A stretch of 64,000 bases of DNA from Terriglobus albidus (lineage in GTDB: Bacteria > Acidobacteriota > Terriglobia > Terriglobales > Acidobacteriaceae): the NCBI RefSeq assembly GCF_025685425.1, contig NZ_JAGTAS010000048.1, positions 62,001-126,000 on the forward strand, read 5' to 3'. Position 1 is the first letter of the stretch; every line of letters begins with the position of its first letter. The notes beneath the pieces were generated by a model, which saw nothing but the letters and a program-made list of their open reading frames with translations, made no database searches and was not told the DNA's origin. The position numbers and the translations under genes were made by a program. Of the stretch, positions 1 to 64,000 are shown one piece after another.

Positions 1-62
1 TTTTCCAATGAAAACGCCGCTGCACGCCTTTCCGGGATACCCAGCAACAGTGAAAATGCTCT
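1..62 (-). repeat. Family A palindromic element, copy A1 (cut by window edge)
   Basis: The right terminal inverted repeat, ending GAAAATGCTCT, lies at 47-62. The internal GCCGCTGCAC and TCCGGGATACCC blocks match the other copies. The left end is outside the window. The element's outer edge provides the stop codon (cta, read TAG on the minus strand, 61-63) of the neighbouring acetyltransferase. Confidence 0.85.
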
Positions 63-600
63 AAATCCTCTTCCGCATCCTCACTACCTCAACCGTCAGT
101 CCCCCACCCACCGGCGCGTGGTGTCGCTCGATCTCGACATACCCGTGCTTCAGGTAAACCGGATACCCGGTCAGCGTTGCACCCATCTCCAGCTCCCGGA
201 AACCCTCTGCCGCGGCGGCCTCTTCGGCGGTCCTCAGCACCAGGCTGCCCAGGCCTTTCCGGGCATGGTCCGGATGCACGAAGATCGCCCGGATCTTGGC
301 TGCGTCTTTTGCGGGGTCAAGGAGTTCCGGTTCTTTGGCTTCGACTTGCGCATCGCCTCCGTAAAGGGTCTTCCGGCGGCTCCAGCCTCCACAGGCTGCG
401 AAAGTGCCGTCGGGCGCCTCTACGACGAAGTAGGTGCCATCTGCGACCAGCCGGGTATCGACGGTGAAGATGGTGCGGACGGCGGCATTAATCTCCGCCG
501 GGCCGTAGTCTCCGGCCTGCAGCGAACGGACGGAGAGCTCCAGCAACTGTTGCAAGTAGGGGACATCCGCGGCTCGTGCCGTGCGCAGGGTGTATTCCAT
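61..600 (-). CDS. GNAT family N-acetyltransferase
   Basis: This is probably an acetyl-CoA-dependent N-acetyltransferase of unknown substrate. The protein is about 179 aa. The acetyl-CoA-binding motif A reads IRAIFVHPDHARKGLGS, with the expected R/K-x-G-x-G loop, and GYPVYLKHGYVEIE near the C-terminus is the usual beta6-alpha4 region. I chose the ATG at 600 (MEYTLRTAR) because the fold begins there. An in-frame ATG at 645 would add 15 residues with no family resemblance, and neither start has a clear Shine-Dalgarno. The stop codon TAG falls in the terminal inverted repeat of the adjacent family A element. The gene is divergent from gyrB. The family call is firm and the substrate unknown. Confidence 0.85.
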   Translation of the reverse strand: MEYTLRTARAADVPYLQQLLELSVRSLQAGDYGPAEINAAVRTIFTVDTRLVADGTYFVVEAPDGTFAACGGWSRRKTLYGGDAQVEAKEPELLDPAKDAAKIRAIFVHPDHARKGLGSLVLRTAEEAAAAEGFRELEMGATLTGYPVYLKHGYVEIERHHAPVGGGLTVEVVRMRKRI

Positions 601-682
601 GGAAAAAGTGTGCCATTTCCCGCGAAAAACGCCATGTTTGGGCATCTGGGCACACCAGCGGGAAGACCCCCGAACGTGCTAA

Positions 683-3364
<2,682 letters not shown>

Positions 3365-3382
3365 GTCCTTGTTCAACCCAAC

Positions 3383-3410
3383 AAAAGAGGAGGCCTCGGC
3401 CTCCTCTTTT
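3383..3410 (+). terminator. Rho-independent terminator of gyrB
   Basis: Perfect 12-bp stem (3383-3394 with 3399-3410) with a CTCG loop. The right arm ends in TTTT and is followed by GCTTTT. It starts 19 bases after the gyrB stop codon. Confidence 0.9.
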
Positions 3411-3450
3411 GCTTTTCAACGGTTTTAGGGCATATCGACAACGTGGAGTA

Positions 3451-3545
3451 ACCCATGCACCGGCTGCCCCACATACGCGAAGCTTATGTGGGAGCTTCGA
3501 GCGAAACTCGAATACGTGGGAGCCGTGGGCTTCTAGCCCACGGTG
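3451..3545 (+). repeat. Family D + B repeat fragment (D1/B1)
   Basis: A CCCATGCAC...TGCCCCAC block (family D) is followed by a TTCGAGCGAAACTCGAA hairpin and GTGGGAGCCGTGGGCTTCTAGCCCACGG (family B, short version). It sits directly upstream of the TauE/SafE gene, so that gene's promoter or leader overlaps repeat DNA. Confidence 0.75.
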
Positions 3546-3563
3546 CAACCTACAATAAAGACA

Positions 3564-4346
3564 ATGCCCGCCTATCTCACCACGCACGGCCACTATCTCT
3601 GGCTGATCCTTGCATCCTTCATCGCAGGCGTGATGAATGCGCTCGCGGGCGGAGGCTCGTTCGTTTCTTTCCCGGCGATGCTGGCAGTCGGCGTGCCGCC
3701 CATTCAGGCGAATGCAACGAACACTGTGGCTATCTGGCCGGGGCAGCTTACCTCGCTCGCTGCCTTGCGTGAAGACCTGCGCCGTGATGCCGCCTGGGTA
3801 GTGGCTGTCGCTTCGGTGATCGGCGGCATCGGCGGAGCGATCATTCTGCTGCACACACAGCAGCAGACCTTTCTGCATGTGCTGCCATGGATGCTGTTGG
3901 CGGCATCTTTACTCTTCGGCGTTAGCGGACGCATCTCCCGTTGGCTGCGCAGCCGCAGCGAACACCCGCATCTCGAGCACAAGGTTCCGGCACTTTACGT
4001 ACTGCTCTGCCTGCTGCCGGTTACCTTTTATATCGGCTACTTCGGCGCCGGCGCCGGGTTTCTGATCATGACGGTGCTGGCGCTCTTCGGCGTGGAAGAG
4101 ATGAACCAGTTGAATTCGCTCAAGGTGCTCGGCGCCTGTGTCTCGAACTTCTCCGCGGTGGTCACTTTCATCGTGCGCGGAGCGGTGGTTTGGCATTTCT
4201 GTCTGGTGGCGATGATCTTTGCCGGACTGGGCGGATGGCTCGGCGCCCGCTATGCCCGGCGTATGAACGGGAACGTGCTGCGTGCCCTGGTGGTTGTCAT
4301 CGGCTGTGCCGTCGCCGGCTGGTTCTTCTACCGCAATGCAGTTTGA
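3564..4346 (+). CDS. TauE/SafE-family membrane exporter
   Basis: Integral membrane protein of about 260 aa, of the TauE/SafE (former DUF81) family. Members are thought to move sulfite, sulfonates or other organic anions across the inner membrane. The family N-terminal motif FIAGVMNALAGGGSFVSFPAM and the following NATNTVAIWPG are clear. A second repeat half begins near FYIGYFGAGAGFLIMTVLALFG, giving the usual two-fold architecture of about eight helices. I chose the ATG at 3564 over a GTG at 3543 because 3543 lies inside repeat DNA. The next gene starts 26 bases downstream, so co-transcription is possible. The substrate cannot be told. Confidence 0.88.
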   Translation: MPAYLTTHGHYLWLILASFIAGVMNALAGGGSFVSFPAMLAVGVPPIQANATNTVAIWPGQLTSLAALREDLRRDAAWVVAVASVIGGIGGAIILLHTQQQTFLHVLPWMLLAASLLFGVSGRISRWLRSRSEHPHLEHKVPALYVLLCLLPVTFYIGYFGAGAGFLIMTVLALFGVEEMNQLNSLKVLGACVSNFSAVVTFIVRGAVVWHFCLVAMIFAGLGGWLGARYARRMNGNVLRALVVVIGCAVAGWFFYRNAV

Positions 4347-4371
4347 AAATCGAGCCTAAAATAGAAACAGT

Positions 4372-4806
4372 ATGAGTCACGAAGGCATCCGTTTCGTCAG
4401 CCGGGAAGAGGCGCTGGCCGACGCCGCGCAGGACAACCGTCTGCCGCGCGAGGCGGTCACTCCGGCCAAGGTGCGCGTGCACCTGACCTCCGGCGAAGGC
4501 GTCGAGATCGAGTGGAAGGACGGCCATCGTTCGCAGTGGACCTTCCCCTGGCTGCGTGATGCCTGCCCCTGCGCCACCTGCCATGAAGAGCGCCAGCATA
4601 CCGGTCGTAAGCCGGGTGAGGCGAAGCCAAAAGCCAAGGAGCTCTTCACGATGTACCAGGCGCCTGCAAAGCCGGTCTCGGTGGAGAAGATCGGCAACTA
4701 CGCGCTGAAATTCAAGTGGAATGACGGCCACGAGGCCGGCATCTACTCCTGGGATCACCTGCGCCGTGTCTGTAACTGTGACGCCTGCCGGAGTGCACGG
4801 GCGTGA
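4372..4806 (+). CDS. DUF971 (GBBH-like N-terminal domain) protein
   Basis: Small protein of 144 aa made of one DUF971 domain, the N-terminal domain of gamma-butyrobetaine hydroxylase-like proteins. Here it stands alone. It contains CPCATCHEERQ and CNCDACRSAR, two paired-cysteine motifs that may bind a metal. The repeated W-x-DGH motif (IEWKDGHRSQWTFPWLRDAC and FKWNDGHEAGIYSWDHLR) is typical of the family. The stop codon overlaps the next gene's GTG start by 4 bases, suggesting translational coupling to the flavin reductase. The biological role of stand-alone DUF971 proteins is not settled; links to iron-sulfur metabolism have been suggested. Confidence 0.85.
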   Translation: MSHEGIRFVSREEALADAAQDNRLPREAVTPAKVRVHLTSGEGVEIEWKDGHRSQWTFPWLRDACPCATCHEERQHTGRKPGEAKPKAKELFTMYQAPAKPVSVEKIGNYALKFKWNDGHEAGIYSWDHLRRVCNCDACRSARA

Positions 4807-5462
4807 TCGCTGCCACGCTCACTGCGAAGCGTTTGCTCAGTGAAGCCTCGCAGACCTGGGAGCTCTCCTTCACCTGCAGTGAACCGCTCACCTATCAGCC
4901 CGGCCAGTTCTACTCGTTTGTGACGCAGCGTGACGGCAAGCAGGAGGTTCGCGCATATTCGTTGACGCAGGCTCCCGAGGGCGCCCGCATGGTGCTCTGT
5001 CTCAATCGCGCCGGATGGTATTCCAACCTGCTGTGCAATCTCGAGACTGGGGGGACGGTGCAGGTACAAGGTCCCTACGGTGGGTTTGTGCTTCGCGAAG
5101 GTCCAGGCATTATCCTCGCCGATGGCGTCGGTATTGCGCCTGTAGCAGCGATGGTGGATGCCTTACTACGAGCACAGAGCAACGCCGGCCCGCTGCATCT
5201 GCTGCATACCGCCTCTTCGGAATCGGAGATGTTTTATCGTGACCGCTTTGAGCACGCTGAACGCGAAATTGCCGGGTTCCATTATCTGCCGCTGCCGGGC
5301 GTTGAGGTCGCTCCGCATCTGGAAGAGATTCTGTCGCAAGCTGGAGATGAAAAGCCGACTGCCTACATCGTCGGCCTGAATGCTTTCGCCGCTCCCTTGC
5401 GGCAGTGGTTCAAAGACCGCGGATGGGATCGTAAGCAGATCGTCTTCGAGCGTTACGACTGA
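4803..5462 (+). CDS. Ferredoxin-NADP reductase-type FAD-binding oxidoreductase
   Basis: Flavoprotein of 219 aa that should pass electrons between NAD(P)H and an acceptor. The N-terminal FAD-binding barrel contains RAYSLTQAP (the RxYS flavin motif, residues about 43-51). It is followed by GPYGGFVLREG and the NAD(P)-binding half, starting near GIILADGVGIAPVAAMVDAL. There is no ferredoxin domain, so the partner must be separate. It starts with GTG in a GTGA overlap with the DUF971 gene, implying the two are made together. A cysteine-rich DUF971 partner next to a reductase suggests, but does not prove, a redox or Fe-S role for the pair. Confidence 0.82.
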   Translation: MIAATLTAKRLLSEASQTWELSFTCSEPLTYQPGQFYSFVTQRDGKQEVRAYSLTQAPEGARMVLCLNRAGWYSNLLCNLETGGTVQVQGPYGGFVLREGPGIILADGVGIAPVAAMVDALLRAQSNAGPLHLLHTASSESEMFYRDRFEHAEREIAGFHYLPLPGVEVAPHLEEILSQAGDEKPTAYIVGLNAFAAPLRQWFKDRGWDRKQIVFERYD

Positions 5463-5491
5463 TGCAAAGCTCGACCCCATAAGTAAAGTTA

Positions 5492-5661
5492 TCGAGCGAA
5501 GCTCGATCCAGGTGGGAGCCGTGGGCTTCAGTCCACGGTCTATCGGATCAACAGAGAATGGGCTTCAGCCCTGGGACTTTCCTTACTAACAGAGAAGGCC
5601 CAAGGCTAAGCCCAATTACTTTTACGCCTTTATCAGCGGGCTGAAGCCCGCTGCTCCCACC
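5492..5661 (+). repeat. Family B composite repeat, copy B2
   Basis: A TCGAGCGAAGCTCGA hairpin is followed by GGTGGGAGCCGTGGGCTTCAG...CCACGG, an internal GGGCTTCAGCCC...GGGCTAAGCCC pair and a closing AGCGGGCTGAAGCCCGCTGCTCCCACC. The outer GGTGGGAGC and GCTCCCACC pair over the whole unit. It fills the gap between two convergent genes, where it may act as a bidirectional terminator. Confidence 0.85.
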
Positions 5662-5673
5662 AGACCAAACACA

Positions 5674-6492
5674 CTACAGATTGAACAGCTCTTTCAACCG
5701 TTTCGTCTGTGCGCGGCTTACCGGAATCTCCGTCTGCTGGCGGTCATCCATACGGAGCTGATAGCTTGACTTGAACCACGGCACAACTTCGCGGATGTGA
5801 TGGATGTTCACCACGTAGCTGCGATGGGCGCGCCAGAAGATCTCCGGATTCAACTGGTCCATCAACTCTTCGAGTGTGCGGCAGTTTGAGGTTCCTTCAA
5901 CATTCTGCGTCACGATCGAGATCTGGCCCTCATCGATGGCGGCAAAGCAGATGTGCTTCTGATCGACCAGAAGCAGCCGGTTCTGCGCCCGCACTACGAC
6001 CTTGCTGCTGGCGCGTGCCGGAGCGGCAGCCTGCTGGGCCTGCTCCTCCAGCAGCTTCATCAGGGCATCGAGCTTGGCGCTGTTTGGATCAGTAGGAGCT
6101 TGCGCAGCGGCAGCGGCCTCCGCAGCGACACGGCCGCGCGCTTTTTCCACTGTCTGTTCCACACGCGCGCGGTCGAAGGGCTTCAGCAGGTAGTCAACCG
6201 CATTCACTTCAAAGGCGCGTACGGCGTATTGATCGTATGCCGTGGCGAAGACCACCTGCGGCAGGCGCGCCACCTTGCCGATCAGCTTCTTCAGAACGGC
6301 AAACCCATCCAGGCCCGGCATCTGAACGTCAAGAAAGACAACGTCAGGTTTGTGTTCACGGATGAGTTCGACGGCTTCAATCCCATTCGATCCCTGAGCA
6401 AGCACTTCCACATCGCCGGCTTTTTCCAGCAGGTATTCCAGCTCCTGCCGGGCAAGCGGTTCGTCGTCGATGATGAGAGCGGTCATCGCCAT
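5674..6492 (-). CDS. LytTR-family DNA-binding response regulator
   Basis: Two-component response regulator of 272 aa. The receiver domain (1-125) has acidic residues Asp9/Asp10, phospho-acceptor Asp55 in VVFLDVQMPG and Lys104 in YLLKPF. An Ala/Gln-rich linker (about 118-160) joins it to a C-terminal LytTR DNA-binding domain (about 165-270) containing FWRAHRSYVVN and the ending VSRAQTKRLKELF. LytTR regulators usually pair with a 5TM or LytS-like histidine kinase. No such kinase is adjacent, so this appears to be an orphan. It ends against the B2 repeat. Target genes cannot be inferred. Confidence 0.93.
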   Translation of the reverse strand: MAMTALIIDDEPLARQELEYLLEKAGDVEVLAQGSNGIEAVELIREHKPDVVFLDVQMPGLDGFAVLKKLIGKVARLPQVVFATAYDQYAVRAFEVNAVDYLLKPFDRARVEQTVEKARGRVAAEAAAAAQAPTDPNSAKLDALMKLLEEQAQQAAAPARASSKVVVRAQNRLLLVDQKHICFAAIDEGQISIVTQNVEGTSNCRTLEELMDQLNPEIFWRAHRSYVVNIHHIREVVPWFKSSYQLRMDDRQQTEIPVSRAQTKRLKELFNL

Positions 6493-6619
6493 GCCAATGA
6501 TTCAGTATAGAAGAAAGGGAGCGAGCGGCTCGTGCGTGTTATCGACAAGCCAGGTTTGAATCCCTACACATGATGGGAATGATGTTTGAATAGCCGGACC
6601 GCGAACAAAATTGTAGCGG

Positions 6620-7153
6620 CTACTCGTCGTGGTAAGCCCGCAGGCGGCGCGGAGATCCATCGGCGGCAAGATCGTGTCCGCAGTTGGAGCAGTAGATGTC
6701 AGTGATCTGTACGCTGCGGAAGCACTGTCCACAAACCGGTGCGGTCTGGAAGCGGCACTGCGGGCAGAAGTTGTAGCCGGCCTGCAACTCCGTGCTGCAG
6801 TGTGGGCAGCGGGAGACGACCGGCTGCCGCACCAGGAAGTAGACAATGGCTCCGATGCCGGCCGGCATCAGGATGACCATCAGCATCCAGAGCGGCGCCG
6901 ACATATTGCGGCGTTTGACATCGCGGCTGACGTATCCGGCCAGCAGAGCATAGCTTGAGAGAGCTGAGCCCCAGAAGAAGCCCATGGCGATCCGCATGGC
7001 CAGCAGCTCACCGTGCCGGTGAGGCATCTTGAAGTGAAAAAGATACTGCAGCCCTACAAAGAAGATCGCGGCGAGCAGAATCGACCAGGTAGGAATCAGG
7101 CTCAGGTCGTACTCGGCGCTGCCAGTATCTCTGCGCTCGTGAACTTCCGCCAT
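6620..7153 (-). CDS. Membrane protein with two C-terminal zinc ribbons
   Basis: Protein of 177 aa with three predicted membrane segments (about residues 20-40, 55-75 and 88-110). A cytosolic tail carries two CxxC...CxxC ribbons: CPHCSTELQAGYNFCPQC and CGQCFRSVQITDIYCSNC. Each should bind one zinc. The function is unknown; such ribbons often mediate protein-protein or nucleic-acid contacts. I chose the ATG at 7153 because it forms a TAATG overlap with the upstream gene's stop. A start at 7234 would overlap that gene by 82 bases. It is the last gene of a three-gene ECF-sigma operon, so it may take part in signalling to or from that sigma factor (inference). Confidence 0.72.
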   Translation of the reverse strand: MAEVHERRDTGSAEYDLSLIPTWSILLAAIFFVGLQYLFHFKMPHRHGELLAMRIAMGFFWGSALSSYALLAGYVSRDVKRRNMSAPLWMLMVILMPAGIGAIVYFLVRQPVVSRCPHCSTELQAGYNFCPQCRFQTAPVCGQCFRSVQITDIYCSNCGHDLAADGSPRRLRAYHDE

Positions 7154-7479
7154 TAATGATTTCCTCCGCGGCCAGCATTCACACGCTTGTACCAAACCAC
7201 GCCGATCGCTGCTGCGGAGACAGGGATGAGCCACATGAGCAGCACGAAGATCTGTTCACTGGCATAAGGCAACGTGTCTTCCACGTCGGAGTCCGAGGCG
7301 AGGATCACCGCCGTAGTCACCATGGCAGCAATCAGCAGGACACCTCCGAAGATGAGCGGGAGATACAGACTCCGCACCTTCCTCTTCTGTGCCTGTTGTT
7401 TCAGGGCCTGTGCGCGAATCGCCCGGTGCGTGCGATTGACGACGCGGGATGGAGCGGTGGAAGTCATGATTGTAGCCAT
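7153..7479 (-). CDS. Small two-TM membrane protein in ECF-sigma operon
   Basis: I do not recognise the family. It is a 108-aa protein with a basic N-terminal 35 residues (RTHRAIRAQALKQQAQKRK), then two hydrophobic helices (about 40-61 and 78-97) separated by an acidic loop (SDSDVEDTLPY). Its ATG overlaps the sigma-factor stop (TGATG) and its own stop overlaps the next start (TAATG), so all three genes are translationally coupled. It occupies the place where an anti-sigma factor normally sits. It has neither a zinc-binding HxxxCxxC anti-sigma motif nor a FecR-like domain. A role as an atypical membrane anti-sigma is possible but unproven. Confidence 0.65.
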   Translation of the reverse strand: MATIMTSTAPSRVVNRTHRAIRAQALKQQAQKRKVRSLYLPLIFGGVLLIAAMVTTAVILASDSDVEDTLPYASEQIFVLLMWLIPVSAAAIGVVWYKRVNAGRGGNH

Positions 7480-8126
7480 CACCGTGTTCCTTCCGCCGGT
7501 AATCTGCGAAGGGCTTCGACCTGCGGCCGCAGGGCTGCGAGGCCGCGATAGAGCCGGGATTTCACGGTCGAGAGAGGAGCCCGTGTCACTGTCGCAATCT
7601 CCTCAAGCGACATATCTTCATGGAAGCGCAGCGTCAGCACCTCGCGGTAACTGGGCTCCAGCGTCAGCAGCACGGTGGCTACCTCTGCGGCGTTCTCACG
7701 CTCCTGAAACTGTTCGAAGGGCGAGGGTGCATCCAGGGCAATCTCGAAGGGGCGCTCGTCTTCTCCGCCTTCGCTCATCTCATCCAGACTGGCCATGGTC
7801 TTGCGGCGGGCGTTGTCGATCACGAGGTTGCGGGCGATCGTGAACAGCCAGGTCTCAAAACGAGCTTTGCCGTTGTACTGAGAGCCACGCACCAGAACCC
7901 GCATCCAGGTCTCCTGGAAAAGGTCCTCGGCCATCTCCCGGCGTCCGGTCAGGAAGGTCAGGTAGCGCATCAGGCGGTGCTGATACTGCTCGATCAGTGT
8001 GTCCAGAAGGTCCGCGTCCTGCCGTTTCAGCCCGCGCGCAATGGCGGCGTTTTCCTGCGCCTGCTCCGCGATGGCGGCTTCAGTACGGACTATAGAGAAG
8101 GACGGCACATTTCCTCTGACGGGCAT
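7479..8126 (-). CDS. ECF-type RNA polymerase sigma factor
   Basis: Extracytoplasmic-function sigma factor of about 215 aa. Region 2 covers LLDTLIEQYQHRLMRYL through AEDLFQETWMRV and FETWLFTIARNLVIDNAR, which binds core polymerase and the -10 element. Region 4 is LEPSYREVLTLRFHEDMSLEEIA..STVKSRLYRG, a helix-turn-helix for the -35 element. I chose the ATG at 8126; the longest frame, to 8351, would run into the divergent rlmB gene. It heads a tightly coupled operon with two membrane proteins and is divergent from rlmB across 156 bases. Its regulator and promoter targets cannot be read from the sequence. Confidence 0.9.
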   Translation of the reverse strand: MPVRGNVPSFSIVRTEAAIAEQAQENAAIARGLKRQDADLLDTLIEQYQHRLMRYLTFLTGRREMAEDLFQETWMRVLVRGSQYNGKARFETWLFTIARNLVIDNARRKTMASLDEMSEGGEDERPFEIALDAPSPFEQFQERENAAEVATVLLTLEPSYREVLTLRFHEDMSLEEIATVTRAPLSTVKSRLYRGLAALRPQVEALRRLPAEGTR

Positions 8127-8282
8127 ATCGCGCCAAAAGACTCGGAGGCGGCGATTTTTTCGTAAAAATCGAGTGAGGATCAGTATAGGTCCGTGGCCGC
8201 GGCGGCGAAACAGAATTTCCCGCATTCGACGGTGCCTGGTAACGGTCAATTCTGTCTTCTGGACAGACGATAAACTGCTTGG

Positions 8283-9068
8283 ATGGAAGTTCTGTACGGC
8301 ATTCACCCGGTGGAGGAGGCAGTACGCTCCGGCGGCCGTCCGCTGGATCACGTCCGCTTCGCCCGTGACCGCCGCGATGCCCGGCTGGAAACAGTGCTCG
8401 ATCTCTGCCGCAAAGCAGGAGTTAAGTGCTCGCCGGCCTCAAAAGATGAGCTCACCCGGCTGGCCAAGACCGAGATGCACCAGGGTATTGTTGCGCAGGT
8501 ACGCGAGCGTAAGTTCCTGGCAATCGAGGACTTGCTGGCTGCTCCACCCCGAAACGGAGAGCATTATTTCTTCCTCGCCCTTGACGGCGTCGAAGACCCA
8601 CACAATCTCGGTGCGCTGCTGCGTACTGCCGATGGGGCCGGGGTCGATGGCGTCCTTCTGCCCGAACGGCGCTCAGCGCCTCTGACCGCCGTGGTCGCGA
8701 AGTCGTCGGCGGGCGCCAGTGAACACGTCCGTATCGCCCGCGTCACCAACCTGGTGCGAGCTCTGGAGACCTTGAAAGAGGCAAATGTCTGGGTGGTCGG
8801 CCTGGATGAACGTGGCACGCCCGATTACAGCGATTACGACTTCAAAACTCACACGGCGCTGGTCCTTGGACGCGAGGGCGCCGGGCTGCACGACCTGGTC
8901 AAGCGCACCTGCGATCACCTGCTGCGCATCCCGATGGCAGGCTCCGTCAGCTCCCTGAACGTCTCCGTCGCCGGGGCGGTGGTGATGTATGAGGCGATGC
9001 GACAGCGGGCCGGCGCTCCCGCGCAGGTGGCAAAGCCGTCCAAACCGCGTAAGGGTTTAGGTTCCTAG
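8283..9068 (+). CDS. rlmB: 23S rRNA 2'-O-methyltransferase RlmB (SpoU/TrmH family)
   Basis: SAM-dependent SPOUT methyltransferase that methylates the 2'-hydroxyl of a guanosine in the peptidyl-transferase loop of 23S rRNA (G2251 in E. coli numbering). The N-terminal RNA-binding domain starts MEVLYGIHPVEEAV. The three catalytic SpoU motifs are visible: DPHNLGALLRTADGAG, LVLGREGAGL and the knot-forming IPMAGSVSSLNVSVA. The length of 261 aa is normal. The C-terminal tail PAQVAKPSKPRKG is basic and probably disordered. The stop abuts the ATG of the next gene with no gap. RlmB versus other SpoU methyltransferases is judged on the whole-length resemblance. Confidence 0.9.
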   Translation: MEVLYGIHPVEEAVRSGGRPLDHVRFARDRRDARLETVLDLCRKAGVKCSPASKDELTRLAKTEMHQGIVAQVRERKFLAIEDLLAAPPRNGEHYFFLALDGVEDPHNLGALLRTADGAGVDGVLLPERRSAPLTAVVAKSSAGASEHVRIARVTNLVRALETLKEANVWVVGLDERGTPDYSDYDFKTHTALVLGREGAGLHDLVKRTCDHLLRIPMAGSVSSLNVSVAGAVVMYEAMRQRAGAPAQVAKPSKPRKGLGS

Positions 9069-10895
9069 ATGTATTTTGTAAGCCGATTGGGATGTACGGC
9101 CCTGTTGCTGGCCGCTGGTGTGGCGTGGGCGCAGCAGCCGCCGCAGGTCATCGTTCAGTCTCCTCCGGAGACGGCCCAGAAGAAACCCGCCGTATTGATC
9201 CAGCTCTCGGACGAGGTCCGCTCGTCGCTGATCTTCACTGCCTATGACATGGATCTCCACCTGAATACCTCGGAGAGCATGCTCTCCGCGCGGGTGCGGC
9301 TGACGGTGCGCAATGGTGGAACGAAGCCCATCGAGGACCTTCCGCTCCAGATCTCCTCGTCCATGATGTGGGATCTGGCCCGTCTGGTTGAAGATGGCAG
9401 CTCGGTCACCCTGCCGGTGGCCCAGCACCAGGTGAAGACCGATCTCGACCACACGGCTGCAGTGACCGAGGCTGTGCTGCATCTGCCCAGGCCTCTCTCC
9501 GTCGATGCCTCGGTGACTCTCGATGTGCTGTATTCCGGCAAAGTGAAGCAGACGACCGGATCCGAGAGCTCGTCCGCCCCATCCGCTTTGGAGTGGGATC
9601 GCATCACGGACGACTTCACCGGCGTCCGGGGCTTCGGCAATGTGCTCTGGTACCCCGTCAGCGCTCCGCCCGCGTTCCTTGGCGATGGCAACCGGGTCTA
9701 TGACCTGATCGGCCGCAACCGGCTCGCGACGCAGACGGCCCGTGTGAGCGGTCGCCTTACCGTCGAGTATGCCGGCGACCCACCGCGGCTGGCGTTTTTG
9801 TCCGGCCATCAGGCTGTACTGGAGACGCACCAGGACAATCCGAATCAGCCCTCCGCCGCTGCCACCGGTGTGGCCACCGGGAGCTTCGCTGGATTTCCTC
9901 TGGGCTTCCGTCCGCTCAGCCTCTTTCTCAGCAAAGATCAGCCGGAGATGTTAGGTGGTGGCTATCTGGCCGTAATCTCTGAAGCCGCCGACCGGGCTAG
10001 CAACCTGAACAAGACAGCGCTGAATGTTTTTCCGCTGCTTACCACCTGGCTGGGGGCGCGGCCCAACCGACCGCTGACACTGCTGGAAGCGGACATCCTG
10101 CAGCCCTTTGAGTCTGGACCGTTTCTCGTTGGGCAACTCCCTGGTCACCCCAACGAAGCTACAGAGGTGCTGGTGCATGCCTTTACGCACGCCTATACCG
10201 GTAACCAGCCCGCCTGGCTGGATGAAGGTCTGGCGCGCTTTATGGAGCTGCTGTGGATCGAGCGCACCGAAGGACGCGAAGCCGCGATTGCAGCGCTGGA
10301 AGACGGTCGTGGTGCATTGACGCTGCTCGAGCCTGACCTCTCCCAACCGGATGCGGGTGATGGGCAACCCCTGGAGAAGGCGCACAGCGATCTGATCTAC
10401 CGCAACAAAGCGGCCTATGTGCTGTGGATGCTGCGGTCAATCGCCGGAGATACCGCCCTGCAGCAGGCGCTGGCCGCACTGCGGACGCAGGCCACACCGA
10501 ATGCGGCAACCTTCCGCCGTCTGCTTGAAGAGACATCGCAGAAAGACCTCGGCTGGTTCTTTGACGATTGGGTCGACCATGACCGTGGCTTGCCCGATCT
10601 CTCCATCGTCTCCGTAACGCCGCGCGCCATCGAGCATACCGGCGAGCGCACTGGCGGCTACCTGATCTCCGTTGAGGTCTCGAATACGGGCTACGCGGTG
10701 GCCGATGTTCCGATAACGATCCGCTCCGGTAACCTGACCACCACGGAGCGCCTGCGCATTCCGGGACGCTCCCGCTCGACCACCCGCATCGTCTTCAACG
10801 ACGCACCGCAGCAGGTCCAGGTCAACGACGGAACAACGCCAGAGCTACGCTCGACGGTGCATGTGCTGGATGTGAATTTGAAGACCGCACCGTAG
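9069..10895 (+). CDS. Secreted gluzincin-like (M1/peptidase-MA-like) protein with altered catalytic motif
   Basis: Exported protein of 608 aa with a signal peptide ending near VAWAQQ. Residues about 55-230 resemble an M1-aminopeptidase-like beta-domain. A helical peptidase-like domain follows with VLVHAFTHAYTGN and PAWLDEGLARFMELLW. In active gluzincins this reads HExxH followed by a Glu ligand in W-x-x-EG. Here both histidines (370, 374) and Glu386 are kept, but the catalytic Glu is Ala371. The C-terminal ~100 residues form a beta-domain (VEVSNTGYAVADVPITI). The protein may therefore bind zinc without hydrolysing peptides. Its ATG directly follows the rlmB stop. A small hairpin (10884-10902) spans its stop codon. 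Confidence 0.75.
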   Translation: MYFVSRLGCTALLLAAGVAWAQQPPQVIVQSPPETAQKKPAVLIQLSDEVRSSLIFTAYDMDLHLNTSESMLSARVRLTVRNGGTKPIEDLPLQISSSMMWDLARLVEDGSSVTLPVAQHQVKTDLDHTAAVTEAVLHLPRPLSVDASVTLDVLYSGKVKQTTGSESSSAPSALEWDRITDDFTGVRGFGNVLWYPVSAPPAFLGDGNRVYDLIGRNRLATQTARVSGRLTVEYAGDPPRLAFLSGHQAVLETHQDNPNQPSAAATGVATGSFAGFPLGFRPLSLFLSKDQPEMLGGGYLAVISEAADRASNLNKTALNVFPLLTTWLGARPNRPLTLLEADILQPFESGPFLVGQLPGHPNEATEVLVHAFTHAYTGNQPAWLDEGLARFMELLWIERTEGREAAIAALEDGRGALTLLEPDLSQPDAGDGQPLEKAHSDLIYRNKAAYVLWMLRSIAGDTALQQALAALRTQATPNAATFRRLLEETSQKDLGWFFDDWVDHDRGLPDLSIVSVTPRAIEHTGERTGGYLISVEVSNTGYAVADVPITIRSGNLTTTERLRIPGRSRSTTRIVFNDAPQQVQVNDGTTPELRSTVHVLDVNLKTAP

Positions 10896-10903
10896 GTGCG
10901 GTC

Positions 10904-10990
10904 GGTTGAATAGTTCAATAGTTGAATTGTTGAATGGTGAGGCTTACAGGCTCAACTCACCCATGACCCACCATTCAACCATTCAACTAT
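10904..10990. repeat. Family F inverted repeat (GTTGAATAGTT type), copy F1
   Basis: Left part GGTTGAATAGTTCAATAGTT... and right part ...CCATTCAACTATTCA are inverted copies of the same GTTGAATAGTT/ATTCAAC motif around a 25-base centre. It fills the gap between two convergent genes. Copy F2 lies at 56798-56928. It could fold into a long AT-rich hairpin acting as a bidirectional terminator. Confidence 0.8.
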
Positions 10991-12613
10991 TCAGCGCCTG
11001 CGTGCTACGCGCGCAGGAGGCGCAATATTGGCGCACACAATGGTGCTGCTGCGCTCGCAGCTCAGGTTCAATTGGGTGGAACCGTCTTTTGGCAGCAGGG
11101 GATCAATCTGGTCGCCCAGTGGAGTCAGCAACGCCAGATCTCGTGTCTCTGCCGCATCTGCCTCGCCTGTGATCTGGAGCAGGCTCAGGTGAGAATCGAA
11201 GCGGCCGTTGATCTGGGCTGGGTTCTTTCCACCCAGGTCGACCGGCAGCCGGTCGAAGGTGAAGGCATAGCGCCGCAGGTCGCCCTGCAGATTGTTATTT
11301 TCGGGGTTCAGGCCGGGGCGGCCTTTGAAGACCACCGGAGTTACGGCAACATCAGTCAACTCGACCGTCTGGTCTTTGATGACCTCATGGTCCTTTGCGG
11401 AGAGTCCCAGCTTGTTGGCGGTGAGGTTGCCCTTCCATCCGCTCACTGCGCCGTAGGTTAGATCCGCATCAATGGTTCCGGAGGCGGTCCACTGCGGCGA
11501 TACGCGTGAGCTCGCGACTTTGAGCCAGTTCAGCAGCGTATCCGCGGCAACCTGGTGAAGTCCGAGCTGGATCTCCGCCTTCTCGGGTTCGCGGACATCA
11601 TCGATCCGCCCGGCCAGGGAAACGGCGCCGGCATCCACAGGCGCCTCGCACTTCACATCGTCCAGGGTCAGGAAACGGTTGGTGGCACGCAGCCCGCAGC
11701 GTATCTCCGCCGAGATCGGCTGTGACGGAAAGAACTCCGCCCGGCGCAGGCCTTCCAGCTTGATCCAGGTCTGCACGTTGGATTCGGCAAAGGTGCCTTT
11801 AACATTGGCTCCCCATTCCAGGGTTCCGCGCAGGCCGGCATCGGCTCCGGTCAGCACCTTGCTGGTTTCGCCGAGCTGGGCCTTGGTCCATACGCCATGC
11901 AGGTCAATCGGAACCTGGCTGAAGCTGTCCGCATGCTTAAGGGTGCCTTCGATCCGCAGAACGCCGGTATCGCTGGCATCGGTATCGGTGCGTGAGGGAT
12001 GCGCCTCCAGGCGGATCCGCCACTCGTCGGGATTCGGTAGCCAGAGTGCAAACTCCGCCTCGGTGAGAGAGAATGGCGTCTTCTCGTTGCCCAGCTTCAG
12101 GTTGACGCGGGCACTGGTGGCCTCGATATAGGGAAAACGGGGCTTACTGCCGGCTTTGGGCTGTGCTGTAGGAGCGGCATCCACCTGCGTGGCGTGCATC
12201 AGGATCCCCTGCAGGTTCCAGCGGCCATTCTCGGCGCGAACCAGGTTCACGCTGGGCTCTGTCAGTGAGATGGAGGAGGCCTCCAGCTTTCGCCGCCATA
12301 GGGAGCTCAAACGCAGGGTTACGTGGACCTGATTGGCCCGCATCACCGGCTCCGCGCCGAACTCCGGATCTTCGCTGATGACAAAATTTTCCAGGGTGAA
12401 ACCCGGTGTGGGCAGCATGCTCAGGGTGATGTTGTCGATATGCACCGGCCGCCCGATGGCCTCGCTGATGCTCTGCGCGACCCGCAGGCGATAACGGCCC
12501 ACATTGATCATGGGCAGCGCAAAGATGGCAATCAGGATCAGAACAATCAGGCCAAGAGCCATGGCGATGCGCCGACGCCGCGAACGCTTCGGTTGTGCGC
12601 CGATCTCAGACAT
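10991..12613 (-). CDS. AsmA-family envelope protein
   Basis: Protein of 540 aa anchored by one N-terminal membrane helix (about residues 15-36, after a very basic KRSRRRR stretch), with the rest in the periplasm. The start of the soluble part (INVGRYRLRVAQSISEAIGRPVHIDNITLSMLPTPGF) is typical of the AsmA/TamB-like superfamily, whose members are thought to help lipid or outer-membrane protein transport. The body is beta-rich, with repeated short strands. Its ATG directly abuts the lepB stop codon (TAG then ATG), so the two genes form an operon. It ends against the F1 repeat. Confidence 0.8.
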   Translation of the reverse strand: MSEIGAQPKRSRRRRIAMALGLIVLILIAIFALPMINVGRYRLRVAQSISEAIGRPVHIDNITLSMLPTPGFTLENFVISEDPEFGAEPVMRANQVHVTLRLSSLWRRKLEASSISLTEPSVNLVRAENGRWNLQGILMHATQVDAAPTAQPKAGSKPRFPYIEATSARVNLKLGNEKTPFSLTEAEFALWLPNPDEWRIRLEAHPSRTDTDASDTGVLRIEGTLKHADSFSQVPIDLHGVWTKAQLGETSKVLTGADAGLRGTLEWGANVKGTFAESNVQTWIKLEGLRRAEFFPSQPISAEIRCGLRATNRFLTLDDVKCEAPVDAGAVSLAGRIDDVREPEKAEIQLGLHQVAADTLLNWLKVASSRVSPQWTASGTIDADLTYGAVSGWKGNLTANKLGLSAKDHEVIKDQTVELTDVAVTPVVFKGRPGLNPENNNLQGDLRRYAFTFDRLPVDLGGKNPAQINGRFDSHLSLLQITGEADAAETRDLALLTPLGDQIDPLLPKDGSTQLNLSCERSSTIVCANIAPPARVARRR

Positions 12614-13531
12614 CTACTTCACCAGGTGCAGCGTACGCTTCCAGCGCGTCTCGTCGAAGAAGTGCAGAATCACGTGGCCCGCGAAGCTGATGCGGTCGCC
12701 GACTGTCTGCTTGTTGATCTGGTCCGCCGGAGTCTCGAACGACCAGTAAACGAACATAGGCCGACCGACGATATTTTCCATAGGAACGAAGCCCCAGAAG
12801 CGGCTGTCCAGCGAGTCCAGGCGGTTGTCACCCATGGCAAAGACCTTCCCCGGAGGGACCACGAGATCCTCTCCCTGGATGTGGGAGGGAAGATCTTCAC
12901 GCCAGACGCCAGGAACGTCCTCTGAGGACATATAGGATGGCGGGGGATATAGCGGGAAGTCGTCGCGGAACTCCTGATACTCGCGAATGTTTCCGTTCTC
13001 GTCCCGGTCGCCGGGCTTGGAGATATAAGGCTCGTTCTGCTGAACGCCATTGACGTACAGAATGCCGTTGCGCAGGTGAATCTTATCGCCGGGCAGGCCG
13101 ACGAGGCGCTTGACCAGGAAGAGATCGGGCCAGCCGGGCTTCAGGAAGACGAAGACATCCCCGCGGTGGGGCTGACGGTAGTGCACCAGCGGCATCCACT
13201 TACTCTGTGGAGCCAGGGTGACACGGTCCACCAGCACATGGTCGCCGATCAGCAGCGTCTTCACCATGGAGGCCGACGGGATCTCAAAGTTCTGAAAGAT
13301 AAAGGTCATGACGAAGAGACCCACGGCCAGAACACTGGCGATGGAGGCAATGCTTTCGAGCAGGGTCTCTTCGCGCTTCTGTTCTTCAGGCTTCTGCTCT
13401 TCGTTTGGCAAAGGAACTTTCTCCTCAGCAAGTGTAACTGGTCGGGTATCCGGGAGGGCACCCACCCGAATTCTGTGAGCGTTTAGTCCAGGGAACACGT
13501 TCGTTGGGAATCCGAAGTGGGGATCCAGCAA
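12614..13531 (-). CDS. lepB: Signal peptidase I
   Basis: Membrane-bound serine protease that removes signal peptides from exported proteins. A helix at about residues 63-80 is followed by the catalytic Ser88 in IPSASMVKTL. The general-base Lys141 lies in LVKRLVGLPGDK, and the box MGDNRLDSLDSRFWG follows. Length is up to 305 aa. The start is uncertain: the longest frame begins with TTG at 13531, a GTG lies at 13465, and neither has a convincing Shine-Dalgarno. The region before the membrane helix is Glu/Lys-rich and probably disordered. The gene is divergent from recX and heads an operon with the AsmA-like gene. Confidence 0.93.
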   Translation of the reverse strand: MLDPHFGFPTNVFPGLNAHRIRVGALPDTRPVTLAEEKVPLPNEEQKPEEQKREETLLESIASIASVLAVGLFVMTFIFQNFEIPSASMVKTLLIGDHVLVDRVTLAPQSKWMPLVHYRQPHRGDVFVFLKPGWPDLFLVKRLVGLPGDKIHLRNGILYVNGVQQNEPYISKPGDRDENGNIREYQEFRDDFPLYPPPSYMSSEDVPGVWREDLPSHIQGEDLVVPPGKVFAMGDNRLDSLDSRFWGFVPMENIVGRPMFVYWSFETPADQINKQTVGDRISFAGHVILHFFDETRWKRTLHLVK

Positions 13532-13637
13532 GATAAGCGCTTGATTCTCCGTACCAAAATTCGTCAGTACAACTCCTTCAACAACCCAATCAATCCAGTA
13601 CCCCGTTCATCAATTCTTCTAGAATTTCCTAACCGCG

Positions 13638-14180
13638 ATGCCGTTCCGTAAACCCAAACCGCGCGAACCGATGAGTGAGACCGAGCTGCTGGACTACGCC
13701 GCCGCCGCCCTGGGCCGCCGCATGCGTACCGTAGCCGAGCTGAAGAAGCTGATGAAGGCGCGGGTGGAAGACTCCGCCGAGGGCGAAGCGAAGATCGGCC
13801 GGGTGATCGCCCGGCTGGAAGAGATGCGCTATCTCTCCGATCCGCGCTTTGCCGCGGACTTCACCCGGCTCCGCCAGGAGAACCAGGCCTTCGGCAAACG
13901 CCGCATCGCCAACGATCTGCGGCAGAAGGGGATTGCGTCTCCTCTGATCGAGAAGACGCTCACGGCAGCCTTCGAAGACGTAAAAGAGCTCGATCTCGCC
14001 CGCGAACATCTCCGCAAAAAGCGGATCGCCGCACCGGCAAATGAAAAAGAATCGGCGCGGATTGTGCGCCGTCTCGCTGCGGCCGGCTTCTCCACCGGCA
14101 CCATCTTTGCGGCGCTGAAGGAGCTGAAGGCCAGTGATGATGTCCTGGCCGAAGTCGAAACGCTGGACGAGATGGAATGA
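13638..14180 (+). CDS. recX: Regulatory protein RecX
   Basis: RecX is a small helical protein that modulates RecA filaments. This one is 180 aa. It shows the three-helix repeats, with the signature RYLSDPRFAADFTRLRQENQAFGKRRIANDLRQKGI and the last repeat ARIVRRLAAAGFSTGTIFAALKEL. No recA is in the window. The last 4 bases overlap the ATG of the downstream DUF429 gene (ATGA), so both are likely translated from one message. Some annotation pipelines might start it at M12 (MSETELLDY). Confidence 0.9.
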   Translation: MPFRKPKPREPMSETELLDYAAAALGRRMRTVAELKKLMKARVEDSAEGEAKIGRVIARLEEMRYLSDPRFAADFTRLRQENQAFGKRRIANDLRQKGIASPLIEKTLTAAFEDVKELDLAREHLRKKRIAAPANEKESARIVRRLAAAGFSTGTIFAALKELKASDDVLAEVETLDEME

Positions 14181-15073
14181 GCGTCACGCAGGTCATCGCG
14201 ATCGACTGGTCAGGCCGCGTCGATGCCGCCGGCCAGCGCCGCCATATCTACGCCGCCCGCTGGCACAACGGGAAAGTCACGCTGACCAACGGCCGCACCC
14301 GGCAGGAGACGGCCAAGTGGTTGATCAAGCTGGCCAAGGATGATCCATCGCTGGTCGTGGGCTTCGATTTCTGTTTTTCGTTTCCCGCATGGTTTCTGCG
14401 AGAGTTGGAGATGGAGAGCGCTCCTCAGTTCTGGCGCCTGGTGACCGAACAGCACGGGGAGCGCTGGCTCTCACGCGAGTGTGAAGACCGCCGCTTCTGG
14501 GGAAAGCCGCACAAGCGGCCCGCGGAGTTTTCAGGCGATCGGCTGCATCGCATGCTGCGCGCAACCGATATTGATTGCAAGCTGGTGGCGCTTATTCCGG
14601 AAGAAGAGCGTGCGTTAAGAGTGAAGGGCATCACACCGAAATCTGTATTCCAGATCGGCGGATCCGGATCGGTGGGCACAGCCTCGCTGCGCGGTATGCC
14701 GGTGCTGCTGCAACTGCGCGAGGCAGGTTTCTCGGTCTGGCCCTTCGACCCGCCAAAGTTGCCGCTCGTGGTGGAGATGTATACGCGGCTCAACACCGGG
14801 CCGGTGCACAAGTCCAATCCGGAGAGGCGCGCCGAATATCTGCTGCGCAAGCGGAAAGAAGATCCGGCTTATGCAGCTCTGCCGCGTGGCGTGCTGCAGA
14901 CGGCCCGCGCCGGGGAAGATGCGTTTGATGCTCTGGTCAGCATGATGGTGATGGTGGAGCGGCGCGACGAGTTTCCGCGTCTGGTGCAACCGCGCGATCC
15001 GCTGCATGCGATGGAGGGCTGGACGTGGGCGCCCGATCTGCAAGCGACACAAAAGAAGAAGAGCCGCCGTTGA
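14177..15073 (+). CDS. DUF429 domain-containing protein (RNase H-fold)
   Basis: Protein of 298 aa. The N-terminus VIAIDWSGRVDAAG and VVGFDFCFSFP match the opening strands of DUF429 proteins, which have an RNase H-like fold. Acidic residues at Asp10 and in GFDF, plus the late AGEDAFDALVSMM, could be the metal-binding set. The C-terminus ends in a basic KKKSRR tail. The function of the family is unknown. The 4-base ATGA overlap with recX suggests co-translation and perhaps a DNA-repair-related role, but that is only inference from position. Confidence 0.8.
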   Translation: MSVTQVIAIDWSGRVDAAGQRRHIYAARWHNGKVTLTNGRTRQETAKWLIKLAKDDPSLVVGFDFCFSFPAWFLRELEMESAPQFWRLVTEQHGERWLSRECEDRRFWGKPHKRPAEFSGDRLHRMLRATDIDCKLVALIPEEERALRVKGITPKSVFQIGGSGSVGTASLRGMPVLLQLREAGFSVWPFDPPKLPLVVEMYTRLNTGPVHKSNPERRAEYLLRKRKEDPAYAALPRGVLQTARAGEDAFDALVSMMVMVERRDEFPRLVQPRDPLHAMEGWTWAPDLQATQKKKSRR

Positions 15074-15211
15074 CGCTTACACTGCCCGGGTGGCCGCCCT
15101 CGCAACCGGGGTCCCCACTGAACGAAGTTCATTGGGGCGATAACGCCAGGGCGGGTAAGGAATATCCGTACCTCCTAACAAAACGCGAAACGAAAAGACG
15201 CGAGAAGGTTC

Positions 15212-15277
15212 GCAGCGATCTGCTTGCAGCAATCTGCTTGCAGCAATCTGCTTGCAGCAATCTGCTTGCAGCAATCC
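15212..15277 (+). repeat. 14-bp tandem repeat (about 4.7 copies)
   Basis: The unit GCAGCAATCTGCTT is repeated from 15212 (first copy with one change, GCAGCGATC) through 15267, plus a partial copy. AGCA and TGCT within each unit could pair. It lies in the 292-base gap between the DUF429 gene and the DinB gene, where I see nothing else except a good Shine-Dalgarno (GGGAGG) for the downstream gene. Confidence 0.9.
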
Positions 15278-15365
15278 TTATGTCCGGCGCAATTTTACTT
15301 ATAACGATGGCGCGGAACCGCGAAGGTAAAGCACACTTCTCTCGCGGAGTTTAGGGAGGATTGGC

Positions 15366-15881
15366 ATGACGCAGATCGCAGTGTGGTTTGAGCGGAAGTT
15401 TTCCTTCGGATATCCGAAGGAGCTATTACCTAACCTGATGGCACGGCTGCGCGGCACACCGGCACGGCTGGAGGAGGAGCTGCGGGGCCATACGCATCAG
15501 CGGTTGATTGCCAGACCGGAACATGGCTGGTCTGCGCAGGAGAACGCCGGACATCTTCTACAGCTTGAGCCGCTGTGGCTCACCCGCGTGGAAGACTTCG
15601 TCCGCGGCAGCGACACCCTCACGCCGACTGACCTTGCGAATCGCGCCACGACCGATGGCGGCTACAACGAGCGTCCACTTGAAGAGATTCTTTCGGCTTT
15701 TCGCGGCGCACGCAGCAAGCTTCTGAGCCGCGTTGCCTCGCTGGAAGAAGAGGCATGGGACCGCAGTATCGTGCACCCGCGTCTGAAGCAGCCCATGACT
15801 CTGACGGACCATCTCTTCTTCGTCGCAGAGCACGATGACCATCACTTAGCCCGCATCTGGGAGCTATTTGAAGGGCTCTGA
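15366..15881 (+). CDS. DinB-family protein
   Basis: Four-helix-bundle metalloprotein of 171 aa. The DinB/YfiT pattern of three histidines is present: His59 in QENAGHLLQLEPLW and the pair in FVAEHDDHHLARIWEL near the C-terminus. Related proteins are thiol-dependent transferases or hydrolases, and some are damage-inducible, but the role of this one is unknown. GGGAGG lies 6-11 bases before the ATG, a strong ribosome binding site. It ends next to a family C repeat. Its gene neighbours give no functional hint. Confidence 0.85.
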   Translation: MTQIAVWFERKFSFGYPKELLPNLMARLRGTPARLEEELRGHTHQRLIARPEHGWSAQENAGHLLQLEPLWLTRVEDFVRGSDTLTPTDLANRATTDGGYNERPLEEILSAFRGARSKLLSRVASLEEEAWDRSIVHPRLKQPMTLTDHLFFVAEHDDHHLARIWELFEGL

Positions 15882-15894
15882 AGGAAATCTCCGG

Positions 15895-15955
15895 AGGGCT
15901 CTGAAGCGCTGAAGGCGCGCTCTATACCAGCCTGGGGCAACGCCCCAGGTACGAG
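15895..15955 (-). repeat. Family C repeat (GGGGCGTTGCCCC type), copy C1
   Basis: AGCGCTGAAGGCGCGCTCTATACCAGCC then TGGGGCAACGCCCCA, a 6-bp-arm hairpin. Copies C2 (38338-38392) and C3 (48088-48180) share the same order of blocks. It lies where the 3' end of the broken TonB-domain gene should be. Confidence 0.85.
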
Positions 15956-15957
15956 GT

Positions 15958-16241
15958 AAGGAGAAAGATAAGGTCCTCCGTAGGAATTCGCTTTCCAGTT
16001 CACTACATAGTCATGGGCTGGAGCTTTTAGCATTTCTGGCCCAGACAAGGCATGGGATTCCTTGACCGAGCCGTCCGGAGAACTCAACTAGCATGATGAC
16101 CTTTCCGGTCACATGAGCTGCCCTTGCGATTGGAGGATAAATCGGCGTGTTGTTTTCGATGATGGATGCTAGTCCGCACGGAGGCTCTTGCGCGGATGCC
16201 TGGACCGCGAGGAGCGACAAAAAGATAAGGCTCGATTTCAT
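15958..16241 (-). pseudogene. Broken TonB C-terminal-domain protein
   Basis: Two frames together make one small exported TonB-domain protein. Frame 1 (16241 to about 16080) gives a signal peptide MKSSLIFLSLLAVQASAQ and then YPPIARAAHVTGKVIMLVEFS. Frame 2 (from about 16079) continues PDGSVKESHALSGPEMLK and AHDYVVNWKANSY. The expected join is VEFS-PDGSV, and the sequence is two bases short there (or one base long). After NSYGGPYL the frame runs into the family C repeat, so the normal C-terminus is also missing. The gene therefore looks inactivated by a frameshift and a 3' truncation. A sequencing error could explain the frameshift but not the repeat at the end. Confidence 0.75.
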
Positions 16242-16252
16242 CGGGTCCGCCG

Positions 16253-17401
16253 CTAAGCCATAAACGCGGGCTCAAGATCTCCGGAGGGATATACCCGATT
16301 CCGTCCGGCGGCCTTGGCCTCATACAGTGCGCGATCAGACTGCTTGATCAGATCTTCCAGACCTAAAATCTGGCCCACCAGCGTGGTAATGCCGACTGAG
16401 ACCCGTACCTGGAACTGATGAGTTTCGGTCCGCACCCGCAGGGCAGAGACCTCTCCGCGGATGAGCTCGGCGATCATGCGCGCCATCTCCATGGATGTAT
16501 CCGGCAGCACCACCATGAATTCATCTCCGCCCAAACGAGCCACCAGGTCGGTGCTACGTACGGAGCGGCGGATGGCATTTGTTACCGCCAGCAAGGCCTG
16601 GTCGCCGCCATGATGGCCGAAGCGATCATTGATGCCCTTGAAGTGATCCATATCCAGCATCAGCGCCGAGATGGTTCCTCCACTCTTCGCCGAGCGTTGC
16701 AGCAGCTCAACGACCTCACGCTCGACGGCGCGACGATTCAGCACCCCGGTCAGCGGATCGGTCATAGCCTGGCGCTCCAGGTCCTCGCGCAACCGCGCCG
16801 CTGACATCCAGATAAACCCGAAGGCGATGCCTGCAATGACGATCAGATCGAGCCAGATGAAGTAGAAGCTAGGAACGTGGAAACGGTAGACCGCATACCC
16901 GCGCACGGAGCAGACCGTGGCAAAGAACAGGAAGACTGAGCCCAGCAGGCGCGAAGCGGTACGCACGCCGGGAGCCGCCGGTCCGAAGAGCACCCATGCC
17001 GTCATCAGCGCCGGAGCCGCCATCATGGCGGAGATAACCGCGACCCGCACACCGATATCAGGGCGTACCAGCGAAAAATACGCGACGCCGCACATCCCCA
17101 CCATGCAAACGCCAAGTATCGCGATCCACATCCGTTCCATGCGGCCAAGAAAGGTGGTCACGGCTCGGTTCAGGCACACCAGCTGCGCCACGAAGAGCAG
17201 ATTCGAGAGGACGATGCCGATCACCACCGGCAGATGCGCGCGTGCACCCTGCAGCGACAGGGCAATGCCTCCGGCAAGGTTTGAGATGACAAACCAGTAC
17301 GCTCCGCGCAGACCAGGGTTTGCAAGGGAATTGACGAGCATCGTGAGGCCGAAGAGGAAAAGCAGGCTCGACTCCACGAAGAAAAGGGTATTGATATCCA
17401 T
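16253..17401 (-). CDS. Membrane-bound diguanylate cyclase (GGDEF)
   Basis: Makes the second messenger cyclic di-GMP from two GTP. The 382-aa protein starts with six or seven membrane helices (about 1-200) that probably sense a signal. A C-terminal GGDEF domain (about 212-372) follows, starting DPLTGVLNRRAVE. The active-site motif is intact (GGDEF, 291-295). An inhibitory I-site RSTD (282-285) lies five residues upstream, so the enzyme should be feedback-inhibited. There is no EAL domain. It is divergent from alaS. The broken TonB-domain gene lies immediately downstream on the same strand. Confidence 0.93.
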   Translation of the reverse strand: MDINTLFFVESSLLFLFGLTMLVNSLANPGLRGAYWFVISNLAGGIALSLQGARAHLPVVIGIVLSNLLFVAQLVCLNRAVTTFLGRMERMWIAILGVCMVGMCGVAYFSLVRPDIGVRVAVISAMMAAPALMTAWVLFGPAAPGVRTASRLLGSVFLFFATVCSVRGYAVYRFHVPSFYFIWLDLIVIAGIAFGFIWMSAARLREDLERQAMTDPLTGVLNRRAVEREVVELLQRSAKSGGTISALMLDMDHFKGINDRFGHHGGDQALLAVTNAIRRSVRSTDLVARLGGDEFMVVLPDTSMEMARMIAELIRGEVSALRVRTETHQFQVRVSVGITTLVGQILGLEDLIKQSDRALYEAKAAGRNRVYPSGDLEPAFMA

Positions 17402-17525
17402 TGGGCCGAAGTCCGTTCAGGGAACGGAAAAAACATCATTTGGGATTCTTGCGCTTAGTGTTGCAGGCGGCGGGCGGCAAAGCAACGGCAAAATGACCGG
17501 ACCGCGCTGCTAGACTTAACAGGTC

Positions 17526-20204
<2,679 letters not shown>

Positions 20205-20531
20205 GCACGAATCCGGGTGCCCCAGGTCCCTTAGGGATCTGGGCATTCGCGTTTCGCGCGTACCGCTTTCTACGTACCAGGAGATATCGGCAGAGAAGCA
20301 GATTCTTCGTTCCCTCCGGTCAACCACCCCAGCCAGCAAGCTGGCTGGGGATCCCGGTCACTGCGAAATGACAAAAGGGAAGGACGAACCGGGTTGTCAC
20401 GCGAAATAACAAAAAGCGGATCGACTCCGATACCCCATTTACCACCCAAGTACGCTCCGGTTTTTGTGCAGGTTTTCCGGGTTAACTGGTCGGTAAACTG
20501 AAAGCGTTTCGGCTTTTGCCGGCGCTGCCGC
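20205..20531 (+). repeat. Family E repeat (E1) in alaS-amidase gap
   Basis: The 327-base gap holds no gene. GCCCCAGGTCCC...GGGATCTGGGC (20219-20247) is an imperfect hairpin after alaS. Family E follows at 20291-20376: AGAGAAGCAGATTCTTCG, CCTCCGGTC, a perfect 10-bp CCCCAGCCAG/CTGGCTGGGG hairpin (20327-20350), then ACTGCGAAATGACAAA. Copies E2 and E3 share the same outer blocks. The last 100 bases presumably hold the amidase promoter. Confidence 0.75.
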
Positions 20532-22802
20532 ATGCGTGTCTTTGCCTCAATTCGCTCTGGAATCGTTGTCGGGCTGTGCGTCTCTACGCTGGCGGTGGCG
20601 GCAGTGCGGAGGAAGGTGGTGACAGTCTCGCCCTGGCAACAGGCTGAGCAGTTACGTGAGCAGCTCGAAGCAACACCCGAGCAGCAGCGGACCCGCGCGG
20701 CTTACTCCCGCGCCATGGACGCTTATCGCGCTATTTATCACGCCAATCCCGCCGACATGCATGCTCCGGGCTCCATCTTTGCTGTAGGTGAGCTGCTTGC
20801 CGAGCAGGGCCGCAGCCTGAATGATCCAAAGTCGTTCCAGGCCGCGCTCGGTCAGTTTGAGTTCCTACGCAAGCAGTATCCCGGTTCATCGTTACGAATC
20901 CCGGCGCTTCTGGCCGAAGGCATCATTGCACAGAACGATCTCCGCGATGCGAAGCTGGCCCGCCGGCATTATGACGAGCTGCTGCGGCGCTATCCCCATT
21001 CGACAGAAGCGCAGGACGCCCGCGCCGGTCTCGACGCTATCAAGCATGGCGATCGTCCTGCTCCGCGTCAGCCGGTAGAAGCTCAAGCAGCGCCCCCGGT
21101 GGAGATGCCGCAGCCGCGCCAGAGCAACCTGGCACGAATACCGGCAATGCCTCTTACCTCAGGAGCGGCGTCGGGTTCGGCGATCGACCCAATGCCTTCG
21201 AGTGCTCCGGCTGATACGTCTTCGCAGAAGCTGCAGCCGGTCTCGACCGCACCTATGCCTCGTCACAAGGGAGCGCTGGCACAGGTCAGCGGTATCCGCC
21301 ACTGGTCCACGCCCGACTACACGCGCGTCGCCATCGATCTCGGCGATGAGGTGCAGTATGAGGCCGCACGCGTCCCCAATCCCGAACGTATTTTCTTCGA
21401 CCTGCACGGCACACGGCTGGCGCAGGATCTGGTGGGCAAAAACTTTACCGTCACCGACGACGGGTTCCTGAAGAAGATTCGCATCGCCCAGTTCTCGAAC
21501 GACGTTACTCGCGTCGTGCTCGACGTAAACAATGTCACCGAATACTCCGCGTTTCTATTGCCGAATCCGTATCGGCTCATCATCGATATTCATGGTTCGA
21601 ACGGTGCAGGGAAGAATAACAAGCCTACCGAAGTTACTGCGAAGCAGCAGGGCGAAGGCGTAACAGCAAAGGTCGCGGACAAGTCGGCTAAGCCCGTCAA
21701 TGACGATCACGAAGGCGTCTCCCGCCCGGCGAACGATTCCGTTACCGAAGATCAGTCTTTGCCTCCAGCTCCGGAGAAGAGTGTGGCTCCGGTCTCGGCC
21801 GTGCCCAGCACGATCGCGACGAAGCAGGCGAGCACACGCGAGGTCGCGAATCTCAGCACACAGCCCGGCAAAGTCAAGGCGACGTCTGCTCCCACGACAC
21901 AGCCCATCGCCGCAAGCGTGCGGCCTGTAGAGGTTGCTGTGAATGACCTGCCCGCTCCTCCTGCTGCGGACAAGAAACAGCGCAAGGGAAAGAAGATCGC
22001 CGCCGCGGACGAGCCCATCGGCCATATCGCCACACCGACGGCTGCGGGTGAGACCTCGCTGGTGCGTGCGCTCGGTTTGAAGATCGGCCGCATCGTGATC
22101 GACGCCGGCCACGGCGGTCACGACTCCGGCACCATTGGTGTCGACGGACTGATGGAGAAGGATGTTGTGCTCGACGTTGCACTCCGTCTGGGCAAGCTGC
22201 TGCATGACCGTCTAGGCGCGGAGATCGTCTACACGCGTTCCGACGATACCTTCATCCCGCTGGAGACGCGTACAGCCATCGCCAACAAAGCACAGGCAGA
22301 TCTCTTTCTTTCGATCCACGCCAATAGCTCACGCGACGACTCCGCCCGCGGTGTCGAGACCTACTATCTGAACTTCACCTCCCAGCCCGATGCGCTGGAG
22401 GTCGCCGCTCGCGAGAACGCGGTCTCCAATCAGTCGATCTCGCAGTTGAGTGACCTGGTGAAGAAGATCACGTTGAAGGACAAGATCGAAGAGTCGCGCG
22501 AGTTCGCCTTCGATGTCGAACAGTCGCTCTATAGCGGCCTGCAGAAGGGTAACGACGGCCTGAAGAACCGCGGCATCAAGAAGGCTCCGTTTGTCGTCCT
22601 TATCGGCGCGAATATGCCCTCTATCCTCACCGAGATCTCGTTCGTGACTAACCCTAGAGATGCCTCACAGCTCCGCCAGCCGGACTACCGCGAGCGCATC
22701 GCCGAGTCCATCTATAAAGGTGTTGCCCGTTATACGAGCGGTCTTAGCGGCATGAAGCTGGCTGACGCGAATGGCGGCGGGCCGAAGGCCACCGGAAACT
22801 AA
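20532..22802 (+). CDS. N-acetylmuramoyl-L-alanine amidase (AMIN + Amidase_3)
   Basis: Periplasmic peptidoglycan amidase of 756 aa. A signal segment (about 1-24) is followed by a helical TPR/Tol-like region (about 35-180) whose repeats read like QFEFLRKQYPGSSLRIPALL and HYDELLRRYPHSTEAQDA. A Pro/Ser-rich linker leads to an AMIN domain (about 250-357), which targets septal or Tol-Pal regions in related enzymes. A long low-complexity linker (about 360-510) precedes the Amidase_3 catalytic domain (about 520-745). Zinc ligands are His527 in DAGHGGHDSG, the Glu in VDGLMEKDVVLDV and a His in FLSIHANSS. It resembles AmiC-type enzymes with an extra N-terminal repeat domain. Confidence 0.92.
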   Translation: MRVFASIRSGIVVGLCVSTLAVAAVRRKVVTVSPWQQAEQLREQLEATPEQQRTRAAYSRAMDAYRAIYHANPADMHAPGSIFAVGELLAEQGRSLNDPKSFQAALGQFEFLRKQYPGSSLRIPALLAEGIIAQNDLRDAKLARRHYDELLRRYPHSTEAQDARAGLDAIKHGDRPAPRQPVEAQAAPPVEMPQPRQSNLARIPAMPLTSGAASGSAIDPMPSSAPADTSSQKLQPVSTAPMPRHKGALAQVSGIRHWSTPDYTRVAIDLGDEVQYEAARVPNPERIFFDLHGTRLAQDLVGKNFTVTDDGFLKKIRIAQFSNDVTRVVLDVNNVTEYSAFLLPNPYRLIIDIHGSNGAGKNNKPTEVTAKQQGEGVTAKVADKSAKPVNDDHEGVSRPANDSVTEDQSLPPAPEKSVAPVSAVPSTIATKQASTREVANLSTQPGKVKATSAPTTQPIAASVRPVEVAVNDLPAPPAADKKQRKGKKIAAADEPIGHIATPTAAGETSLVRALGLKIGRIVIDAGHGGHDSGTIGVDGLMEKDVVLDVALRLGKLLHDRLGAEIVYTRSDDTFIPLETRTAIANKAQADLFLSIHANSSRDDSARGVETYYLNFTSQPDALEVAARENAVSNQSISQLSDLVKKITLKDKIEESREFAFDVEQSLYSGLQKGNDGLKNRGIKKAPFVVLIGANMPSILTEISFVTNPRDASQLRQPDYRERIAESIYKGVARYTSGLSGMKLADANGGGPKATGN

Positions 22803-22818
22803 GACATCTCAATCGAGA

Positions 22819-23033
22819 ACCCATGCACGGGGTGCCTCACCCATCGCAAATCACCCCAACGAACGAGTTCGTCGGGGACCCCGATACGCGATGGGTGGGA
22901 TATTCGAGCGAAGCTCGAATAAGGTGGGAGCCGTGGGCTTTCAGCCCGCGGTCTATCGACTCAACATAGAAATGGGCTAAAGCCCGTTTATTTTTATGCC
23001 TTTATCAGCGGGCTGAAGCCCGCTACTCCCACC
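22819..23033 (+). repeat. Family D2 + B3 composite repeat
   Basis: Family D (22822-22900): CCCATGCACGGGGTGCC, then CCCATCGC...GCGATGGG enclosing CCCC-ACGAACGAGTTCGT-GGGG. Family B (22902-23033): ATTCGAGCGAAGCTCGAAT, GGTGGGAGCCGTGGGC...GCCCGCGG, GGGCTAAAGCCC, AGCGGGCTGAAGCCCGCT and ACTCCCACC. It lies directly after the amidase gene. Confidence 0.85.
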
Positions 23034-23096
23034 CGTTTTAGACCTGCTGGCCTGGTCGTAGATCATTTGCATTTGTCGATACATCCTAGGCCAGAT

Positions 23097-23155
23097 CCTT
23101 AGAGAAGCAGATTTCTTCGCTCCCTGCGGTCGCTACGAAATGAGAAACAAAAAAA
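23097..23155 (+). repeat. Family E repeat, copy E2
   Basis: AGAGAAGCAGATTTCTTCGC, TCCCTGCGGTC and GCTACGAAATGA match the blocks of E1 and E3. It ends at the 3' end of the regulator gene. The whole 22803-23162 gap is repeat DNA with no gene. Confidence 0.75.
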
Positions 23156-23162
23156 GAGTTAG

Positions 23163-24362
23163 CTACCGCGTATGAAATGCGACGATCTCTGCATCAAGAC
23201 CAACGTTCCGTCTTACATGCACTCGTAGCAATGCTTCGAATGGACGAGCCAGGTTATGGTCCAGCCCCGCGCGTTTTGCCAGATCGGCGCGATGTATCGG
23301 ATCGAGTGCGAACTCCACGGCGGACTGTGTGCCGACCGTTGTCAATCCTGTGAAAGCAAGGATACGGGTCGACGGTTCAAGACCGGGTAGCAGTGCGACA
23401 ATCGCATACTCATCGCTTCCATCGGTGACGAACTCGTGTGGCTCCCCGGCAAGCGGATGTTCATTGCTCACATAGCCATGAGCGTTGCTATCCAGCCGGA
23501 TCACAAACTGAGTCGCCCTTGGCAGTTCCGCCAGCGCCGTGTTCTGTGTGGCAGCTCCCAGAAAGACAAGATTGCGCGACTTCGCGTCATCCCACGTCAC
23601 CAGTCTGCTGCGCTTCAGCACGAAGTCACGATTCGCGCGATCGAAGAAACGCGTCAGGGTGTAGATAGCCTGCGCCTCTCCCGTGCCGGTATAGGTGTCG
23701 TCTTCTGGCGCATCACTGGCCGTGCCGGGGGGAAGCAGCCGCAGCCCCTCCTTCAAAGGAGCGCCACGAAAGATGGGATTGCTGTAGATCACCAGCGGTG
23801 GCTGATCCTGATTTAAAAATGGAGCCCAAAGCGGATCACGTAACTGCGCAGACGCAATCCCGCGGCGCGGCAGAGCATAGCCAAGCACCAGGCCCGTAGC
23901 CAGAGCCACCAGAATGAAGATAACGCCGAGCGATATCCGCCCTCGACTTTCGGGAGCCGTGACGGTTGGAAGTGAGAGAGCGGATGTCATTGCGGGAAGA
24001 CTGGCATCGCCGGTCGAGCGCTTCTTGAAGACAGGCAGGTAGTGGCCCTTCGGGATCTCGATAGTGATGGGCTCCGACGCACCTTCCTCCTTAAAAAAGG
24101 AGGCGAGTTTCTGCCGCAGCAGCCGCGCTTGCGATCGTACGATCGAGTCCTCACTGGAGTTGTAACCCGGCTTGCGGCCGAAGACATTGACTCCAATCTG
24201 TTGTTCTGAGGCCTCTTCCGGGCATTCGCGCAAAGCGCAGTCCACGATGTAGTTCAGGAACTCCCTGAGCTTCGGTGAAGCGGTCAGCTGAGAACCGTTT
24301 GAAACCCGCTCCGTGACGCTCCGGTACTGTTCGATCTCTTCCGGGCTGAACTTCATTTCCAA
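23163..24362 (-). CDS. Membrane-anchored winged-helix-type regulator
   Basis: Protein of 399 aa. Residues about 25-112 (KLREFLNYIVDCAL, QQIGVNVFGRKPGYNSSEDSIVRSQARLLRQKL, ITIEIPKGHYLPVF) match a domain frequent in acidobacterial regulators that resembles a DNA-binding winged helix. A single membrane helix follows (about 143-163). The C-terminal ~230 residues (PLWAPFLNQDQPPLVIYSNP onward) would be outside the cytoplasm and may sense a ligand. The layout resembles CadC/ToxR-type one-component regulators. It is divergently oriented from the TonB-dependent receptor across 152 bases, so it probably controls that gene. The ligand is unknown. Confidence 0.7.
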   Translation of the reverse strand: MEMKFSPEEIEQYRSVTERVSNGSQLTASPKLREFLNYIVDCALRECPEEASEQQIGVNVFGRKPGYNSSEDSIVRSQARLLRQKLASFFKEEGASEPITIEIPKGHYLPVFKKRSTGDASLPAMTSALSLPTVTAPESRGRISLGVIFILVALATGLVLGYALPRRGIASAQLRDPLWAPFLNQDQPPLVIYSNPIFRGAPLKEGLRLLPPGTASDAPEDDTYTGTGEAQAIYTLTRFFDRANRDFVLKRSRLVTWDDAKSRNLVFLGAATQNTALAELPRATQFVIRLDSNAHGYVSNEHPLAGEPHEFVTDGSDEYAIVALLPGLEPSTRILAFTGLTTVGTQSAVEFALDPIHRADLAKRAGLDHNLARPFEALLRVHVRRNVGLDAEIVAFHTR

Positions 24363-24375
24363 TCAACAGTTTACT

Positions 24376-24501
24376 CCCGTGAAGCACAGTCAATTGACCG
24401 TAAAGCGGCCTGCCAACCTGTGTCACGGGATAGCCCGCATGCAAAGCTGAGGCATCCAACACGACGTCCCGACAAGAGACGGCGCATGGTTTCCACCATG
24501 C
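24376..24501 (+). promoter_or_regulatory. Divergent promoter region with dyads and a leader hairpin
   Basis: CCCGTGA (24376-24382) and TCACGGG (24423-24429) are inverted copies 40 bases apart, flanking a TCAATTGA palindrome. A 7-bp hairpin GCATGGT-TTCC-ACCATGC (24484-24501) ends one base before the AGGA of the receptor's Shine-Dalgarno (24502-24506), so folding could affect translation. The operator role is inference. Confidence 0.4.
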
Positions 24502-24514
24502 AGGAGTAAACACA

Positions 24515-27500
24515 ATGAAGAAGCAACGACGTGTATCCCTCGTGGGCTACTGTCTGCTCGCACTGGTCTTTTTGATCGCCGGCGCGGCGCAGCTCTCTGC
24601 CCAGGCACTCTACGGATCCCTGTACGGCAACGTACTCGACGCGACCGGTGCCGCCATTCCTGGAGCCACAGTGACCGTGACAGACATTCAGAAGGGAACG
24701 CAGCAGGTCGTGACCTCTGGGCCCGACGGTGGCTGGAGGGTCGATCGCCTGATCCCCGATACATACAAGGTCAAGGTCGAGGCTCCCAACTTCTCTCCGA
24801 CCGAATCGCAGCCCGTCGACGTCCACGCCGACAACGCTCAGAAGGTCGACCTCACCGTCGGCCTGCAGGCTGCGGCCACGACCATCAATGTCACCACCGA
24901 AGCTCCCGCCCTGAAGACAGATAAAGCGGATGTTGCAACGGTGCTCGATCAGACCACGATCGCAAATGTACCCAACTTCACCCGGAACTTCACGAACTTC
25001 CTGCTGCTGACCCCGGGCGTGCAACACTCCAGCTTCAACATCGCCGGCCCGGAGAATCCGCAGGGCGGCATCGCTCTTAACTCCAACGGCTCCAACTATG
25101 GCGAGCAGGGTTTCATCCTCGACGGTACCGACAACCGCGATCCCGTCCTGGGAATCATCGTGATTAACCCCACGCTCGACTCCATTGCGGAGACCAAGGT
25201 CATCACGCAGAACTACGATGCTGAGTTCGGCGGCGCTGCCGGCGGTATCGTCAACGTCACGACCAAGTCGGGCGGCAACGACCTTCATGGCGATGCCTTC
25301 TTCTTCCGTCACAGCGACTACTTCTATGCTCGCAACCCATTCACGCAGTACCAGGCCGATCCTGTCAGCAAGCGCTTTGTCCCCAGTGAGCTCTATAGCC
25401 AGTTCGGCGGAGCCCTCAGCGGCCCCATTATTAAGGACAAGGCATTCTTCTTCCTCGACTATCAGGGCCTGCGTCAGCGGCTCGGCAGCACGGTGCAGCA
25501 GAACGTGCCTACGGCGTTACTGCGCTCCACCTGCCTTGCATCGAGCGGGAACTGCAACCTTTCACAGTACACGAGCCAGGTGCTCTATAACCCTGTCACC
25601 AAGACTCCGTACAGCAGCACGCCAGGACAGATTCCGGTAAGCGCGCTCTCTACACAGGCAGTGAATCTGCTGCGCCTTATCCCTGCCCCCAACGCCAACG
25701 GTACCTCGACCGCGAACAATTATGTCGCCAGTGGTAACGGTGTTCTCAATGGAGATCAGGCGGACGTTCGTCTGGATCACCAGGCAACCCAGAACCTGCA
25801 TCTCTTCGGCCGCTATGATTACGCTCTCTTCCGCCTGACTGGCGTACCGGTCTTCGGCGCCGCCGGTGGACAGGGCTTTGGTCTGCAGAACACCAGCGGC
25901 CTTACCAACACGCAGAATCAGAGCGCGACCGCGGGTCTCGACTGGGCGCTCTCGCCTTCGCTCGCGACTGACCTTCGCTTCGGCTTCCTCAGCTATCACG
26001 TTGCCGAGAGCAAGTATCCCGGCCAGGTCTCTGCGGACGCGCTCGGTATCCCCAATCTGAATGTTGCGGCTGATACCGGCGGAGCTCCGACCTTCAACTT
26101 CAACCAGGGCGGCTTCAGCGGCCTGGGCAACCAGGGCTGCAACTGCCCGCTGCTGCAGAGCGAGCAGGTCTTCCAGCTTGTGAATAACTGGACCAAGACC
26201 CGCGGCAACCACACCATCCGCTTCGGCGCCGACCTGCGTTATGCGAAGAACGTCCGTAACGCCAGCGATTTCAACCGCAGCGGCCAGTTTGTTTTTGATA
26301 ACTCATCGACGGGGCTGAATGGCTCCGGCGGGAGTGATGTCGCTTCGTTCCTCGTCGGTTATGCAGCGCGCTTCCAGCGCTTCGATGTCTTTATCAACGA
26401 TCAGTACAGCTATCAGAAGCGTCTTGCCTTCTATGCGCAGGACAACTGGCGTGTCACGCCGAAGCTGACGGTGAACTACGGCGTCCGCTGGGATCTCATC
26501 TTCCCCGAAGCGGTCAACGGACTGGGACACGGCGGCTTTGCTTCGCTCGAGGCCGGCGGCATCCGTGTTGCGGGTGCAAACGGCATCGGCACCAATGGAA
26601 ACCAGCGTATGGACTACACCAATCTGGCGGGCCGTCTCGGCATCGCCTATCAGCTTCATCCCAACACCGTCATTCGTGCGGGTGCGGGCATGACGTATGA
26701 CACCGTCGGTTACTTCGGAACCCTCTTCGGCAGCGTGCTCTCGCACAACCTGCCGGTGCAGGGCAATGAAGATGTCAATCGTACCGGCAACTACGCCGCC
26801 AATCAGTATGCCGCTTCGCTGGCTGCGCCGCCGACGCGACCCTCTGCGTTCACCATTCCGACGAACGGCATCATTCCGTTCCAGGATAAGTACGCGCAGG
26901 AGTTTCGTGGCGATCGCATCACGCTGCCACGGGTCTTCCAGTACAACGTCGCCATCCAGCAGCAGTTTGGCAGCAAGACCACGGCTGAGATCGCATACGT
27001 CGGCAACATCGGCGATCGTGTTTATCCCGGTGAGACCTTCGGCTACGACCTGAACAGTCCACGCCTGCCAAACTCGGCGGCAGAGCTTGCTGCCGGCAAC
27101 ACGGTACGCCGTCCCTACTACAACCGGTTCTCCGGTGTGTACCAGGGCCAGGTCGTAACCTGCTGCTCCAGCGGTATGACCAGCGCACAGGCGAACGGCC
27201 GCGCCATCTACAACGCACTGCAGACCAAGGTGACGCAGCGTATGTCGAATGGTCTGTCTTTCAACGCTAACTACACCTGGTCGAGGGCCATGAACTATGC
27301 CAACGACGCCGCCTTTGCGCGGTACAAGCGTGCCTCATGGGGCCGCAACGACACCAACCGCGAACACATTTTTGTGCTGAGCGGCGTGTATGAGCTGCCC
27401 TTTGGCAGGAACCGCATGCTCTTCTCCACGGTGAGCAAACCGGTCGATTACGTGATCGGCGGATGGTCTCTCTCCGGGCAGAGCACGTGGGAGAGCGGAC

Positions 27501-28012
27501 GTCCATTTACGCCCACCTATGCGGAGTGCGCGTCAGATCAGGATCTTGACACCGGCTTCGCCAGCCCGGGAACGACGAGCCTCTGCCGTCCGAACGGCAA
27601 TGCGTCTGCCTTCCCGCGGTCGGTCGGCTCGTTCGATACGTCGAGTCACTCCCGCCGTTACTTCACACCGGTGGCCGCGCTTGCAACCAATGGAGCTGTC
27701 TCCGGTCCGTTCAGCCGCCCTCAGGTCGGTCAGTTCGGCAACATCGGCCGTCTCTCGATGGTTGGCCCCCGTGACTTCTTCGCGGATGCCTCGTTGATCA
27801 AGGACTTCCCGATCACCGAGCGTGTAAAGGGGCAGTTCCAGTTCCAGGCCTTCAACGTCTTCAACCACGCGGCCCTGGATATCCCCACCGCAACCTATGG
27901 GCGTTGCATCGACTGCTCACTGTCCACACAGTCGACTGCCGGTACTATTACCTCTCTCGAACCCAACAGCACGATGCGCCGTCTGCAGTTTGCGGCACGT
28001 CTGCAGTTCTAG
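24515..28012 (+). CDS. TonB-dependent receptor, Oar-like, with carboxypeptidase-regulatory-like domain
   Basis: Outer-membrane receptor of 1165 aa, presumably importing a large substrate using TonB energy. After a signal peptide (about 1-30) comes a carboxypeptidase-regulatory-like beta-sandwich (about 32-118, GNVLDATGAAIPGATVTVTD). The plug follows (about 140-245, FNNFLLLTPGV-like segment, YGEQGFILDGTDNRDP). A long beta-barrel ends in LQFAARLQF, with a C-terminal aromatic residue as needed for barrel assembly. AGGAG (24502-24506) precedes the ATG. Next to it are a divergent membrane regulator and, 158 bases downstream, a secreted glycoside hydrolase, suggesting a sugar-utilisation locus. The substrate is a guess. 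Confidence 0.93.
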   Translation: MKKQRRVSLVGYCLLALVFLIAGAAQLSAQALYGSLYGNVLDATGAAIPGATVTVTDIQKGTQQVVTSGPDGGWRVDRLIPDTYKVKVEAPNFSPTESQPVDVHADNAQKVDLTVGLQAAATTINVTTEAPALKTDKADVATVLDQTTIANVPNFTRNFTNFLLLTPGVQHSSFNIAGPENPQGGIALNSNGSNYGEQGFILDGTDNRDPVLGIIVINPTLDSIAETKVITQNYDAEFGGAAGGIVNVTTKSGGNDLHGDAFFFRHSDYFYARNPFTQYQADPVSKRFVPSELYSQFGGALSGPIIKDKAFFFLDYQGLRQRLGSTVQQNVPTALLRSTCLASSGNCNLSQYTSQVLYNPVTKTPYSSTPGQIPVSALSTQAVNLLRLIPAPNANGTSTANNYVASGNGVLNGDQADVRLDHQATQNLHLFGRYDYALFRLTGVPVFGAAGGQGFGLQNTSGLTNTQNQSATAGLDWALSPSLATDLRFGFLSYHVAESKYPGQVSADALGIPNLNVAADTGGAPTFNFNQGGFSGLGNQGCNCPLLQSEQVFQLVNNWTKTRGNHTIRFGADLRYAKNVRNASDFNRSGQFVFDNSSTGLNGSGGSDVASFLVGYAARFQRFDVFINDQYSYQKRLAFYAQDNWRVTPKLTVNYGVRWDLIFPEAVNGLGHGGFASLEAGGIRVAGANGIGTNGNQRMDYTNLAGRLGIAYQLHPNTVIRAGAGMTYDTVGYFGTLFGSVLSHNLPVQGNEDVNRTGNYAANQYAASLAAPPTRPSAFTIPTNGIIPFQDKYAQEFRGDRITLPRVFQYNVAIQQQFGSKTTAEIAYVGNIGDRVYPGETFGYDLNSPRLPNSAAELAAGNTVRRPYYNRFSGVYQGQVVTCCSSGMTSAQANGRAIYNALQTKVTQRMSNGLSFNANYTWSRAMNYANDAAFARYKRASWGRNDTNREHIFVLSGVYELPFGRNRMLFSTVSKPVDYVIGGWSLSGQSTWESGRPFTPTYAECASDQDLDTGFASPGTTSLCRPNGNASAFPRSVGSFDTSSHSRRYFTPVAALATNGAVSGPFSRPQVGQFGNIGRLSMVGPRDFFADASLIKDFPITERVKGQFQFQAFNVFNHAALDIPTATYGRCIDCSLSTQSTAGTITSLEPNSTMRRLQFAARLQF

Positions 28013-28022
28013 CTTGCAGGCG

Positions 28023-28054
28023 GGGCGTGAGGACCGGTATCGGTCTTCACGCCC
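28023..28054 (+). terminator. Hairpin after TonB-dependent receptor
   Basis: 14-bp stem with one G-T pair (28023-28036 with 28041-28054) and a GTAT loop, starting 10 bases after the receptor stop. There is no good T-run, so it may be an attenuator or mRNA-stabilising hairpin rather than a full terminator. Confidence 0.6.
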
Positions 28055-28170
28055 ACTTACTCGTGAGATGTTTTGGAATCCGTAACAAAATGATGTCATC
28101 CTGAGCATCGCGAAGGACCCGCTCTTCAACACCTGTGACGGCAGGTCCTCCCATCAACACCTGAGGTCTC

Positions 28171-30735
28171 ATGCGTTTCGTTATGCCACGCATACTGCGT
28201 CTGCCTGTTGCTCTTGCTGCTCTGTATCTTCTCTCTCTGGCGAGCGCATGCGCGCAATCGCTTCCGCTCGACCGCGCTTATCAGCAGCGTGAATTTCATG
28301 CTGTCGATGCGTTTTCCCTCAATGCGAATCCACTCGTCATCTATCGTCATGCCCGCGCCAATCAGCCCTTTTCTGTAACGGGAGAGCGCGGAGCTATTCT
28401 CGGCCAACAGGATGGAAGCTTTGAGCTGTGGCTGCTTCCCGTGAAGATCTTTCACAACGCGAAGCTCTCGGCGCGGCTTGAGGGCTATCCCGCGCTCATC
28501 GATCTGAATGCGCAGGCGGCGGAGGTCGAGGTCCGTCCGGACCACACGACTATTACTTACTCGCATGCTGCGATTACGGTGAAGCAGCACATGTTCGTTC
28601 CGCGTGGACAGCCGGCTGGTTTGGCGACGGCGATGGTTCTCTTTGAGGTGCATGCATCGCGCCCCGCGGCCATTACGCTCTCACTCGATCCAAGCCTCGA
28701 ACGTCAGTGGCCCGCGCCTAACTTCGGCCGTCCGAACGGTAGCTGGATCCCCGCAGGCACCGGCGGAGCCTACCTGCTGGAGACGGACAACCCTGCCTTC
28801 TTCGGCGCCATCGCGATGCCGCAGGCGGCACACGGCGATATCCGTCCCTACCAGGAGCGCCCACAGACCACACCGCTAACCTTTACTTTTACCTACGATC
28901 CGGCGAAGGACGATGCGCACTTCTATCCACTGCTTTGTTCGGTCGCAGATCTGTCGAGTGCCACGCCGCAAGACAGGCGCGCACTGCTGGAAAAGACCTT
29001 TGCTGCCGGCGATCACGTTCAGGATCTCTATCGATCCACGGCAGATTACTTTGCTCATTTCTTCGATCGGCGGCTGACCGCGCATACGCCGGACAAGCAT
29101 TTCGATGAAGCGTTGCAATGGGCCGAAGTCGCGATCGAGCAGTCGAAGATCGCGCGCAGCGATGGAGCAGGTCTTGCGGGCGGATGGTACACCTCCGGTG
29201 ATTCAGCCCGTCCCGGTTTCGGCTGGTTCTTCGGCCGCGACACACTGTGGACGCTCTATGCCGTAAACAGCTATGGAGACTTCACGCTCAGCCGCCAGGC
29301 ACTCGAGTTTCTCATCTCGCATCAACGCGAGGACGGCAAGATGATGCACGAGTACTCGCAGACGGCCGACGCCGTGGAGTGGACAAAGCTGCCATATTTG
29401 TACGCCTCCGCCGATGCGACGCCGCTGTTCGTCATGCAGATGGAAGACTATGTCCGCACTACTGGCGACGTCGCGTTCCTGAGGGCGCATTGGGACAATG
29501 TGAAGCGAGCCTATGCGTTTACACGCGCTCACACGACTGCGGGAGCCTTCGACAACTCACAGGGAACAGGCTGGGTGGAAGAGTGGTTGCCGAAGCTGCC
29601 TCATCAGGAGATCTACCTGGTGGCTCTCGACCAGCAGAGCAGCGAGGCGATGTCGCGACTGGCAACGCTGATGAAGGATGCCGAACTTTCATCCTCCGCG
29701 GCAAGCACAGCAAAGTTGATCGCCACACTCCTCAAGGAATTCCGCGGCAGCGACGGCATGTATGCATTCAGTCGCGATGCCGATGGCGCATACGAACGTG
29801 TGCCGTCGATCTTTTCCAGTGTTGCCTGGTGGACTGGCCAGCTGAGTTTGCCGGATGCGAATCCGATGTTTGCCGCGTGGGCCGGCTCGCAGTTCAGCAC
29901 GGACTGGGGAACGCGTTCGGTGGCGAGTTCCGCGGCGATTTACGATCCCATCAGCTATCACCACGGTTCGGTGTGGCCGCTCTATACCGGTTGGGTCAGC
30001 ATGGCGGAGTTCCGTTCCGGACATAGTCTTGCGGCGATCGAGCATCTGCGCCAGAACATGCAACTCACCTGGCTGCAGGATCCCGGCTTCGTCACTGAGG
30101 TGTTGTCGGGCAAGTTCTATCAGCCGCTGGGGCGCAGCAGCTCGCACCAGCTGTGGTCGTCGGCGATGGTGCTCTCGCCCGCCATCCGCGGTCTCTTTGG
30201 GATTGAAGGGGATGCGCAGCGGCATGTCCTTTACGTCCATCCCCAACTCCCGGCGGACTGGAATGAGGTTACGTTGAACAATGTACGAGTCGGCGATGAG
30301 TTCTATACGGTTAGTATGCGGCGTATGGATGGCTCGCTTGAGGTGGAAGCCACTTCAGAGAAGCCGACGGTGCTCACACTGGTTGCAGGCTCTGAAACGC
30401 CCTCGGCTCCACAGAACCCGTCAACGCACCATGTACTTCGCCTGCCGTTGCCAGCGGTCGAAGTCGCTCTTCCTCTTATGCAACCGCGTGAAGGCGAGGA
30501 GACCTCGGAGCTGAAGGTCATCGATCAGCAAGTGACGAATCGCCGTCTGACGCTCACACTGGAAGCACCTGCAGGAGCGACACAACGATTAAAGGTGCGC
30601 ACAAACAGCAAGCAGAAACTTGTGCTGCACGCGGCCGGCGGAGATCTTCGCGATGATGTATTGCAGCTTTCGTTCGAAGGAACGCCGCAATCCACTCCAA
30701 AGTACATTTCCAAGACGGTGACGCTAACTTGGTAG
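28171..30735 (+). CDS. Secreted glycoside hydrolase, glycogen-debranching-like (alpha/alpha)6 barrel
   Basis: Exported protein of 854 aa; the signal peptide ends near SACAQS. Residues about 40-290 form an N-terminal beta-domain. Residues about 300-680 form an (alpha/alpha)6 barrel resembling the C-terminal amylo-alpha-1,6-glucosidase domain. Motifs include FGWFFGRDTLWTLYAVNSYG, an Asp-bearing substrate loop, GWVEEWLPKLP with candidate acidic catalysts, and DPISYHHGSVWPLYTGW. A C-terminal beta-domain (about 700-854) completes it. It probably hydrolyses an alpha-linked glucan or related oligosaccharide outside the cytoplasm. The TonB-dependent receptor lies just upstream on the same strand, supporting a combined capture-and-degrade role. 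The exact GH family is not certain. Confidence 0.8.
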   Translation: MRFVMPRILRLPVALAALYLLSLASACAQSLPLDRAYQQREFHAVDAFSLNANPLVIYRHARANQPFSVTGERGAILGQQDGSFELWLLPVKIFHNAKLSARLEGYPALIDLNAQAAEVEVRPDHTTITYSHAAITVKQHMFVPRGQPAGLATAMVLFEVHASRPAAITLSLDPSLERQWPAPNFGRPNGSWIPAGTGGAYLLETDNPAFFGAIAMPQAAHGDIRPYQERPQTTPLTFTFTYDPAKDDAHFYPLLCSVADLSSATPQDRRALLEKTFAAGDHVQDLYRSTADYFAHFFDRRLTAHTPDKHFDEALQWAEVAIEQSKIARSDGAGLAGGWYTSGDSARPGFGWFFGRDTLWTLYAVNSYGDFTLSRQALEFLISHQREDGKMMHEYSQTADAVEWTKLPYLYASADATPLFVMQMEDYVRTTGDVAFLRAHWDNVKRAYAFTRAHTTAGAFDNSQGTGWVEEWLPKLPHQEIYLVALDQQSSEAMSRLATLMKDAELSSSAASTAKLIATLLKEFRGSDGMYAFSRDADGAYERVPSIFSSVAWWTGQLSLPDANPMFAAWAGSQFSTDWGTRSVASSAAIYDPISYHHGSVWPLYTGWVSMAEFRSGHSLAAIEHLRQNMQLTWLQDPGFVTEVLSGKFYQPLGRSSSHQLWSSAMVLSPAIRGLFGIEGDAQRHVLYVHPQLPADWNEVTLNNVRVGDEFYTVSMRRMDGSLEVEATSEKPTVLTLVAGSETPSAPQNPSTHHVLRLPLPAVEVALPLMQPREGEETSELKVIDQQVTNRRLTLTLEAPAGATQRLKVRTNSKQKLVLHAAGGDLRDDVLQLSFEGTPQSTPKYISKTVTLTW

Positions 30736-30756
30736 GAGTGATGAATTAGAGATAGC

Positions 30757-30859
30757 CCATGCACGGAGTGCCCCATGTCCCTCGGGGCATGGGTTCGAGT
30801 GGAGCTCGACCGGGTGGGAGCCGCGGGCTTCAGCCAGGCTGAAGCCCGCGGCTCCCACC
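30757..30859 (+). repeat. Family D3 + B4 repeat with a 47-base perfect palindrome
   Basis: D3 (CCCATGCACGGAGTGCCCCATG) is followed by TTCGAG-TGGAGCTCGA and a minimal B unit. Its arms, 30813-30835 and 30837-30859, are perfect 23-base inverted copies around a single A. Compared with other B copies the middle is deleted, leaving only the outer arms. It may terminate transcription from the glycoside hydrolase gene. The gap to the next start (30860-31040) holds nothing else I can name. Confidence 0.85.
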
Positions 30860-31040
30860 AATTCCACTGATCTACTGCAGCATCAAAGTCGCCAGGGTCG
30901 TTACACCATCGAAAAGATTTCCCACACAGGCCGGCTCACTCCCAAGCCGTCGCGGGAACTAAATCGACCCCGGCGTTGTCTATTTCTTCATGCAAGCTGC
31001 GGCGTGCTTCCATTGGCGGTCGGATGGTAGTCTCACAAGT

Positions 31041-32180
31041 GTGATCAGGCGTTGCTTTTCCGCGGTTCTTCTCAGTGTTGCTCTGGGAGCAGGTGTGTTT
31101 GCCCAGCAGCCGGCAGCTCCGGGAACGAGCCAAGCTCAGAAGCCATCGACCACAGTACAGCTGCCCCCGGCGCCGCTGCTTCCGCAGTCGCTCGGGGCAT
31201 GGACGCTCACTGATCAGAAGCCCGCTGTCACCGATACAGGCTTTAACGACGTCATCAACAAAGAGCTGGGCGTAAAGCGGTCGCAGGCAGGTGTTTACAC
31301 CTCCGGAAACAATCAGCTCTCGATCGTTGCGACGCAGTATATGGATGCGACCGGTGCTTATGCTGCCTTCGCTTCGCTGCGTCAGGCGGACACGCATGCC
31401 ACTCCGGTAAAGGTTGGAAATGAGTCTGAGGTGAAGGGAAACGAGGTCCTCTTCTGGAGCGGACCAACGCTGGTCTCTGCATCGTTTCAAACACAGCCCG
31501 ACTACAAAGCATTGGAGACATTGACCAATGGCCTGCCGAAGCTTGGCGGCGCCGCAGGCCGCGCTCCGGGACTGCTCTCGTATCTGCCGAAGTCTGGGCT
31601 TCGTGCGGAGAGCGTGAAGTATGCCGTTGGTCCTGCGACGTATCAGCGCGATGGCGGGCAGTTGAATCCCTCCATCGTAGATTTCTCCAAGTCGCCGGAG
31701 ATCGCCACAGGGCAATATCCTCATGGCACCTTCGTTGCGATCTACTATCCCACGCCAACGATTGCGGGTGATCGCTCGCGTGAGCTGCTGAAAGATCTAC
31801 TTGAGCATCTACCGGCAGGAGCCACAACAGACTCTGTCGCTGTTCGCCGAGCGGGTCCCATTGTTGCGGTCACCTATGGTCAGTTCACTGCGGAAGAGGC
31901 CAAGAAGCTTCTTGATCAGGTGCACTATGAGACCAACATCACCTGGAACAAGCCAGAGGGTTACATCAGTGAAGCCAGCAAGGCGGCACGCCTGCTGGTC
32001 AACATCATCCTTGGTGTCTTTGCCATGGGTCTCGCTGCGTTGGTGCTGGGAGCATTCTTTGGTGGAGGCCGTGCATTGATTCGCGTGCTGCAGGGAAAGC
32101 CTGCCTCATCGATGCATGATGCCGAGTTCATTCACCTGGACCTGCGCCAGGATGCCCCACCTCTCCAACGGGAAAACTGA
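31041..32180 (+). CDS. Secreted, C-terminally membrane-anchored protein of unknown function
   Basis: I do not recognise a named function. The protein is about 379 aa with a signal peptide (VIRRCFSAVLLSVALGAGVFAQ). It has a Pro/Gln-rich stretch, a globular region (LPQSLGAWTLTDQKPAVTDTG through the YLPKSG and YYPTP segments), then one membrane helix near the C-terminus (about 330-355, AARLLVNIILGVFAMGLAALVLGAFF). A short charged tail ends EFIHLDLRQDAPPLQREN. So most of it is periplasmic and the tail cytosolic. I favour the GTG at 31041, which places the signal peptide at the very start. An ATG at 30990 would add 17 residues. Similar uncharacterised proteins are common in Acidobacteria, as far as I recall. 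Confidence 0.7.
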   Translation: MIRRCFSAVLLSVALGAGVFAQQPAAPGTSQAQKPSTTVQLPPAPLLPQSLGAWTLTDQKPAVTDTGFNDVINKELGVKRSQAGVYTSGNNQLSIVATQYMDATGAYAAFASLRQADTHATPVKVGNESEVKGNEVLFWSGPTLVSASFQTQPDYKALETLTNGLPKLGGAAGRAPGLLSYLPKSGLRAESVKYAVGPATYQRDGGQLNPSIVDFSKSPEIATGQYPHGTFVAIYYPTPTIAGDRSRELLKDLLEHLPAGATTDSVAVRRAGPIVAVTYGQFTAEEAKKLLDQVHYETNITWNKPEGYISEASKAARLLVNIILGVFAMGLAALVLGAFFGGGRALIRVLQGKPASSMHDAEFIHLDLRQDAPPLQREN

Positions 32181-32350
32181 CCCGTTTCTGGTGCAGCCAA
32201 ATATCTAACGGGCTGAATTCAGGCAGGTTCGCCGGAAAAGATTACCTTTTCTGAGGAGAACAAAGGGCGAACAGGTTTTGGCCCAGGTTACTGTTTGGTC
32301 ACTCTTTATCTCATTGATAATAAGCGGCTTGTGGACGGTCAGAAATTGCC

Positions 32351-32380
32351 TTGACACCCCGTTTGGGCGAACCATAGTAT
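32351..32380 (+). promoter_or_regulatory. Candidate sigma-70 promoter
   Basis: TTGACA (32351-32356) and TAGTAT (32375-32380) are separated by 18 bases. The -35 box is a perfect match and the -10 box matches at four of six positions. Transcription would start near 32387. Confidence 0.55.
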
Positions 32381-32386
32381 TTCGCC

Positions 32387-32470
32387 AGAAAGTTCTGATG
32401 GCTTTGCCTCCGTTGGAACTATTCTCCCTACGAAGAGGCCGCCCTGTTGCCGGGCGGCTTCTTCCTTTTC
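32387..32470 (+). ncRNA. Candidate small RNA or leader ending in an intrinsic terminator
   Basis: The stretch between the candidate promoter and a GCCGCCC/GGGCGGC hairpin (32438-32444 with 32452-32458, followed by TTCTTCCTTTTC) would make a transcript of about 80 nt. No convincing coding frame or ribosome site lies in it. Alternatively it is the attenuated leader of the tRNA-Thr transcript. It rests on promoter and hairpin only. Confidence 0.35.
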
Positions 32471-32525
32471 ATTTCTGCCGCCTTTGCGTGCAGCGTCAAT
32501 CCCCGATAAAATCACGGAGGAGTCC

Positions 32526-32601
32526 GCCGACGTAGCTCAGTTGGTAGAGCAGCTGATTCGTAATCAGCAGGTCGCCGGTTCAAGTCCGGCCGTCGGCTCC
32601 A
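32526..32601 (+). tRNA. tRNA-Thr (anticodon CGT)
   Basis: Complete cloverleaf. The acceptor GCCGACG (32526-32532) pairs with CGTCGGC (32591-32597). The D-arm contains AGCTCAGTTGGTAGAGC. Anticodon stem GCTGA/TCAGC holds loop TTCGTAA, with CGT at 32559-32561. The T-arm contains GGTTCAAGTCC. The discriminator is T and CCA is encoded at 32599-32601. It reads ACG codons. Confidence 0.96.
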
Positions 32602-32759
32602 TGGATTCTGTGATTTAGGCAGGCCTCGAAGGTTTCGATGAGCCGATGTGGTGTGAAAGTGTGACCGTCCTGAGGGCAGTCGCGCTTTTTCTTTTGTACG
32701 CGATGCCCTCTCCACGAACGACCGGTTATGCGAACTCGGAAGAGGTGATAAGGCATGCG

Positions 32760-32873
32760 AGAGCATTTTCCCTGTTGCCGGGTATCCCGGAAGGGTCGTG
32801 CAGCGGCGTTTTCAGTGCGGAAAACGTCCATAGATGCGGAAGCTCTGGACTACACCTACAGGGAAAATGCTCT
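32760..32873 (+). repeat. Family A palindromic element, copy A2 (complete, 114 bp)
   Basis: Left terminal repeat AGAGCATTTTCCCTGT (32760-32775) and right terminal repeat ACAGGGAAAATGCTCT (32858-32873) are perfect 16-base inverted copies. Inside are a CCGGGTATCCCGG hairpin and GTTTTC-AGTGCG-GAAAAC. An open frame runs through it into the downstream beta-helix gene, but that part is repeat-derived. Confidence 0.92.
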
Positions 32874-32925
32874 AAGTGCGACCGGCGACGGCCCGACCTA
32901 TCAGCGTATTACCGCGAAACCGCGG

Positions 32926-34296
32926 ATGTGGTTTTTTTGCCACATTCTGGCTCTACTTCTTATCCCAGTGATGTCCGGGACGTTGATGGTCCGAGGCCAG
33001 ATGTCGACCGGACAGATAGTGGATGTCTGCGAACATGGGGCAGTATGCGATGGCGTTACGGATGATACCGCTGCGATTCAGACAGTGCTTTCGAGATCAC
33101 AGAAGATTCGCATCCCGTCCGGAAAGACTGTGCTTAGCGGCCCGATCAATGTTCCCAGCAACCGTACGATCCAGGTAGATGGCGCCATGAAGCTGAAGGC
33201 GGCTACCTATGCACCGCTTACAGGACTTCTCCAGGGCCATGAGGTGTCGAATATTACGGTCAGCGGCAAGGGCACGCTGGATGGGAATCATCAAAGCGGC
33301 GGGACTTCTGCGATCTTCTTCGATAATGCCTCGAATATCAGCACCAGCGATCTGCGCATCGTCTCCGCCGGCAACGGCATCATGTGCTACGCATGCACCA
33401 ACTTCACCGCACGGCGTCACCTTGTTACTGATACCTTCGCCAATGCGATCAAATGCGAGACATTCAACGGCGACTCGCGTGGCTGTTACATCGAAGATAA
33501 CCAGATCGAGACAACTTCCCAGCAGGACGGCATCTTCCTCTGGAATGATCACGGCTATACTTTCACCGACTTCAAGGTCTGTGGCAACAAGGTGCACAAC
33601 GTAACCGATGTTGGTATTGAGATCAGCGTCGGCGTCGTGGGCGGAACGTTGTGTAATAACCGGGTGACCAGTGATGTTGCCCGGGGTAACACCGCGTACT
33701 ACCTGCGAAGTGCCTCCCATGTGACCAGTATCGGCAATTATGGTCGAGGTACGACGGATGGCTGGGTCGTGCAGTCGAATGGCGAATCGCAGGCCACCGA
33801 TATCACGAGCACCGGCGACGTTATGGAGTACATGACCCGCGCGGGTTTTAAAGTCAGCAAGGGTGTCCGCATTACTGTTACGAGGGCGACCTCGCAGGCC
33901 AATGGAGTCGGTTTCAATATCTCCCAAAGCAGCGATGTCAAATTGGTTGATACGATCGCCCACCACAATAAGCTGGACGGCGCGGCCATTGAAGATACCG
34001 ACACGCTCGAGATCGTCGGCGGTCAGTACTATGACAATGTACAGCAGCCGGGAGCGGGCGCGGACATCAGCGCCATCCGTCTTGCCAGGAACACGGGCAA
34101 TGGGGTGCGCAACGCGCGAATCCGGAACGTGCAGGTATGGGATGACCAGCCCAGCCGCACCCAGAATTACTGTCTTTCGCTTGAGGGCACCAATGCCGTC
34201 TCGGCAGAAGACACCTCCTGCCGCACCTCAAAGTCGGGTCAGGCGGTCTATAAAACGGGGAACAACAGCAACAATGAGTTGCCGGCTGGATGGTAG
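32926..34296 (+). CDS. Secreted right-handed beta-helix protein
   Basis: Exported protein of about 456 aa. A signal segment (MWFFCHILALLLIPVMSGTLMV) is followed by IVDVCEHGAVCDGVTDDTAAIQ, the usual entry of pectate-lyase-like parallel beta-helices found in tailspike and polygalacturonase-like proteins. Repeated coils follow (VSNITVSGKGTLDG, ASNISTSDLRIVSAGNGIMCY, SSDVKLVDTIAHHNKLDG). I cannot see a specific catalytic set, so it may be a polysaccharide lyase, hydrolase or a binding protein. The frame is open from 32755, but residues before the ATG at 32926 are encoded by repeat A2, so I start there. Several Cys residues suggest disulfides. Confidence 0.8.
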   Translation: MWFFCHILALLLIPVMSGTLMVRGQMSTGQIVDVCEHGAVCDGVTDDTAAIQTVLSRSQKIRIPSGKTVLSGPINVPSNRTIQVDGAMKLKAATYAPLTGLLQGHEVSNITVSGKGTLDGNHQSGGTSAIFFDNASNISTSDLRIVSAGNGIMCYACTNFTARRHLVTDTFANAIKCETFNGDSRGCYIEDNQIETTSQQDGIFLWNDHGYTFTDFKVCGNKVHNVTDVGIEISVGVVGGTLCNNRVTSDVARGNTAYYLRSASHVTSIGNYGRGTTDGWVVQSNGESQATDITSTGDVMEYMTRAGFKVSKGVRITVTRATSQANGVGFNISQSSDVKLVDTIAHHNKLDGAAIEDTDTLEIVGGQYYDNVQQPGAGADISAIRLARNTGNGVRNARIRNVQVWDDQPSRTQNYCLSLEGTNAVSAEDTSCRTSKSGQAVYKTGNNSNNELPAGW

Positions 34297-34616
34297 CCCC
34301 TTCCGTACCGCCGCCGTGCGCTGACGAAGACCCTGGATCAAGCCCATAGGTAATGGACAACTCTGTGCTCATGTCTCTCCCTAACCGCATTTCTGTCGAT
34401 GGTTAGGATATGTTCTCCATGCATGACGTCTTCATTGCCATCCTTTTTCTCGTGATTCTTATTGCTCCCTGCCTCGTCGCTTTGGGCTTCACTGACGACA
34501 CGGGCGAACTTTAGTATCAGATTTGGTACGAGAATTCCACTGATTTCTTCCGTAGAACCCGCTAACCCTCTTGATTACAGCTTGTTTGCGAAGCATACTC
34601 GGCACAAGAGGAGACG
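34297..34616. other. 320-base gap without a recognisable gene
   Basis: I find no gene, repeat family or RNA here. Just before the next gene, AGGAG (34608-34612) is spaced well for its GTG start. Confidence 0.5.
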
Positions 34617-35531
34617 GTGTCGACCGAGATCACCCCAAGCGATAGCTACAGCCGTCAGGATGTGCTTCGTATTCTGCGGCTCCATCCCCGGCAACTGGCC
34701 GGGTGGGAGCGTGCTGGCCTCTCGGCCGTCAAAGAAAGCTACAGCTTTGAAGATCTGGTGCGGTTGCGGCGTCTGCGCGACCTCAGCGCCTCACGTATCT
34801 CATCCCGTTCCATCCGTGCCGGCATCGATGCCATGCAGCGGGTCTCAGGCATGACCAATCCGCTGGTTGAGGCAGCTTCCATTGCCCGCCGCGGCTCCCG
34901 TCTGGTCTTCCGTCACTCCGGTGCTCTGGTCGATCCTGTCGCGCAGCAGCTTCTCTTCGACTTCGATCCGCAGACTTCCCGGCCGCTTGCCGTGGTGCAC
35001 GCGCATGAAGCTGCCATCGACAAGGCGATGCACGTGCAGGAGATGTTCCTGCAAGCGGTGCAACTGGAAGAGCACGCCGCGACTGTCGGCCAGGCACAGC
35101 AGCTCTACCTTGACCTGCTGGAGCTCGATCCCAATCACGCTCCAGGCTGCATCAACCTCGGCACCATCTACTACAACCAGAAGCTGTATGGCCGAGCCGA
35201 GCAGCTCTACCGTCGCGCAACGATTGCTGACCCCAGCTACGCGTTGGCTTTCTTCGACCTTGGCAACGTGCTGGACGAGCTGCAGCGGCTTCCTGAGGCC
35301 ATTGAGGCCTACAAGCGTGCCATCGCCCTGTCACCCTCCTATGCCGACGCCCATTACAACCTGGCGCTGACCTACGAGCGCTGCGGAGAGCGCCGCCGGG
35401 CGCTGCCCCATTGGCTTGCCTATGTCCGCCTGGACCCCATCGGGCCCTGGGCCACACACGCCCGGAGCCAGGCCAGACGCATCCTGGCCGGTGAAAAGCT
35501 GGCCATCGTGAAACGTCACGCAAGCAAATAG
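34617..35531 (+). CDS. MerR-like DNA-binding domain fused to TPR repeats
   Basis: Protein of 304 aa. Residues about 10-75 (YSRQDVLRILRLHPRQLAGWERAGL, YSFEDLVRLRRLRDLSASRIS) look like the winged helix of MerR-type regulators. Instead of the usual coiled coil and effector domain, the C-terminal half (about 150-285) consists of tetratricopeptide repeats, such as APGCINLGTIYYNQKLYGRAEQLYRRA and YADAHYNLALTYERCGERRRAL. This suggests a transcription regulator controlled by protein-protein contact. The start is GTG with AGGAG 5 bases upstream. There is no membrane segment. Neighbours do not reveal a partner; the MFS gene begins 34 bases downstream and may be co-transcribed. Confidence 0.75.
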   Translation: MSTEITPSDSYSRQDVLRILRLHPRQLAGWERAGLSAVKESYSFEDLVRLRRLRDLSASRISSRSIRAGIDAMQRVSGMTNPLVEAASIARRGSRLVFRHSGALVDPVAQQLLFDFDPQTSRPLAVVHAHEAAIDKAMHVQEMFLQAVQLEEHAATVGQAQQLYLDLLELDPNHAPGCINLGTIYYNQKLYGRAEQLYRRATIADPSYALAFFDLGNVLDELQRLPEAIEAYKRAIALSPSYADAHYNLALTYERCGERRRALPHWLAYVRLDPIGPWATHARSQARRILAGEKLAIVKRHASK

Positions 35532-35565
35532 TTCGCAAAGGGCCTACAATCAGTGGTAGGACCAC

Positions 35566-36810
35566 ATGAGTAAGGCCCAAAAGCACACCCCACTGCCATT
35601 TCTTGGTCTTGCCTGCGCTGTGGGCGTGTCCAGCATTTATTACAACCAGCCGCTGTTGGTGGAGATGGGTCATACCTTCGGCGCCACCAGCGGAGCCACC
35701 GGATACGTCGCCGTAGCGACGCAAGTGGGCTACGCGCTGGGCATGCTGGCTTTTGTCCCCATGGGAGACCTGAAGGAGCGTCGTGGCCTCATGCTCCGCA
35801 TGTACGCCGCCGTCTCCATCGCGCTGCTTCTGACGGCGGCGGCCCAATCGCTGCCATGGCTCATTGCTGCCAGCGCTCTGGTGGGCCTGCTGGCGTCCGT
35901 AACGCACATCGTGTTGCCCATTGCCCCCGACCTCGCCAGCGACGAAGAGCGCGGCCGCGCGATCGGTACGGTAATGACCGGCCTGCTGCTGGGCGTGCTT
36001 CTGGCCCGCACCTTCTCCGGCTGGGTCAGCCGGATTCACTTCGGCGCCGCTGCGGGCTGGAGAACCGTCTTCGTCGTTGCCGCGGTGATCAATCTCAGCT
36101 TCGTTCCTATGCTGCGGCGCACCATGCCGGCTCTGCCGCCAAAGCATAAGCTCAGCTATGGTGACGCCATTCGTTCCTTGTGGACTCTGTGGTCGAGCCA
36201 GCGGCTGCTGCGCGAGTCGGCTGCGATGGGCGCACTCATCTTTGCCTCCTTCTCCTGCTTCTGGACCACACTGGCCTTCTTTCTCGGGACTCGCTATGGC
36301 CTTGGAGCCGGCGTCGCCGGTACCTTCGGTGTTGTGGGAGCTGCCGGGGCGGTCGTCGCTCCGCTTGCCGGACGCATGGCTGACCGTCACGGACCTCGCT
36401 ACGTTCTCTCCTGGGCTCTGGTAACGCTTGCGGCCAGCTTTGTCTGGCTGTGGGTGCAGGACCGCCTGCACATGCCTATGGCGGCTCATGTGGGCGCTAT
36501 GGTGATTGGGGTCATCGTCCTCGATATGGGCGCGCAGATGTCGCAGATCGCCAATCAGACCCGCATCTTCGGTCTCGACGCCTCAGCTCGCAGCCGGCTG
36601 AACACGGTCTACATGACGGTGTACTTCACGGGCGCAGCCGTCGGCTCAGCCCTGGTGACCTTCGCCTGGGTGCACTGGCAGTGGAACGGCGTCTGCATGC
36701 TGGCGCTAGCCCTGCTCAGCGTTGCCGCCATCGTGCACGCTACCGGACAAAAGGGCGCTTGCTCGGTGGATCACATCCCAGTTGAGGAAGAACGCGTGCT
36801 GGAAGTTTAG
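35566..36810 (+). CDS. MFS transporter (putative exporter)
   Basis: Major facilitator superfamily protein of 414 aa with 12 predicted helices. The loop between helices 2 and 3 (GDLKERRGLMLRMY) is the MFS motif A, repeated in weaker form as GRMADRHGPRYVLS in the second half. The start SSIYYNQPLLVEMGHTFGATSGATGYVAVATQVGYALGM resembles small-molecule or arabinose-type efflux permeases. The substrate cannot be told. It follows the MerR-like/TPR gene by 34 bases on the same strand, so that regulator may control it. Confidence 0.88.
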   Translation: MSKAQKHTPLPFLGLACAVGVSSIYYNQPLLVEMGHTFGATSGATGYVAVATQVGYALGMLAFVPMGDLKERRGLMLRMYAAVSIALLLTAAAQSLPWLIAASALVGLLASVTHIVLPIAPDLASDEERGRAIGTVMTGLLLGVLLARTFSGWVSRIHFGAAAGWRTVFVVAAVINLSFVPMLRRTMPALPPKHKLSYGDAIRSLWTLWSSQRLLRESAAMGALIFASFSCFWTTLAFFLGTRYGLGAGVAGTFGVVGAAGAVVAPLAGRMADRHGPRYVLSWALVTLAASFVWLWVQDRLHMPMAAHVGAMVIGVIVLDMGAQMSQIANQTRIFGLDASARSRLNTVYMTVYFTGAAVGSALVTFAWVHWQWNGVCMLALALLSVAAIVHATGQKGACSVDHIPVEEERVLEV

Positions 36811-36860
36811 GAAGACAGTTTCCGTTGGTGTTATCTCGTGAATCAGCAGAAGTCGATTGT

Positions 36861-37589
36861 TTACGGCTTCCCATACTGACGAAGGATCGCGTCCTGCCAC
36901 TGTTGCGAAACCCCAAGAGCCTGGAGTTCTTTTGCACGCAGCGTGAACGCGGTGGCACATGGGTGAGCCACTTGTGGCAAGGCTGCAGGAAAAATTTTCA
37001 GCCCATTTGCGTTCTCATCCGGATAGAGATGAAACTCTGTCTCTCCAGCTACGATTTCTATGCCGCAATCGCGAGTGCCTTTGTAACTGGCCACATAAAG
37101 AGCCTGAAGATGTTTCGATCGAACGGTGATCCATGGCATGCCATCGCTCGAAGATGTGCTGACTTCTTCCGCCTTTCCCTTGGGAAAGACTTTGTCCCAT
37201 CTCACGGCGTCACCAGTCCGCAGATCGTAGACCAATGGAAAGGTCTCATCAAAAGGATGAACTCCACCACAGTCAGCGCTGTCTGAGACGAGCACGCTCA
37301 GCAAGGCGGGACCGCTTTTGGTAACCGTAACCACTCGTTTCCAGAACATGCCCGGTCCACTGCACGCTTCTGCGGCTTTCCTGACCCAGAGGTCTTGCCG
37401 ATCGAGTGCGGCATTGATCTTTGCCTCGGCGATATTCGGAGCTGCAATGCGGGGCAGAGCAGCAACTCCCTCCCGGATCTGCTGCCCGCTCACCAGCTGC
37501 AAGGTCTTCTGCGCAACGCTCCAGTGAGCTGAAAGGAGCAGGGCTAATCCCAGACAGAGCCCAGGCTTTAGCTTGTCAACGAGTGGCAT
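36861..37589 (-). CDS. Secreted protein of unknown function
   Basis: Not recognised. The 242-aa protein has a clear signal peptide (CLGLALLLSAHWSVAQ). The mature part contains two short cysteine-bearing loops (EACSGPGMFWKR and SDSADCGGVHPFDETFPLVYDLRTGD) and a GTRDCGIEI segment, and these cysteines could pair. SADCGGVHPF and YDLRTGDAVRW resemble DUF3298/RsiV-like or lysozyme-inhibitor-like periplasmic proteins, which have a similar GG.hp...tyDl.tG pattern. That is a weak suggestion only. It is divergent from the TlpA-like thioredoxin gene 140 bases away. Confidence 0.7.
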   Translation of the reverse strand: MPLVDKLKPGLCLGLALLLSAHWSVAQKTLQLVSGQQIREGVAALPRIAAPNIAEAKINAALDRQDLWVRKAAEACSGPGMFWKRVVTVTKSGPALLSVLVSDSADCGGVHPFDETFPLVYDLRTGDAVRWDKVFPKGKAEEVSTSSSDGMPWITVRSKHLQALYVASYKGTRDCGIEIVAGETEFHLYPDENANGLKIFPAALPQVAHPCATAFTLRAKELQALGVSQQWQDAILRQYGKP

Positions 37590-37729
37590 TCAGCATCCCT
37601 CCTCATTGTCTTGGGATCGCAACTCGAGATAAATATTTGTCGGATGGTCCGTAGACCGGTTCCCCACCAGGCAAGGCATCATAATAGCAATGTTTTCAAA
37701 TTCCGCCCTTTGAAAAGAAAGGTTTGGTC

Positions 37730-38293
37730 ATGCTGAACGTTCGCCGCAGAGTTGGACTCGTTCTTCTTACTACGTGTGCTTTCAGTCTCACCCTGCTGCC
37801 ACCCGCCTACGGTCAAAGGAATGTTCACGCCGTTCTTGTAGCCACCGCCAACCGAAAGGCGGCTCCGATCTTTCATCTTTCAAACTCGAATGGAAAGAAG
37901 GTTCAGATCGCGGACTTTCGTGGAAAGGTTGTTCTGGTGAACTTCTGGGCAACAGAGTGCGGCGGCTGCGTTCTGGAGATTCCGTCTTTCATCGAAATTC
38001 AGCACGCATACGAAAATAAAGGCTTCACCGCGCTCGGCATCTCGGCAGACATCCCCTATGAAGGGCTGAAGAGTGAGCATGAGGCGTGGGGAAAGGTGCG
38101 GCCGTTTGTTCGCAGCAATCACGTCAACTACCCAATCGTGATGGGCAACGACGCTGTCATCAAGTCTTTCGGCTTCGCTTTGTATCCGGCGACATACCTG
38201 ATCGATAAGTCAGGACGCATTGCGGCGACCTATATCGGGATCGTAAGCAAAGAGGATGTTGAAGCCAACATCAAGCGCCTTCTTGCGGAGTAG
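37730..38293 (+). CDS. TlpA-like thioredoxin-fold protein
   Basis: Exported thiol-disulfide oxidoreductase or peroxiredoxin-like protein of 187 aa with a signal peptide (about 1-28). The domain starts APIFHLSNSNGKKVQIADFRGKVVLVNFWAT. The active-site motif is CGGC (Cys77, Cys80), not the more usual CPPC or CxPC, so its redox potential may differ. The conserved cis-Pro region is FALYPATYLID. GAAAGG lies 7 bases before the ATG at 37730, which I prefer to the TTG at 37724. It probably reduces or isomerises disulfides in the periplasm. Confidence 0.86.
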   Translation: MLNVRRRVGLVLLTTCAFSLTLLPPAYGQRNVHAVLVATANRKAAPIFHLSNSNGKKVQIADFRGKVVLVNFWATECGGCVLEIPSFIEIQHAYENKGFTALGISADIPYEGLKSEHEAWGKVRPFVRSNHVNYPIVMGNDAVIKSFGFALYPATYLIDKSGRIAATYIGIVSKEDVEANIKRLLAE

Positions 38294-38337
38294 CGCAGAA
38301 TTATAGATCGGGACTTCAGCCCTCTGTCTTTCTCGTG

Positions 38338-38480
38338 TCTGAGACCTGGGGCGTTGCCCCAGGCTGGTATAGAACGCGCCTTCAGCGCTTTGATTCTGTG
38401 TCTTGTTGTGAAGTAGTGACTTCCTTACCCACCCATCGCGTTGCGATGGATGGGGCACCCAGTGCATGGGCTATCCCATG
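38338..38480 (+). repeat. Family C2 + D4 repeats
   Basis: C2 (38338-38392): CTGGGGCGTTGCCCCAG, GCTGGTATAGAACGCGCCTTCAGCGCT. D4 (38426-38480): CCCACCCATCGCGTTGCGATGGATGGGGCACCCAGTGCATGGG, the reverse of the D2 order. Both lie in the 211-base gap between convergent genes. Confidence 0.8.
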
Positions 38481-38520
38481 TCTTAACGCTTTAACTTTTA
38501 ACTTTCAACTTTTAACTCTT
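38481..38520 (+). repeat. Family G repeat (CTTTAACTTTCAAC type), copy G1
   Basis: Run of AACTTTTAACTTTCAACTTTTAACT units, as in G2 (38911-38951), G3 (61587-61631) and G4 (63056-63098). Confidence 0.65.
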
Positions 38521-38879
38521 ATCTGTACTAACTGCTGTGGCCGCAATTGTGCTGCAAGCAGTTCGCGGGCTTCGTCGGTTAGCCGTTGCGGAGTCCATCC
38601 GTCCAGCAGTGTGATCTCGACCGTGCCGGTCTCGGGAAAGCCGTAAAGGCGATTGCGAATCAGTTCCGTCATCATCGCTGTTGCCGTCTCATCCTCTGTC
38701 GGACGATACAGCGAAAGCCGAACGATATGTTTCTGCGGAACGCCGGGAATTCCCGCTCCCGGCGCCTCTTTATCGGGAGTGACGCTGATCTCTTCGATCA
38801 GGCCCAGAGCTTCCACATTCAGCTTCAGAGCAGGATGGAAGCAATCACGCAGGGCGCGGCGAATATGCTCGATGGTCAT
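38505..38879 (-). CDS. DUF59/MIP18-type metal-sulfur cluster assembly protein
   Basis: Small protein of about 124 aa, of the SufT/PaaD-like family (DUF59) involved in iron-sulfur cluster maturation. It starts MTIEHIRRALRDCFHPALKLNVEALGLIEEISV; in the family this is D-P-E, and here the proline is part of HPALKLN, so the usual Asp-Pro-Glu is changed. The second half has VEITLLDGWTPQRLTDEAREL. It lacks the otherwise frequent Cys in the T-x-x-C-P position. I start at the ATG at 38879 because the fold starts there; an ATG at 38909 adds 10 residues. It is the last gene before the repeats. Confidence 0.78.
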   Translation of the reverse strand: MTIEHIRRALRDCFHPALKLNVEALGLIEEISVTPDKEAPGAGIPGVPQKHIVRLSLYRPTEDETATAMMTELIRNRLYGFPETGTVEITLLDGWTPQRLTDEARELLAAQLRPQQLVQIRVKS

Positions 38880-38910
38880 AGCTTGTCCTGCCCAAACACT
38901 CCAAACCACC

Positions 38911-38951
38911 CATGCCGTACGTCTTCAACTTTCAACTTGAAACCTGCAACG
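38911..38951 (+). repeat. Family G repeat, copy G2
   Basis: CCATGCCGTACGTCTTCAACTTTCAACTTGAAACC. The string CCGTACGTCTTCAACTTTCAAC recurs almost unchanged in G3 and G4. Confidence 0.7.
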
Positions 38952-39010
38952 TACCAGACGAAGGTGCCCAGATACCCAACACCACCGACGTCGTACGTCT
39001 CCAACTCTTC

Positions 39011-39925
39011 TCAGTGTTTCCGTTCGACGAGGAAACGCGCAATCGTCTTCAGCGGTTCGGCGGCCTCGCCCCATGGCGCGATGGCGTCGTATGCCTCGCG
39101 GATCATGGCGTCAGCATCGGCACTCGATTTCTCAATGCCGTAGACTGCCGGCCAGGTGGCCTTATCGGTCGCGGCATCTTTGCCGGCGGTCTTTCCCAGT
39201 TGAGCAGAGTCCTGCGTAAGATCCAGAACATCGTCCACGATCTGGAAGGCGAGGCCCAGTTTCTCGCCGAACGTGCGCAGGCGCGCCACATCTTCTGCGG
39301 AGGCGCCGGCATACAGGCCGCCGGCAACGATGGAAACCGTGATCAGAGCTCCGGTCTTCGAGCGGTGAATCGCCTCTACCAAGTCAGCGGTGGGCTTCTT
39401 GCCTTCGCTTTCGATATCGACCACCTGCCCCCCGATCATGCCGGGAGCAAGTCCATCGGTGCCCACGCCCGTATTCACGGCGATGGAGACCTCGCGAAGA
39501 ATCTGTACCGCCGCTGCCGCCGGGCACTTCAGGTGTGCCAGTGTCTGGAAGGCCGTCGTCTGCAGAGCGTCGCCGGCAAGAATGGCAATCGCTTCGCCGA
39601 AGACCACATGGCAGGTCGGCTTGCCGCGGCGCAGGTCATCGTTGTCCAGCGCCGGAAGATCGTCGTGGATCAGCGAATAGGTATGCAGCATCTCGATGGC
39701 GGCGCCGCACTCCTCTACGCCTTCAGGCAAACTGCCGGCAACCATGCGGGCTGCTTCGAGCACCAGAGCGGGCCGAAGCCGTTTCCCGCCAGCGAAGGTC
39801 GAGTGGCGCATGGCGCGATGAATGGAATGGGGCTGGGCATCGGGGCCGGGCAGCAGGCGCTCTAGCGCGGCGTCCGTCAGGGTGACGGCTTCGGTAAGTA
39901 TGTTTTCGACAGACATTGCGTTCAC
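39011..39925 (-). CDS. ispA: Polyprenyl (farnesyl/geranylgeranyl) diphosphate synthase
   Basis: Trans-prenyl transferase of 304 aa that condenses IPP with allylic diphosphates. It has the IspA-like start FAGGKRLRPALVLEA. The first aspartate-rich motif is IHDDLPALDNDDLRRG (a DDx4D form, bacterial short-chain type). The second is AFQIVDDVLDLTQD. Product length (C15 or C20) cannot be fixed by eye; aromatic residues near the first motif (MLHTYSLIHDD) point to a short product. It would act downstream of Dxr, also in this window, and supply UppS. The next gene on the same strand lies 16 bases upstream, so they may be co-transcribed. Confidence 0.92.
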   Translation of the reverse strand: MNAMSVENILTEAVTLTDAALERLLPGPDAQPHSIHRAMRHSTFAGGKRLRPALVLEAARMVAGSLPEGVEECGAAIEMLHTYSLIHDDLPALDNDDLRRGKPTCHVVFGEAIAILAGDALQTTAFQTLAHLKCPAAAAVQILREVSIAVNTGVGTDGLAPGMIGGQVVDIESEGKKPTADLVEAIHRSKTGALITVSIVAGGLYAGASAEDVARLRTFGEKLGLAFQIVDDVLDLTQDSAQLGKTAGKDAATDKATWPAVYGIEKSSADADAMIREAYDAIAPWGEAAEPLKTIARFLVERKH

Positions 39926-39941
39926 GTTTAAGAATAAATGG

Positions 39942-41651
39942 TCACAGTGGCGTACGACCGTGCTGTGATTCGATTCGATGCACCAGGATCGCTGTCAGAA
40001 TGCCCATAAAGAAGAGCACCAGGCCCAACAGTTCTGCCGGCGTGTGGTGGTAGTGGATCTCCACATCGTTCGGCCCGGCGGGCAAAGGAATCGCCATCAA
40101 ACCGTCAGCACGCTCGGTAATGGGAACCGGTGCGCCGTTGTTGGTCACCTGCCAGGCGGGATAGGCGCGCCGATTCACGATCAGCCAGAATGACCGCGGC
40201 CACAGCACCTGCATTCGCGTATGTTCCGTATTCCAGGTGACATCTTCTGGTCGAGGAGGAAGGCCCAGGACGCGCATGCGCATCTCCGTTCCCGGACCCA
40301 GCGCGGGCGCCGGAGCGTCCGGCTTAGCGGCGATCCACCATACGGGATTGCCCTGTTGCAGCGCGTCATTGTCCGCATCACGCACCGTGTATTCGTCCGT
40401 GGGCATCACGCCGCTGCCGCGGGCAAACAGAGCAATGTGTGCAGCGGGTGCGTCTTCCTCATCGCACTGCTGCAGGTAAAAGTGATGCGCGATGACGGTG
40501 GTAGCGGCCAGAACCGCTACGGCTCCGGCAGGCATGATCCAGTTCTTTCGAATACGCGTAAGAGATGGCACGCTCAGCGTCAGCAGGACGGCGGCAATGG
40601 TCTGTTGCAGGCAAAGGAAGCGCCAGGGGAATTGCAGGAAGCCGAGTTGCGGCGCGTGATGCCACACCACAGCCGAGACCGGCAACAGCAGAAGCAGAAT
40701 CATCAGTGTCATGGCGCCGAGGAGGCGCGCTCTCCTATCGCGGCGAAGCAACAGCACCAGGGGCAGACTTACGGCGAATAACACAACCGCGATCCGCGAG
40801 GCCTGCCACAGGACTGTATCGTGCAGCGGATCCGTTGTGTGTCCGAAGAGGAAGTTATCCTTGGGCCGCATGCCTTCGACCATTGCCATCGCTGCCTGTA
40901 CCCATTTGCGGTCCAGGACCGCCGGCACAATATAGAACGCCGCGAAGAGCAGACCGAAGAGGGTGCCCAGCGTAAACTGCGTGATGGTCCCGCGACGGAG
41001 CGCACTCGGCCACAGTACCAGCCGCAGCAGGCCAAGCATCAGCAGACCATAGCATCCCAGCACCGCGGCAGGAGCGTTCGTCAGCCACAACAACGCCACT
41101 GGGATGGCGATTTCGAGCCATCGCGGTCTCTCGCGCAACAATGCTGTCAGCAGCAATGGCATCCATGCCGCCGCAAGCAACTCGGCATAAGCCGTACGCT
41201 CGTAGGCTGTAAACAGAAGATAAGGATTCCCCAGGTATGTGACGGCAATTGCAGCCGGTATCCAGCGGTGCTGGTTTACAGAATCGCCTCCCACTGCCGA
41301 CACCATGTGCAGACACGCTACACCTGCGAGGAAGAGGCAGAGCCATGTGTAGACAATGGGTGCAACCGTATACGGCATCAGGAAGCCAAGCAGGCCTCCG
41401 ATGACCCATGAAAGCGGCGGATAGAAGACGAAGCGCGGTTCACCCGCTCCCCAGGCGGCGGTGAAGGCCCACTGCGGATGCAGCACGCCACGCTGAAACT
41501 GTGCATGTACCTCCAGCCAGTTCACCAGGTGGAAGTCGAAGTCATGGCCGCAGGAGCAGCCATGCAACACCAGAGGCAGCACGGCAAGAAATGCGGCCAC
41601 CGCAATAAGGGCGGCAGGCGCAAGCTGTCGCTTCCACGCTGGTGGGCTCAT
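39942..41651 (-). CDS. Large multi-pass membrane protein, GT-C/YfhO-like
   Basis: Integral membrane protein of 569 aa with about 10-11 helices. The first extracytoplasmic loop GHDFDFHLVNWLEVHAQFQRGVLHP carries acidic residues (Asp, Glu) where GT-C glycosyltransferases bind lipid-linked sugar donors. Then PRFVFYPPLSWVIGGLLG follows, as in YfhO-type proteins. The C-terminal soluble part (RSFWLIVNRRAYPAWQVTNNGAPVPI...GLMAIPLPAGPNDVEIHYHHTP) resembles a small beta-domain found at the end of such proteins, before a last helix. It is probably involved in envelope glycan assembly, but this is not shown. The ATG at 41651 overlaps the penicillin acylase stop by 4 bases (ATGA). Confidence 0.75.
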   Translation of the reverse strand: MSPPAWKRQLAPAALIAVAAFLAVLPLVLHGCSCGHDFDFHLVNWLEVHAQFQRGVLHPQWAFTAAWGAGEPRFVFYPPLSWVIGGLLGFLMPYTVAPIVYTWLCLFLAGVACLHMVSAVGGDSVNQHRWIPAAIAVTYLGNPYLLFTAYERTAYAELLAAAWMPLLLTALLRERPRWLEIAIPVALLWLTNAPAAVLGCYGLLMLGLLRLVLWPSALRRGTITQFTLGTLFGLLFAAFYIVPAVLDRKWVQAAMAMVEGMRPKDNFLFGHTTDPLHDTVLWQASRIAVVLFAVSLPLVLLLRRDRRARLLGAMTLMILLLLLPVSAVVWHHAPQLGFLQFPWRFLCLQQTIAAVLLTLSVPSLTRIRKNWIMPAGAVAVLAATTVIAHHFYLQQCDEEDAPAAHIALFARGSGVMPTDEYTVRDADNDALQQGNPVWWIAAKPDAPAPALGPGTEMRMRVLGLPPRPEDVTWNTEHTRMQVLWPRSFWLIVNRRAYPAWQVTNNGAPVPITERADGLMAIPLPAGPNDVEIHYHHTPAELLGLVLFFMGILTAILVHRIESQHGRTPL

Positions 41652-44140
41652 GGTTCCAGCGTAAGTGTGTGCTGTGCCTTCACCGTCTTCCAGGGAAGCG
41701 GCAGAGGCTTGCCGCGATACCAGTTGGTCCACTGGTCGCGGAAGTTTTCGCTGCGTGGGTTGCCGGACTGGCCGACAGGCAGATTGAGATTCGAGTTCTC
41801 CCAGTCTGCAAGATCGGCAGTGAAACGTTCGCTGGCGCCGAACGTCGCAGAACCCGCACGCACGGTAATGCTGTCGCCAGGTAGCGGGAAGTCGCCGGGA
41901 CCGGTGGGCGCAGGGAAGATACGGCGGAAGATCCGGTTCGATCCGTAGAGAGGATGCTGCAGGTCGATGCGGTGCATGGAGCCATAGCTCCAATGCGACA
42001 GGTCTCCGGGAGCATGCGCATCCCGCAGTCCCTCCTGAACAGCAGCCGTCAGTAACTCGTTCCAGTCACTGTACTGGCTCGGGAGCCACCGTGCCGGAGC
42101 ATGCGAGATCAGCTCTTCCTGCACAAACGCACGGGAGTTCCAGCGATAGAGCCTCCAATCGTTGCCCAGCAGAGGCCGTAGCAGCATGGGCCACAGCGCC
42201 GTGCGCGTCGAATTCACAATGGCTGCTGCCGCGGAGTTGGTCTCCATGTTGCCGTTCCACACGCGCAGCAGATCGGCGGCCTGGTGCAGCCGCTTATCTT
42301 TCGTCTTTGAGTGGTCGATGGCATATGCCAGCTTCTGTGCAATGACGCGGTCGCCGTCAGAGTAGACGTCGAGCTGCAGCTTCATCATGTCGGCTGCTGT
42401 CAGGCCCTTGGAAGGTAACAGCTGCTTCCAGATGCGCTCATTGCGGTAAGGGTTCTCCCAGTCGAGCGACAGCGTATACGGAGCATCGTCTGCCGTGACG
42501 CGGGCATTGGCCGTAGCTAGTACACCGGACTCAGGATCGAGCGCCTGCGGCATCAGGTCGTAGCTCGCATAGCCACTCCACTCATACGAGCCGTCTGTCA
42601 CCGGGACCGGAGATAGGCCGGAAGGATGCTGTGCATCGCCACGCACCGGCACCTTGCCAATAGCGTGATAGCCGATATGTCCCTGGTCATCCGCATAGAC
42701 GGCCGAGAGTGATGGTCCTCCGAAGTTGCGGAAGGCCGTCACGAACTGTTCGTAGGTACTGGCCTGATCCACTGCCTGGAAGGGAAGGCTGGCGGTGATC
42801 TCGGGATCATAGATCGTCCATGCCAGCGCCAGCGGCCGCTGTTCCCGCGGAATCATCGGGCTGATGATGGGCGTGGGGTGTCCGCCGTGGCTGGTCAGAC
42901 TGATTTCCAGCGGCACATCCTTACTACCGCGAACGTGGATCACCTCCTGACGGGTGGCCACGGGCAGCCAGTTGCCCTCATGCGTCTGGAACTCGCGCTG
43001 CTTCGGATTGGCGGCGGAGGGCCGGAGCTTTTCGATATAGAGATCCTGCACGTCAGCGAGCGATGCGGTGAAGCCCCAGGCGATGTGCTGATTATGGCCC
43101 ACGATGATGAAGGGCAAGCCTGGCAGTGCGACACCTGCCGCATGTAGCTCAGGCGACTCCAGAGATGTCTCATACCAGATGCCTGGAATATCGAGTCCCA
43201 GGTGCATGTCGTTCGATAGCAGCGGCTTGCCCGTCGCGGTGTGCGCTCCGCTGACCGCCCAGTTGTTCGATCCGGAGACGCAGCCGTCGCAGGCGAAGGG
43301 ATGAAGGACATGCTGCAGCTCTTCGATGGAAGATGCTGGAAGCGTCAGCTTTGTCTGCGTCTCATCCAGCGGAGCGTCGGGAGGGTCCTGATTGGGCGCG
43401 GAGAGACTCGGGTGGCCATCTACGGGAGGATGATCGCGCCACGAGCCGACTGGATAAAGATCGGCCAGCAGCTCGGGCGACAGCCGGGATGTGAGCGTCT
43501 CGCGAGCCAGCTTGGTGGGGAATGAGGTCGAGAGCTCCTGGCTCATCGACAGGCCCACCAGTAGTGAGTCATGGGGGGTCCACTTCGCCGGGGAATAGTG
43601 AAGCAGCCGGAACTCCAGCGGAAGATGCCCCTCGCTCTCGGCAATGAAGGCGTTCACACCATCGGCGTAGGCGTTCAGCAACTGCATCTGGTCTGCTGCT
43701 ATGTGAGGAAGCGCGGCATCGGCCGCGGCTCCCAATTGCAGATAGCGCTGTGCCCGGTCGTGTTCCAGTGTCATGGAGCCGAGGATCTCCGACAGACGCC
43801 CTTCGGCGTAGCGCCGCAGCATGTCCATCTGCCATAGGCGGTCCTGCGCCGTGACATATCCCTGCGCGAAGGCGAGGTCGTGCAGATTGCCCGCATGAAT
43901 CGCCGGCATGCCCGCTGCCGTGCGCTCTACCTTGACGGGTGCGGTGAGCCCGCGAGCATACACGGTTCCGTCTACCTGCGGCAGACTCACATTGAGCGCA
44001 TGTGAGAGCCACAGCCGTAAAGAGACGCCGGCAATCAGTACTAGAGCAAGAACAACGCCGGCGCTCACGCCAACGTACTTCAAAATCCGGCGTGTGCGCT
44101 CCGGAGAGCTCGCAGCGGCCTGGAGGTCGGTTACTTCCAT
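41648..44140 (-). CDS. Penicillin acylase family protein (Ntn hydrolase)
   Basis: 830-aa protein with an N-terminal membrane anchor (about 20-42) and a periplasmic Ntn-hydrolase body. The alpha-chain region contains QGYVTAQDRLWQMDMLRRYAEGRLSEILG. The catalytic nucleophile is Ser291 in CVSGSNNWAVSG, where autocatalytic cleavage is expected. The beta-chain follows with PLLSNDMHLGLDIPGIWYE and a late catalytic Asn region. Substrates in such enzymes are amides such as acyl-homoserine lactones or N-acyl amino acids. I start at the ATG at 44140; the frame extends to 44227 only because it runs through repeat A3. It is translationally coupled to the downstream membrane protein (ATGA). Confidence 0.88.
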   Translation of the reverse strand: MEVTDLQAAASSPERTRRILKYVGVSAGVVLALVLIAGVSLRLWLSHALNVSLPQVDGTVYARGLTAPVKVERTAAGMPAIHAGNLHDLAFAQGYVTAQDRLWQMDMLRRYAEGRLSEILGSMTLEHDRAQRYLQLGAAADAALPHIAADQMQLLNAYADGVNAFIAESEGHLPLEFRLLHYSPAKWTPHDSLLVGLSMSQELSTSFPTKLARETLTSRLSPELLADLYPVGSWRDHPPVDGHPSLSAPNQDPPDAPLDETQTKLTLPASSIEELQHVLHPFACDGCVSGSNNWAVSGAHTATGKPLLSNDMHLGLDIPGIWYETSLESPELHAAGVALPGLPFIIVGHNQHIAWGFTASLADVQDLYIEKLRPSAANPKQREFQTHEGNWLPVATRQEVIHVRGSKDVPLEISLTSHGGHPTPIISPMIPREQRPLALAWTIYDPEITASLPFQAVDQASTYEQFVTAFRNFGGPSLSAVYADDQGHIGYHAIGKVPVRGDAQHPSGLSPVPVTDGSYEWSGYASYDLMPQALDPESGVLATANARVTADDAPYTLSLDWENPYRNERIWKQLLPSKGLTAADMMKLQLDVYSDGDRVIAQKLAYAIDHSKTKDKRLHQAADLLRVWNGNMETNSAAAAIVNSTRTALWPMLLRPLLGNDWRLYRWNSRAFVQEELISHAPARWLPSQYSDWNELLTAAVQEGLRDAHAPGDLSHWSYGSMHRIDLQHPLYGSNRIFRRIFPAPTGPGDFPLPGDSITVRAGSATFGASERFTADLADWENSNLNLPVGQSGNPRSENFRDQWTNWYRGKPLPLPWKTVKAQHTLTLEP

Positions 44141-44155
44141 GGTCAGCTTGAGTCT

Positions 44156-44313
44156 AGAGCATTTTCCCTGTTGCCGGGTGTCCCGGAAGAGGAGTGCAGC
44201 GGCGTTTTCATTGCGGAAAACGCCCATCGATGAGGAAGCCCCACTCTATCGATGAGGAAGCCCCACTCTATCGATGAGGAAGCCCCACTCTACACCCACA
44301 CGGAAGATGCTCT
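44156..44313 (-). repeat. Family A element, copy A3, with a 22-bp triplication
   Basis: Terminal repeats at 44156-44171 and near 44298-44313. The internal segment TCGATGAGGAAGCCCCACTC + TA (22 bp) is present three times in a row (44227-44248, 44249-44270, 44271-44292), making this copy 158 bp instead of about 114. Confidence 0.9.
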
Positions 44314-44428
44314 AAACGCATTCCCTGTTGCTGGGTATCCCGGAAGAGGAGGTGCAGCGGCGTTTTCATTGCGGAAAACGCCCCATCGATGAGGAAGTCC
44401 CACTCTACACCCACAGGGAAGATGCTCT
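44314..44428 (-). repeat. Family A element, copy A4, in tandem with A3
   Basis: Begins directly after A3 with a degraded left end (CGCATTCCCTGTTG) and ends with ACAGGGAAGATGCTCT (44413-44428). It carries one copy of the TCGATGAGGAAG segment. Together A3 and A4 fill 273 of the 314 bases between two divergent genes. Confidence 0.9.
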
Positions 44429-44454
44429 ACCCGACGCTCCGGTATGCTGCTGAG

Positions 44455-46041
44455 ATGGGTGGAAATCTGCACTCGCTGGAATTGGTGCTGATGCTTCTGC
44501 TGGCCTTCGTCGCGTCGATCGCGGGTGTGGCCCGGCGGTGGCAGAAGCCGTATCCCATTGTTCTGGTGATCGGCGGCCTGCTGCTTAGCTTTGTGCCGCA
44601 TCTTCCCGCCATCCCACTGAATCCGGATATCGTCTTTCTGGTCTTCCTGCCTCCGCTGCTTTACTCCGCTGCATGGCAGACCTCGTGGCGCGACTTTCGG
44701 TTCAATTTCACCAGTATCGCCATGCTTGCCGTCGGCCTGGTCGCATTTACTGTCATTGGTGTCGCCTGGGTGGCTAACCGCTGGCTTTTGAAGGAGTTTG
44801 ACTGGCGCGCCGGTGTGCTTCTGGGGGCGGTGGTCTCGCCGACCGATGCTATTGCTGCCAGTGCGATCGCCAAGCGGCTGGGGCTGCCTCGCCGCATCGT
44901 GGACGTACTTGAAGGCGAGAGCCTGCTGAATGACGCCACTGGCCTTCTGGCTCTCGAGTTCGGCCTGGACCTCATGCTGCACGGTACTGCCCCTACGGTT
45001 ACGGGAGGGGTTCTCCGGCTGCTCTGGCTGGTAGTCGGCGGTGTCGGTGTCGGCCTGCTGCTCGGCATTATCTTTACCCGGCTGGAGCACTGGATCGACG
45101 ATGGTCCGGTTGAGATCGCTCTCGGGCTCGTCGTGCCCTACGGCGCCTATCTCGCGGCGGAAGAGGTCAGAGCCTCCGGCGTTCTGGCTGTGGTGGCCTG
45201 CGGCCTTTATCTCGGCCAGCAGTCGGCGCGTATCTTTTCGCCACAGGTCCGGATGCAGGCGTATGCGGTGTGGGAGACATTGGAGTTCACCCTCAACGGC
45301 CTGGTCTTCGTTCTCATCGGGCTGCAACTGCCTACCGTCCTTGCGGGCATCAAGGGATACAGCCACATGGAGATGATCCGGAACGGCATCATCCTCTCCG
45401 TCGCCCTGATCGTCCTCCGGCTTGTCTGGGTCGCTCCCGGTTCACGCGTGGCCTACTTTATCCGCCGGCATCTGCTCCGGCAGCACGTGCCTTATCCCGC
45501 CATGAAGGCGTCGTTCGTCGTGGGCTGGACGGGGATGCGCGGTGTCGTGGCTCTGGCGGCCGCGCTCTCGCTGCCGGAGGAGATCCAGCAGAAGAACCTC
45601 ATTGTCTTTCTGACCTTCTGCGTCATCTTTGTCACGCTGGTGCTGCAAGGTCTCACCCTGCCGAAGGTCATCAGGGCTCTCGGACTCGATAACATCAGTG
45701 GCCCAGACTGCGAAGAGAACGAGGCGCGCAAACTTGTACTGGAAGAGGCGCTCGCCTATCTGCAGGAGAGCCGGGATCGGGCCGGAGAGCACGCCGGTCA
45801 TGCCTATGAGGATCTGATCCATCAATACGAGCACCGTCTGGAGGCGGTTGTCGACTGCGGCGAGCCGGAGACCACCGAAGGGCACTCCCATCGTTATCGC
45901 GAGGTCGCTCTCGCAGCCATTCACACGGAACGCAATGCACTTCTCCGTCTGCGCGACGAAGGTCGTATCAGTGACGAGGTGCAGCGCAAGATCGAGCGTG
46001 AGCTCGATCTGAGCGAAGCCCGCAGGGAGTCCCCACTATGA
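44455..46041 (+). CDS. CPA1-family Na+/H+ antiporter
   Basis: Monovalent cation/proton antiporter of 528 aa with about 12 helices followed by a cytosolic tail (about 400-528) rich in charged helices. The family core is clear: FLPPLLYSAAWQTSWRDFR, LLGAVVSPTDAIAASAIAKRLG (the unwound TD helix) and VLEGESLLNDATGLLALEFGL (with the ND ion-binding pair). The late arginine helix is GWTGMRGVVALAAALSLP. It should control cytoplasmic pH or Na+. I prefer the ATG at 44455 since the upstream ATGs (44389, 44422) are inside repeat A4. The stop overlaps the start of the next GNAT gene (ATGA). Confidence 0.9.
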   Translation: MGGNLHSLELVLMLLLAFVASIAGVARRWQKPYPIVLVIGGLLLSFVPHLPAIPLNPDIVFLVFLPPLLYSAAWQTSWRDFRFNFTSIAMLAVGLVAFTVIGVAWVANRWLLKEFDWRAGVLLGAVVSPTDAIAASAIAKRLGLPRRIVDVLEGESLLNDATGLLALEFGLDLMLHGTAPTVTGGVLRLLWLVVGGVGVGLLLGIIFTRLEHWIDDGPVEIALGLVVPYGAYLAAEEVRASGVLAVVACGLYLGQQSARIFSPQVRMQAYAVWETLEFTLNGLVFVLIGLQLPTVLAGIKGYSHMEMIRNGIILSVALIVLRLVWVAPGSRVAYFIRRHLLRQHVPYPAMKASFVVGWTGMRGVVALAAALSLPEEIQQKNLIVFLTFCVIFVTLVLQGLTLPKVIRALGLDNISGPDCEENEARKLVLEEALAYLQESRDRAGEHAGHAYEDLIHQYEHRLEAVVDCGEPETTEGHSHRYREVALAAIHTERNALLRLRDEGRISDEVQRKIERELDLSEARRESPL

Positions 46042-46721
46042 GTCATCCGGACTTTACCAATCCCTTCTGGAGCGGCCTGGTGACCGCGAATGCTTCACTC
46101 GCCATCGGCGGAGATCTCGCGCGTCGTTATCCGCCGGAGGTGATCCCCTTCGGCGGCGTTGCAGATGTCCGCGATCCCGCTTGCATGGCTGCCTTCCGGG
46201 ATCTGTTGCAGCCTGGTGAAAAGGTTTATCTCACCGGTGACGATCTGGCCCCGGTGGATGGCCTGGTGGAGAGCGTGCTTCTCCCGGGCGTGCAGATGCA
46301 CTTCGCGGGCGGCTCTTCTGAGAGTGTCTTCAGCGACCAGGTGGTTCCGCTGGGCAAAGCAGAGGCGCATGAGATGGTTGCGCTCACGGATGTGGCCTTT
46401 CCCGGGTATTTCCGTCCCGCGACCTGGAAGCTGGGGCAGTACTACGGCCTCCGCGTCGAAGGAGAGTTGATTGCCATGGCTGGTGTTCGGGTCTCGCTGC
46501 CGGGCTGGCGCGAGATCAGCGCTGTATGTACGCATCCGCAACATACCGGGAAAGGATATGCCGCTACGTTGATCCGCCACGTGATGGCGGAACACCGCAA
46601 AGCCGGCGTGGAGAGCTACCTGCATGCGGCTGCCGCAAACCACCGCGCCATTGCCATCTATGACCGGCTGGGCTTCACGCATACGAGGAATATCAACTTC
46701 CGCGGCATGCAGCTTGCTTGA
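46038..46721 (+). CDS. GNAT family N-acetyltransferase (FR47-like)
   Basis: Acetyltransferase of 227 aa. The catalytic half is at the C-terminus: ISAVCTHPQHTGKGYAATLIRHVMAEHRKAG (motif A with Q/H-x-G-K-G-Y/A acetyl-CoA loop) and AAAANHRAIAIYDRLGFTHTRNINF. The N-terminal ~120 residues form a distinct domain (LQPGEKVYLTGDDL, GVQMHFAGG) as in FR47-like proteins. The substrate is unknown. Its ATG overlaps the antiporter stop by 4 bases, so the two are probably co-translated, although a functional link is not obvious. Confidence 0.87.
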   Translation: MSHPDFTNPFWSGLVTANASLAIGGDLARRYPPEVIPFGGVADVRDPACMAAFRDLLQPGEKVYLTGDDLAPVDGLVESVLLPGVQMHFAGGSSESVFSDQVVPLGKAEAHEMVALTDVAFPGYFRPATWKLGQYYGLRVEGELIAMAGVRVSLPGWREISAVCTHPQHTGKGYAATLIRHVMAEHRKAGVESYLHAAAANHRAIAIYDRLGFTHTRNINFRGMQLA

Positions 46722-46757
46722 CACCTCCGGCCCGATCACTATGCTTAGAGTTTCGCA

Positions 46758-47783
<1,026 letters not shown>

Positions 47784-47859
47784 ACCGCAATAACGAACGC
47801 AAGCCTGTCTATCGGGGTGTATCAACAAACAATTCCAAGGCAGTAGGTATTCGTTGCCC

Positions 47860-48180
47860 CATTCTTTCGTGAAGAAAGGGTGGGGTATCGCGCTTCGCGC
47901 GACCGTATTTTCCGTCGACAGGCCCTCGTAGGAATTTGGGTATTCCTTACCCATCCTAGCGTTGCGAGGATGGGGCACCCGGGCGGGGAAAATGTCAGAA
48001 AAGCAGATTTCTCCGCTACCCTTCACCCGAACCAGCAAAGCTGGTCGACGACTCCATAGCTTCGAAGTGACAAAGGATGCCATGGTTCTAAGCGCTGAAG
48101 GCGCGTTCCATATCAGCCTGGGGCAACGCCCCAGGTATTGTTCACATTGAACGATGAAGGGCTGAAGGCCCGTTCTATAA
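47860..48180 (+). repeat. Repeat cluster: D5, E3 and C3
   Basis: D5 (47946-47986: TTACCCATCCTAGCGTTGCGAGGATGGGGCACCC), E3 (47994-48077: AAAGCAGATTTCTCCGC...CAGCAAAGCTGG...CGAAGTGACAAA) and C3 (48088-48180: AGCGCTGAAGGCGCGTTCC, TGGGGCAACGCCCCA, then GGGCTGAAGGCCCGTTCTATAAC) follow each other. A smaller TCGCGC-TTC-GCGCGA hairpin lies at 47886-47900. No gene is visible. Confidence 0.8.
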
Positions 48181-48257
48181 CTCGGCAGTGACCCGAGGGA
48201 CATGGCGCACTCAGTGTATCGACTGTCTCGAATATGTCGCCTCTTCATTCATCGAAG

Positions 48258-48336
48258 TTATCGATACGCGTTAATCGTGGTTGCGTCGATTAACTGCCTG
48301 AAAGCTTGAAAGATCTTTTGGTGCGTTTATCGATAC
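48258..48336 (+). promoter_or_regulatory. AT-rich upstream region with paired TTATCGATAC sites and a dyad
   Basis: TTATCGATAC occurs exactly twice (48258-48267 and 48327-48336). Between them GTTAATCG (48270-48277) and CGATTAAC (48287-48294) form a perfect 8-base dyad with a 9-base spacer. The surrounding 48240-48550 is clearly more AT-rich than its neighbours and has no convincing gene. These may be operator sites for the downstream sensor kinase (inference). Confidence 0.45.
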
Positions 48337-48553
48337 ATGATTACCAGAGGAATAACGAAGGTAATGATTCGAAATATCGCTATGTTGCACAGGGAGTAAA
48401 CCGGATAACTTTTCGGGAATCGGCAACGCTGAATCGAATAAATCCGGTAATCTTTTGCGAAAGAAAGGGGCTATCTTTAATCAACTTTAGTCAGATTGAT
48501 CGATATTTATCTCTTTATCGGAGAAGCTGCGCCGATCCCAGAGAATTTTTGAA

Positions 48554-49981
48554 ATGCGCATGTTCTCCCGCCTCGGTCTAATACCTTCCGGCAAGGCCCT
48601 CTCCCTGCGAACGATTGGTGGGCTGACCGCGGCTCTTTTTCTTCCTTTTCTTCTCACGCGCGTCAGCCTGCATGTTGATGTTCTGAAACATGTACCGTTC
48701 GCACTGGCACTGCTCTTTGTTGGGGCGATTACTCTCTGGCAGCGATTCCATGCCGGTATTGTGGCTTCCTTATCGATGGCTTTGGGAGCATGGCGGAAGT
48801 TTCTCGAACTGGACCATGGCGAGCATCCGGTTCGCGCGGTTATTCGGGCAAGTGTAACCTTCGGCATAGGGTGTCTTTTCGCTGCCGGCTGGGAGTGGCA
48901 GAGGCGAAACCGTGATTGCCTGGCTTTTGCCTTGTCAGAACTCGGCGCGCGAAGAGAAGTGCTTACCGAAGCACAGAGAGCCTCAAAGTCCGTGGCATGG
49001 TCCTACAATCTTTCAACCAGCCGCATGACATGGGAGGAGGATGGCCTGGATGTCTTTGGAAGATCGCTCTTCGATGCGTCCACTCCTCAAACCTCATTGG
49101 AGCTCGTCTATGAGGACGATCGCGATCGCGTGTCACGTCTGTATCAGGAGGCGCTTCAAAAAAACGCACCCTTTGAGATCGAGTTCCGGTGTCTATGGCC
49201 GAATGGAGAGATGCACTGGCTTGAGGCGCGTGGGAAGCCATCGGCCACAAGGCCGCATACCTGGATTGGCATCACAAGCAACGTTGACACCAGGAAGCGA
49301 TCGGAGCAGGCGCTGATTCGATCGGAAAAGCTGGCAGCGATTGGACGCCTGTCTTCCACCATTGCGCACGAGCTCAATAATCCATTGGCTGCGCTGACCA
49401 ACCTGATCTACCTCGCCCTGGCTGATCCGAAGCTGTCGGATGAGTCGCGCGAGTATCTTGCAGTCGCGCACACACAGATCAGGCGCTTGAGCACCGTGGC
49501 GAGACATCTCCCGACCCAGCGGGCATTCCCTCAGGGAGGCCCGGCCGATCTCCACGAGATAGCGAAGGAGGCCGTCGATCTATTTGCAGCGCGGTGTGCA
49601 TCCAAGGGGTGCCGGATAAGAACCGTCGAGAAGAGCCCGGTGAGAACCAGCGCTCCTAAGGAAGACGTTATGCAGATCCTGATCAACCTTCTGAACAACT
49701 CCTGCGATGCCGTAATCGAAGGGATAGGAGAGATCGTGGTTGAGGTTTCTTCTCAGGGAGAGGTCGCCTGTATTCGCATCCTGGACAATGGACCGGGTAT
49801 TCCGGCCGAGGTGCTCAAGCACCTCTTCGAACCCTTTTTCACCACGAAAACTGATATCGGCACAGGTGTCGGTCTTTGGATGGCCAGAGAGCTTGCAGTC
49901 CGGTGTGGTGGACGCCTCGTCCTTGGCGACTATGCCGCGTCATTTGCGACCGTCTTTCACCTGGAACTTCCACTGTCCTAG
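48554..49981 (+). CDS. Membrane sensor histidine kinase with PAS domain
   Basis: Protein of 475 aa with an N-terminal membrane region (two to three helices, about 20-120). A PAS fold follows (about 150-255, SVAWSYNLSTSRMTWEEDGLDVFG...EIEFRCLWPNGEMHWLEARG). The kinase core has His272 in IAHELNNPLAALTN as phospho-site, an N-box NLLNNSCDAV, and an ATP lid with [15 protein letters not shown] and GTGVGLW. It lacks its own receiver. The stop codon TAG lies at the boundary of repeat A5. It converges on a receiver protein gene, whose own kinase belongs to the same subfamily. Confidence 0.92.
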   Translation: MRMFSRLGLIPSGKALSLRTIGGLTAALFLPFLLTRVSLHVDVLKHVPFALALLFVGAITLWQRFHAGIVASLSMALGAWRKFLELDHGEHPVRAVIRASVTFGIGCLFAAGWEWQRRNRDCLAFALSELGARREVLTEAQRASKSVAWSYNLSTSRMTWEEDGLDVFGRSLFDASTPQTSLELVYEDDRDRVSRLYQEALQKNAPFEIEFRCLWPNGEMHWLEARGKPSATRPHTWIGITSNVDTRKRSEQALIRSEKLAAIGRLSSTIAHELNNPLAALTNLIYLALADPKLSDESREYLAVAHTQIRRLSTVARHLPTQRAFPQGGPADLHEIAKEAVDLFAARCASKGCRIRTVEKSPVRTSAPKEDVMQILINLLNNSCDAVIEGIGEIVVEVSSQGEVACIRILDNGPGIPAEVLKHLFEPFFTTKTDIGTGVGLWMARELAVRCGGRLVLGDYAASFATVFHLELPLS

Positions 49982-50070
49982 AGGATTTTCCCTGTTGCTG
50001 GGTTTCCTGGAAGGGGCATGCGGCGGCCATATGCGGATGCTCTGGACTACACCCACAGGGAAAATGCTCT
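49980..50070 (+). repeat. Family A element, copy A5 (91 bp, deleted centre)
   Basis: Ends AGAGGATTTTCCCTGT (49980-49995) and ACAGGGAAAATGCTCT (50055-50070). The internal GTTTTC...GAAAAC hairpin is missing. The element lies exactly between two convergent genes, and both their TAG stop codons (49979-49981 plus strand, 50069-50071 minus strand) overlap its ends. Confidence 0.9.
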
Positions 50071-50575
50071 ATTTCTTGGGTGCCAGCTCTTTCAGCCTTT
50101 CGATGAGCGCCAACGGATGCACCGGTTTAGCCAGCAATGGATACTCGTATCCGTTATCACGAGCGTGATCGAGGAGTTCCGTGATTCCCGCTTGCCCGGA
50201 AAAAAGCACAATAGTCGTGGCGGGAAGCATCTTGGAGATAACGAGCGCCAGCTCGATGCCATTCATCTCAGGCATCTTGACATCGGTAAGGAGGCAGTCA
50301 GGTTGAAAGGAACGAGCCGTCTCTACAGCTTGCCAGCCGCCGTATACCGCTCTTGCCTCGAAGCCGGCCCCACGAAGAATTGCCGCGGTCGTATCCGCCA
50401 GAAGTTTCTCGTCATCGACTACCAGAACCCGAAATTTTGCGGGCGAAGATCCATCTTGATTCGATTCCGGTAGGCTAAAACCCGATACAGAAGGTTCTGT
50501 GCCGTCGGTCAGGCGGACGGCCGGCTCCACATACGGCGCCATGGCATATCGGTTAGCTATCACGTTGAGCACCAT
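50069..50575 (-). CDS. Single-domain response regulator (receiver only)
   Basis: CheY-like receiver without an output domain. The core FRVLVVDDEKLLADTTAAILRGAGFEARAVYGGWQAV has the acidic pair, DCLLTDVKMPEMNG holds the phospho-acceptor Asp, VLFSGQAG the conserved Ser, and LLAKPVHPLALIERL the Lys. About 45 unstructured residues precede it. The start is unclear: ATG at 50575 overlaps the kinase gene by 23 bases, while ATG at 50542 would start 10 bases after its stop. Neither has a Shine-Dalgarno. It is downstream of the tandem-PAS kinase on the same strand and likely receives its phosphate. The stop codon lies in repeat A5. Confidence 0.88.
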   Translation of the reverse strand: MVLNVIANRYAMAPYVEPAVRLTDGTEPSVSGFSLPESNQDGSSPAKFRVLVVDDEKLLADTTAAILRGAGFEARAVYGGWQAVETARSFQPDCLLTDVKMPEMNGIELALVISKMLPATTIVLFSGQAGITELLDHARDNGYEYPLLAKPVHPLALIERLKELAPKK

Positions 50576-52130
50576 CGGGTTTCGCTGTAGTCCCTTCAAA
50601 ACTGCCAAATGGCAGGTAGATTGTGACCGTTGTTCCGCTGGCCCCTGGCTCCGTACTGCTGGAGATGGAAATCTGGCCATGATGACGTTGGACAAGCTGG
50701 TTCGCTACCCATAGACCGATACCGGTTCCGAGGTTTCCCTTGGTGGTAAAGAACGGTTCAAAGACTTTGTCGAGATGTTCGCGGGGAATGCCGCCGCCTG
50801 TGTCCCGGACTGTGACTTGAATTCCATCACGATCCACCTTCCTGGTCGATGCAACGGTAATCGACATGCAGCCGCCGAGGCGCATTGCGTCCATTGCATT
50901 AGAAATAATATTCGACAACACCTGAATGATCTCTCCGGGCCGGACCTTGATCTTTCGCAGATCGTTAAAGGTTGTGTCCAGCACAATATTGTGCGCATGG
51001 AGCCGGGGCCTGTACACCGACAGGACGTTCTGGACCAGATCGTGGAGGTGGACCTCACAGGGCGATGCATTATCGCGATAATAGCCGAGTGTCTGCCTGG
51101 CAATGTGGGAGACGCGTTCAAGCTCGCTCTCAGCCGTGCCGAGATATTCCTGGATCTCCTCTCTGGAAGCACTGCTCTGGCGGGCGAGGAAGATAAGGTT
51201 TAACACTGACGCAAGCGGGTTATTGATCTCGTGGGCGATGGCTGCCGCCATGCGGCCCGTAGCCGCAAGTTTTTCCGCCTGGACCAACAAAGATTCCATC
51301 TTCTTGCGTTCCGAGATATCGCGGGCAATCTTGGAGACTCCAATCACTTCACCTGCATCATTGCGGATGGGAGAGATGGTGATGGAGACCTGGAGCAGAT
51401 CGCCGTTCTTGCTGACACGGGTGGTCTCGTAATGCTCTATCTTCTCCCCGGCGCGCAACTTCTCTAGAATCTCCCCTTCCTCGTACTGAAGCTCTTCCGG
51501 AATCAAACGCAGGATTGGCTGCCCGATCATTTCTTCTTCCTGATAGCCGAAAAGGCGCACCGCTCCTTTATTCCAGCTTGTGACAATCCCGCTGAGGTTC
51601 TTGCTGATGATGGCATCGTCAGCCGAATCGACGATCGCAGCCAGACGGGAACGGTTCTCTTCGGCGCGCCGGCGTTCCGAGATATCCCGGGCGATCTTGG
51701 AGGCGCCGATGATGGCTCCGGAATCGTCCTTAACGGGCGAGATCGTGACCGAGATGGGGAACCGTTCTCCATTCTTCCTGACCCGCGTGGTTTCGAAATG
51801 CCGGATGCGCTCTCCAGCGCGGAGTTTGGCCAGAATCGCGTCTTCTTCATATTGCAATTCTTCGGGGATAAGCCGCCGGATGGACTGCCCCACCATCTCT
51901 TCAGCTTTGTAGCCAAAGATGTTGTGTGCTCCTTCGTTCCAGCTTGTGACGACTCCCTCCAGATCTTTGGTGATGATTGCGTCCTCCGAGGATTCAACGA
52001 TGGCAGCAAGGAAATTCTTCCCTGTTTCGGTAAATACACTTTCTTTTCCGAAGAGTTCCGCAGACAATGCTGTCTTCTTCAAGGGGGGCTCCGGCAGATG
52101 AATAGTGGCGCTTGGAGCAAACAACTCCAA
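50553..52130 (-). CDS. Soluble histidine kinase with two near-identical PAS domains
   Basis: Sensor kinase of 525 aa without membrane helices. PAS1 (about 38-155) and PAS2 (about 161-278) align end to end with an offset of 123 residues and are about two thirds identical by eye; both contain [10 protein letters not shown] and [10 protein letters not shown]. The kinase core follows: His300 in [15 protein letters not shown]-box [10 protein letters not shown], then [15 protein letters not shown] and GTGIGLW. It probably senses a cytoplasmic cue and phosphorylates the receiver encoded downstream. The start is TTG at 52130; no ATG is available near the N-terminus. Confidence 0.9.
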
Positions 52131-52203
52131 CAGGCTTTGGATGCTTTTTCAAGGGCGGACAGTTGTTACCTTCAAGCAACAATATCGTGCAGCGATGAAG
52201 GAT

Positions 52204-52317
52204 GGAGCATTTTCCCTGTAGGTGAGTCCAGAGCATCCGCATCTATGGTGTTTTACGGCAATGAAAATGCCGCTGCACTTCTCCTTCGGGATACCCAGCA
52301 ACTGGGAAACTGCTCTG
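52204..52317 (-). repeat. Family A element, copy A6
   Basis: Opposite orientation to A2. Ends GGAGCATTTTCCCTGT and a diverged right end AACTGGGAAACTGCTCT. The internal blocks CCGCATCTATGG, GCCGCTGCAC and TTCGGGATACCCAG are kept. It lies upstream of the tandem-PAS kinase, within the gap to the rseP terminator. Confidence 0.88.
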
Positions 52318-52368
52318 GGCGATGAAGTGGGCATGCTCAACCGTTGTTGAGCCGATTGTCTTAAAAGC

Positions 52369-52396
52369 AAAAGCCCGGCGCTTCCGCCGGGCTTTT
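52369..52396 (-). terminator. Rho-independent terminator after rseP
   Basis: Perfect 12-bp stem (52369-52380 with 52385-52396), CTTC loop. On the minus strand it is followed by TTTTGCTTTT. It also carries a T-run on the plus strand, so it could work in both directions. Confidence 0.88.
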
Positions 52397-52414
52397 TTCC
52401 ACGCCTAAAGGTCA

Positions 52415-53767
52415 CTACGGTTTCAGCTTCGCGAACCATCCCAGCTTCGAGATGTCGTTGAAGATCACCATCGCCGCGAAGAGCAGCAGGCAAACGAAAG
52501 CGACCTGGTAAACCCGCTCCTTGAGCTGCTGATTCAGATCGCGGCGGATGACTGATTCCACGATCAGCATCAGGATCATGCCGCCATCCAGAATCGGAAT
52601 CGGCAGCAGGTTAAAGATGCCAAGGTTGATCGAGATCATCGCCATCAGACGGAAGACCGTCCATACTGAGTCGCGTGCGGCAGCGCCGATCTGCTGGCCG
52701 ATGCCAATCGGGCCGGAGAGGCTCTTGACCGAGACCTGGTGCGTGAACATCCGCTTCAGCACCTCGACGATCATGGTTGAGTCTTTCCAGTTCTCCTGGG
52801 CCGACTGCGCGACAGCCTCGCCCCAGGGCAACTGCGAGATCCGGAGCGGCATCTGTGCCGGGCGGAAGCCAAGACGATACTTCTTGATGCCGTTGCCGAT
52901 GTCGCCGATCTCCGGCGTGACGGTTGTCGTTAGCGTCTTGCCGTTGCGGAGCACCTGCAGCGTTGAAGTCTTTCCGGCCTGGTCGTTGAGATATGCCAGC
53001 AGTGCGGGGACAGAACGAAGCTGCAGACCGTCGATCGCGAGAATCTTGTCGCCCGGCTGCAGACCGGCACGCTGCGCCGGAGTTCCTCCATCCACCTCAT
53101 TGACGCCGATCGGTGCATCCTGCATCGTCGGCACCATGCCCAGGCTCTGCATCGCTTCGGCATTGAATTCAGTGGTCTTGCCAACGTTGACGTTGAAGCG
53201 GGTATCAACGCGCTGACCGTCGTGCAGGTAGCTCATCGCCACGGTCTGATTCATGTTCAGCGCGGCCCGGCGCAGCACGCCTTCCCAGTCCGGATTCTCA
53301 GTGTTGTCGAAGTGAACAATCGTGTCGCCACTTCGTAGACCCGCGGCGTCTGCCGGAGAGCCCTTTACAACGTAGTTCACGCGGGCCGGTCCGGAGATGT
53401 ACTCATCCACCTCGTTGTGGAAGTGGAACACCAGAACCATGATGGCGAAAGCCAGGATGAAGTTCGCAACCGGTCCTGCGAGCGCAATGATCACGCGCTG
53501 CCAGCGCGGATGCGCATTGAACTCACCGGGATCGCCAGATGGTTCTTCGCCCGGATTATCACCTGCCATCTTCACATAGCCACCGAAGGGCAACAAAGAG
53601 AGCCGGTAATCCGTATCTCCACGGCGGAAGCCGATGAGACGGCGGCCAAAACCGATGGAGAAGGTCTCAACGCGAACGCCGCACCACTTCGCGGCAAGAA
53701 AGTGGCCCAGCTCATGCACGAGCACCATAATGCCCAGCACGATGGCGAGATAAATAATGGTTGTCAT
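52415..53767 (-). CDS. rseP: Site-2 zinc protease RseP
   Basis: Intramembrane metalloprotease of 450 aa that cuts membrane-bound anti-sigma factors and clears signal-peptide remnants. The first helix holds HELGH (His18, Glu19, His22). A late helix holds the third ligand, Asp394 in NLLPIPILDGG. Two PDZ domains lie between: one around VNYVVKGSPADAAGLRSGDTIVHFDN and the second around APIGVNEVDGGTPAQRAGLQPGDKILAIDG. The length and the two PDZ domains fit RseP. It follows dxr by 19 bases in the usual uppS-cdsA-dxr-rseP order. A terminator lies just after it. Confidence 0.95.
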   Translation of the reverse strand: MTTIIYLAIVLGIMVLVHELGHFLAAKWCGVRVETFSIGFGRRLIGFRRGDTDYRLSLLPFGGYVKMAGDNPGEEPSGDPGEFNAHPRWQRVIIALAGPVANFILAFAIMVLVFHFHNEVDEYISGPARVNYVVKGSPADAAGLRSGDTIVHFDNTENPDWEGVLRRAALNMNQTVAMSYLHDGQRVDTRFNVNVGKTTEFNAEAMQSLGMVPTMQDAPIGVNEVDGGTPAQRAGLQPGDKILAIDGLQLRSVPALLAYLNDQAGKTSTLQVLRNGKTLTTTVTPEIGDIGNGIKKYRLGFRPAQMPLRISQLPWGEAVAQSAQENWKDSTMIVEVLKRMFTHQVSVKSLSGPIGIGQQIGAAARDSVWTVFRLMAMISINLGIFNLLPIPILDGGMILMLIVESVIRRDLNQQLKERVYQVAFVCLLLFAAMVIFNDISKLGWFAKLKP

Positions 53768-53786
53768 TGGGAGTGTGTCGGTGACC

Positions 53787-54965
53787 TCAATGGGTGGCAG
53801 CCTGGCTCAGGGCTACCTCGCGTGCAAGCTGCCGAGCCTCATGGTCTGCCGTAAGCACCGCTTGAATGGACGCGGGATGGCCGGGCTTGGTTAGCTGGAG
53901 CACTGATTCTATTGTACGAGGAATCCCCAGGAAGGGAATACGTCCTTCAAGGAATGCCGCGACCGCTATCTCGTCGGCCGCATTCAGGGCAATGCAATGC
54001 GCCGGACCGGCCTCGGCAGCCTCATAGGCAAGCCGTAGACAGGGGAACCGGGCGAAGTCAGGTTGCTGGAAGTCCAATTGGCTCAATGACTTCATGTCGA
54101 AGGTCAGATCCGACGGAATGCGCTCCGGGTACGCCATGGCGTACAAGATCGGCAGCCGCATGTCGGTAACCGAAAGCTGTGCCAGGATGCTGCCGTCCAC
54201 GTACTCCACCAGCGAGTGGATGGTCGACTGGGGGTGAATCGTCACCTGGACCTTGCCGGGAGGGAGGTCGAAGAGCCGGCAGGCCTCGATGATCTCCAGT
54301 CCTTTGTTCAACATAGTCGCCGAATCGATGGTGATCCGCTGACCCATCACCCAGGTCGGGTGCTTCAAGGCCTGTGCCGGCGTGATCGATGCGAAAAAAT
54401 CAAGCGGTGTGTTCCGAAATGGGCCTCCCGAGGCTGTCAGCCAGATCTGCTTCACCTCAGCAGCGGTGCCGCCGCGCATGCACTGATGAATCGCATTGTG
54501 CTCGGAATCGATAGGCAGCAGAGCAACGTTGTTCCGCCGCGCCTCGGCGATGATCAGCTCGCCTGCAGCGACCAAAGCCTCTTTGTTGGCCAGGCCGATG
54601 TCCTTGCCCGCTTTGACCGCCTCATACGTGGCTTCCAGTCCGGAGACGCCGACGATGGCGGAGACCACAAAATCGACCTCAGGCAGCGTGGCCACTGCAA
54701 TGGTTCCCGCCGTGCCATGCAGCACATCGATACCGGTGACGCCTTCAGCCCGCAGCCGCGCGGCAAGCTGGTCAGCAAGCTCTTCATTCGCCATGGAGAC
54801 CAGTCGCGGTCTCCACTGCTTGCACTGTGCAACGGCTACGTCCAGGTTGCGTCCGGCAGCGAGCGAGACGGGCTGAAAACGATCTGGAAAGCTTTCGCAG
54901 ATAGAAAGAGTGCTGGCGCCGATGGATCCGGTAGAGCCGAGGATAGCGATCTTCTTTACGGACAT
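53787..54965 (-). CDS. dxr: 1-deoxy-D-xylulose 5-phosphate reductoisomerase
   Basis: Second enzyme of the MEP pathway. It converts DXP to 2-C-methyl-D-erythritol 4-phosphate with NADPH and a divalent metal. At 392 aa it is normal length. The NADPH-binding start is KKIAILGSTGSIGASTL. Metal ligands lie in LPIDSEHNAIHQC (Asp, Glu) and in NKGLEIIEA; the flexible lid region follows SGGPFRNTP. It supplies isoprenoid precursors for the IspA-like and UppS enzymes also in this window. Upstream of it on the same strand is a toxin-antitoxin pair, 66 bases away. Confidence 0.97.
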   Translation of the reverse strand: MSVKKIAILGSTGSIGASTLSICESFPDRFQPVSLAAGRNLDVAVAQCKQWRPRLVSMANEELADQLAARLRAEGVTGIDVLHGTAGTIAVATLPEVDFVVSAIVGVSGLEATYEAVKAGKDIGLANKEALVAAGELIIAEARRNNVALLPIDSEHNAIHQCMRGGTAAEVKQIWLTASGGPFRNTPLDFFASITPAQALKHPTWVMGQRITIDSATMLNKGLEIIEACRLFDLPPGKVQVTIHPQSTIHSLVEYVDGSILAQLSVTDMRLPILYAMAYPERIPSDLTFDMKSLSQLDFQQPDFARFPCLRLAYEAAEAGPAHCIALNAADEIAVAAFLEGRIPFLGIPRTIESVLQLTKPGHPASIQAVLTADHEARQLAREVALSQAATH

Positions 54966-55031
54966 TGCTTCTCAATTCTAGCGTTTAGCGCTTTTCAGAT
55001 CCTGATATTGCGCGATTCCGGTACCGATCCA

Positions 55032-55487
55032 TCAGAGCCGTTCAACATTGTGCGAGAGGCGGAATCCGGCTTTTTTCAATGCTTCGATTGAACTCGGGAG
55101 GTTCACGGCACCTTGCACGGCCGCGTTTAGCAAGACCGCAAGTGTTCCGGCTGCAGGAATACTCCGCGTTTCCGCCTCGTTTCGTCCTGCCCATTCGTCG
55201 ATCAGTAGAACATCCGCATGTAATTCGAGAGCAAGACTAATAGCTTCCCGTTCTCCGGCGCCCAATGCGTCGGGAAGGGTATCGTCTATTTGTTTTGGGG
55301 AGCGAATGCTAACCCACGAGGGCGGATTTGCAGCCCATCTTTGAACAGCCATTGGGGCTGCCGCATGTTGCATTTCAATCAAGACTGCTCTAGGAACGAT
55401 GAGCGAGCCATACATCGTAAGCAATAGATCCTGCTGCCCGAGAAGAATCAAATAGTTCAATGGGCTGGTGTCTGCGACGATGATCAT
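55032..55487 (-). CDS. DUF3368 (PIN-like) putative toxin
   Basis: Protein of 151 aa with a PIN-like fold. Conserved acidic residues that could bind Mg2+ are Asp6 in VADTSPLNYL, Glu79 in LGAGEREAISLAL, and Asp95 with Glu103 in VLLIDEWAGRNEAE. DUF3368 proteins are predicted ribonuclease toxins paired with UPF0175 antitoxins. Its ATG overlaps the upstream gene's stop by 4 bases (ATGA), as expected for a toxin-antitoxin pair. The pair lies between dxr and cdsA. Toxicity is inferred from family and context. Confidence 0.85.
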   Translation of the reverse strand: MIIVADTSPLNYLILLGQQDLLLTMYGSLIVPRAVLIEMQHAAAPMAVQRWAANPPSWVSIRSPKQIDDTLPDALGAGEREAISLALELHADVLLIDEWAGRNEAETRSIPAAGTLAVLLNAAVQGAVNLPSSIEALKKAGFRLSHNVERL

Positions 55488-55753
55488 TCTGCTTTAGCGG
55501 GCAACTGATCCAGAATGCTGAGGTCGTGGTCCAGATCAGCAACGGTATAGTCGAAGACTCCGTGTCTTTGCAGGAATCCATCCACCTGCAAGCAGGTTTC
55601 GAACCCAAGCACCTGACGGACCTGTTCCATCGTCAGCCGATGTTCCCGGTAAGCGCCGGCTACGGACTCTTCAAGGAGAAGACGGGAGCCATCGCTTCCA
55701 GACGGAATGATCTGGGAGACGAACTCATCCGGAATTTCAACCGTTACCTGCAT
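55484..55753 (-). CDS. UPF0175-family putative antitoxin
   Basis: Small protein of 89 aa. It starts VTVEIPDEFVSQIIPSG, the typical UPF0175 beginning. A helical segment follows (LLLEESVAGAYREHRLTMEQVRQVLGF) resembling a helix-turn-helix, so it probably binds DNA and represses its own operon. The C-terminal stretch (DLDHDLSILDQLPAKAE), acidic and flexible, may cap the toxin. It precedes and overlaps the DUF3368 toxin gene by 4 bases. The gap to cdsA is 53 bases. Confidence 0.85.
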   Translation of the reverse strand: MQVTVEIPDEFVSQIIPSGSDGSRLLLEESVAGAYREHRLTMEQVRQVLGFETCLQVDGFLQRHGVFDYTVADLDHDLSILDQLPAKAE

Positions 55754-55806
55754 GCATCATCAGGGTAGCAGTCCGGGAACCGGAATACCACGTCAAACCC
55801 CAGCAA

Positions 55807-56628
55807 CTAGAACGACTGCAGCAGCAGCGCATAATACAGCACCGGCGCTGCGAAGAGCAGTGCATCGATGCGGTCCAGAATGCCGCCGTGCCCAGGCAGA
55901 AGATTGCCGGAGTCCTTCACGCCTGCGCCGCGCTTGATGGCCGACTCCAACAGGTCGCCGATCTGTGCTGCCACATTGATCAGTGCCGCGAACAGCGGTA
56001 CCTGCAGCAGGTTGAGACCCACATCCAGAATCGACTGTCCACGCGCAGCAAGCCATTGTCCGAACCACGTGAGCAGCAGTCCCAGAAGAACGGATGCAAC
56101 CACGGAGGCGATCGAGCCCGACCATGTCTTGCCTGGTGAGATCGACGGCGCCAATTTCTTTCCGCCGATTGCGCGGCCGATATAGAGCGCAGCGATATCG
56201 CCCGACCACACGCACACGAAGAGGAAGATCAACAGTCCGGTCGACTGCGCGGCGAGCAGGTATAGCAGCGAGAGCGGCCAGGCAATGTACAGCAGGCCAA
56301 ACGCTCCGGCGGCAGCATCTTTCAAGACACGCGCGGTAGGCTCCGCAAACAGCGAGATCACGAAGAGCGAAAATGCCAGAAGTGTCAGCACCGGCAACTG
56401 CAGGTTGGGCGTGAAAAATGTCGCCGCGAAGAAGGTGAGGATCGCGACGCCCGTCCACCAGTAAGGGATCTTCGCTCCGGAGAGATTTACCAGGCTGGTG
56501 TATTCAAAGCCCGCAAGCAGAGCGACCAGCATGCCCGCCAACAGCAGAAGCCATGGATAACGATTGCCGAACCACAGCAAAGCCGCGACGGCGAGAATTA
56601 AAACTGTGGCGGTAAGAATCCGTTGCAT
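55807..56628 (-). CDS. cdsA: Phosphatidate cytidylyltransferase
   Basis: Integral membrane enzyme of 273 aa that makes CDP-diacylglycerol from CTP and phosphatidic acid, the precursor of phospholipids. Seven to eight helices. The signature is complete: ESAIKRGAGVKDSGNLLPGHGGILDRID (S-x-x-K-R ... K-D ... P-G-H-G-G ... D-R-x-D). An upstream conserved GKTWSG also matches. I start at the ATG at 56628 (MQRILTATVLIL); the open frame to 56733 runs through repeat A7. It follows uppS in gene order but is separated from it by about 300 bases of repeats. Confidence 0.93.
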   Translation of the reverse strand: MQRILTATVLILAVAALLWFGNRYPWLLLLAGMLVALLAGFEYTSLVNLSGAKIPYWWTGVAILTFFAATFFTPNLQLPVLTLLAFSLFVISLFAEPTARVLKDAAAGAFGLLYIAWPLSLLYLLAAQSTGLLIFLFVCVWSGDIAALYIGRAIGGKKLAPSISPGKTWSGSIASVVASVLLGLLLTWFGQWLAARGQSILDVGLNLLQVPLFAALINVAAQIGDLLESAIKRGAGVKDSGNLLPGHGGILDRIDALLFAAPVLYYALLLQSF

Positions 56629-56635
56629 GAGTGCT

Positions 56636-56748
56636 GGAGCATTTCCCTGTAGGTGTAATGTAGAGCTTCTGCATCCATAGGCGTTTTCCGAAATGAAAAC
56701 GCCGCTGCACGCCCCTTCCGGGATACCCAGCAACAGGGAAAATGCTCT
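56636..56748 (-). repeat. Family A element, copy A7
   Basis: Ends GGAGCATTTCCCTGT and ACAGGGAAAATGCTCT (56733-56748), with GCGTTTTC...GAAAACGC hairpin and the TTCCGGGATACCCAGC block inside. It starts 8 bases upstream of the cdsA start codon, so the cdsA leader is largely this element. Confidence 0.92.
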
Positions 56749-56797
56749 ACAGGGAAGGTACTAGGTGCGGGGCGTAGGGGGCAAGAACGACAGAAGG

Positions 56798-56928
56798 TTG
56801 AATAGTGGAATAGTTGAATCGTTGAATCGTAAAAGCCACCTCCATTGCAATGTTGGGCGGCCCAATTCGAATGGTAACGGGAGGTCCGTTATTCAACCAT
56901 TCAACTATTCAACAAGTCCACCATTCAA
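56798..56928. repeat. Family F inverted repeat, copy F2
   Basis: GTTGAATAGTGGAATAGTTGAATCGTTGAATCG at one side and TTATTCAACCATTCAACTATTCAAC plus a further CCATTCAACTA at the other, around a unique centre. Same motif as F1. It lies immediately after the uppS stop codon. Confidence 0.8.
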
Positions 56929-57783
56929 CTACTTCACAAGCGCTTCAGCCTCAGCCGCTGTGCCATGAAGCTCTTCTTCATCGGTGGTTGAATCACCCAG
57001 GCCGCCATAGCGGCGTTCGCGGCCCTGGTAGGCAGCGATAGCCTCCAGCAGATGCACTCCCCGGAAGTCAGGCCACAGACGTGGCGTCACGAAGATCTCC
57101 GAGTAGGCGATCTGCCACAGAAGGAAGTTTGAGATGCGCATCTCGCCCGAAGTGCGTACCAGAAGATCCGGATCGGGAATCTGGCCGGTGTACAGCCGAG
57201 GTCCGATCGTCTCTTCGTTGATGGCGTTGAGCAGCTCTTCGCCGGTCTTGCCCGCGGCAATGGCGTCGCGCAGAATGGCGCGGCAGCTATCCACAATCTC
57301 CGAACGCGAGCCGTAGTTCAGCGCCAGCGTTAGTGTGGTGCCAGTGTTCTTCGCCGTCTGCTCCTGCGCCCATTGCATGCTCTCCTGGACCTCGGCAGGA
57401 AGCTCGGTCAGGCGGCCGATATAGTTCATGCGGACGTTATTGTCGTTCATCCGCTTCACGTTCGAGACCAGATAGCTCTTCAGCAGCTTCATCAGGAAGT
57501 TCACTTCCGATTTCGGCCGGCGGAGATTGTTCTCGATGGAGAAGGCATAGAGCGTCAACCAGGGCAGGTTGATGCGCGTCGCCGTTTCGACGACAAACTG
57601 CACGGACTCGGCGCCTTGCTTGTGGCCGAAGAATCGCTTTAACAGCCGTTTACCGGCCCAGCGTCCATTGCCGTCCATGATGATCGCAACGTGCTCAGGA
57701 ATACGGGCGGGGTCCAGCGTGCGGTAGATTGCCATCTCTTCGGGAGAGAGCTCATGCACACGGCTGGGCTGTGAAAGGGGCAA
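56929..57783 (-). CDS. uppS: Isoprenyl transferase (undecaprenyl diphosphate synthase)
   Basis: Cis-prenyl transferase of 284 aa making undecaprenyl diphosphate, the lipid carrier for peptidoglycan and other envelope sugars. The catalytic Asp37 is in HVAIIMDGNGRWAGKR. Further motifs include LYAFSIENNLRRPKSEV (a variant of the common FSxENWxRP), LALNYGSRSEIV and PDPDLLVRTSGEMRISNFLLWQIAYSE. The length is slightly above the 250-aa norm because of N- and C-terminal tails. It is the first gene of the uppS-cdsA-dxr-rseP series but is separated from cdsA by repeats. Confidence 0.96.
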   Translation of the reverse strand: MPLSQPSRVHELSPEEMAIYRTLDPARIPEHVAIIMDGNGRWAGKRLLKRFFGHKQGAESVQFVVETATRINLPWLTLYAFSIENNLRRPKSEVNFLMKLLKSYLVSNVKRMNDNNVRMNYIGRLTELPAEVQESMQWAQEQTAKNTGTTLTLALNYGSRSEIVDSCRAILRDAIAAGKTGEELLNAINEETIGPRLYTGQIPDPDLLVRTSGEMRISNFLLWQIAYSEIFVTPRLWPDFRGVHLLEAIAAYQGRERRYGGLGDSTTDEEELHGTAAEAEALVK

Positions 57784-57846
57784 AACAGGTCACCTCGTCA
57801 TCTTCGACCGTAGCACGCCGGGCGGCTCGGGGCAATTGACGTTGTG

Positions 57847-58764
57847 TTACAGCGTGATCAGCACGGCTGCGGCCACTGCAATCGCAAAGCCCAGATTTTG
57901 GCGTGCCGTGGTGCGTTCTTTCAGGATACGGCTGGCCAGAATAATGGTGGATGCGGGGTAGAGCGATCCCAGCACGGCCGCCACATCCAGCCGTCCGGCC
58001 TGCGTGGCGGCGATATAGAACAGGTTGCCGGAGGTATCGACGACGCACCCGGCCAGAACCCAGTAAACCGACTTTCGGGGGAGCCAACCCCCGGTCGAAG
58101 ACATCCCCCGGCGGCGTCCGGCTGCGCTGACCAGGGCAAGGGTGATGGCGCAGGTTGCCAGCGAGCCCACGCGGGTGGTGGCCATCGGCAGCAGCACCCC
58201 TTTGGTCCCCTCTCCGGCCCATTTGATTGCTGTAAAAAAGATGCCGAAGCCCAGACCTGCGGCCAGCGCCAGCCAGGTCGACCGTTTGGCATGAGCATGG
58301 GCCGCCTCAGCCAGCTCGTGCTCGCCTTCCGCCCCGGCGATGAACCAGATCGCCACCGCCGCCAGCAGAAAGCCCAGATACCGGCGCCACCCTGAAGATC
58401 CCTCGGTAAAGGCCGAGATCACCGCCGGCAGCGCCGCGGCCAACAGGCCGCTGATGGCCGCGGCCGCGCCCATCGCTCCGCCCGACAGCGAGACGTAGAA
58501 GATCGCCAGCGCCAGTCCGTTGGCAACGCCCGCGACAAGGCCCCACAGGATGGCCGCCCTGCCCGGAATGGGGTCTCCCAGCGACCAGGCAATCAGGCAG
58601 ACAACCGTCATCGAGATGGTGTGCGACAGCAACACCACCCGCAAGGCTGCCGGGACTGTCCCGCCGGAGTGCTTTGAGGCCAGGCCGCCGCAGAAGTCTC
58701 CGCCGCCCCAGAAGATGGCGGCCAGCAGACCGAAGATGGCATTCGATTGGAGGAGAGCTTGCAT
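57847..58764 (-). CDS. EamA/DMT-family transporter
   Basis: Drug/metabolite-transporter superfamily protein of 305 aa with ten helices in two homologous halves. The first half starts AIFGLLAAIFWGGGDFCGGLASK and the second WLALAAGLGFGIFFTAIKWAGEGT. The end, AAVLGSLYPASTIILASRILKERTTARQNLGFAIAVAAAVLI, is the typical EamA C-terminal motif. The cargo is unknown. It lies 63 bases upstream of uppS on the same strand and could be co-transcribed with it. Confidence 0.87.
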   Translation of the reverse strand: MQALLQSNAIFGLLAAIFWGGGDFCGGLASKHSGGTVPAALRVVLLSHTISMTVVCLIAWSLGDPIPGRAAILWGLVAGVANGLALAIFYVSLSGGAMGAAAAISGLLAAALPAVISAFTEGSSGWRRYLGFLLAAVAIWFIAGAEGEHELAEAAHAHAKRSTWLALAAGLGFGIFFTAIKWAGEGTKGVLLPMATTRVGSLATCAITLALVSAAGRRRGMSSTGGWLPRKSVYWVLAGCVVDTSGNLFYIAATQAGRLDVAAVLGSLYPASTIILASRILKERTTARQNLGFAIAVAAAVLITL

Positions 58765-58829
58765 TGGGTCGTCTGTGATACAGATGCGACGGCAGGGCCT
58801 TCGGGTGCGTAAGTTGCTGCAAACAAAAA

Positions 58830-58871
58830 GGCTCAGTTCCCGTGGCCGGTTGTGTGGCCAGGAACTGAGCC
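58830..58871 (-). terminator. Terminator of the VWA-like gene at 58882
   Basis: GGCTCAGTTCC (58830-58840) pairs with GGAACTGAGCC (58861-58871), extended by TGGCC/GGCCA inside. On the minus strand it is followed by TTTTTG. It starts 10 bases after the stop codon. Confidence 0.85.
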
Positions 58872-58881
58872 CTTTGATGAT

Positions 58882-60159
58882 TTATCGGACGCGGGTAGGG
58901 GTGTTCTCCCGGGCATCGCGAAGGCTTGGGATGAAACCCTCCTTCGCTGTGACGGTCAGGTTCGGACGCATCACACGCACATCGATGGAGCGATACTTTC
59001 CGTCGATAAAGTTCTTTGTGTAATAGCCAACCGTGTACTGGGCGCGCATCGTGCGACCGATTTCGGCAAAGCTGTCTTCGATCGCCCGCTGCCGCCATTC
59101 GGAGTACAGCGTGCCGCCGGTGGCGTTGACGTACTTCGGCAGGATGTTGTCCTGCATCATCATCGGCAGGTGGAACTTCTCTACCCAGCCCAGGCCCCAT
59201 GCGGCAGAGTCGCCCACCAGCGTGCCCCAGACCGAGATCTGGTTGGTCTGCAGATAGCGGCGAACCTCGGTGAACTTGGCATGCGAGCCATATTCCTTAC
59301 CGTCAGAGATGACGTAGATCACGCGGCGACGATCCTTCGGACGCGTTGCCAGCTCCTCGGCCGCGGCAAAGATCGCATCGTTCAGGGTGTGCTGTTCCTT
59401 TGGAATGGTCAGGGTCATACCCTGTTGGTTGCGGCGAGGCGAGGTGTTGGCGTCGAACTGGCGGCCGTTGATCGTGGTCGTCTGTGCCAGCGGGCCAGTG
59501 TTGTCGTAGAGGTCCACTTCGCGGCCCTTCGATTTCGACCGTTCCAGAATTGCCGGCAGACGGGCCGACTGGGAGCCGGTAAAGTCCGTCTGCTTTTTGG
59601 TGCCGTTGTTGTACGTAAAGACCGCTACCTCGTCCTGTGGCGTAAAGGCGCCGGGCAGGGCTCCGAGCGATGAGTTCACCTTCTCCATGACGTTGAAGGG
59701 CAGGCTCTGGTCAATGACCAGGGCGATCGAGAGTGGGAAAGGATCAACGGTAAAGAGCTTGATCTCCTGGCGGATGTTGTTCTCGTACACTCGTACATCT
59801 CGCCAAGTCAGGCCGTAGACCAGATTGCCCTTATTGTCCTTGACGGTGAAAGGCACCTGCACGAAGTTGACGTTCGTGCGCAGAATATACGCCGGAGCCT
59901 CACCCGGCGCTGGAAGGTCCGGCGGTGGGCCTGGATTGTCGTCCGGCGCAGGGGGCTTTGCCGCCTGCGGGACCTGGTTCTCATTTGCCGGTTTGGGGGC
60001 GTCGGGTACCGTGCCTTTGCCGGGCGCAATGCCCGAAAAGACCGGCGAGGGCGCGGCCGAAGGAGCGTCCGGGATGGCCTGCTGCTGTGCGGATTGCGTC
60101 GCCGACTGTTGCCCCGCCAGGGCAACTGCCATGACGCCTGCCATAAGTCCCAGTTTCAC
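58882..60159 (-). CDS. Secreted VWA-like protein with degenerate MIDAS
   Basis: Exported 425-aa protein of the acidobacterial VWA-related type. A short signal segment is followed by a Pro/Ala-rich stretch (about 25-88). A beta-domain (about 91-140, VNFVQVPFTVKDNKGNLVYGLTWRDVRVYENN) precedes a von Willebrand A fold (about 143-400). The metal-site motif should be DxSxS; here it is Asp150-Gln-Ser152-Leu-Pro154, so the last serine is missing and metal-dependent binding may be lost. RRVIYVISDGKEYGS is the VWA strand with Asp. It is divergent from a second VWA gene whose motif is intact; the two share the N-terminal beta-domain. Confidence 0.85.
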   Translation of the reverse strand: MKLGLMAGVMAVALAGQQSATQSAQQQAIPDAPSAAPSPVFSGIAPGKGTVPDAPKPANENQVPQAAKPPAPDDNPGPPPDLPAPGEAPAYILRTNVNFVQVPFTVKDNKGNLVYGLTWRDVRVYENNIRQEIKLFTVDPFPLSIALVIDQSLPFNVMEKVNSSLGALPGAFTPQDEVAVFTYNNGTKKQTDFTGSQSARLPAILERSKSKGREVDLYDNTGPLAQTTTINGRQFDANTSPRRNQQGMTLTIPKEQHTLNDAIFAAAEELATRPKDRRRVIYVISDGKEYGSHAKFTEVRRYLQTNQISVWGTLVGDSAAWGLGWVEKFHLPMMMQDNILPKYVNATGGTLYSEWRQRAIEDSFAEIGRTMRAQYTVGYYTKNFIDGKYRSIDVRVMRPNLTVTAKEGFIPSLRDARENTPTRVR

Positions 60160-60183
60160 TAGATCTTGCCTCGCTTTCTTACC

Positions 60184-60229
60184 TATAGAAGACTACCAGC
60201 GCGGTGATTCGGAGTCACCGCCTTCTATA
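60184..60229 (+). promoter_or_regulatory. Two-part inverted repeat between divergent VWA genes
   Basis: TATAGAAG (60184-60191) pairs with CTTCTATA (60222-60229), and GCGGTGA (60201-60207) with TCACCGC (60215-60221). Nine unpaired bases bulge on the left side and TTCGGAG forms the loop. TTTTT follows one base after on the plus strand. It could be an operator, or a hairpin shielding one gene from the other's transcription. Confidence 0.5.
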
Positions 60230-60323
60230 GTTTTTGACGCTGGAGTATGGTTGGGGTTGCTGGAAGGTGCCATCAAACTCCTGACGTGCACCAATGGCCG
60301 CAAACGGCGTCTAAAAGGATGAT

Positions 60324-61376
60324 ATGCAGCGAATGACGTGGTGTGTTGCAGCAGTGTTAACCCTGGCGTGCGTCTCGGTGCTTGCCCAGGAGGCTCCGTC
60401 CCCCGGCGGCGCTCCGCCTATGAGCTCCGCCCCCAGCGCCGCCCAGGAGGCCACTGACGCCCAACCCACCCTTCGGGTGAACGTCAATCTGGTCAACACC
60501 TACTTCTCCGTCCGCGACAAGAACGGATTCGTCACAGATCTGACCAAAGATTCCTGCTCCGTTCGCGAAGACGGCAATCCGCAGACCATCAAGAACTTCA
60601 CGACGGAAAAGAGCCTTCCGCTGACGATCGGTATCCTGCTGGATACCTCGGGCAGCATGGAGCGCATGCTCCCCATGGAGCAGGATGCGGGTTCCGAGTT
60701 CCTGAAAGACGTTCTCACGCCGAAGGACGAGGCCTTCCTCATCACCTTCGATGTGAATGTCGACCTGCTGGCGGACTACACCAACAATCAACGTGAGCTT
60801 GACCGCCAGATTCGCAAGGCCCAGATCAACACCTCATCTTCCTCCGGCGGTATTCCCGGCATCGGCGGCGGACCGGTACCGACCAGCAACCCGCGCGGAA
60901 CGCTGCTCTATGACGCGGTCTACCTGGCAGCCCACGATAAGCTTCGTCCCGAGGCCGGCCGTAAGGTGATCGTCATGCTGACCGACGGCGTCGACCAGGG
61001 CAGCCAGGAGACGCTGAAGTCCTCCATCGAGACAGCGCAGAAGGCTAACGCCATCGTCTACGTCATTCTGGTGGAAGACCGTAGCTTTTACTCCAACGGC
61101 GGCATCACCTTCGGCGGTGGCGGTGGTGGCTACATGAAGAAGCTGGCCGAAGAGACCGGCGGACGCATGATCGATGTCGGCTCCAACGGGAAAAAGCTGA
61201 AGGATGCGTTTACTCAGATCAGCGATGAACTTCGCACACAGTACCTTATGAGCTATACGCCAACGAACTTGAAGCTGGACGGCACCTTCCGTAAACAGGA
61301 GATCGACTGCGGCAAAGGGTTGAAGGTCCAGGCACGCCGTGGATACTACGCGATCGACGAAGCGGCGAAGGACTAG
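60324..61376 (+). CDS. Secreted VWA domain protein with intact MIDAS
   Basis: Exported 350-aa protein. After the signal peptide (about 1-21) and a Pro/Ala/Ser-rich spacer comes VNLVNTYFSVRDKNGFVTDLTKDSCSVREDGNPQ, the same beta-domain as in the divergent gene. The VWA domain (about 100-335) has DTSGS at 107-111 as metal-binding site, RGTLLYDAVYLA with the third-site Thr, and VIVMLTDGVDQGS. A Gly-rich loop (GGITFGGGGGGYM) is unusual. The protein ends with TPTNLKLDGTFRKQEIDC and RRGYYA, a common ending in this acidobacterial family. It probably binds protein partners outside the inner membrane. Confidence 0.88.
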   Translation: MQRMTWCVAAVLTLACVSVLAQEAPSPGGAPPMSSAPSAAQEATDAQPTLRVNVNLVNTYFSVRDKNGFVTDLTKDSCSVREDGNPQTIKNFTTEKSLPLTIGILLDTSGSMERMLPMEQDAGSEFLKDVLTPKDEAFLITFDVNVDLLADYTNNQRELDRQIRKAQINTSSSSGGIPGIGGGPVPTSNPRGTLLYDAVYLAAHDKLRPEAGRKVIVMLTDGVDQGSQETLKSSIETAQKANAIVYVILVEDRSFYSNGGITFGGGGGGYMKKLAEETGGRMIDVGSNGKKLKDAFTQISDELRTQYLMSYTPTNLKLDGTFRKQEIDCGKGLKVQARRGYYAIDEAAKD

Positions 61377-61388
61377 AAAGGGTGCTAT

Positions 61389-61557
61389 CCAATTCGAGCG
61401 AAGCTCGAATTGGTGGGAGCCGAGGGCTTTCAGCCCTCGGTCTAGCACGTCTAGAGAAATGGGCTTTTAGCCTTGGGTTTTGGATAGAAAACCCAGGGCT
61501 AAAGCCCATTCCTTCAAAGGTCAAAATCAGCGGGCTGAAGCCCACTGCTCCCACCCA
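61389..61557 (+). repeat. Family B composite repeat, copy B5
   Basis: CCAATTCGAGC-GAA-GCTCGAATTGG hairpin, GTGGGAGCCGAGGGC...GCCCTCGG, GGGCTTTTAGCC, AACCCAGGGCTAAAGCCC, AGCGGGCTGAAGCCCACT and GCTCCCACC. It lies between convergent genes. Confidence 0.85.
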
Positions 61558-61586
61558 TATGTGAGGCAGGCAATGAACTTTCGGTA

Positions 61587-61631
61587 CCCATACCGTACGT
61601 CTTCAACTTTCAACTTTAACTTTCAACTGTT
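61587..61631 (+). repeat. Family G repeat, copy G3
   Basis: CCATACCGTACGTCTTCAACTTTCAACTTTAACTTTCAAC. It nearly repeats G4 and G2 word for word. Confidence 0.75.
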
Positions 61632-61643
61632 TGCCTACTCTGC

Positions 61644-62198
61644 CTACTCCGGAAATAGAGAGGCCTGCTCGGCCGGGGGGCCATCGAACCTGGTCGCACG
61701 TTCCAGCCTCAACAGCGCTTCCTTGCGATGCTTTCCACCGCCGTAGCCGGTCAGCGATCCGTCAGCGCCAATTACGCGATGGCAGGGGATCACCACGGCG
61801 AGACGGTTCTGTCCATTGGCCGCACCGACTGCGCGCGATGCGCCCATGGTTGTACCGGCGGCGATGGCAAGTTCGCCATAGCTCGCGGTTGTACCGTAGG
61901 GAATTTGTCGCAGGGCATTCCACACACGAAGCTGAAAGCTTGTGCCCGGAGTGATGAGGGGTACGGTGAACTCCTGCAGGGTACAGGCGAAGTACTCCGC
62001 GATCTCCCGCTCAATGGCATCGTGATGCGATGTTCGTCCGGGCAGAATGGTGTAGCCGTAGCGCTTCTGCAGCTCGTGTTCTTCAGTGGGTAGAGCGGGC
62101 CGGTCGTAGAACTCCAGCAGCACCAGGCCGTTGTCTTCGGCCATGGCGATCATCAGTCCGAGCGGAGTCTGAAAGATGCTGGAGTAGAGCTTCTTCAT
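61644..62198 (-). CDS. ogt: Methylated-DNA--protein-cysteine methyltransferase
   Basis: Suicide repair protein of 184 aa that takes methyl groups from O6-methylguanine. The methyl acceptor is Cys139 in VIPCHRVIGADGSLTGYGGG. The helix-turn-helix region is RVWNALRQIPYGTTASYGELA, and ASRAVGAANGQNRLAVV follows, with Arg and Asn typical of the family. There is an N-terminal ribonuclease-like domain (1-80). It ends next to repeats; hisA lies upstream on the same strand 49 bases away. No Ada-type regulatory domain is present. Confidence 0.94.
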   Translation of the reverse strand: MKKLYSSIFQTPLGLMIAMAEDNGLVLLEFYDRPALPTEEHELQKRYGYTILPGRTSHHDAIEREIAEYFACTLQEFTVPLITPGTSFQLRVWNALRQIPYGTTASYGELAIAAGTTMGASRAVGAANGQNRLAVVIPCHRVIGADGSLTGYGGGKHRKEALLRLERATRFDGPPAEQASLFPE

Positions 62199-62247
62199 GA
62201 CACAACCGTGTTTTGATCATAGATCGTCTGCCGGCCCACCGCGAGCG

Positions 62248-62943
62248 TCAGGCGTCCATCGCTCCCGAGTAGACGGCCATACCGACAACAGCGTCCACGC
62301 CAAAGGCGTCGAGATCATCGACTTCCTGCTTCGAGCGGATACCACCGGCGACAATCAACTGCTTCGTGGTCGTGGCGCGCAGAATGGCGGCGGTATCGAT
62401 GGGGAAGCCCTGCATGGTGCCCTCGGTATCGACGTGGGTGTAGAGGAAGGCAGCGCAGTACGGTTCCAGCCATGTGATGGCCTCTTCCGGCGTGAGATCG
62501 ACGTTGGCCTGCCATCCGCGTACGGCAACTTTGCCGTTTTTGGTATCGACAGAGAAGACCAGGTTCTCTTCGCCCACTTCCTTCTGGAGGGATGCGGCGA
62601 AGTCCTTGCGGATTAATTGGTCGGGTTTGGCGTCCGGCTCGGTGTTGAAGAGCGAACTACCGAAGATCACACGCTTGGCTCCGCTATCCAGCAGTGCACG
62701 GGCATCGTCGGCGGTGCGAATGCCGCCACCTACCTGTACCGGCAGACGCTTCGCGATGTCGTGGATCAGCGCACGGTTGTCGCCCTTGCGCATAGCGGCG
62801 TCTAGATCGATCAACTGTACGAGCGGATACTTGCTGAAGCGATTAATCCAGTAGTCGAAGTCATCGAAGCTCAGCTTCAGCTCCGCTCCCTGGCGAAGCT
62901 GCACAATCTTTCCGTTCATCAGGTCAATGGATGGAATCAGCAC
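62248..62943 (-). CDS. hisA: Phosphoribosylformimino-AICAR ribotide isomerase
   Basis: Histidine-biosynthesis isomerase (ProFAR to PRFAR) with a TIM barrel of 231 aa. Catalytic aspartates are Asp7 in LIPSIDLMNGKIVQL and Asp133 in FSVDTKNGKVAVRGW. Phosphate-binding loops are GGGIRT (72-77) and VAGGIRSKQEV late in the chain. THVDTEGTM is the usual loop before. It is slightly shorter than the common 240 aa. HisF follows upstream on the same strand with 184 bases of repeat DNA between. It would share substrate flow with HisF. Confidence 0.94.
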   Translation of the reverse strand: MLIPSIDLMNGKIVQLRQGAELKLSFDDFDYWINRFSKYPLVQLIDLDAAMRKGDNRALIHDIAKRLPVQVGGGIRTADDARALLDSGAKRVIFGSSLFNTEPDAKPDQLIRKDFAASLQKEVGEENLVFSVDTKNGKVAVRGWQANVDLTPEEAITWLEPYCAAFLYTHVDTEGTMQGFPIDTAAILRATTTKQLIVAGGIRSKQEVDDLDAFGVDAVVGMAVYSGAMDA

Positions 62944-63055
62944 GTCACGACAACCTTTCTAACGTTGAATCTTACTCATTTTTGTTTTGTCATCCTGAGC
63001 TTAGCGAAGGACGCGCCGTCTTATCTTTCCTCTGAAGCAGGCAATCACTCAACCC

Positions 63056-63098
63056 CACCCATACGGTACGTCTTCAACTTTCAACCTTTAACTTTCAA
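63056..63098 (+). repeat. Family G repeat, copy G4
   Basis: CCCATACGGTACGTCTTCAACTTTCAACCTTTAACTTTCAAC. The gap 62944-63127 otherwise holds a GTCATCCTGAGC...GCGAAGGAC string, also seen at 28095-28120, and the hairpin listed next. Confidence 0.75.
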
Positions 63099-63099
63099 C

Positions 63100-63124
63100 G
63101 CGAAACTCGCGAAGCGAGTTTCGC
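63100..63124 (-). terminator. Hairpin after hisF
   Basis: Perfect 11-bp stem GCGAAACTCGC/GCGAGTTTCGC (63100-63110 with 63114-63124) and a GAA loop, 3 bases from the hisF stop. There is no T-run on the minus strand, so termination is uncertain. The same hairpin type appears in B1. Confidence 0.5.
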
Positions 63125-63127
63125 CCC

Positions 63128-63907
63128 TCAGCACGGCAGTCTCATCGGGATGCCGCTTTTCGCCAGTTCTTCTTTTAGCGCGCGGCTTGAGGTGACACCG
63201 AAGTGAAAGATGCTCGCCGCCAGCGCCGCATCGGCTTTGCCGCGAGTAAAGACATCGGCGAAGTGCTGCGCAGTGCCCGCACCACCACTGGCGATGACGG
63301 GAATCTGTACCGCCGCGGAGACAGCAGCGGTCAGCTCACAGTCGAAGCCCGCGCGTGTTCCATCGGAATCCATGCTGGTCAGCAGAATCTCACCTGCGCC
63401 ACGATCTTCCGCCTCACGCGCCCAATCGACGACCTTGCGGCCTGTGGGCTTGCGTCCACCGGCAACGTAGACCTCGGCGTTGCGGACCGGATCAGGTGAG
63501 TCAGCAGCACGACGTGCATCGATAGCAACGACAACGGCCTGTGCCCCGAAGGCTCCGCCGATCTCACCGATCAACTCCGGCCGCGCGATAGCGGCAGAGT
63601 TGATGCTGATCTTGTCCGCGCCTGCGGTGAAGACTGCCTCGGCTTCCTGGGCAGAACGAATCCCACCACCGACGGTGAACGGAATGAAGAGCTGCGATGC
63701 GGCGCGGCGCACGGTGTCGATCAGCGTGGCGCGGCCTTCATGTGTGGCGGTGATGTCGAGCAGGACGATCTCGTCCGCTCCCGCGGCGGCATGGCGATGT
63801 GCCAGCTCCGCGGGATCACCGGCGTCGATAATGTCAACGAACTGAATCCCTTTGACGACGCGTCCGTCACGGACGTCGAGGCAGGCGATGATGCGTTTGG
63901 TCAGCAT
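63128..63907 (-). CDS. hisF: Imidazole glycerol phosphate synthase subunit HisF
   Basis: Cyclase subunit of IGP synthase, a TIM barrel of 259 aa that makes imidazole glycerol phosphate and AICAR using ammonia from HisH. Catalytic residues are Asp11 in [18 protein letters not shown] and Asp130 in VVAIDARRA. Phosphate loops are FTVGGGIRS and [10 protein letters not shown] start at the ATG at 63907 ([11 protein letters not shown]), the standard N-terminus; the longer frame to 63955 adds unrelated residues. It overlaps the upstream gene's stop by 7 bases, so both are coupled. hisH is not in view. Confidence 0.95.
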
Positions 63908-64000
63908 TTTGTAGAGGCCACCTTGGATTGCAGGAACACGACAAATTGGTCCCAATCAGTTGGAGTGAGGTTCTCACGCGGAATGCAAAGAAACTTGGTT
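63901..64000 (-). CDS. 3' end of an unidentified gene upstream of hisF (partial)
   Basis: On the minus strand a frame stays open from the window edge for 32 codons, reading [19 protein letters not shown] and on to a TGA (63901-63903) inside the hisF start region. The overlap of 7 bases with hisF is typical of coupled genes. The sequence does not look like HisH, HisA or any family I can name. Only the C-terminus is visible. Confidence 0.45.

Follow-up and report, generated by a model that had tools for sequence, protein, structure and literature searches.

The nearest published analogue of the repeat analysed here, by description, is RUP of Streptococcus pneumoniae, a 107-bp sequence with 108 intergenic copies, terminal inverted repeats (TIRs) like those of IS630-Spn1 and TA as its target (PMC2229807). 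By the same account, no other signature of structure or function is known for RUP (PMC2229807). Within the IS630 family, the transposase of ISY100 acts by cut-and-paste into TA with duplication of the TA (PMC2170065). Two further repeats are described in similar terms: ERIC of enterobacteria (127 bp, with a TIR, target duplication and TA termini, mostly intergenic, and varying widely in copy number among relatives) and Correia/NEMIS of Neisseria (24-bp TIR, TA termini, more than 100 copies) (PMC2229807, PMC10969869).

The present element was studied in a 64-kb stretch of DNA, the window (C19:62001-126000 of genome G000). It resembles ISY100 in its TIRs and TA duplication, but is 114 bp long and contains no transposase gene, whereas ISY100 is autonomous (PMC2170065). 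RUP comes from another phylum and has a named IS630 partner, whereas none was found for the present element in G000 or in its sister genome G002; the description of RUP contains neither a conserved midpoint hairpin nor an enrichment at stop codons, both of which are found here (PMC2229807). As described, ERIC has a 7-bp TIR and no named IS partner, in contrast to the 16-bp TIRs tied to IS630 in our element, and Correia/NEMIS, compared by description, is longer (204 bp) and belongs to another phylum (PMC2229807, PMC10969869). The element was unreported in the open-access literature searched, a scope outside which most subscription journals fall. We conclude that it is very probably an IS630/Tc1-type MITE, moved in trans by a predicted mover, the transposase of an IS630 subgroup present in this bacterial family.

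Copies in the window and the genome

Using the reference copy A2 (32760..32873, forward strand, 114 bp) as a BLAST query against the window recovered all seven places that a sequence-only reading had assigned to one element, with E values of 5e-16 to 3e-38 for the other copies. The TIRs of A2 are perfect over 16 bases; the left one (32760..32775, forward) consists of the target-site A followed by the IS630-type tip GAGCATTTTC, and the right one (32858..32873, reverse) was defined by sequence and by comparison with IS630 ends. Both hairpins reported from the sequence are also present in A2. The left hairpin (CCGGG-TAT-CCCGG, 32778..32790) is supported by sequence and DNA folding, and the midpoint hairpin (32805..32828), in which GGCGTTTTC pairs with GAAAACGTC across a 6-base loop spacing, was found by folding A2 as DNA and is kept in other genera.

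The remaining copies, all placed by BLAST, are A1 (1..62, reverse; 89% identity to A2 over 65 bases), A3 (44156..44313, forward), A4 (44314..44428, forward), A5 (49980..50070, forward), A6 (52204..52316, reverse) and A7 (56636..56748, reverse). Two boundaries needed correction, since A6 ends at about 52316 and A1 is truncated solely by the window edge, beyond which the whole copy occupies C19:61952-62062. Variation by internal deletion and duplication was borne out: the central hairpin is deleted from A5 (91 bp), and the length of A3 (158 bp) is explained by a 22-bp unit present three times (44226-44291). A3 and A4 form the left and right halves of a head-to-tail dimer at a single insertion site, A4 having an altered left tip (AAC-GCATT). 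The window was said to contain no transposase, and genome-wide matches to three families, PF01797, PF13358 and PF01609, indeed all lie outside it.

Across the 6.10-Mb, 58-contig genome, the 16-base TIR with at most two mismatches gave 313 + 312 matches (control, 0 + 1). This corresponds to about 300 copies, or approximately 0.6% of the genome (300 x 116 bp / 6.1 Mb), so the concern that no further copies might exist did not hold. Of 421 BLAST candidates, scoring was applied to 40 and produced 51 matches. An alignment of 36 copies, in which the 16-bp TIRs are evident, yielded a 114-bp consensus with a mean column identity of 92%. Among 185 distinct copies, conservation is highest at the ends and in the midpoint hairpin (columns 46-70); the midpoint columns reach 93-100%, with one loop column at 85%, while conservation of spacer columns falls as low as 23-62%, part of this drop reflecting two subfamilies. 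The copies are short, as is typical of MITEs, with an end-to-end spacing of 112-116 bp in 138 of 163 distinct TIR pairs lying within 30-400 bp; 11 pairs exceed 190 bp, including pairs formed by neighbouring copies. A putative autonomous copy of 1030 bp (C23:65698) proved to be a gene flanked by two ordinary copies.

G000 contains head-to-tail arrays whose period is often 114 bp (for example C42:16001-16249, C55:219977-220225, C39:265369-265617, L026, L031, L042 and L044). Their junction reads GCTCTA-NNC-GCATTTTCC, where NNC is mostly ATC or GTC and the GA tip is missing from the inner copy; the example in the window lies at 44308-44325. At 0-1 mismatch this junction was counted 29 times in G000, never in G002, and twice each in G012 and G015. 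Judged by these sequences, the arrays seem to be multimers that became common, by spread or expansion, mainly in the G000 lineage. Tandems of another kind (L039, L076) have one TA common to two intact ends (GCTC-TA-GAGC), the arrangement that would result if a new copy entered a TA bordering an older one. At L032:1020-1200, a different sequence (GCGCTGAAGGCGCG ... CAGCCTGGGGCAACGCCCCAGG) between the end of one copy and another copy looks like a further repeat family.

TA target sites and gene context

Among 145 complete copies, a set in which some places may count twice under two names (loci of G012 and G015), the element is preceded by T in 128, followed by A in 133 and bounded by TA on both sides in 102; position -2 is C or T in 119 (Y-TA). 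Comparison of G000 with congeneric genomes (22 rows, one of them set aside and several others without a usable alignment) identified the empty sites that the sequence-only reading had proposed to look for. At four loci, each read letter by letter, the orthologous empty site carries TA once, so the TA target is duplicated.

Two of these loci are in the window. The A3/A4 dimer is bounded by TA at 44155..44156 and 44428..44429, and the site is empty in G002, G012, G015 and G017 (gagtc-TA). The TA flanks claimed for A3 and A5 are thus present at A5 and, for A3, at the outer ends of the A3/A4 unit rather than around A3 taken singly. The A7 site is filled in G015 and empty in G002 (gagtgc-TA-aaggg). 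At the other two loci, a copy in G012 (C620:2696) faces empty sites in G000, G002, G015 and G017 (accg-TA-gt), and a copy at G002:6223127 faces empty sites in G000, G012 and G017 (aagca-TA-gtg), G015 being filled at the same TA. Sites 133927 and 153811 of G000 are filled in G002 as well. In the region compared the window shares 84-92% identity with G002, G012 and G015, so insertions went on after these genomes split. At G002:6223127 (the same TA in G015 C331) the genomes group differently from the other sites, which could reflect lineage sorting, gene exchange, site reuse or precise excision.

The position of insertions relative to genes, called with a simple codon-usage script, was assessed at 51 loci of G000 chosen non-randomly around the best-scoring copies and on contig C19 (a 52nd lay at the edge of a locus and was excluded). 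At the 31 loci with a clean TA the element lies in a stop codon (12) or between genes (19) and never inside a predicted gene; the other 20 comprise 14 between genes, three at a stop codon and three inside a gene, in keeping with the intergenic position originally reported. Background TA dinucleotides in 142 kb were distributed among stop codons (68), intergenic sequence (737), gene edges (20) and gene interiors (2676, plus 68 in the last 30 nt). Stop codons are therefore enriched 4.7-fold among clean insertions (12/31, against 68/825 in the non-coding background; p 3e-6). At either end of the element the duplicated TA is followed by G, so a TAA or TAG codon that receives an insertion reads TAG afterwards. 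The enrichment may owe something both to the Y-TA preference and to selection against insertions elsewhere. Flanking genes are codirectional in 20 cases, convergent in 9, divergent in 8 and undecided in 15. At A5 (window 49979-50071), the two ends give TAG stop codons to two convergent predicted neighbour genes.

IS630 elements as candidate movers

In the copy-rich genomes, IS630-type matches (PF13358) number two in G000, two in G002, one in G015 and none in G012, and this search found no IS630 with the element's ends in G000, the complete G002 or the draft G012. The G015 IS630 (L216) has ends TA-GAGCA...GTGTA, of which only GAGCA and GTGTA are common to the element; relatives of its transposase occur in 81 of 300 family genomes. 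Inverted repeats bounded by TA were sought at 32 IS630 loci independently of the element's sequence. A pair was found at 18 loci and none at 14, and 16 pairs were scored after leaving out the weak pairs of L260 and L263. Seventeen of the 32 ends match GAGCATTTTC at 8/10 bases or better and 15 at 7/10 or fewer, the probability that a random 10-mer reaches at least 8/10 being 4e-4; at least one such end was present in 10 of the 16 elements. Six ends match at all ten bases (L251, L257 twice, L259, L266 twice). Several IS630 ends continue with five variable bases and then an AGGTGTA-like sequence, a pattern also seen at the repeat's right end (GAGCATTTTC-CCTGT-AGGTGTA), although past the first 10 bases the match is partial. 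L257 lies in the congeneric genome G014, which has no BLAST match to the element.

A full transposon with the same ends, which the sequence-only reading had proposed to seek, thus has counterparts among transposase-encoding IS630 elements of the family (the six 10/10 ends, over the first 10 bases) but not in the window's own genome. Because G000 and G002 yielded no IS630 carrying these ends, the mover looks to have been lost from, or transient in, the window's lineage. From sequence comparison, the ends of the element are of IS630 type, and IS630 elements of this group are its best candidate mover. Elements and L216-like transposases occur together in 37 genomes against 24 expected (Fisher p 3e-4, kinship ignored), the transposase set including distant L216 relatives whose ends may differ from those of the element. 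The proposal of a non-autonomous IS630/Tc1-type element is well supported by the empty sites with a single TA together with the IS630 elements with similar ends.

Other sources were considered. The IS630 of G000 itself (L058, and likewise the partial L059) is not the mover, its ends being TTGATTCCTG. L058, L217 and L218 represent one kind of IS630 in G000 and G002; the TTGATTCCTG ends were measured in L058 and L217, and contig C58 stops inside L059. An IS5-type mover (PF01609) was rejected, with no match in G000 and 15 in G002, of which only L155 and L158 have TIR-like sequence nearby (a single TIR-like end near L155, and both ends of one ordinary-sized copy near L158). Derivation of the interior from IS630 interiors, suggested by an eye-level likeness (L255, L258), was unsupported by shuffling: in 66 tests (22 ends x three inner pieces), 24 to 27 of 500 shuffles were as good for the best C-terminal ends, and the best result of all, at the other end of L269 (2/500), is about that expected from 66 tests.

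These observations fit a model in which the transposase would bind both ends (GAGCATTTTC ... GGTGTA), cut the element out and insert it at a TA dinucleotide, duplicating the TA, so that copy number would rise over many rounds. The IS630 subgroup with GAGCATTTTC-like ends would be the mover, since lost from the window's lineage, and the midpoint hairpin may help the 114-bp element to join its two ends, for example as a DNA hinge.

The midpoint hairpin across the family

BLAST matches were found in six of 61 genomes (the window's own and 60 relatives): strong in G000, G002, G012 and G015 (273 to 431 candidates each), weak in G010 and G035, with none in the remaining congeneric genomes among the 61. 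The element is also present in Granulicella mallensis X5P3, Bryocella elongata and many Acidobacteriaceae MAGs; single matches in unrelated records (L097, L118, L144, L148) look like chance, and plasmid and phage collections gave no match. Exact matches to the end TAGAGCATTTTCCCTG were found in 19 of 300 family genomes, from 8 of 79 genera, and a covariance model of 19 elements, with up to 12 candidates scored per genome under stricter filters, matched in 90 of the 300 genomes and 21 of the 79 genera. A genome-wide BLAST search of G017 (75-84% identical) gave no match, and the 80 kb compared contain no copy, while the covariance model finds two matches in this genome (best E 1.6e-9). The interior is retained and the ends are changed in G010 (L063, L068), and the interior is largely different in L145, L219, L226, L231 and L232. 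A second, related element type was seen in a copy-rich genome (MAG SH_60_12, L101:286-401), with ends GAGCATTTCTCCTAAAGATGTAG and midpoint stem CCGTTTTC/GAAAACGG.

Elements of other genera, found by their ends, are of similar length and have a hairpin at the midpoint. This was quantified in an alignment of 19 elements found by end sequence or BLAST rather than by structure (18 source elements, minus L134, L139 (= L238), L221 (141 bp) and the spurious L229 (223 bp), plus L009, L224, L227, L228 and L238). With up to 10 bases of offset allowed in the search, the best hairpin lies within one base of the midpoint in all 19, and per element only 0 to 7 of 100 interior shuffles score as well. Covariation is 0.142, compared with 0.086 in shuffled alignments (0/500 as high), and pairing is 92% in the true register versus 50-57% in slid registers. 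A larger set of 44 elements, preceded by T in 43 and followed by A in 43, was selected from 101 covariance-model matches, most of them on both strands, leaving out duplicates, L221 and L230. Anchoring the stem on its constant TTT/AAA part succeeded for 40 of the 44 and gave 17 distinct arm pairs, in which 55 of 68 outer pairs are Watson-Crick (shuffled mean 33.7, maximum 48 in 5000) and all four outer pairs are standard in 13.

Fully complementary outer quartets include GGCG/CGCC, CAGC/GCTG, GCCG/CGGC and TGGC/GCCA; three more (CGGC/GCCG, GGCC/GGCC, AGCC/GGCT) occur solely in elements found by the covariance model (L279 and later), which are biased towards pairing by construction. The outer stem thus changes sequence yet keeps pairing, which, with relatedness ignored, speaks strongly though not conclusively for selection. 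The clearly hairpin-less forms, A5 (91 bp) and L147 (36 bp), are single and have not been amplified. The constant length and midpoint hairpin of the relatives suggest that the middle matters for moving. It is quite possible, though short of probable, that the element belongs to a long-lived lineage of miniature transposons that spans 21 or more genera of a single family and keeps a length near 114 bp, with a compensating, DNA-level midpoint hairpin, perhaps a cruciform or hinge joining the ends of a fragment below the persistence length, and with ends diverging in step with the IS630 enzymes.

The hairpin might instead be a by-product of a near-palindromic origin, such as inverted duplication of one IS end, persisting as leftover symmetry without selection. 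Such a mirror origin would automatically place a hairpin at the midpoint, and the inner stem TTTTC/GAAAA does resemble the TTTTC part of the TIR. We consider this somewhat unlikely, given that in the 185 copies symmetry is retained in TIR and hairpin but gone from the spacers (in part an effect of the two subfamilies), and that seven different complementary stem quartets occur in several genera, three of them only in model-found elements.

Much less credible is the reading of the repeat as a structured non-coding RNA, or an element for transcript processing, of which copies were spread. The RNA fold is stable (z -4.9 to -7.0, three sequences) and the midpoint stem covaries, as this would predict; yet selection on one RNA strand should leave more G-T than A-C mismatches on that strand, and the two are balanced in the TIR stem (51:44), midpoint stem (20:23) and left hairpin (31:33), which gives no sign of an RNA signature specific to one strand. 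Rfam returned nothing at E<=1 for one copy with flanks, copies lie in both orientations and in every gene arrangement, and the TA is duplicated. From these sequence patterns, constraint on the hairpin is likelier to act on DNA than on RNA; the balanced mismatches and the unamplified hairpin-less forms would fit a DNA-level need in transposition, for example a hinge.

Single-strand transposition by Y1 enzymes, as in REP/REPIN systems, is not expected to duplicate the target. A REP/BIME or REPIN-type element moved by a Y1 (RAYT) transposase, the other identity raised by the sequence-only reading, is accordingly the least plausible alternative and can practically be set aside: the element is palindromic, mostly intergenic and present in hundreds of copies, and the genome has 10 Y1_Tnp matches, but TA is duplicated at the empty sites, none of the 10 Y1 loci lies between two ends (two have one TIR-like match each), no RAYT gene flanked by the repeat or REP-associated transposase with the same ends was found among them, and the ends are GAGC/GCTC TIRs, unlike the GTAG or CGTC tag with which REPs are described (PMC3733652). 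Two of the Y1 genes (L047, L048; G000:C28) encode proteins of 151 aa with near-equal scores, beside eight weaker matches.

As an IS630/Tc1-type MITE, the element goes beyond one more example of its class in its family-wide spread, near-constant length and covarying midpoint hairpin, and a likely mover can be pointed to for a repeat that makes up about 0.6% of the genome. TA targets and restored stop codons suggest a way in which so dense a repeat may stay harmless. The diverged elements, with length and midpoint hairpin conserved, also provide a natural set with which to ask whether a structured middle is needed for the mobility of a miniature transposon.
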